Shown here: positions 1 to 64,000 of the stretch, piece by piece
Position numbering within the stretch: position 1 is the first letter of the stretch
How the letters are laid out: each line of letters opens with the position of its first letter
Source of the DNA: Notolepis coatsorum
Lineage: Eukaryota > Chordata > Actinopteri > Aulopiformes > Paralepididae
Reading direction: 5' to 3'
NCBI GenBank assembly: GCA_963971535.1
Contig: OZ020598.1
Span: forward strand, 88,798,985 to 88,862,984
Length of the DNA stretch: 64,000 nt
Position numbers and translations under genes: made by a program
The notes under the pieces: generated by a model
Seen by the model: the letters and a program-made list of their open reading frames with translations, nothing else
The model's database searches: none
What the model was told of the DNA's origin: nothing

Positions 1-2719
1 TGTCTACTAGTGCTGCCTCATTGTCTAAGAGTGCTGCCTCATTGTCTACTAGTGCTGCCTCATTGTCTAAGAGTGCTGCCTCATTGTCTAATAGTGCTGC
101 CTCATTGTCTACTAGTGCTGCCTCATTGTCTACTAGTGCTGCCTCATTGTCTACTAGTGCTGCCTCATTGTCTACGAGTGCTGCCTCATTGTCTAATAGT
201 GCTGCCTCATTGTCCAATAGTGCTGCCTCATTGTCTACTAGTGCTGCCTCATTGTCTAAGAGTGCTACCTCATTGTCTACTAGTGCTGCCTCATTGTCTA
301 AGAGTGCTGCCTCATTGTCTACTAGTGCTGCCTCATTGTCTAAGAGTGCTGCCTCATTGTCTACTAGTGCTGCCTCATTGTCTAAGAGTGCTGCCTCATT
401 GTCTACTAGTGCTGCCTCATTGTCTAATAGTGCTGCCTCATTGTCTACTAGTGCTGCCTCATTGTCTAATAGTGCTGCCTCATTGTCTACTAGTGCTGCC
501 TCATTGTCTACTAGTGCTGCCTCATTGTCTACTAGTGCTGCCTCATTGTCTACTAGTGCTGCCTCATTGTCTACGAGTGCTGCCTCATTGTCTAATAGTG
601 CTGCCTCATTGTCTAATAGTGCTGCCTCATTGTCTACTAGTGCTGCCTCATTGTCTAAGAGTGCTGCCTCATTGTCTACGAGTGCTGCCTCATTGTCTAC
701 TAGTGCTGCCTCATTGTCTACTAGTGCTGCCTCATTGTCTACTAGTGCTGCCTCATTGTCTACGAGTGCTGCCTCATTGTCTACGAGTGCTGCCTCATTG
801 TCTACTAGTGCTGCCTCATTGTCTACTAGTGCTGCCTCATTGTCTACTAGTGCTGCCTCATTGTCTACTAGTGCTGCCTCATTGTCTACTAGTGCTGCCT
901 CATTGTCTACTAGTGCTGCCTCATTGTCTAAGAGTGCTGCCTCATTGTCTACTAGTGCTGCCTCATTGTCTAATAGTGCTGCCTCATTGTCTACTAGTGC
1001 TGCCTCATTGTCTACTAGTGCTGCCTCATTGTCTAAGAGTGCTGCCTCATTGTCTAAGAGTGCTGCCTCATTGTCTACGAGTGCTGCCTCATTGTCTACT
1101 AGTGCTGCCTCATTGTCTAAGAGTGCTGCCTCATTGTCTACTAGTGCTGCCTCATTGTCTAAGAGTGCTGCCTCATTGTCTACTAGTGCTGCCTCATTGT
1201 CTAATAGTGCTGCCTCATTGTCTACTAGTGCTGCCTCATTGTCTAATAGTGCTGCCTCATTGTCTACTAGTGCTGCCTCATTGTCTACTAGTGCTGCCTC
1301 ATTGTCTACTAGTGCTGCCTCATTGTCTACTAGTGCTGCCTCATTGTCTACGAGTGCTGCCTCATTGTCTAATAGTGCTGCCTCATTGTCTAATAGTGCT
1401 GCCTCATTGTCTACTAGTGCTGCCTCATTGTCTAAGAGTGCTGCCTCATTGTCTACGAGTGCTGCCTCATTGTCTACTAGTGCTGCCTCATTGTCTAATA
1501 GTGCTGCCTCATTGTCTACTAGTGCTGCCTCATTGTCTACTAGTGCTGCCTCATTGTCTAAGAGTGCTGCCTCATTGTCTAAGAGTGCTGCCTCATTGTC
1601 TACGAGTGCTGCCTCATTGTCTACTAGTGCTGCCTCATTGTCTAAGAGTGCTGCCTCATTGTCTACTAGTGCTGCCTCATTGTCTAAGAGTGCTGCCTCA
1701 TTGTCTACTAGTGCTGCCTCATTGTCTAATAGTGCTGCCTCATTGTCTACTAGTGCTGCCTCATTGTCTAATAGTGCTGCCTCATTGTCTACTAGTGCTG
1801 CCTCATTGTCTACTAGTGCTGCCTCATTGTCTACTAGTGCTGCCTCATTGTCTACTAGTGCTGCCTCATTGTCTACGAGTGCTGCCTCATTGTCTAATAG
1901 TGCTGCCTCATTGTCTAATAGTGCTGCCTCATTGTCTACTAGTGCTGCCTCATTGTCTAAGAGTGCTGCCTCATTGTCTACGAGTGCTGCCTCATTGTCT
2001 ACTAGTGCTGCCTCATTGTCTACTAGTGCTGCCTCATTGTCTACTAGTGCTGCCTCATTGTCTAAGAGTGCTGCCTCATTGTCTAAGAGTGCTGCCTCAT
2101 TGTCTACTAGTGCTGCCTCATTGTCTAATAGTGCTGCCTCATTGTCTACTAGTGCTGCCTCATTGTCTAATAGTGCTGCCTCATTGTCTACTAGTGCTGC
2201 CTCATTGTCTAAGAGTGCTGCCTCATTGTCTACGAGTGCTGCCTCATTGTCTACTAGTGCTGCCTCATTGTCTACTAGTGCTGCCTCATTGTCTACTAGT
2301 GCTGCCTCATTGTCTAAGAGTGCTGCCTCATTGTCTAAGAGTGCTGCCTCATTGTCTACTAGTGCTGCCTCATTGTCTAATAGTGCTGCCTCATTGTCTA
2401 CTAGTGCTGCCTCATTGTCTACTAGTGCTGCCTCATTGTCTAAGAGTGCTGCCTCATTGTCTAAGAGTGCTGCCTCATTGTCTACGAGTGCTGCCTCATT
2501 GTCTACGAGTGCTGCCTCATTGTCTACGAGTGCTGCCTCATTGTCTACTAGTGCTGCCTCATTGTCTACTAGTGCTGCCTCATTGTCTACTAGTGCTGCC
2601 TCATTGTCTACTAGTGCTGCCTCATTGTCTAAGAGTGCTGCCTCATTGTCTAAGAGTGCTGCCTCATTGTCTACGAGTGCTGCCTCATTGTCTAAGAGTG
2701 CTGCCTCATTGTCTACTAG
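1..2719. repeat. 21-bp minisatellite array, about 129 units, running off the window edge
   Basis: The unit is TGCTGCCTCATTGTCTA followed by four variable bases, mostly CTAG, AGAG, ATAG or CGAG. Only these bases vary systematically; a rare variant is ACCTCA near 266. Because 21 bp is seven codons and the unit has no stop in two plus-strand frames, two ORFs of more than 900 codons run through it (heptads LPHCLxV and SAASLSx). They have no other coding character and I do not regard them as genes. The array lies in the last visible intron of polr2b, about 110 bp past the exon 23 donor. Blocks of the same variant order recur (see findings). Confidence 0.97.
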
Positions 2720-29476
<26,757 letters not shown>

Positions 29477-30009
29477 GGCCTCAATCTTGCCGGTCGCGTA
29501 ATAGACCAAAATAAGAAAGAATACTGGTCAACAAGTCGGTGTTGTAGCTCAACGCCGTCCGACATTGAACACACTGCAAAAAAATGAACACAAAAACCAC
29601 GTGACGTCACTTCTTCTTCTTCTTCAATGGGTTTAATGGCGGGTCGCGACCACATACCGCCACCTACTGTCCATCCCAGCAAACAATAAAGAACGTGACT
29701 TCCTGTATGGTTATTTTCTTTGGTAAACAATACATTATTATTTTTTATAAGATTTCACGATATTGATCTCACAGAAATCCTACAAATAACTGTCTCCAAA
29801 ACATAAAAATGTATCTAATACGAATCTAACTTTTGATCGTTTCGTTTTGTACACACGGAATTGTCCTACGTCACATCCGATACGGAAATCAATGGATGCT
29901 ATCAGCAGCAGCAACTCACGTGTGTTTTCATCCAAGGTTAAGTGTTTATTATTGTCTGTTTCTTTTACACATATAGCCACGACCCGTTTGAGTCGTTATT
30001 AGTGAAGAG
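29477..30009. promoter_or_regulatory. Head-to-head (bidirectional) promoter interval of polr2b and noa1
   Basis: 533 bp separate the two divergent start codons, so both 5'UTRs and promoters must fit here. An E-box CACGTG (29598-29603) overlaps a palindromic CRE TGACGTCA (29602-29609). Another E-box CACGTG lies at 29917-29922. A CRE half site TACGTCA lies near 29868, and an ETS-like ACTTCCTG near 29697. A TTCTTCTTC run at 29611-29624, followed by sequence resembling a dispersed fish repeat (29625-29690), sits in the middle. No TATA box is obvious. Confidence 0.75.
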
Positions 30010-31246
30010 ATGTATAAATTATTACAAGTGCCGTTGCGGGAATTCACATCTTTCAAATGCTCCTCCCGACATCTTTCTGTCACCTGTCTGTCTGTGAAGC
30101 ATAGATGGGCTCCTCCAGTGTGTCTCCCTCCAGGGCTGCTGCCTCCTGTGCCAGGGAGGGCTTTGAGACACGAACTGAACACACAGACAATGTCCAGGTT
30201 CTACAGCGCTCGAAGAGGGGCGAGGGGTGAACACCCAGACAGGTACAGGTACACCATAGACCCAGACAAAGAAGAGGAGTTTGTGTTCCTTGAATATGCA
30301 GAGCCAGTGGAGAGGGAGGACCCAGAGGAACTTCTCCTTCACAGGCAGCTTCAGGCAAACCTCGCCCCCAGAGAAGAAAGATCACCTGCGAGGTCAGCTG
30401 ATGAGAAACAACAGCAAAGAGCTCTGGAGCAACAGCTGAAGTCATTGAAAGCCACAGCCAGCGATGAGATCAACCCAGCATCCTTCATCGAGTTTCACGA
30501 CGTCGACTTTCCCCTCGACGAGAGCATCGTCAGGGCGAAAAAGAAGAAGAGACCCCCGGGCCAGCATAGGGTCTACGGCACCCCGGACGCGGACGAGCCG
30601 GTGAGTGACACCTGCTGCTCGGGATGCGGCGCTGTTCTACACTGCACGGCCTCCGATATAGCGGGATACGTACCCAGTGAGAAGTATAAAGTTCTCCTGG
30701 AGCAGGACCGGATGAAGAAGGCGATTTGCCAACGGTGTTACCTCCTGACGCACCACCAAAAGGCACTGACGGTCAAGATGTCCAAAGAGGAATACAGGAA
30801 CGTTGTAAGTGGAATTAAGCCCCACACCGCTTTGGTTCTCTTGATAGTGGACCTCTTGGACGTCCCGGACTCCATAGTGCCAGACCTACTGGGTCTGATA
30901 GGGAAGAACAAGCACGTTGTGGTCCTGGGGAATAAGATCGACTTGTTACCTGGAGATGCTGACAATTACTTACCGCGGATCAAGCGGCAACTCTCTCAGT
31001 ACTGTGCCGACGCCGGCATCGGAGACAACGTCAAGGACGTCCACCTGATCAGCGCCAAGACGGGATACGGCGTCGAGAACCTCATCTCCAGCCTTCAGAG
31101 GTCTTGGAAGTACAAGGGGGATGTGTATCTGGTGGGGACGGCCAACGCCGGGAAGTCCACGCTGTTCAACACACTGCTGGACTCGGACTACTGTAAATCC
31201 AAGGCTACCGATGTCATCCACAAAGCCACTATATCTCCATGGCCTG
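30010..31246 (+). CDS. noa1: noa1 exon 1 (residues 1-413)
   Basis: Holds the import leader, a charged linker, the zinc-binding motif, and G4, G5 and G1. It ends ATISPWPG at donor GTAAGA. Confidence 0.95.
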
Positions 31247-34200
31247 GTAAGATGAATGCAGGGAGAGATCAAGGCTGGAAGCTAGTCTAGGGCTGGGTGA
31301 TTAATCGAGTTAAAACTTGTATTATGATTTTGACTCCCCACGATCATGTGCCACATTTAGTCTTGTGTTGTAAACGCAGCACACCCTTCCTTCACAGAGT
31401 GGGAGCATAAATACATGCATGTTAGGCAGGGACTACAGATGAAGACTAGCTCGACATTAGCTAACTCTGGCACATTTACATTGATGTGGAAACTGAAGAT
31501 GTTGATTTATGTGCACTGTCCCTGGGTAAAAAAAAACCTAAACTTTAAACACTGATACATACAGTCACACCTGGAAGCTGCCCAGTACAACCACGATCAT
31601 CATCTGACACTGTTGGCCACTAGGTGCTGCCCAGTACAACCACATCACTGAAATACTGTAGTTTTGCAGGTACATCTGGACAATAATTCAAAATGATCAT
31701 TTAGCATCATTCACTGGGATCATTTTGTGAGGAAATTGTGATATTGTCATCATATTGCGGTACACTATTATTTTATCATTTTATTTAAATTAATGATAAC
31801 AAGCACATTATACACAATATTCAAAAAGAAAATCCCCCTTATTGTGATATTAATTTCCTCCATATCACCCAGCCAGCCCTGGTTGCAAGATGGCAGTGTT
31901 GCACTGATTTCCTCTACTGCTAAAGAGAGGCTTTGATGGTAGCATTGCCAGTGCACTGGGCTTTTCGTTGGTTGGTAAGTGCTTCTGTCAGGAGGAGTAA
32001 ATACACAAGGCTATTGGACACAATTCACAAGTCTTCTCAAGCTAGTAGGAAAAGACACAGGGCAAAGTGGAAGTCATTGAAGAGGTTTATGCAAGGAATT
32101 AGATTAGAAATTAGAAATGTATTACTGACATCTGTGGAATGTAATAAAGGGGGACATTTTCCAATCACCATACATTTTCCAATCACCATACTCTAAGTTT
32201 TCACCCACCAGGTACATTTTTGAAATTTCAGATAAGTTTGTCATCTTCCATAAATGACTGACACCACTTTCTGTTAACTCACCTTCTTAAAGGAACACGC
32301 CAATATTTTGGGAAATTAGCTTACCGTCTTCTCCAGAGAGAGACACGAAGATAGATACCAGTTTCCTCTCTGTGCGTTCAGTAGAATGAATGAATGAATG
32401 AAAACTTTATTTAACAGATTGCAGAATGGGTACAATACAGTACGGCTCAATACATACAATTGTTAAGGGGATGCAGACCTGAGAAAGACGTTTGTCTTGT
32501 TTCCATCAGGGTCCCCCATTTTCAATTCATATAGACATTTATGACATACACAACATACATGACATTTATGGCATAGGGACATATAGGTATTTAGTACTGA
32601 TACATTTGTGACATAAACGGTATTCCAATATACAGTACTGTTACCCCTAGATCCTGACAGAGTATACATATGATGGGGAGGGGACTGTACATTAGGGGGG
32701 GGTGGGTGGGTGGGAGAGAAATATACATACGGCGGGGAGGGAATATATACATGCGGTGGGGAGGAGACTGTCTATTAGGAGGTGGTGGGGGTTTTGGGCA
32801 TTTACGGTGGCCAGTTTCGAATTGCAGCCTCCCGTAGGTGCTCTTTAAGAGCGGTTTTGAATGTGGGCAGGGATTCACATTCCTTTACAGCTTTGGGTAG
32901 GGCGTTCCACATTGTTGTGGCATAATTGCGAAACGTGTTTAGTCCCTTGTTTGAGCCGAATCTGGGTTTAACTGTACATGATTTGTTGAGCTTCCTCTGG
33001 TGTAGTGGTTGTGGTATTCACTGACCTTTGGGAAGTATTTTGACATGTACATGGGCACCCCGGTCGTATAGTGTATCTTGTAGACCAGGCCCATTGCAAG
33101 TTGCTGTACTCTGTTGTCTACTCTAAGCCATCCTAGGTTGTCAAAGTGGGCAGGGGTGAGGTGGGTTCTGGGGTTCAGGTCAAGTAGTAGTCTGACCAGT
33201 TTGTTTTGTGATGTTTGTAATTTTGTTTTATAAGCGCCTTTGAGGTGCTTTGGTACCATGAGGTGCACGCATAGTCATAGTACCCTTGAATGAGTGCTCC
33301 TGCCAGAGTCTTCAGGGTATTCTTGTTTACCAGAGAGGAGATCCGGTACAGGAATCTAGTTCGTTGGTTGACTTTTTTTATTACATTGGATGCCATTTTG
33401 TCACAGGAAAGATTTGCCTCTAGGATGGAACCCAGGTAGGTCATTTCGTCTTTCCTTGTGACAATATTGTCACCCACTGTAACTGAGAAGCCGTCGGTCT
33501 TGTTGAGTTTGTTATTTGAACCGAAGAGAATGGACTCTCTGTTTTGCCCATGTGTAATGATAGTTTGTTATCAGCGAGCCTGGCTGCACGTTAGCCTAGC
33601 TTAGCACAATGAATGGAAGCGGACAGTGTCAGTTAGCCTTCGGGAGAGGTGTTAGTTGGGCAATGCCTAGGCTAACCGGCACTGTCCGCTTCGATTCATT
33701 GTGCTAAGCTAGGCTAACGTGCAGCCAGATAGCTTTCTACTGAACGCACAGAGAGGAAACTTGTATCTATCTTCTTGTCTCTCTCTCTGGAGAAGACGGT
33801 AAGCTAATTTCCCCAAATGTTGGCGTGTTCCTTTAAATTAGGTCATATTTACACTGGGACGTTTGCATGCCATGAGGCCTATAGGCTGCGTTAATGAGTA
33901 TTTCACCAAACGGATTCCATCTAGTGATCCCATCTGTGTTCCACAGACATAGCGGTTTGAATCAATTCATGTCCACAAGGCTCCTCAGTTCCTCATCCAT
34001 AGTTTTCACAGAGGAACATTTAAGACATTGATTCACTGTCTGCATCCAACAAAGGAGCTATTTATTTTGTTGACGTCATGACGCAAACTATGAATAGGAT
34101 GGAGACGCTGACTGTGGTAAACACGCTCCTTGTGTAGGCATATTACTGCCGGTCCAACATGTCCGCTGAGCTGTGTTTCAGTGGTCGGTGAGGAACAGAT

Positions 34201-37200
34201 TTGGAATTAGCCCAAGTTACAGGCTGATGAGATCAAATTGTATGTGGCATGCTGCTACTAGTAGCTAGACCACAAGGTTATATTTGAGTGATACATATTG
34301 TAATTGTTTGATAATGGATGTATGCATCCATTGCATGTAATTATCCCAATAGACATGATTTACCCTAAATGCATGCTTGCACAGGACCAACAAACAGCCT
34401 AATGGTAATGAATATAACATAACATGTAATTGAAATGAATAATAATTGAGAGATATATCGTGGAAAGCATGAATGGTTTCTGGCTACGACGAATGCATAG
34501 AATGAATAGCTAATGGCCTATGATCAGCTAGTAGCTCGATAATAACTTAACTAATAAATATATAATGTAATGCCTCTTCTGTGACCTGCAGGTACCACTC
34601 TGAACCTGTTGAAGTTCCCCGTCATCAACCCGACGCCGCTCCGCATGTTCAGGCGGTCGGAGCGTCTGGACACGGCCTCCAGGCAGACGGAGAGCGACCT
34701 CTCCCCCGAGGAGCTGAAGAGGCTGCAGCACTTCAGCAAGCAGGGCTACTTAGTGGGTAAGAGGGAGGAGGGGTGGAGGATCAGAGGAAGAAGAAGAAAG
34801 GTCTTTATTTGCCAAGTAGTTTTCACATACAAGGAATTTGCTTTGGACGTTACTGGTGCGACATTAGCGGACAGACATTAATGGACAGATAATATACAAT
34901 AAAGAGGTGGAGTAAAATAAAATGAAATATGAGCCAACTCATTCCGCGCCGGACCCGAGTATAGTCGGGTTAACTCGCCGAACGTTCGGCGCCAGACCCG
35001 AATATAGTCTGGTTTTGGTCGTTATTTCTTTTATTCGCTATTTCCATTGATTATCCATCCAGGGAGCCTGATGTTATCATTGGGAATGGGTCTGAGATTG
35101 CAAACGTCCAATACCGCCGCCGGGTTTTCCTCATCGGGCAGGACAAGCGTTTATAACGCATGGATTGAGGAGAATCAAGCACTCCCGGTTCATGGTCTTT
35201 GGTGGATTATGTTGGCAACACGATCGACATCAATACTTGGAATGGCGATCAGATAATTGGAATATTATTTTTGGAGTACATCCTAGTCAAGGTAAGGGCT
35301 ATATAGGCCTGCCGCGATAAGCAATAAATCGATTAATTGCTGCGATAATTAAAATGAATGCAATGATTTTGACGGGCGCGATTAATTGCTATTTGCGCGT
35401 TTGTTTTAATGAGGCGGAACCAGTGCCCCTTGTCAGTCACTGTCCGTGTTGGGAGGCGGGCCGCTGACGTTACTAGAGTACAGCACGGGAGCTCCGTGGG
35501 GCAACACCACATAGCTTAACTACATTTCTCAATAGTGTTGCTCCTTTTAACCAAGTAGCATTATTTGTAGTGTAACGTTAGCTATTTTTAGACCCAAGTA
35601 GTTACTCGCTACTGCCCGGAGAAACTGGACTGCTAAATAAAGATGAAAGATAGAGCTTTGATTCTCATTCCATGCTAACAACATTAGCTAAATAGCTAAC
35701 AAACGAAATACAACGTATAGCATAGCTACAAGTACAACACAGAATAACGTTAATACAATTACATGCATCATTGTTTACAATGAACGGGTGGGGCTAGTCA
35801 AAGGACTGGACACGGGGACAAGTTAAACATGAATTAATTTATTATAACACTCCGGTAGTTTCGAGTCGTGCTGCAGTGCTTACGCACCACAGCTATTCTA
35901 TTATATACTGCTTTGACGCTTCCTCCTCATCGTTGATTGCCTGTAGTAGCTGCATCTAACGTTAGTAGCTAACGTTAAAACTAACCTAAAGTTAGTTGTT
36001 CACCAACAATTTGTTTTATCATTAGCTCAAAAACTGAACCGGACGAGACAAGTTGTCGGCTCATAGGTTCTGCTTAGGATAATCACAACAATACTTCCAG
36101 TCCGGTCGGTGGGCTTCAAAATAAAAGTCTAAAACACCGGAAAAGACGGAGCGGTGGGCTTCAAAATAAAAGTTTTGGGAAATAAATTTCTCAAAAAAAA
36201 TTCTCTAACCGGTCGCAATAATATCGCTTATCGCGATATTTTCGGGGGCAATTAATCGCCCAGCAAAATGTGTTATCGTGGCAGGCCTAGGGCTATATAT
36301 GGTATCAATCTTTTTTGTTTGATCCACTTTTTCTCCTTGTTTTCTATTTTTCTCCCATCCCAATTTCGTGTATCCAATTCTCCCCTCCCCTGTCTTGAAC
36401 GTTGCTCGACTATGCCCCCCACTGGTCGGTTGTAGAGAGGATAGAAGCCTTGCATCACGTGTTCCCTCCGGCACACGAGGAGGCAGCCTGTCACATCTTT
36501 TCGCCTGCCAGTGCGGACTCTCATTGGCGAGGTGTAACGCATGGGAGGCTCACACTACCCTCGCCACTTCCTGTCTCTGCTGTGCAAGCGTCTCCCAACC
36601 GACCTATAGGGGTCGCTGTCCACAACGTCCAATCCCCACCCATCGACTTCCACCCGCTGACTCTGCCAAATGAGCCAGTACGACGGCCGGACCAAGCCGA
36701 AGGCAATGCTGAGACTGGGATTCGATACTGGAGTCTCTTGCATTGGTGACGAGCGCAATCTCCGCTACACCACCCAGCCGCCATATGGTATCAATCTTGC
36801 GTTGATCCAAGAATCCATTCACTGCGATCCGACCATATGTGTGTAATGTGTGTGTGTAACGTATTCCGTTGATTTCAGATTGATTGTTGATACAGGCGAG
36901 AAACGCCATGGTTTTTAGTGAAATGCACTAAACGCTGCATAGCGTCATTTTCTGGGATTAGACAGGATTACTCTAAAACTATACTCATATTCACCACGGT
37001 ATAAAACGGGAATGTATGGATTAAAAAATTATTTCTTTTCCACAAATTGAAAGATAGATACTCGATGTCAAATGGGCAATAGTATTATATCCATAGCTAT
37101 GATATATAATATAGTTTGAGCCCTGCAAACACCGCCATGTATCCCCATACTTTAAAGCGGTGGCCTTTCAACAGTAACAGTAAACAGCGCCCTCTGGCGC

Positions 37201-40200
37201 TGAAAGTGTTAAGCACGATAGAATAATATAATTATGAAATAAAATATAGGCCAGGGCTGTACAACTGTAAATAAGAGGTTGAATAAAATTATATGGGATA
37301 TAAACTAAATTAAATATAGCACAATAGAATATAGTACAATTATAAGTTAAAAAAAAATAGGAATAGGCCGGCCAGGGCTGTACAACTGGGCAGATGTGGT
37401 CAATTACAATACAGTGGGCAAGTATATAGTCCAGTGGGGGGGGGGGGGGGGGGGTTAATGTAACACAGTGGGGGGGGTGTCAGTGAGGGTCCTGAGCCTC
37501 ATTGCAGAGGGGAAGAAACTGTTCTTGTGGTGTGAGGTTTTGGCCCTGATGGACCGCAGCCTACTGCCAGAGGGGAGTGTCTCAAACAGGTTGTGACCGG
37601 GGTGGTAGGGGTCGGACACAATCTTACCTGCACGCTTCATGGTTCTGGATGGGTAGATGGATGGATGAATGGACAGTGGCGAATCCTTATGGAAGCCAAC
37701 GGAAGCCATGCCTCCCTAATATTAAAATATGAATTAATATCAAATATGAAATATGAAAAAAAATATATATATATATATAATTTTTTTTAATATAGTTTAC
37801 ATTCTTTTTCATCTGTGCATCTGTGTTATAATTTTTTATTTTTTTTTAAATGTCTCCCTCTTCTCCTTCTCACTCCCTCTAACACACTGTCAGACTCACT
37901 GTGCTCACTGCAGCTAGTATAGGAGAGAGGCAGGGGGTAGGTCTCTTTCTCCAGGCTTCCAGCATTATAGAGTCCAAATCCGATCCTAGCCAATCAGATT
38001 CGAGCTGACTGCCACACCCTAAAAGTTTAAAACGGGGCTGAGAGGAAGACACTCAGCATATTTTCCCCTCTGCACTCTGAACATTGTATTAACCCGTAAC
38101 TGTTCCCACGGGCCGAATATTGCCCCGATCCTCGCGAGATTAAATCCACGGGGACCTCTCGGCGTGCCGAAGCTTTTCCTAAATCACTTCCATCATCGAA
38201 AACGAGGGGAAAAGGTCGGCTCGCGACCCTGAAAATGTCGCGTGATTTTAAAAACGCTGTATTAAGTGAGCCTATTATGGGATCCACGCGAGCTTTCTAT
38301 CGTGGAAACATCTGGGCGTCCCGCAACTTTTACTCATTCACATGTAGCCCCGAAAATGCTTAGAAAAGGAAAACAGAAAGCGTGGAATAAACTCGCCGAA
38401 ACGGAAAAGTGTCCCACGGGCGCGCCGTGATTCCGATCCGCGTGAAAATATTCACAGCCATAGAGGAGACCGTGGGACACCTTTTTGCAACCGAATATGT
38501 GTCTCGAATTTGCTTCCACGCGGCGCGCAAAATCGTGCAAGGAAAAATCGGACCAAAAATTAACCAATGCTCCAGCAGTATTAATGACCCTGATGTAAAC
38601 AAGACAAACGTCTTTCTCTGGTCTGCATCCCCTTATACAATTGTGTGTATTGAGCCGTACTGTATTGTACCCATTCTGCAATCTGTTAAATAAATAAAAA
38701 GAAAGTTTGACTGGCCGCCGAGCCATACTGTAGTGTACATGGTGACTGCTTGACTTAAAAAAAATATATATATTAATAAAAATATTTAATAATTTTTTTT
38801 TTTATAATTTTTTTTTGGCTTCCCCTGTTATTTTACCCACGCGACGCCACTGTGAAATGGATAAATAAATTAAAGTAATCTCAAACAGTTTCACGTAAAT
38901 AAAGGTCTATTTTACTCTCTATCACCAGTTGATACCTATACCCAGTTCATGAATGCTTTTACATTTGCTGTCCTTGGCTGTTCTAAGCACTGGTGTCTGG
39001 TAGGACATTCCTGGGAATCTGGCACACAGGGAGTGACACAGCAACAGCAGTTTGTTTGGAATGAATAGAAGACTAACTCAGTATTTAGCACAAGTGGAAA
39101 AACACAACAGCAATGATGGCTTATCATCAATAGATGTCGTCTAAACAAACAAAAATGAGGATCTTGCAGATTACCACTTTATGTCTTGAAAGTTGTATGT
39201 CCAATTATGTCCTCACAACAGCACGATAGGATTCAGGTAATGAAAACAGCGAATAATATAATAGTAATAATATAATAAACTGTATTTGTAGCACCTTTCA
39301 TACAAGAATTGCAGCTCAAAGTGCTTCACAGCAGTAAAAAAAGATGGGCATAAAATGAGCACAAAATAGGCAGATCAAGAGCAATGCAGTGCAAGTGCAG
39401 ACGTAAAATTAGGCTTGTTTTTTTTGTGTGCATAAAATAGACGGCAGCAAAATAGACAAAGTCAAGGTAAGGCATAGAACATTAAATCGCATAGCTTTTC
39501 ATATTGGGATCTAACGTCTTAATACAGTGGCTCGGAAGGTAGAGCAGTCGTCTGGTAATCCAGAGGTTCCTGGACTCCTGGTTCGATTCCCACTCCTCCC
39601 GGGCAGCGTGTCGAAGTGTCCTTGAGCAAGACACTTGACCCCTAATTGCTCCTGATGAGCAGGTTCAGGTTGGCACCTTGCATGGTTGCCTCCGCCGTCA
39701 GTGTGTGAATGTGTGAGTGAATGGGTAAAATGTGAGGAACAAAATGTAAAGTGCTTTGGATAAAAGCTGCTATATAAATGCAGCCATTTACCATTTAATA
39801 TGCCTCTTTGTTTACTGTTTGATTGTCACTGATACACTTCAGCACAGCAGTATTTTAGATGTTTAGTTCTGTCCGAGCCGTATGTCTTTCTAATAGGTCT
39901 TTTCCCCCGTTCTAAGGTGCATTATAGAACTGAGCATAATGTCCTTTTAATATCTTGCACTTTGCCATAGGTCTAAATGGTTCATAGTCCTACAGCCTGC
40001 TGTCCTAAACTCCGGGTCGAGACCCAAGACGGCTCGTGGGCCTACTTCTGTTGGAGTGATCGTGTTGCTATTTATTCTGTTTTGCTGCAGGGCGCGTCGG
40101 GAGAACGTTCCGGGTCGAGGCTGGACCCAAACGGGACTTGATACACTTTGACCCAGACAGTCTGGCCTATGGGGAGTATGTAGCGGGAGAAGAGATGGAA

Positions 40201-41099
40201 GAAGATAAGACCCGAGAAGGTATGATAATGAGGAGACGGATCACTGTGGTCGTTTTGAGTGGGATTCACTAAAAACCAGGCATCTCGTGTATTGCACCAA
40301 TGGGCGCTTAAGTTGGGGTGTGAGGTCCAGTGAGGTTAAGGTAGGGACAGGGTCTATACATGAAATGCCTGGATTTTTAGGGAGTCCCCGTTTTGAATGG
40401 GGAAATCCGTAACACTAAAGGCGGCGGCGACAACAAAACGAACGTATTCAAAGAAAGTAATTAAATGTGATGTACTGCACTAATGTCACCAAGATACATC
40501 TCTGTACTCAGCCGATTCTTTTTGACGATGGATTTTCACTCAAGCGTTTTCTAATCTGATCCAATGCCAGATTCCAGCCAGACAGAGATCGACTTCACCC
40601 ACAATGAGCTGAAAGACGCCCACTGGCTCTACGACACCCCTGGTATCATGAAAGACCACGATGTAAGACTCTTCTTCTCCAGTCAACTCTCCTAAGATTT
40701 GGATTGAGTTTTGAAAAACTTTATTCTGTTGCTCTAGAATAGAATAGAATATAATAGAAGTACTTTATTGATCCCGAGGGAAATTCAGCACTACAGATCG
40801 CTCACAATAAACATTTAGGTAGTCAAAAATCACAAATTACAAATAAGAATAAAAATACAGTTAGGGATATACATTCTAAAATATGTATATACATTCTAAA
40901 ATATACAGCCAAAATATACAGTAATATACACTGTAAAATGTACTGTTGTAATAAGTGTAAAAAAAGATTTAAATGTCGACGTATAGGTAAAAAAGTCCAG
41001 TAAGATATGCCAGATTTTGTACTGTCACTCTGCTCTCAGTGAGGCACAGTGATGTGTTATATAGTCTGATGGCTGTTGGAAGGAAGGACTTCCTGTGCC

Positions 41100-41162
<63 letters not shown>

Positions 41163-44100
41163 GGACAGTATTAGCATGACCAAAATGCTCTTATGATATA
41201 CAAGTCACCCAACAATGGATCCAATTTAAACATTACCTGCATTTCTAAGATTAAGATTGGTTGTGCAACTGGCTTGTAACTTCATTCTTATTCCCTCTTG
41301 TAAAACGTTAAAAGGAAAGGTTACGAGGACAGACTTGTAAACAGATCCACTATTCATCCCCCAATGCTCTCATCTCAATGCGCTGGTCTCCTGTGTGGCG
41401 CAGTTCTCTCTCCCTCCCCTCCCTCCTCCCCTCCCCTCTGCGGTCTAATCATCTCTCCCTCTGGTGATTATCAAGATTCTGGATCTGCTGAGCGAGCGGG
41501 AAGTGAAGCTGGTCGTGCCCACACACGCTATTGTTCCCAGGACGTTTATACTCAAGCCCGGCATGGTCCTCTTCCTGGGCGCGTTGGGAAGAATCGACTA
41601 TCTTCAGGTAAACTCCCTGTGTCCCTGATGACGTAGAGGCCCGTCGTCTTAAACGAAAGGCAATTTAAAGGACAGTTGTAAGCATTTGTTCAGTTTGGTG
41701 TGAAATTCGATCCCTTGATTGGTTAAGTGCACTTAAATTGCAGTACTAATGGTGTCTGATCTAGGGTTGTCCTTGACCAAATAAATACTCATTTGACTAA
41801 TAGTCATAGGTCTTTGTCGATTGATCGATTACCAGTAGTAGTTGATTTAATCAACAAATCTGTAAAATTGTTTCCTACATTTAAATACAAATTTAGTCAC
41901 CAGAGATGTGCTTATAATTTCTCAGGAAATAACTCATTCAGCATTGTTTTAGTCAAACTAATTGACTAAAACAAACTCTTGAAACTCACCAATGTGTTCA
42001 GCGTCTCGAGAGCTCCCCAGAGAAACTCCGGATAATGTCACACGGCAGAGAGCAGACCTCTAGTGCAGGGGTTCCCAAACTTTTCAGGCCGGGGCCCAGA
42101 AAATAAGGCGTCAGAGAGCCGCGGCCCAATGCACATCGTCTGGCGTTTTTTTTTTTTTTTTTTTTGCCAGGCGACCGATTTTTTAAGCCAAATATCACTT
42201 CAATCCTATTAAGTTAGTTCAAGTTAGTTATTCATTTATATGTGCTATTTATGAGAGGGCTAACTTGTTGCAAAATAATAATGATAATAATAATAGCCTC
42301 ATTAAAATACTATTGTTGCTTCGGTTGTTTTCAGCGTTTTATGTGCATAATCTGTTATTTAGTTTGAAATGTTGGTTGAAATAAGTAGATTTTTCGTTTT
42401 TGTTTATTTATTAAGTTAATATAAAACCATATAGTCACATTTTAGAATACAATAGAATAGAATTTTAGAATACAACTAGAAACACTGTCCTGGCCTGCTT
42501 CTAAGTTCAGTGGCCTGACAAAAAAAAATTAAATTAAAAAATTAAAAATTAAAAAATTAAAAATAAAAAAAAATTTTTTTTTTTTTTTTTTTTTTAAATC
42601 ATCTCGCGGCCCACCCGTGGCTGCTCGCGGCCCACCTTTGGGTCGCGACCCCGACTTTGGGAACCACTGCTCTAGTGAACTGCAGACACTATCTCCTCAA
42701 CCCTCCCCCCCAAGGTTCCTGGAGTTGAGCCTACGGTTCAGTCGAGCTCTGCCCTCCGCCAGTTTATTGGGGTGCCACAAGACACGTTTTATGTCCAATT
42801 ATCACATGTCCTCCTCACGACAGAACGATAGCATTAACACATTGAGTGCCAGCCACGAGAAATCTCGTTATTTCTTTTTTTTAAACTTCATTTTTTAGCG
42901 TTTATCGCTTTTTCCTGGTCAAGCATGACCGACAGATGCAGGGTGAAACGGGAGAGAGAGCAGGGGAAGACATTTGGCAAATGACGGCGGGTCCGGGAAT
43001 CGAACTCGGAGTCAACCGATCCGTGACGCAGCACGGTACTCCGCGACGCAGCGCGGTACATGGTGTGCTACTGGAGCACCCGAAATCTCGTTATTTCATG
43101 CAATGCGTTGAGTGCCAGGGACGAGAAATCTCGTTATTTAATCGTTATTGCTTTTATTAGCGATATCTATTCATTTTTCATCAATCTAGCCTCACGTTAC
43201 CATTGGGACTGTCTATGAGCTCGAACAGGGAAAATACCGCCCCCTATCGTCTCCCGGATGGTAATGCACCCATTGGATTGGACTCAATGGAAATGGATGA
43301 GAAAAAAAACTCCGGATTCCACATTTTACTTCTCAGGCATGTAACCAGAGACAATCGGATTCATTGTGGACCCTCAGAACAGCGTGGAATATGTGTTTCA
43401 AGTACCTAACGTTGGATCAATAAACACGATCGATATTTGGAATGGCGATCAGTAATTGGAATAATCTTTTTGCAGAACATCTGATGTGAGGTAAGGAATC
43501 TATGTTACCAGTCTTGGGGTAATCCGATGTATTTTTCACATATCTCAACGTGTGTGTGTGTGGCTGTGTGTGGCGTTAGCGCTGACCAGGAAATAGATAA
43601 TCGATTTTTCAGCCCGCTCCTCTAGCGTGCATAAGTACACATATACTATCGATAAATCTAGCGTTTATTTGAAAACGATTCATAAATCAGCCGGAAAATG
43701 ACAACGTGTTTTGTGTATTCCACTAAAGAGCTATTATCATGGAATCTTTTTTTTCCCTAGAAATTTCCCAAAACTTTTTTTCAAAACGGTATAAAACGGA
43801 AATGTACCGATGAAAAAACAATCCGTTTCGTACATGTTGACTGCAAGCAAGTCATTGATAAGCGACGGGCGTATTAGACACATAGCCAGAATATAGAAAT
43901 AGCTCCGCGAAAATAGTGAAATATCGGAAAATCAGTCTCAAACGGCTGGCATTCAAGCGATAAATCATGCGCCCCCTGCTGGCACTCAAAGTGTTAAGGT
44001 TGAAAATCTGCAGAGTGGCCCTTTAATCAGCTGAGAGGGGTCTGTGTAGTCTGAGAGCACAAACATTCTGTGCAAAACAGCACTAGGAGATATGTATGAT

Positions 44101-47100
44101 TTATTGTCATTCCGTTTTCTATTAAACAGAAGAAAAGCAGCTTTATGATACAGAATAACCTTCCCTACAGGGCGAGAAGTCCTGTTGGTTTTCAGTCATC
44201 GCCTCCAACCAGCTCCCAGTTCACATCACTAGTCTGGACAAAGCAGACGCCCTCTACCAGAAGCACGCTGGGGATACTCTACTGGGTGTGAGTTATTGTC
44301 TTTTTCATCAACTGCCAGTGTGTGCGTTTGCTTGATAACTTTCTTAGTCACACAGTTAATTGCAGTTGAAAAGCTACACCGCCTGATTCATCGTCTACAC
44401 ACCAGGGCTCGAGACTAATGATGTCCCGTCGTCCCGGGGACGATCAAATATTGATTTGGGACGAACAGAAATCTTTGCTGGGACGCAACCGGGACGGAGA
44501 GGATTTTTTTTTTCACAGGAAATGTCAATTGGCGGACTGTCAGTGCGCGCATATATTGCTGTCAAATGGTGAATGTCTCGTGCTGACTAAGTTCACTGAA
44601 GTCTAAACGTAGCGTGATTTGCCAAATCCAATGACTATCTCCGCCTCCCAATGCAGCCATACGCTAATCCAGCATCAAACTCCTACCCACCTCTCATCAG
44701 CCAGTCGCGCTGCAGCAGCGTCACACCCCAAATGAATCTCGCATCAAAAAAGAAAAACGTGTTAACAGGTGAGGGAAATCTCTCTTACCTAGGCTTTCTC
44801 CACTGGTATTTAACCCTGGTTGACACAGTGAATGACAGCTGGTAATTGACAGTTGCACGGCACGAGACCACTGTACAAGAACCGCGGAAAGATCAGAATG
44901 TTATAAAAAAATTAAAAAAACGCGCGCTATACTGTGGCATCCTCTCAGTGACGAGAGCACCGCAAACATGCTGCGCTATTTGAAGAGGATAAACACAGAC
45001 CCAAAATGACCAACAGGGAACTGCATCCAGCAAATGCAATACTACCCCTGAGTCTAAGGTGAGGACACATTTAAATCACAGAAGTGTAATGTTAGTCTAT
45101 TGGAACTGTATACAGTTATCGACGCGTTCTAGTTATAGCTGCTTATTGCTAGCTAACGTTACTGACTAACGTGCAGACTGCCACTGATTATTAAAGGATT
45201 TCTATTCGATTCTATACTAACACGTAATGTTACTACCATTGCGAGTTAATTGGCATAACGTTACATTTATCTAAACGAACGAGGAGAAATAGACGACAGG
45301 CTATAGGCAAACTTCACTCTGCAGCTACACAATGAATCCATATTCAGTGAGGAGGGCCCGCTGGAATTTTGCAGCAGTTATCAATATCGACCAGGACTCA
45401 GGAGGACAGCGCGATCTAAGGGACATGTTTCATTACTAGTCAAGTGTCATTACTTTAGTTATCAAAGGTGGAATCTCTGGACGCAATGACATTATATAGT
45501 TTAAAGCTAAACTACGTTTTTCTTTCTTGTTAGAAGAGGGATAACTTATTCAGTTAGATTTGATCTTTATTTATCTCTAACATTTTCAACCATAAACACA
45601 CATTTGTAATAACAAAAAAAACTAAAACGAAATAAAATACAAATACATTTAAATATATTTTCCTATGGAAGGAATAATCAAGATGGCTCCAATTGGTTGA
45701 CTATAACAGCACCTTGACCAAATATCCCATAGCACCTTGTTAAACACTTTTTTTTACATTTATTTTTAATCATAATTATTCTTGTGAAATCTTTCCACCA
45801 TGGGAGCCTTTTGACTAAATCAATGTATTCTCCCCTTCTCTGAATGGTAATAACAACTATAGACGACAAAACCAAAGTAAAGAAACTACATTTGATTTTT
45901 GGGACGGTTACATTCACTTTGGGACGGTTAAAAATGTATTTCGGGACGGTTCTGGGACGGTGGTGAAAAAAGTTAGTCTGGAGCCCTGCTACACACACCC
46001 TTGCCTGTAAGGCGCCTGCACATTTGATATGAGAAGATGAGGTCTGTGGACTGCACTGGTTTTTGGAAACAACCAAAAAATAAGTGTTTGTTTTCACATT
46101 CATTTATACATAAATGTTAATTTCAGTTCATGCATAATAATTGGCTACGGCCAATTTGTTGCCCAGGACCATTTCACAAAAGACTAAAGTAAGATTTTGA
46201 CAACTGTAGTGAAAAATAATAATATTTATTTATATAGCACCTTTCTTACAATAATTACAGCCTAGAGTGCTTCACAGCAGTGATGTAGTCATAAAATGAG
46301 CATAATTATGGAATTACAATTATTATTATTTTTATAGATTTGTCATTGATTATGATAGATTTCTGACATTAAAAGGACTATTAGCAGGTATCTGACCAAA
46401 TAAAAGCAATGCATAACGTGCCGACATAGAATGAGTAAGATGAGTTAAAAGTGTCACCTGTGACTGTACAGGTACCAATGGGTGGAGAGGAACGAATGAA
46501 GGAGTTTCCACCGCTGGTTTCTCAGGACTTCAAGCTGGAGGGCCAGGGATACCTCAAGGCTTCCGCTGACGTCAAACTGTCCTCCGCAGGTAACTCACCG
46601 GAAGTCAAGTTTGTGCCCTCCGTTGACTTCCACTACATGCTTATTACGATGCCTCCAACGTCTCTGAAACTAAAACACTGGTGCCAGTGCCTTTTGAATC
46701 AACTGAAAGGACCTCCCAATAATGTGACAGATCAGAAAGGCTCCTTTTAAAGGCGTGTACTCAAACTCCTTTACCCTCCCTCAATTCGAAACTGGCCCCG
46801 GTAAATGTCCAAACCCACCCACCCAACCAACCCCCTCCAATGTACAGTTTCTTCCCCCTCGAATGTATATATTTTCTTTTAGGATCTCTGTCTCTTAAAC
46901 AGTACTGTATATTTGTATATCTTGTATGTCATAAATGTCTGGATGTAACAGTACTGTATATCTGTATGTCGTGTATGTCATAAATGTTATGAATTGAAAA
47001 TGGGGGACCCTGATGTAAACAAGGCGAAAGTCTTTCTCTGGTCTGCATCCCCTTAACAATTGTGTGTATTAAGCCGTACTGTATTGTACCCATTCTGCAA

Positions 47101-47374
47101 TCTGTTAATAAAGTTTTCAATCAATCAATCAATCCCTGCAGGTTGGGTAGCGGTGACGGGAGTGGAGGGGGATCAGATCGTCCTGCGGGCTCACGCCCCG
47201 GAGGGAGCCGGCCTCTCCCTGAGGAGTCCGCCGCTGCTCCCACACATCGTCACTCTGAAGGGGGAGCGCATCAAGAAGTCTGTGGCCTACAAGCCCAGGA
47301 AACCCTCCGCCCTGGTCGACACCACCATGTCCCACAGAGGAGCCGACAGGCTCCGGGTGAAGAAGAGGAAGTGA
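30010..47374 (+). CDS. noa1: Nitric oxide-associated protein 1, mitochondrial circularly permuted GTPase (complete, 8 exons)
   Basis: NOA1 is a GTPase of the YqeH/RIF1 type needed for mitochondrial ribosome assembly and translation. Exons: 30010-31246, 34592-34756, 40091-40219, 40571-40662, 41476-41607, 44171-44287, 46472-46589 and 47142-47374, giving 740 codons plus TGA (human about 698 aa). Visible parts are an Arg/Lys-rich N-terminus suited to mitochondrial import, a zinc motif CSGC..C (about 200-210) with ICQRC (about 240), then G motifs in permuted order: G4 NKID (about 308), G5 SAKTG (about 348), G1 GTANAGKST (about 375-383), G2 within ISPWPGTT and G3 DTPG in exon 4. The C-terminal half ends RVKKRK. 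All introns are GT-AG. An alternative start is M61 ([10 protein letters not shown]). The 30010 start gives the longer basic leader and has G at -3. Confidence 0.95.
31287..31893. mobile_element. Candidate hAT-like MITE in noa1 intron 1
   Basis: AGGGCTGGGTGATTAATCGA at the left is matched by ATATCACCCAGCCAGCCCT at the right, a plausible inverted repeat. I found no convincing 8-bp duplication. Confidence 0.5.
31894..32286. other. noa1 intron 1, unassigned
   Basis: An 87-codon ORF (31933-32196) has no recognisable features. The short direct repeat 'tttccaatcaccatac' occurs twice near 32157-32190. Confidence 0.4.
32291..33832. mobile_element. TTAA-type foldback MITE split by a LINE insertion
   Basis: Ends are AGGAACACGCCAATATTTTG and the inverse CAAATGTTGGCGTGTTCCT, flanked by TTAA (32287-32290, 33833-33836). 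The right part contains a long palindrome (gctaagctaggctaacgtgc and its inverse around 33585-33725). The left arm stops at GTTCAGTAGAA (about 32385) and resumes at about 33573, with a LINE between. TTAA duplications fit piggyBac or Kolobok-type elements. Confidence 0.85.
32386..33571 (-). mobile_element. 5'-truncated LINE with reverse-transcriptase C-terminus, family T
   Basis: Minus-strand ORFs (33477-33175 and 33268-32939, in different frames) give [60 protein letters not shown] and [20 protein letters not shown]. This is the thumb and C-terminus of a non-LTR reverse transcriptase. The 3' end is the shared family T tail and an (ATGA)n run. It is frameshifted and inactive. Confidence 0.85.
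34592..34756 (+). CDS. noa1: noa1 exon 2 (residues 413-468)
   Basis: Encodes [20 protein letters not shown] to [11 protein letters not shown], immediately after G2. Donor is GTAAGA. Confidence 0.95.
34790..34925 (-). mobile_element. LINE 3' tail fragment
   Basis: 'ctttatttgccaagtagttt' and 'tacaaggaatttgctttgga' are a common teleost LINE tail, here inverse, right after a GAAGAAGAA run. Confidence 0.65.
35304..36289. mobile_element. hAT-like transposon, 986 bp, TSD GGGCTATA
   Basis: Ends are TAGGCCTGCCGCGATAAGCA and TTATCGTGGCAGGCCTA. TSD GGGCTATA lies at 35296-35303 and 36290-36297. No coding capacity was seen. Confidence 0.93.
36312..36782 (-). mobile_element. tRNA-derived SINE, family 1, copy 4
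   Basis: Flanked by the 16-bp direct repeat ATATGGTATCAATCTT (about 36296-36312 and 36783-36798), the classic target duplication of LINE-mobilised SINEs. On the minus strand the head reads GGCGGCTGGGTGGTGTAG. Confidence 0.9.
37214..37660 (-). mobile_element. LINE ORF2 C-terminal and 3'UTR fragment
   Basis: A minus-strand ORF has [20 protein letters not shown] and [11 protein letters not shown], similar to the end of the LINE ORF at 20735-21575. A G run lies at 37436-37454. Confidence 0.7.
37674..38852. mobile_element. Candidate hAT-like element
   Basis: Starts CAGTGGCG and ends CGCCACTG. The flanks TGAATGGA and TGAAATGG are an imperfect duplication. A family T LINE tail sits inside at 38576-38700. 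Internal ORFs are not recognisable genes. Confidence 0.5.
38576..38700 (+). mobile_element. LINE 3' tail, family T copy 3
   Basis: Shares 'tctttctctggtctgcatcc' and 'cattctgcaatctgttaaat' with the other tails. Confidence 0.85.
38853..39284. other. noa1 intron 2, unassigned
   Basis: No feature recognised. Confidence 0.4.
39285..39480. repeat. Dispersed repeat, same family as 3140-3255
   Basis: Contains 'tagcacctttcatacaagaa' and 'cagctcaaagtgcttcacag'. Confidence 0.6.
39525..39800 (+). mobile_element. tRNA-derived SINE, family 3 (conserved-core type)
   Basis: The head has GTGGCTCGGAAGGTAGAGCA (A-box) and TGGTTCGATTCCCAC (B-box). The middle has 'gtccttgagcaagacacttg', a core shared by many fish SINEs. 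The end has 'agtgctttggataaaagc', a LINE-like tail. Confidence 0.85.
40091..40219 (+). CDS. noa1: noa1 exon 3 (residues 468-511)
   Basis: Encodes [20 protein letters not shown] to EEDKTRE. Acceptor is CTGCAG; donor is GTATGA. Confidence 0.93.
40571..40662 (+). CDS. noa1: noa1 exon 4 (residues 511-541)
   Basis: Encodes [20 protein letters not shown] and [15 protein letters not shown] is the G3 motif. Donor is GTAAGA. Confidence 0.95.
40737..41100 (-). mobile_element. LINE 3' end fragment with (TTCTA)n tail
   Basis: 'ctttattgatcccgagggaa' followed by 'attcagc', and 'tagtctgatggctgttggaa', are typical of fish LINE 3' ends. An AGAAT run marks the tail at about 40733-40760. Confidence 0.75.
41101..41161. 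repeat. (ATT)n microsatellite
   Basis: About 20 perfect ATT units directly adjoin the LINE fragment. Confidence 0.97.
41476..41607 (+). CDS. noa1: noa1 exon 5 (residues 542-585)
   Basis: Encodes [20 protein letters not shown] to [12 protein letters not shown]. Donor is GTAAAC. Confidence 0.95.
41764..41985. mobile_element. Degenerate hAT-like element
   Basis: AGGGTTGTCCTTGACCAAAT is similar to the inverse of the 28540-28765 end. No target duplication was found. Confidence 0.35.
42066..42669. mobile_element. hAT-like MITE, 604 bp, TSD CTCTAGTG
   Basis: Ends are CAGGGGTTCCCAAACTTTTC and GACTTTGGGAACCACTG. TSD CTCTAGTG lies at 42058-42065 and 42670-42677 and fits the hAT target consensus nTCTAGAn. 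The interior is rich in A and T runs. Confidence 0.95.
42834..43997. mobile_element. TTAA-type transposon copy B with SINE insertion
   Basis: TTAA then CACATTGAGTGCCAG opens it, and CTGGCACTCAAAGTG then TTAA closes it, consistent with a piggyBac-like non-autonomous element. A family 2 SINE is inserted near 42890-43085. 'cgagaaatctcgttatt' palindromes lie on both sides of the SINE. Confidence 0.8.
42890..43085 (-). mobile_element. tRNA-derived SINE, family 2, copy 2
   Basis: On the minus strand, GGGTGCTCCAGTAGCACACC (A-box-like) and GAGTTCGATTCCCGG (B-box) correspond to the copy at 24397. Confidence 0.75.
44171..44287 (+). CDS. noa1: noa1 exon 6 (residues 586-624)
   Basis: Encodes [20 protein letters not shown] to HAGDTLLG. 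I used the strong donor GTGAGT at 44288, which gives LLGVPMGG across the junction. The other possible GT, two bases earlier, would break phase. Confidence 0.92.
44403..45988. mobile_element. hAT-like transposon, 1586 bp, TSD CTACACAC
   Basis: Ends are CAGGGCTCGAGACTAATGA and AAAGTTAGTCTGGAGCCCTG. TSD CTACACAC lies at 44395-44402 and 45989-45996. Subterminal GGGACG repeats occur at both ends (about 44435-44495 and 45900-45960). ORFs inside are not recognisably transposase. Confidence 0.92.
46225..46430. repeat. Dispersed repeat, diverged relative of 3140 and 39285
   Basis: Contains 'atatagcacctttcttacaa' and 'gagtgcttcacagcag'. Confidence 0.55.
46472..46589 (+). CDS. noa1: noa1 exon 7 (residues 625-664)
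   Basis: Encodes [20 protein letters not shown] to ADVKLSSA. Donor is GTAACT. Confidence 0.93.
46760..47134 (+). mobile_element. 5'-truncated LINE 3' end, family T copy 4, abutting the noa1 exon 8 acceptor
   Basis: 'caattcgaaactggcc' and the 46985-47134 tail match the LINE at 32386-33571 (inverse). It ends (TCAA)n at about 47118-47133, with only CCCTGCAG-type sequence left before exon 8. Confidence 0.85.
47142..47374 (+). CDS. noa1: noa1 exon 8 (residues 664-740, stop TGA)
   Basis: Encodes [20 protein letters not shown], then [20 protein letters not shown], ending RLRVKKRK and TGA at 47372-47374. Confidence 0.95.
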
Positions 47375-47830
47375 AGACTTGCAAATCGACCTTCACTGTC
47401 TTTCCCGATGCCTTCTCTATGGAGCCGCTCCCAATGGACTTGGAGTTGATCCTCCAATCAACTATGTTCGAGATGGGTCAATTTCACTTCTGATTGACAT
47501 CACGCTGAGTTTCAAGTCAAGGACGAGATTGCAGTGATGTCTCATCACTGGGTGTGGACGAGTTGTTCATGTTCACAGATATCGCTTGGACTGTCCTAGG
47601 ACACAGGAGTGACCATATGAATTCATTAACTAGACATTATTTCCCCACATCTTGACTATATCCATCCATCGAAGAACATTTTATGTATAATATACATTAT
47701 AGAATGTTTCAATCATGTTTGTGTAAGCTCAAAGCTTTTGTCATGCCACATAGTTGGACAAGTCTCTTGTAAAGTCTGCAAGTAAGACTCCTGTATATCC
47801 TGTTATTAAAAAATATGTTCCAGTGATTCA
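47375..47830 (+). other. noa1: noa1 3'UTR (probable)
   Basis: Non-repetitive sequence follows the stop. ATTAAA at 47805-47810 is a plausible poly(A) signal about 430 bp downstream. Confidence 0.55.
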
Positions 47831-47959
47831 GTTATTATATAAATTCCAGACTTGACTCAATAACTTGTATTCATTATCCATAGAGTACAAAACCGAGTTA
47901 AGACAATATATTAATTTAACCGCTGAGACCGTTTAATGACAGGAGCACAACAAAGGTCT

Positions 47960-50900
47960 GTATTTTTGCAATTTTTATTTAAAAATGTACAGAGCAGAAT
48001 AAAACTATGATACAGGATTTTTTACTTTTGAAACACAGAATAGTTGAATCTACATCTCATTGATTAAACTTTGTGTGGACAGAAGGATTGGGGAGTTGCA
48101 CCCAACTATATTAGTCTGTGGATTGTTGAAAATAATGAATGGAAGAAACGGACATCGTTTTTCACTAACTGCAAACAACCCATGACGGGTCAAGGCTATA
48201 GTTGATTATAATACTAAGATGATTACAATGTGAACCCACTTCAGGAAATCATAAAATGATGTGGACAAAGAAAATAGATCAATGAATGTAGAATGTAAAA
48301 GATGGGTAACCCTTAACTTAAAGTGTTGCTTGGAAGGCATCATAGGTTAATATAGGCATATTATGAGTGCATCATAAGTAGAACCTGATAGGATACACTA
48401 TAATACACAACGTGCAAAAATGAATCGCTTACTTCCCGGAATGACTGAACAGCCATTAAAAAAGAAAAAGTATGGACTCATGGTACTATAAGGCGCTTTG
48501 GTTAAAAGCATCCATGTTATGTTATGTTAATATAATAATGCATATACAATATGCTTACATTGTGCTAATGATGCCTCACAACACAATACACTTCAAATCA
48601 AGAGTTCATTTAAGGAATATGTACAATTATAGGGGATATAACCACCTAAACAAGAGTGCATTTATACAAGAGTTCAAAAGTACTTTTAGCTTGATATTCT
48701 CACTTTGGCATCACAACTAAAAGGCAATATTGCACAGAATTGATCTATAGGGTCAGGGACACATACAATATTTGAATTCACAATTCTCAACTATCATCTG
48801 AATCCAATTAACACAGCTAAACCAGCAGAGGTGTTCGCTGTCTTGATGTCACAAAAATAAGTTTGTTTTGGGTGCACAAGATTGTTATGGAAACAGGTTT
48901 ACACTGGTGTTGGGTTGCGTTTTAAGAGATACCTTGACATTTCAAATTTTCTAGGTGGTAATATTAAAAATGACAATGTATCACTTTGATATATTTTTTG
49001 TGCGAATGATCAGATCTTTGTAATTAGTTCCAGATATCTTTCCTAATATACACCATAACAACCTTTCAAGGAAATGCATTAGGGAATTCCAGGTAGCGGA
49101 CCCAGGAACAGTTTTAGTTGAATGGGTTTTTTGTCAAGATGTATTTTCAAAGAAAATATTTTAAAAGCCAACTATTTGAATCCCAAGGCTGTTCTAGCAG
49201 GCTGTCGAAGGTTATACTTTGTGCCTCGTAATTTTAAATGACGGCCTGCTAGAGGAGTATAACCACCTTGGGATTCAAACAGTTTGTACTGAGACTGGTC
49301 CTGGGGTCCATTTCCGCATTATTCACTAAAGCAGCTGAAACCACAGAAACACACCCAATGTACTCAAAAAAAATTACTACTAAACCTCAAGGAATGGTCA
49401 TACAGATGCATATATAATTCAACAGAATAGAATAAATGAGCAGAGGAACTCATACACTTACAAAGGGAATGTCTCCATTCACTTAAGTAAGCCTACTCAG
49501 AAAAAATTATACATAAACATGACAAAACAGTTACATTACAGAACAAAGTCGAAGGCACTGTAGAATAAAAAAGAAAAGAAAATAAAACGACTAATTGTAT
49601 AAAATAATCTTTGGCCTTGACGTCACCTAGAAAATGCTCTCTGATCAAGGCAACCTTTCTGACACTGTCTAGGGTACGTTAAGCACAATGTTCTCTCTGA
49701 AGCTAGAAGATGTAGTCTGTATTGGGGTGAGTTGGTTGTTTTTTGTCTATATACATCTACGTTTATTTCGCTTACATTCCATTTGTATTACATTGTAGAT
49801 GAATAAACAGCCAATTTTTTTTTTTTTTTTTTTAACAAACTTTAGGTCCCACATTACTGTTTATATGAGCAATAATATTTAAAATCTTTCAGACATTGAG
49901 CCCAAAGATAATCCCAGTGTATAATTCTCACATAGTCCAAGTAACAGACATATGTTAATATGGGCCAATTAGTTCATGGCTAGTTTACCATCATTTATGA
50001 CAAGATAATGAAAGCCCAACTCACTTTCATTTGGTTGCATGTTGACACCAGAGCACCCTGGGCAAAATCATATTTACAATCCCACTGCAAAAGATAAAGT
50101 CTCTGTTCAATATGCGCTGTGAATAAAGTAATTTTGACCTCAGTTCATTATAAAGGATCCATGCCAAGTGACGATCACAAGGCTTTTAGCTACAATGCTT
50201 GTAATACAAAACAAAATATTACAAGATCTCCCAACATAGCTGACTGGACTACTCTGAAATTGGGATGATTTCTGAAAAGAGAAGTCTGTTGATGCTACTA
50301 ATCTACAAGGCTTTGATGGGATAGCAGTTCCTTTCCAAAAGGAGAAGATCCACATGATGGGAAGATGGCAACTCCCAAAAAACATATTGGCCATATTCAC
50401 ACGGTGGCCATTTTGCTCTTATGTCACGCTCACGTTGAGATTCCTTTCCACCCTGTTCCCACCCATCAGGGAACACTCATCAGTTCTACCAGCCAGTAGG
50501 CAGCCAAAAGATTTAACTGGCTTGTTGCAATTCTAAATCCCGTAGCCTCTGTACTGTAGTTGCTTGACTAATTACTATTAGGCCTACCACTTTCTCCACT
50601 GCTGATATCGATTCTGATCATTACTAGTAGGCCTACCACTTTCTCCACTGAAGATACCGATTCAATCGAAACATTAATATAATCGCTTTTTCACCACTAG
50701 AGATTTCTGAGTCAATCGCACAGAAATAAATTTTTTACATTTTGTTGGCATCAGATTTTTATATTTGGGGACATTTTCAGAATACCAATACCCTATTTTA
50801 GTCTGACATTGGCCCGGTCAGTGCATCCCTACTAGTAATTGAGTTTTATGACCCACTCCCTCCCTATACACATAACCCTAAACACACTCCCTGCATCAGC

Positions 50901-52772
50901 CACTTCTAATAACCCTAACCCTATACACACTAACCTGCATCAGCCACTTCTTATAACCCTATACACACTAACCTGCATCAGCCACTTCTTATAACCCTAT
51001 ACACACACTAACCTGCATCAGCCACTTCTTATAACCCTATACACACTAACCTGCATCAGCCACTTCTTATAACCCTATACACACACTAACCTGCATCAGC
51101 CACTTCTTATAACCCTATACACACACTAACCTGCATCAGCCACTTCTTATAACCCTATACACACACTAACCTGCATCAGCCACTTCTTATAACCCTATAC
51201 ACACACTAACCTGCATCAGCCACTTCTTATAACCCTATACACACACTAACCTGCATCAGCCACTTCTTATAACCCTATACACACACTAACCTGCATCAGC
51301 CACTTCTTATAACCCTATACACACTAACCTGCATCAGCCACTTCTTATAACCCTAAACCTTATACACACTCCCTGCATCAGCCACTTCTAATAACCCTAT
51401 ACACACTAACCTGCATCAGCCACTTCTAATAACCCTAACCCTATACACACTAACCTGCATCAGCCACTTCTTATAACCCTATACACACTAACCTGCATCA
51501 GCCACTTCTTATAACCCTAAACCTTATACACACTCCCTGCATCAGCCACTTCTAATAACCCTAACCCTATACACACTAACCTGCATCAGCCACTTATAAT
51601 AACCCTATACACACTAACCTGCATCAGCCACTTCTAATAACCCTAACCCTATACACACTAACCTGCATCAGCCACTTCTAATAACCCTAACCCTATACAC
51701 ACTACCTGCATTAGCCACTTCTAATAACCCTATACACACTAACCTGCATAAGCCACTTCTAATGGAGTGAATTGGCATGCAATGAGTGAGAGCTCCATTA
51801 CACTCTGAACCACCTGAGTCCTTCTGATCTCATCTCCCTGCGGGAACCGAGGGGGTTTTCTTTGGTTCAGTGTCACCCTTCCTTTCATGGTGGGATTTGC
51901 TAACGTTGCTCCTCGCCAGGGCTGACGGATGGAGAAGCGGTGGCATTGGCAGTGGAGTCTAGAGCGGTGGATGTTACCGTTTCTCAAAAGAGGGAAATAT
52001 AACCTGTGTCACAGTATTATTTACATATTAAAAGGAGCAACAGGCGGCCATTGATTATGGGCAGAATCTGGAAATGTTTTCAAATCCATGAACAGAATTC
52101 GACATCACCCTTCCCGATCAGAATGCCTCCAAAGCCACGGCCCTCTACGATTACTGTCGAGATATAATAACAAGTGGCAGCCGCCTATTGATCCTTTAAC
52201 CCTTTCAGCTGTATGATCTCACATATGCGATTGGAATTGTGAGAACTGAACATTCTGATGATGATGGCATACTGGCTATTGTTAACTTGCACCTGAAAGG
52301 GTTCAAATATATGTGTTATTGAACTTAAAAAGAACAAATAAGAATTAGGGAGATATTATAATTGGCTTAACCAAGTAGTCATTTGGAGCTAAATGTGGCT
52401 GTCAAACTTCACACATCCTACAGATGGACTTCAATACATTTTTATCATACCAAGCAAAGAATATTTCACAACTTCTCCTTGATGTAGCCTGCCACAACTG
52501 AGAGCCTGGATAAACTTGACATTAGATCTCAGCTAAATTGGCAGAAATTGGGCAAGGCCTTCAAAAAAGAAGGGACTCTTCTCTACATCGACTCTTCTCT
52601 ACATCACTGTGTCTGACCACCGTTATGAGACAGGCAATTCATTGTTAATGTGTCTAAAAATATAGGCATCCGGGCCTTAATCGTTCTTCCATTTATAGTA
52701 TAGAATAAATCATCAGGGCAATTCTGGCACTTAAAAAAGAGGGGAATAGTCTATTATGCTTCCTGTAGGCGC
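47960..52772 (-). other. rest: Region downstream of rest: probable 3'UTR plus intergenic DNA
   Basis: On the minus strand this follows the rest stop codon. AATAAA on the minus strand (47974-47979) could be a distal poly(A) signal giving a long 3'UTR that ends about 160 bp from the noa1 signal. It includes a minisatellite at 50869-51765, a fragment of the palindromic MITE near 50391-50440 and a poly-T at 49817-49833. No ORF here looks like a gene. Confidence 0.4.
50869..51765. repeat. 37-39-bp minisatellite, ~22 units, with CCCTAA motifs
   Basis: Unit is 'ataaccctatacacactaac' plus 'ctgcatcagccacttct'. Some units carry AACCCTAACCCTA. It sits 1 kb downstream of rest coding sequence. Confidence 0.95.
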
Positions 52773-54925
52773 TTACTTGTCCCCTTTGGCTACAGTGTCC
52801 ATGTAATAGACATTCACCAGGTGTCGGTTCAGATGGCGACGGTACTCTACTTCCAAGGGGAACGTACGGTCACAGAAGACACACATGTGACTCTTGAGTT
52901 CGGTCGGAGTCGGGATTTCGTCCGTGGGGGTTTCGGGGTCATTCGGCATCTTCCCCGTGCCGGGTGCCGTGCCATTCAGGCCGGAGTCGTCGCTGCCCTC
53001 GGAGGCACTGTCGCTGATGTCACTTCCTCCTTCATGGCTGCTGTGGACGCCCTCGTCCTCGTCTGTGTCTGCGGGTTTCCCACGTTGCCCGGGGAGCTCC
53101 AGAGAGGGCGTTGTGGGTTTGAGCTCCAGAGAGGGCGTTGTGGGTTTGAGCTCCAGAGAGGGCGTTGTGGGTTTGAGCTCCAGAGAGGGCGTTGTGGGTT
53201 TCGCCAGCGGGCGTCTGAAGGTTGGAGACGGGCCGTCCTCAACAGGAGACGGGGTCTCCTCACCTGAGCTGCAGTTGACTGCCTGCTTCTCCTCGCTTTT
53301 GTCTGAAATCTTCTCTGGCGTTGTGGAAGTTGACGTTTTATCTGTGGGGGTGTTTTGCGGCGTGACGTGTATTTCTGGAGAATTCTGCTCAGTGCTGGTG
53401 TTGTCGGGTGTTGGGATGACCTTCGGAGGGGAAGCTCTCCTGGGTAGCTCTGTGCCAGGGCCCTTTTTGCGTTCAAGAGAACTAGGAGTGTCCACACCAA
53501 CTGAAGCCTTCTTGACGTCAGTGAGAACCACAGTCTCTTTAGGGTCTGGGGTTTTCTTGTTGGTCTTTTTGGCTTTCTTCAGCTTTACCGGAGCAGGCGC
53601 CGTCTCGTCCGCCTGGTTGTTCTGCACGGCCGGGCAAGGCTCAACTGTCCTGGAACTGCTGGTGGTACTAGACGGTGGCTTGGCAACAACCTTGGCTTTC
53701 GACCGTTTTGCTTTGGTAGCACACTGACACATTGTGGCAGCCGATGTCTTCGTTGACAAGTCCAAGGCCTCCACCACTTTCCTCTTCACAGCCTTCGTCT
53801 TGACCACCTTATCCACTTGATTTTTCGCCTGACTTTCTTGTTTCCGTGGAGCCTCCCTGACAGTTTCAGTAACCTTCTCAGTGTTTTTAGAACCACCATT
53901 CCTTGGCTTCTTAACGATTTTGTTCTCCTTTCCGCTGCTCTCGTTCCTTGGCTGTTCTTTGTTCTTCTGAAGTCTGGCTGTTTCTTTCTCTCCCTCTTTC
54001 TTGCTCTCAGCACTTTCTTTCTCTGTCCCGTCTTGGTTTGGATCGGATTTCTCTCTCTTTACTTGGTCTTTTTCCAAACTTGACTGTTGGACTTTCTCCA
54101 CCGATTCCATACATGTAGCCTTGTGTGCCTTGCCACTTGTCGTCTTTTCCTGTAGAAGCGTTATCTTGTCCGGTACAGCTATAGTCTTGTCCTGCACTGC
54201 CGTTTTCTCGGCAGGCTGCTTTTTGGAACGTTTCTTTGCTTTGTTGTTTACGGTGCTTTCGACAGCAGCTGCAGTCTCCATCTCGCGGTCTTTCACGGTA
54301 GAGTTCTCCTTCGCATTCTCACTGATCTTCTGATTCTTCTTCTGTTTGGGTGTCATCTTTTTCTCCGCTTTGTCCTTTGCCTTTGTAGCTTTCTCTTTGA
54401 CAGGAGTAGCCTCACACTGGGTTGGAGTCTTGACTGGTTCACTTTCTACAGCTTCACCAGGGTTCAGCTCGCTGCCCTTCTTGATCGACAGATTGATGGG
54501 ACGTGACTGTTTATAGGGAGACTCCAGCCCTTCGTCTTCTTCCATGTCATCATTATCATCATCATCATAATCATCCTCTTCAAAGTTGGACGATACGTTT
54601 ACGATACGTATACCGATCTTCTTAACGCGGAGTTTCACCTTCGACACGTCGATGGCGATGTCGCAACCCGGGTGCCTGGACTTTATGTGGTACTGAAGAT
54701 TGCACTTCTTTGAAGCTGCGTACTTGCAGACCGGACAGAGGAACTGACGGGGGTTGAGGTGGAGCTCCACATGCTTTTTGTAATTGCTGCGATCTGCAGT
54801 CTTGTAATGGCAGTAGGGGCAGACTAGAGGCTTGGGCCCGTTGTGGACTTGCCTGGAGTGACGAGTGACCTCGTGCTGGTTAGCCGCCAAGTAATTGCAG
54901 CTCTCGCATTTGAAAGGTCTTTCGC
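52773..54925 (-). CDS. rest: rest coding exon 5 (residues 348-1064): fingers 6-9, repressor tail
   Basis: Starts [20 protein letters not shown] (finger 6), then [19 protein letters not shown] (finger 7) and [19 protein letters not shown] (finger 8). An acidic run [18 protein letters not shown] follows, then a basic low-complexity region, a 4 x 9-residue KPTTPSLEL repeat, the conserved acidic Ser-rich block, and finger 9. The stop follows VAKGDK. Confidence 0.96.
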
Positions 54926-57900
54926 CTGTAAGGAAAAGATGATGCAGGATACAATGAACACATAGGATATAGTCAATTGAATATTACCTTACAGTAAGTA
55001 GGGAGACTATTGTATTTCATGCAGGGGAAATGAGGACAATACAAAACGAAACAACACCACACAGGCAGTGGAGCACAAGGCAATGCACAACACTTAGGCC
55101 TATTGCAAACCACTTTACCATACTTATCCCACAGACTGCTCCAGAAAGTGCAGCAAAGGACAGAAAGTTGCATGTTTGAGTGAGTGGTAGGCAAGCCACA
55201 AGAAGTAAATAAAGTATCATTATGTGTTATTTAGTTATTGTTGTTGTTACTATTACAACTACTACTACCACCACCACTACTCCTCCATCTCCTACTCAGT
55301 ATGTCTACCACTGCTATGACTACTACTCCTTCTCCTATAATTATTTTTGTATCTACTTTTTCTCCCATTTTTCCCCCTGTCCCCGATTTCACATTGTCCA
55401 ATTCTACCCTCCCCTGTCTCGAACGTTGTTAGGCCATGCCTCCCACAAGCCGGCTGCAATGTGGACGAAGCCTTACATCACGTGTCCCCTCCGGTACTCG
55501 AGGAGGCAGCCGTCGCATCTTTTCACCTGCACAGCGCGATCTCTCAGCGGCGAGGGTCTGCGTGGGAGGGACACGCCGCCCTCGTCGCTTCCTGATTCTA
55601 CTGCGCAGGCGCACCAACCGACCTGTAGGAGTCGCTGTCCACAATGTCCGATCCCCACCCACCAGCTTCCCACCCCCTAATACTGCCAATTGTATTAGTA
55701 TGAACGACCAGCCAAGCTGGTAGCAACGCCGAGAGCTGGGCTCGAACCCAGCATATCCTGCGTTGGTGGCGAGTGCCTTGCCCACTGCGCCACCTAGCCG
55801 CCCACTTCTTCTCCTATTACAGTATGTCTACTACTGCTATGACTACTACTCCTTCTCCTACTATTACAGTATGTCTACCACTGCTATGACTACTAGTCCT
55901 TCTCCTATTACAGTGTGTCTACCACTGCTATGATATGTTTTGTAGAAGTCTTTGTGTTGGTTTTATCTGAAATGAGTCAAATTATCTACAACTGACCATT
56001 GGCTGCTGCTGCCAACTCATGATGCTGTTATTAATAGCTACCTACACATTTACTTTAATGGCTTTTCAAATGGTGGGTCAATTAAGACAACTCTATTTAA
56101 TTATATTCTATTCTTACAATCAATTAGCTTTTATACAGGATACTGTCTATTCTATTACATTCAATCAATCAACTGGTATCATACAGAATCTAGTAGCTTA
56201 TTCTAAAGAAATCTGTTTGGCTACAGGCCTATAAATATTCTATACTATTCATCAATACACACAACTGATGGGGCCGACTCACTCACCTGAATGTGTTCTC
56301 ATGTGTCTGGTGAGATGTGTCTTCTGAGAGCTGGAGTAGTCGCAGTAAGCACATCGGAAAGGACGCTCTCCTGATATAAACAATAAAACAGATATGGTTA
56401 CAAATAGCTCTGTCTGACTCCAATGCATTTAAGCTTAAATCGCAGCCATAGGATTAGGAATCGATGCCTAAATCAAAATTGTAATGCTTTGTTTTTTTCT
56501 TTTTTCCCTGTGGGAGAAATTGATGTCGTCACCCCCCACCCCCCCCCCCCCCCCACCCATTTGTTATCCCCCCACACACCTACTATAAGCTCCAATACTC
56601 AAGTTCTGTTTACCCTTCTCCCTTGATCAACCCTTTTGTATGTTGTCCTCCCCTCCCATTTGTTATCCCCCCACACCGACTATTGTTCTCCAATACTCAA
56701 GTTCTGTCTAGCCTTCTCCCTTGATCAATAATAATAATAATAATACAATGGATTTATATAACAATGTGTTCTTAGGCCATGTCCAGACGAAAACGATTTT
56801 GATCTTTTTCCGTTTTCATTTAGTTTTCATTTAAAAAAAGGTTTCCGTAAAAACGGAATTGCCTTGAGAAATAAGTGCGTGCCACAAATTTACAAAATAA
56901 ATGTCTTTCCTGTTTTAGACTGCGCTCTTTTATTTTGAAACCCCCTGACCGGAAGTGTTATCGTTGTTTTGTTGCTAGCAGAATAACTTTTTGTCGTCCG
57001 GTTCTGTGGTTTTGAGCTAACGTAACGCTAGTTTCCAAAGGAGTGGAGAGAGAGACCGCGGCTCACATGCACAAAATGCAGCTACAGCCTACAGCAATCG
57101 ATGATGAGGATTTTAATCGGCAGGAGAGAGAGAACGTTTCAAAGCCGTATATAATATGGTGCGCGCAGCTCAAACTACCCGTTGTATTAAATTAATTGAT
57201 TGATGTTTAACTTGTCCCTGTGTCCAGTCCTTTCGACTAGCAAACGTTGTCTGTATTTAACGTTACCTCAGGATACCACTGTCTTATTGTAGCAAAAGTT
57301 GTCTGTATTTAACGTTACCTCAGGATACCACTGTCTATTGTATTTAGTTGGTTGGCTATTTAGCTAATGTTGATAGCATTGAATAGCATCAACGCTAGCT
57401 GGCTGGCTACAGCTCAACACCAGCCATGGGAATACTATTTACTAAATTATGGAGGCTTTTTAATCATCAAGTTAAGAGAGGATTTGTCATGATCAACAGA
57501 AGGCGTATGCTATGGAACAGTATGTGCTTGGCTACTATTTGGGTTTTCAGAAAAAGGCCCACTATGTGACGCTAATCGCTAGCTAGTAACGTGTATTTCA
57601 TCACAGTAGCCTCCCGGTGTTTAATAAACACTTCTAGCCAGGACATATCTGGACATAAGACATATATGTATCATGTTTCTTTTTTTGTTGGCTGGGTTTG
57701 CATGCACTCCATAGGCTTACAGCACTGGCAGAGAGTGGTAAAGATGGGCATACTGCATGGCACCCAATGTGTTAAGGGAGATGTCAATCTGTTGTCGACG
57801 GTGGTAGTACAGGCGCAGTACATTTAGCTGTAAAAGCCAAATCAAGCTCAATAGCTTCTGTAACACGAACGCAACTACTCTGTACATGCCATTGTTGTTG

Positions 57901-60900
57901 TGATGTTTGGCTGAGTTTGCACATGCGGGTTAAGGGAGAGGTGGGATATCACGTAATCGGTTCAGGAAAAGACTTGTATTGCTTGTAAAGACAGCGACGC
58001 AAGGGGAGCGTCTTCAGAATTTCCCACTCTGGGACCCGTGTGGATGAAAGGTGCATACGATCAAATACTTTGACTGATACGATCGGAATCGGTTTCGTCT
58101 GGACATGGCCTTAATCAACTTATCTGGCTAAATAACAATGTGTTCTTAGTAGGGCTGGGACTTTATGGCGTTCATTTCAATTAATTAACTACAGAAAATG
58201 TTTTACGTTAAAAAGAATGACGCATTTTATCGCACTTTATAATTTGTTTGCACGCAGAAAGTTTCTCAGTGGATGAGTTCCAGGCATACCGTTTATACAG
58301 TTGCACAGCGTGCATTGGATGACGTCAGACAGTTGTAGACTACATGGGAAAAGTTCAGACTGCGTTGCTTGGCCCGTGGGAGATTTAGATATTTATAAAA
58401 AAAACAGATGGAAGTTTTGATACGAGAGCGGTTGTGTTTGCAAAGACTTTGCATATCACCGGAGCATTTCAAGCCTATGGTGTCACCTCAATGCTAAGCA
58501 TGTTGCAGCTACCATGGATGCTAGAGCTAATGCTGGTCAGGCTAATGTTAGCCCTAGTATGAGCAAGCAGGGTCGCCAACCTGCACACTAGACCAGATGA
58601 CGGGGTTCAGAGCCAAGACGAGTCAGACCATGGCTAATGAAGTAACAAACACACTGGCTCGCTGGATTGCCGTGGACTGTAGTAGGGCTGCACGATTTTG
58701 GGAAATAATCGAATTGCGATTTTTCTGACAGATATTGCGATTGCGATTAAATTTGCGATTATAATAATTATTTTTTAAGCAACTCCACAGAGGTTTATTG
58801 TAAAATGCGGCTTGCATCTGGCCTACACGGTGGGTCTGTTCGGGACACCGAGCCTGAAAATGTTTATTATTACCTGGGAATCGATACCGGTAACCAACGG
58901 TACCTTTTTTCTGTACTTTACTCTCCCTCTCTGAAGTCTAAACTTCACAACACACAATCTAAAACCCCTTACCTCCCTCTCCCAAACCATTCCTACAACA
59001 ATAACAACAACTTGCAAATGAGATCTTGTATCTCAATGGGACTTCCTGGTTAAAAAAATAAATGTAAATATGTATTTGCGACTTGCTAATTGCATCATTT
59101 CAAATCGCGATTTCAATTTAAAATCGATTAATCATTCAGCCCTAGACTGTAGACCACAAAAATACAGAAGCTGTAGAGGACCAGAGCACTGTTAGCCCCC
59201 TCTTCATCCTCTGAAGCGAAGAGTTTACAAAAGGTCCTTTGCGCTATATATATATATTCTTAAAATTGCTGCACTTTGTTAAAAATTGCATTGATCTGTG
59301 TAGTAGCTAATAAACAAGATGTTGCTGCTTAAACACATGTATACTCATTGATTCTGCCTGAATCAAATATTGTTAAATGGTTAAATGATTGTGTATATTG
59401 TATTGTGACTGAATAAACTACTACTACTATTCACTCGTATACCAAAATCCATTTGAATTGAAAATGTTTGCTTTTCGCATAAAATATTGATATGCGTTTA
59501 AAATGCAATACATTTAGATTAATTAACTATAAAGTATCAAATTAATTTGTTTATTACATACGAAGTTAATACGTACGAATACGTTATTCGTATTATTTTT
59601 TTATCGAGTCCCACCACTAGTTCTTAGTTAACTTGACTAGCTAAATAACAATGCGTTATTAATTAACTTATCTGGTTAAATAACAATGTGTTCTTAAATC
59701 AACTTATCTGGCTGGCGAAATAACTGTGTTCTTTGTTAGATTATCTGGCGAAATAACAATGTGTTCTTTGTTAGATTATCTGGCGAAATAACAATGTGTT
59801 CTTTGTTAGATTATCTGGCGAAATAACAATGTGTTCTTTGTTAGATTATCTGGCGAAATAACAATGTGTTCTTTGTTAACCTGCCTGGTTAAATAACAAT
59901 GTATTCTTCTTAGTTTATCCCAACCTGAGCATGACATAAGAGCAAAGTGGCTGCATTGTGAATCTAAGATAAGATAAGACAAGAATAAACGTTATTGTCA
60001 CAGAGGGGAAAATTTACTAGGAATATCAGTGCTGCCTCAGTCTGGGATAACAGTGTAAACAAAAAAGAAAAAGATATATATTCAATCATTCATACAGTTA
60101 GTAAAAATATGGTCAATAAAATATTGAAATAACAGCCATTGAGCTTGCCTAGCCCAAAGTTGATTGCCCTGCAACACATGGGTGGTGAAGGAGGAAGTTT
60201 CCGCTACACATTGCAGAAAGATATCCAAAAGACATGCATGCTAAGCACACTGCTGCCTGGCACTGGCAATACAGGTGGGAGTCGGTCCCCGGGTGCCTGT
60301 CTGCCCGCTGCTCCTAAGTGGTTAGGAGGGGTTCAATGCAGAGGAATGATTTCCCCACGGATGGGATTAATTAACTTATAAATGAACACAAGAGTGTCTA
60401 CAAAAGCACCATGGAAAGGCAACGATTCTTTCATTCATTCAAAATGTCAGATGGAACCTTGCGATGCCAAGGTCATGCACCGTGGGACCTACCTGTGTGT
60501 GTGCGGACGTGCTGGATGTAGTTGTTCTTGCGATCGGAGAAGTAGCAGCACTGGGTGCAGGTGTAGAGCTTGCTGGGGAAGTGGTTCCTCAGGTGTTTTC
60601 TCCAGTGGTACTGACTCACTGTGGTGTAGGGACACAGCGTGCACTTGAAGACCCTGTGAAAAGAGCAAAACATTTTATTTAAAAAAAAATAAACCAAGTT
60701 TTATTATATCTATCTAGATATTAGAGAGGAATAGTTTATAAAGAGAAAAAAATTACATATGAGCCTGTTATAGTTTAAATCATAACAAACAAAAGAAAAA
60801 AATATTTGCTTGTTGATTTCTGCATTACTTGAAATAATCATGGTTCTGATGTTTCCATGGCGTTCCTGCAGGCTTGGGCTGAGGTGGTAAAGTAATCACA

Positions 60901-62629
60901 TCCTAGAATATTTCTGACATTTCCTTTATTTAATTCCTTGAATTTAATTTTTTTAAATAAAGTGCTACACAAATAACAGTCAATTCTGACGTCAATCATG
61001 TCCATACCTGTGGTCGTCTCCCTCCTTGCTGTGGTGCTTGAGGTGAGCGATGTAATGGTCGTAGCGGTTGGTGTTATACCCGCACCTCTGGCAGTGTATC
61101 ACCCCTTTGCTCTCCGTCTTCACCGCCGCGTCCCTGCCGTTCTCCGCCGCGCCCCCCTTGGCGGCCTGCGGTCCGGCGAGGCCGTCCTCCTTGCCCGTCA
61201 GCCCGTTCTTCCCCTCGGCGTGGTTCACCCTCATCGTCTTGTGGGTTCCCAGATGCTCCACGAACTCCTGCTCGCACTCTGCCTGGTAGTGGCAGGGCTT
61301 ACAGTGAAAGGGCTTCTTTTTCTTGGCCGTCCTCGTGATCAAGTGGCTGATCTGGAGTCGCGGGCGCTCTGGGCCGGCCGCGGGCCGTGGCTCGGCGGGG
61401 CTGGACAGGTCAGTGAGGTTTTCCTCCTCCTCCTCCTGGGGTTCCTGGTCTTCCTCCTCCATTCTCTCGTGCTCCCCGACAACCACGGCCCGGACCCCCG
61501 GCGGACACTCGGGATACTCGATGATACAGAGGTCCCTGTCCTTGTCATAGCTGTACCTGAGGAAGAAGAACACTTTAGTATGGGTGGGTGGCCTAAAATG
61601 TATATCACGGTATATTTGTCTTTCTTATAATAATAATAATAATAATAATAATAAGTACAAGACTCTGGGATGGTAACAATCTATTCACAGAGGGTTAACT
61701 ATGAGGTTTCTACTTTCTACTGGGCTCCTCCATTAGTATTCTGTAATCTGTACCTATCCACCCCTAAGATAGGGTCAGAAATTAGTAGTAATAGTAGTAC
61801 TAGTGGTGGTGGTAATGGTAGTAGTAATAGTAGTTTAGTTTATTTGATAGGGACAGCACAGTACTAGTGGTGGTGGTAATGGTAGTAGTAATAGTAGTTT
61901 AGTTTAGTTTATTTGATAGGGACAGCACAGTACTAGTGGTGGTGGTAATGGTAGTAGTAATAGTAGTTTAGTTTATTTGATAGGGACAGCACAGTACTAG
62001 TGGTGGTGGTAATGGTAGTAGTAATAGTAGTTTAGTTTATTTGATAGGGACAGCACAGTACTAGTGGTGGTGGTAATGGTAGTAGTAATAGTAGTTTAGT
62101 TTATTTGATAGGGACAGCACAGTACTAGTGGTGGTGGTAATGGTAGTAGTAATAGTAGTTTAGTTTAGTTTATTTGATAGGGACAGCACAGTACTAGTGG
62201 TGGTGGTAATGGTAGTAGTGGTAATATTAGTAGTAGTAAAAACTAAACAAATGCCTCTGTAGTACTCTGTAGTTGTTGTTGTAGTAGTTAATAGTAGTGT
62301 TAGTAGTAGTGGTACTAGTAATAGTACTGTAGAAGTGGTAGTAGTAGTTGTGGTAGTAGTCGTCGTCATAGTAGTAATTACCTGATGACATTTTCATCCT
62401 CGCTGTCAGAGTAGCTGCAGCCGACCGTCTTCAGCTCCATCATCTCCTTCTCGTCCGCCATGCTGCCGTCGCAGCCCCCGCCCTCTGCCGCCGCCACGTT
62501 GGCCAGCATCACCAGCTGAGGGGCCGGCAGGTCGCTGTGGGCCAGTTCGCTCAGACTCTGGGGCACCTCCACCACCATGGGCACACCGACGGGGTACGAC
62601 CCCATTGCAAACATTGTCTGAGTAGCCAT
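52773..62629 (-). CDS. rest: RE1-silencing transcription factor REST/NRSF (complete coding region, 5 coding exons)
   Basis: REST is a nuclear zinc-finger repressor that binds RE1/NRSE sites and recruits SIN3 through its N-terminus and CoREST through its C-terminal finger. Exons: 62629-62382, 61556-61008, 60653-60493, 56370-56287 and 54925-52773, giving 3195 nt, 1064 aa plus stop (human 1097). The N-terminus has [13 protein letters not shown], matching the SIN3-binding segment. Fingers 1 and 2 are at residues 168-188 and 238-258, with the typical [10 protein letters not shown]. Fingers 3-8 follow in exons 3-5. A long Lys/Glu/Pro-rich low-complexity region comes next, then [20 protein letters not shown] and [11 protein letters not shown] (the conserved beta-TrCP degron area), and finger 9 ([21 protein letters not shown]) near the end. 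All junctions are GT-AG and in phase. Confidence 0.96.
53095..53205 (-). repeat. rest: 27-bp in-frame coding repeat (KPTTPSLEL x4) in rest
   Basis: Four near-identical 27-bp units (plus strand 'gagctccagagagggcgttg' followed by 'tgggttt') each encode KPTTPSLEL. The length keeps the frame. Confidence 0.95.
55296..55345. repeat. Left flank of a ~47-bp tandem array split by a SINE
   Basis: 'cagtatgtctaccactgcta' and 'tgactactactccttctcct' occur here and again at 55800-55935 on the other side of the SINE. Confidence 0.75.
55345..55802 (-). mobile_element. tRNA-derived SINE, family 1, copy 5
   Basis: On the minus strand it begins GGGCGGCTAGGTGGCGCAGT and carries GGGTTCGAGCCC. It is very similar to copy 1 (8250-8730), suggesting recent activity. 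It lies in the last rest intron. Confidence 0.92.
55803..55935. repeat. Right part of the array split by the SINE
   Basis: About three units of 'cagtatgtctaccactgcta' plus 'tgactactactccttctcct'. Confidence 0.8.
56287..56370 (-). CDS. rest: rest coding exon 4 (residues 320-348): zinc finger 5
   Basis: Encodes [20 protein letters not shown] and TRHMRTHSG. It is 84 nt, so skipping it would keep the frame. Donor is GTGAGT. Confidence 0.97.
56520..56760. repeat. Poly-C run, short duplication and (AAT)n
   Basis: A C run lies at 56529-56556. 'tttgttatccccccacac' through 'ccttctcccttgatcaa' is duplicated (about 56560-56628 and 56659-56727). AAT units occur at 56727-56745. Confidence 0.75.
56775..58110. 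mobile_element. PIF/Harbinger-like non-autonomous transposon, 1336 bp, TSD TTA
   Basis: Ends are GGCCATGTCCAGACGAAAAC and the inverse GGTTTCGTCTGGACATGGCC, extending to ~30 bp with few mismatches. They are flanked by TTA (56772-56774, 58111-58113). A 3-bp TTA/TWA duplication fits PIF/Harbinger. No transposase was found. It lies in rest intron 3. Confidence 0.82.
58150..59619. mobile_element. hAT-like transposon, 1470 bp, TSD GTTCTTAG, carrying a nested hAT
   Basis: Ends are TAGGGCTGGGACTTTATGG and ATCGAGTCCCACCACTA. TSD GTTCTTAG lies at 58142-58149 and 59620-59627. Confidence 0.92.
58683..59144. mobile_element. hAT-like MITE nested in a hAT, 462 bp, TSD GACTGTAG
   Basis: Ends are TAGGGCTGCACGATTTTGGG and TTAATCATTCAGCCCTA. 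TSD GACTGTAG lies at 58675-58682 and 59145-59152. Confidence 0.95.
59628..59915. repeat. 35-bp minisatellite in rest intron 3
   Basis: Unit is 'gaaataacaatgtgttcttt' plus 'gttagattatctggc', with older variants to the left. Matching pieces at 56750-56774 and 58111-58149 show that the array has been split by two transposons. Confidence 0.92.
59960..60120 (-). mobile_element. LINE 3' tail fragment (probable)
   Basis: 'aagataagataagacaagaa' next to 'acgttattgtcacagagggg' and 'aaaatttac' resembles the tails at 13838 and 40737. Confidence 0.45.
60493..60653 (-). CDS. rest: rest coding exon 3 (residues 266-320): zinc fingers 3 and 4
   Basis: Encodes [20 protein letters not shown] and [20 protein letters not shown], ending VRTHTG. 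Donor is GTAGGT. Confidence 0.97.
60654..61007. other. rest: rest intron 2
   Basis: AT-rich intron with no other feature seen. Confidence 0.6.
61008..61556 (-). CDS. rest: rest coding exon 2 (residues 83-266): zinc fingers 1 and 2
   Basis: Begins [20 protein letters not shown]. An acidic stretch follows, then finger 1 ([20 protein letters not shown]), a linker, and finger 2 ([21 protein letters not shown]). Donor is GTATGG. Confidence 0.96.
61628..62375. repeat. Tandem repeats up to the rest exon 1 donor (~60-bp units, GTA-rich)
   Basis: An AAT run (61628-61653) is followed, from about 61780 to 62230, by about seven units containing 'tttatttgatagggacagca' and 'agtactagtggtggtggtaa'. An irregular GTA/GTT-rich stretch continues to about 62375. 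The block ends about 6 bp from the first coding exon donor. Confidence 0.93.
62382..62629 (-). CDS. rest: rest coding exon 1 (residues 1-83): SIN3-interaction N-terminus
   Basis: Starts [20 protein letters not shown] and contains [17 protein letters not shown] and [10 protein letters not shown]. The ATG at 62629 has A at -3 and G at +4, and MATQ matches REST of other vertebrates. Donor is GTAATT. Confidence 0.95.
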
Positions 62630-62694
62630 TCTGAGTGCAGTCTCCTTTAGGTTTATTCAGCAGGTGGGCTGCCACGGCATGAAGAACGCCTCCA
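62630..62694 (-). other. rest: rest 5'UTR part of coding exon 1
   Basis: A consensus acceptor TCTCCTGCAG on the minus strand ends at 62695. The coding exon therefore probably begins at 62694, with a separate non-coding first exon upstream. Confidence 0.65.
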
Positions 62695-64000
62695 CTGCAG
62701 GAGAAAACCAGTTAGAAGAACTAAATGTTACTGAGCGCTAAAACACACAAGTGGAGGGTCTCTTTGAAAATTAACACTTTTGTCATGAATGTATCGGAAA
62801 TGTATTTATTAACAAAAGTTTGAAGGCCGCAACATCCCCTATGACCAAATGATATAAGTAGGCGAATGGGATGGGCTGTCTAGAACCAGGGAGACATTTT
62901 ATTCTTATTTTATTCATTATGGGCCACGTAATGCATTTGTACCTTTACCGGTTTACTAGTATTCTACAGGTCGTTTTACAGCGCTCATTACCCTAGTTAA
63001 ATAGTGTGGCTGAATTAAATGCCAAAAATCTGGCTCAAATATAAAGTAAATATATTTTACGTTTGTAATGGGAGTAACTACTAGGCCTACACACAACAAG
63101 GAAACTGACCTGGGCTGAATCAGAGTTGACGTAATCTGATCTGTCACTTTCTCTCAACCAGCTGGTTTATTAGGCTAATCAGATTAGTGAGCATACATAT
63201 GTCAAACTTTTTTGATCACGTTTAGTTTTGATCAGTCTATTAATATTTGCTTAAGTACATCAAATATGTATGTAATGATGACTGCAGAGTTATGTGTTTT
63301 TCCTAATCATCAAATACATTAATGCATTCATTCAAATGTGCATGCCATGGAATAAGTAACGATGTTTAACACTAATAGATTAACGCCAATATATGACAAT
63401 GTTCTGGTTATACAAAGCGTACGCCTACTGTATCCATGCACACTAACTAACTTCACCAACTCTCCAGGACTGTGTTTGCATGCTCAGACATTTTGCATTC
63501 GGCCATTTTGAAACAGCACCACAACTTATTCGACAGCGCCCAACAACTCAAGTACATTCCACTCCAAAACAATGAATAATATATACACATAGTTAGAGAC
63601 CTATACGGTTACAAGTATTATACAACGCCTAACACGGGCGAATAATGTAAAGACTTTCCATGCAAGCTTGTTTGTATGTATATTAAAAAAAAAAAAAAAT
63701 GGTAACAAAGTTATTGAATAGGTATTTTGACCTTCCTGGGCAATGGACTTTCAGTCAAAACAACATTTACAAAATATTCCTTTTCGCCCAAAAAAATAAG
63801 TAAACTGCTTTCTGATGATTATACTATTTATTGCACGCCAAATAATGTCACATTGGTGCAGTGAGTTTGATAGAACGTCTGCATGTTTTGCATTGTTGGC
63901 GATGAAGCTTCGCCTATTATTAGGTGATTTACAACTCGTTGTTTTGATTTGATAGGGAGGATATCAAGGCAAACATTTTGTTAAAGAAAAAACCCGTTTA
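62695..64000. other. rest 5' intron or upstream region, no gene seen
   Basis: AT-rich sequence with an A run (63686-63699). No CpG-rich first exon or promoter could be identified. The rest promoter may lie outside the window. Confidence 0.45.

Follow-up and report, generated by a model that had tools for sequence, protein, structure and literature searches.

Amphioxus genes carry minisatellites that lie across exon–intron boundaries, the so-called "mirages" of Adh3 and the globin genes (PMC3087553), with TnC also mentioned and similar repeats in PGBD5 (PMC3087553, PMC3902484), and these arrays are said to leave splicing undisturbed (PMC3087553, PMC3902484). In humans, variable internal tandem repeats have been described at the exon–intron boundaries of segmental-duplication genes and proposed as a source of novel introns (PMC2812944). 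The Rogers model, as cited in the amphioxus work, derives intron gain from tandem duplication of AG/GT proto-splice sites (PMC3087553), and prolific tandem repeats have been reported in the Atlantic cod (PMC5241972).

How do the arrays in polr2b of a bony vertebrate, and in the other genes to which we compare it, relate to these systems? As in the amphioxus mirages, tandem copies span the junction of exon and intron, be it the 5' or the 3' one, and many carry AG/GT (PMC3087553, PMC3902484); unlike them, the copies here belong to many conserved housekeeping genes of a bony vertebrate and number up to 18 exact junction copies per intron, and there is, in addition, a measured excess of arrays close to donors that do not include them. 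The human repeats also have units of about 30 bp at vertebrate exon–intron boundaries, but they were found through the variable exons of recently duplicated primate genes (PMC2812944), whereas ours sit in conserved polr2b, cct8, and sf3b1. The Rogers model likewise has splice signals copied by tandem duplication (PMC3087553), but the copies seen here are intronic, beside exon ends, and are known from the intron positions of one species. The cod is, like our fish, a teleost with abundant tandem repeats, and the main text of that paper does without the words splice and exon, so that splice-site position is untreated there (PMC5241972). Among the matches listed from the open-licence literature, as titles and the starts of abstracts, none was a genome-wide treatment of splice-site arrays in fish or vertebrates. 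The pattern, then, was previously known from a few lancelet genes; what sets the present case apart is the bony vertebrate, the many conserved genes, and the excess that hugs the donors. A second chordate lineage with mirages would mean that they are no lancelet oddity.

Materials and Methods

The window is the whole stretch of DNA analysed, 64,000 nt at G000:C43:88798985-88862984 within a 3.42-Gb assembly of 4787 contigs. Its minus strand carries polr2b, whose exons 1–23 were located by a purpose-written spliced aligner with residues 1–1080 of human RPB2 as query. TRF at score 40 gave 92 rows in the window; arrays were counted when they had a score of at least 100 and a period of at least 10. 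Their positions were compared with two nulls, one in which each array is placed uniformly within its own intron (uniform) and one in which the first unit is allowed across the exon edge (straddle). A junction copy is a match of at least 68% identity over 22 nt.

Validation genes were picked blind to their repeats (the CCT family, eef2, vcp, cltc, sf3b1, xpo1, and polr2a), and rest joined the set, though it had been named in the sequence-only reading of the window that we follow up here. The final set holds 86 blocks, 214335 bases, 162 donors, 168 acceptors, and 65 arrays; loci L001–L008 stand outside the counts. For the CCT family, 30 of 56 matches were taken as loci and 27 were used, together with 10 further stretches (L009, L012, and L021, with weak matches only to the 8 CCT references, were excluded). 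For eef2 and vcp, 30 of 31 matches were taken and 19 used, the 11 exclusions being an eef2 copy without introns (L039, L040) and other ATPase-like places (L046, L047, L049–L054, L056). The cltc sample has 14 stretches around the best of 33 matches, the sf3b1/xpo1 sample 15 stretches covering 30 matches, and the polr2a sample 10 stretches for 31 query matches; in this genome xpo1 is present as two loci and cltc as three, numbers that would suit a teleost. End exons of less than 45 bp were trimmed, and introns of less than 60 bp were excluded.

Some single cases were adjusted or are to be read with care. One eef2 item (acceptor offset -129) was removed as a misplaced exon; at the earlier stage that included it, 12 validation arrays lay within 50 bp of an acceptor. 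The donor of another eef2 block (L066) sat on a repeat copy, the real one being about 45 bp upstream, at the start of the array, and with the corrected donor the array is still donor-near, its exon overlap shrinking to a few bases. The cct4 acceptor was placed on a copy, which leaves that case doubtful; an sf3b1 array was scored as near (29 bp) and not as spanning; and an eef2 exon 2 acceptor duplication is outside the counts because its block begins at the first codons.

Results

Table 1. Tandem arrays of polr2b and rest in the window, with donor positions on the plus-strand scale.
Feature	Units	Distance	Coordinates	Strand	Donor	Basis
polr2b intron 2 array	32 bp x 3.3	144 bp upstream of acceptor	28314..28416	-		TRF
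polr2b intron 5 array	25 bp x 27	35 bp from donor	25782..26459	-	26494	TRF + exon map
polr2b intron 8 array	50 bp x 2.6	12-bp overlap with exon 8	22674..22803	-	22791	TRF + exon map
polr2b intron 11 array (weak, below count cut)	31 bp x 2.9	about 176 bp past donor	21392..21482	-		
polr2b intron 15 array	about 44 bp, shortened variants about 37 bp	33-bp overlap with exon 15	13250..13642	-	13609	TRF + exon map
polr2b intron 19 array	27 bp x 18	42 bp from donor	7388..7873	-	7915	TRF + exon map
polr2b intron 20 array	about 23 bp, G/A-rich	6 bp from donor (16, merged run)	6131..6484	-	6490	
polr2b intron 21, two weak arrays	24 bp x 2.6 and 43 bp x 3.3	58 bp (24-bp array) and 181 bp (43-bp array) from donor	4910..5170	-	5228	TRF
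polr2b intron 22 array	53 bp x 3.2	33 bp from donor	3250..3421	-	3454	TRF + exon map
polr2b intron 23 array (cut by window start)	21 bp x 130	108 bp from donor	1..2721	-	about 2829	
rest intron 1	degenerate ACT tract, then 64-bp array	about 6 bp past donor (tract) and 142 bp in (array)	61796..62376	-	62381	

Nine merged arrays in polr2b pass the count cut. Six of them have a donor no more than 50 bp away, where the uniform null predicts 0.87 such arrays (p 5e-5) and the straddle null 1.34 (p 3.5e-4). None of the nine comes within 100 bp of any of the 22 acceptors. The nearest is the intron 2 array, a counter-example to the donor bias, which the sequence-only reading had put 150 bp from its acceptor and which measures 144 bp; the polr2b array-to-donor distances of that reading likewise agree to a few bases with TRF and spliced alignment. 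A weaker array of score 68, with two units of 20 bp (8264-8304), stops 97 bp short of the intron 18 acceptor. In rest intron 1, which had been taken for a further example of the same donor pattern, the tract beside the donor is a degenerate trinucleotide repeat and was rejected as a minisatellite, the minisatellite itself starting deeper in the intron; none of the four rest arrays is within 50 bp of a donor or of any other exon edge.

That reading had missed one feature, which is that the units of introns 8 and 15 include the exon tail together with the donor. In intron 8, the unit joins the final 12 nt of exon 8 to the donor and 38 intronic nt, and two extra donor copies stand about 50 and 100 bp into the intron. 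The unit of intron 15 comprises the final 33 nt of exon 15, the donor CAG/GTACTGTT, and about 11 nt more; this junction has 10 further copies of at least 68% identity, of which 9 have GT and 3 match exactly over 22 nt. Because neither 50 nor 44 bp divides by three, splicing at a later donor would be predicted to shift the frame. Within polr2b, boundary-spanning units are confined to these two introns and to donors, and the arrays of introns 5, 19, 20, 22, and 23 lie near a donor without spanning the exon edge.

Set beside the definition of a mirage, the units of polr2b introns 8 and 15 span an exon–intron boundary, both 5' and 3' exon boundaries are duplicated across the genes, and AG/GT signals are found in the copies. 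Judged on the letters, the anatomy appears to fit that definition wherever it can be checked, and arrays that merely approach a donor fall outside it.

The polr2b units had been described as unrelated in sequence, and they do differ from each other, but the 43-bp unit of intron 21 belongs to a dispersed minisatellite family that is genome-wide: it accounts for most of the 96 scored genome matches and is tandem in several of them. In the 21-bp array of intron 23 (1-2721), the unit variants CTACTAG, CTAAGAG, CTAATAG, and CTACGAG apparently repeat in order, which suggests higher-order repeats.

Does the position effect reach beyond one gene? In the validation genes, 19 of 65 arrays have a donor within 50 bp, against 6.45 expected (uniform, p 5e-5) or 8.87 (straddle, p 2e-4), and 11 of 65 are within 50 bp of an acceptor, against 6.01 (uniform, p 0.015) or 8.01 (straddle, p 0.13), where the p-values are nominal because the set was grown stepwise with interim looks and the rule by which some block-end donors were inferred was relaxed between the interim stages. 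At 25 bp, the donor count is 14 against 3.32 (p 5e-5) or 6.50 (straddle, p 0.002), and the acceptor count is 11 against 3.13 (p 1.5e-4) or 5.87 (straddle, p 0.017). Dropping any single gene keeps the donor p at 0.002 or below, and without rest the count is 19 against 8.53 (p 1e-4). Pseudo-edges set 100–300 bp inside introns gave no excess in eight tests over all genes (lowest p 0.25). Under the straddle null within 50 bp, the donor excess appears in the CCT genes alone (p 0.0014) and in eef2/vcp alone (p 0.005); it is not significant singly in sf3b1/xpo1, cltc, rest, or polr2a, and few or no arrays were found in cltc, vcp, cct5, cct7, and most polr2a introns.

The donor:acceptor ratio of the validation genes at the preset cut, 19:11, is not significant (p 0.14); it is 18:7 for validation arrays scoring at least 150 (p 0.027) and 25:11 when polr2b is added (p 0.019). 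By TRF overlap in all genes, polr2b included, arrays span 9 of 185 donors (one, that of eef2 L066, misplaced) and 7 of 190 acceptors. In other words, the bias of the arrays is toward exon edges, toward donors more than acceptors, and not toward donors only. The position dependence that had been proposed from polr2b recurs in further genes, and our sampled check of donor bias did not refute it. The donor-only form of the proposal was abandoned, since arrays occur at acceptors in other genes: the statement that no array sits beside an acceptor describes polr2b but not the validation set. The idea that arrays are tolerated near donors alone was overstated as well, with about half of the validation arrays more than 50 bp from any edge.

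The splice junction itself is copied in many of these arrays. There are 21 donor-junction copies in one cct8 intron (18 exact) and 8 in another (7 exact), 12 (12 exact) and 4 in cct2, 13 in one eef2 array and 15 in a second, and 1 (exact) in polr2a; with the 2 of polr2b intron 8 and the 10 of intron 15, this makes 86 copies in nine arrays, of which 84 retain GT. Two more copies of exon tail plus donor were found by eye in sf3b1. There, the repeat at locus L099 has a CA tract with a final AG joined to an exon tail and a donor, and each copy thus resembles a tiny exon with both splice signals. Acceptor copies number 19 and 36 in cct2, 11 in xpo1, 4 (exact) in cct3, 4 in cct6, and 2 in eef2, which elsewhere has 1 exact copy. 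Many donor-near arrays carry no copy of the donor, and 6 of the 12 listed cct and eef2 arrays have no match to the junction word.

In five arrays, pairwise identity among the copies is 0.98–1.00. A change that is shared by the copies and absent from the authentic exon tail was seen in one cct8 array only, as expected if copies homogenise while the functional copy is held by selection; in the other arrays, the copies are identical to the exon tail, or the unit begins too near the donor for the two to be distinguished. One eef2 intron has an array at its donor in two paralogues, the arrays being unrelated to each other, and the third paralogue has none within the examined block, from which it follows that such arrays arise repeatedly. 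Both the anatomy and the recurrence are matters of observation: there are many genes, unrelated units, near-identical copies, and an excess at exon edges.

Discussion

What could place tandem arrays at the edges of exons and then let them stay? The explanation that we consider probable, although by no means assured, is that short tandem duplications recur at exon edges and are tolerated since the outermost splice site works, giving minisatellites of the mirage type and their kin. Segments mostly of about 20–75 bp, at or just inside the exon–intron edge, would be tandemly duplicated, and slippage or unequal exchange may then expand and homogenise them. Copies of a segment that lies across a splice site would bear, in the case of a donor, the tail of the exon with a seemingly intact donor and, in the case of an acceptor, that acceptor with the start of the exon, and splicing would presumably ignore the inner copies. 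We propose that such an array can last since the authentic site, which is the outermost, remains usable and the copies are wholly intronic. The donor side is probably the commoner because extra donors follow the authentic one in the order of transcription, and the acceptor side is probably the rarer because extra acceptors precede the authentic one and so fall upon the stretch that holds the branch point and the pyrimidines. Slippage or template switching near splice sites, on the one hand, and tolerance, on the other, are both possible contributors and are inseparable here.

A stronger claim would be that exon–intron junctions are mutational hotspots for tandem duplication, with, to judge from the sample, roughly 1 in 20 conserved-gene donors lying within an array of its own copies. 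We offer it tentatively and would sooner bet against it; if true, it would mean that nature has thousands of introns in which many donors are identical, and that parts for new exons and introns arise continually. The introns with up to 18 exact copies of the donor junction are already a natural test of donor choice (is it the first, the strongest, or the one favoured by exon definition?), and the arrays may give rise to novel introns and exons and make the splicing of essential genes hypervariable.

The arrays might instead have been seeded neutrally. If duplications fell uniformly in ancestral introns of about 100–300 bp, all of them would have begun near an exon edge; the arrays, together with later interspersed insertions, would have made the introns longer, and protection of the stretch before the acceptor would over-represent donors. 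The excess does fade once no more than half of the intron is eligible. With half of the non-array intron length eligible, the donor p rises to 0.045 and acceptors fall to 11 against 12.35, for which reason we retain the short-intron account, but at the eligible fraction that the donors require (0.35–0.5), acceptors drop below expectation. Later interspersed insertions could mimic an edge excess by diluting the introns. One eef2 intron (G000:C4:22604747-22605235) has, between its array and its acceptor, a young interspersed repeat of about 470 bp that ends about 20 bp before the acceptor and is 92–97% identical to the 39 other places scored, of 7669 candidates. Against this, such dilution is modest in polr2b intron 15: of 718 bases queried, about 124 match an old multi-copy repeat and 64 match one other place, and the remaining non-array part has no other genome match. 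Introns 19–20 have no interspersed match outside their arrays among the 40 of 2270 candidates scored, in which the intron 21 family was dominant. Interspersed insertions as the full cause of growth were set aside, having been seen only in part, and neutral seeding as a whole seems to us possible but doubtful.

Could the mutation be specific to donors? The sequence-only reading had suggested co-transcriptional R-loops, and R-loops, U1-bound nascent RNA, or polymerase pausing might each provoke slippage or template switching just downstream of a donor. The 6 donor-near and 0 acceptor-near arrays of polr2b and the overall 25:11 (p 0.019) point that way, but acceptor junctions are duplicated as well, and coding-strand GC skew, in the 53-array set, is positive in just 9 of 19 donor-near arrays (mean 0.03) and in 16 of 27 others (mean 0.07). 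An origin in R-loops or G skew was rejected for want of this strand skew, and we regard donor-specific mutation in general as unlikely.

Selection may also be imagined to keep the arrays, if extra donors or G-rich repeats aided intron recognition or held the U1 snRNP on a long pre-mRNA. The G-rich array of intron 20 and the GT kept in nearly all junction copies would suit such a role; homogenisation alone, however, could yield intact copies, and the array is absent at the same donor in one eef2 paralogue, as are donor copies from many donor-near arrays, so that we find selection highly improbable. Chance, or an artefact of assembly or annotation, deserves almost no credence: some block-end donors were inferred, one eef2 exon was misplaced, and one eef2 donor sat on a copy, but the pattern was replicated in genes picked blind to their repeats, several of them with exact junction copies.

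A few further observations concern other repeats and copies. A repeat of 30–32 bp like TTAACCCTTTCACTGCCACACTACAGAAGG makes up the intron 2 array of polr2b (28314-28416) and is also found in introns of cct6, eef2, cltc, xpo1, and polr2a; by eye, from the TRF units, TTAACCCTTTCACTGCCACACTACAGAAGG-like repeats form short arrays in unrelated genes. Near-continuous matches with few stops to eef2 (G000:C6:197382267-197384788) and to sf3b1 (G000:C52:602440-605440) are probably processed retrocopies. Downstream of rest, at 50872-51760, there is a 40-bp x 22 array with TAACCC motifs, and the last exon of rest holds an in-frame coding minisatellite at 53094-53201, with four perfect copies of a 27-bp unit that encodes LELKPTTPS.
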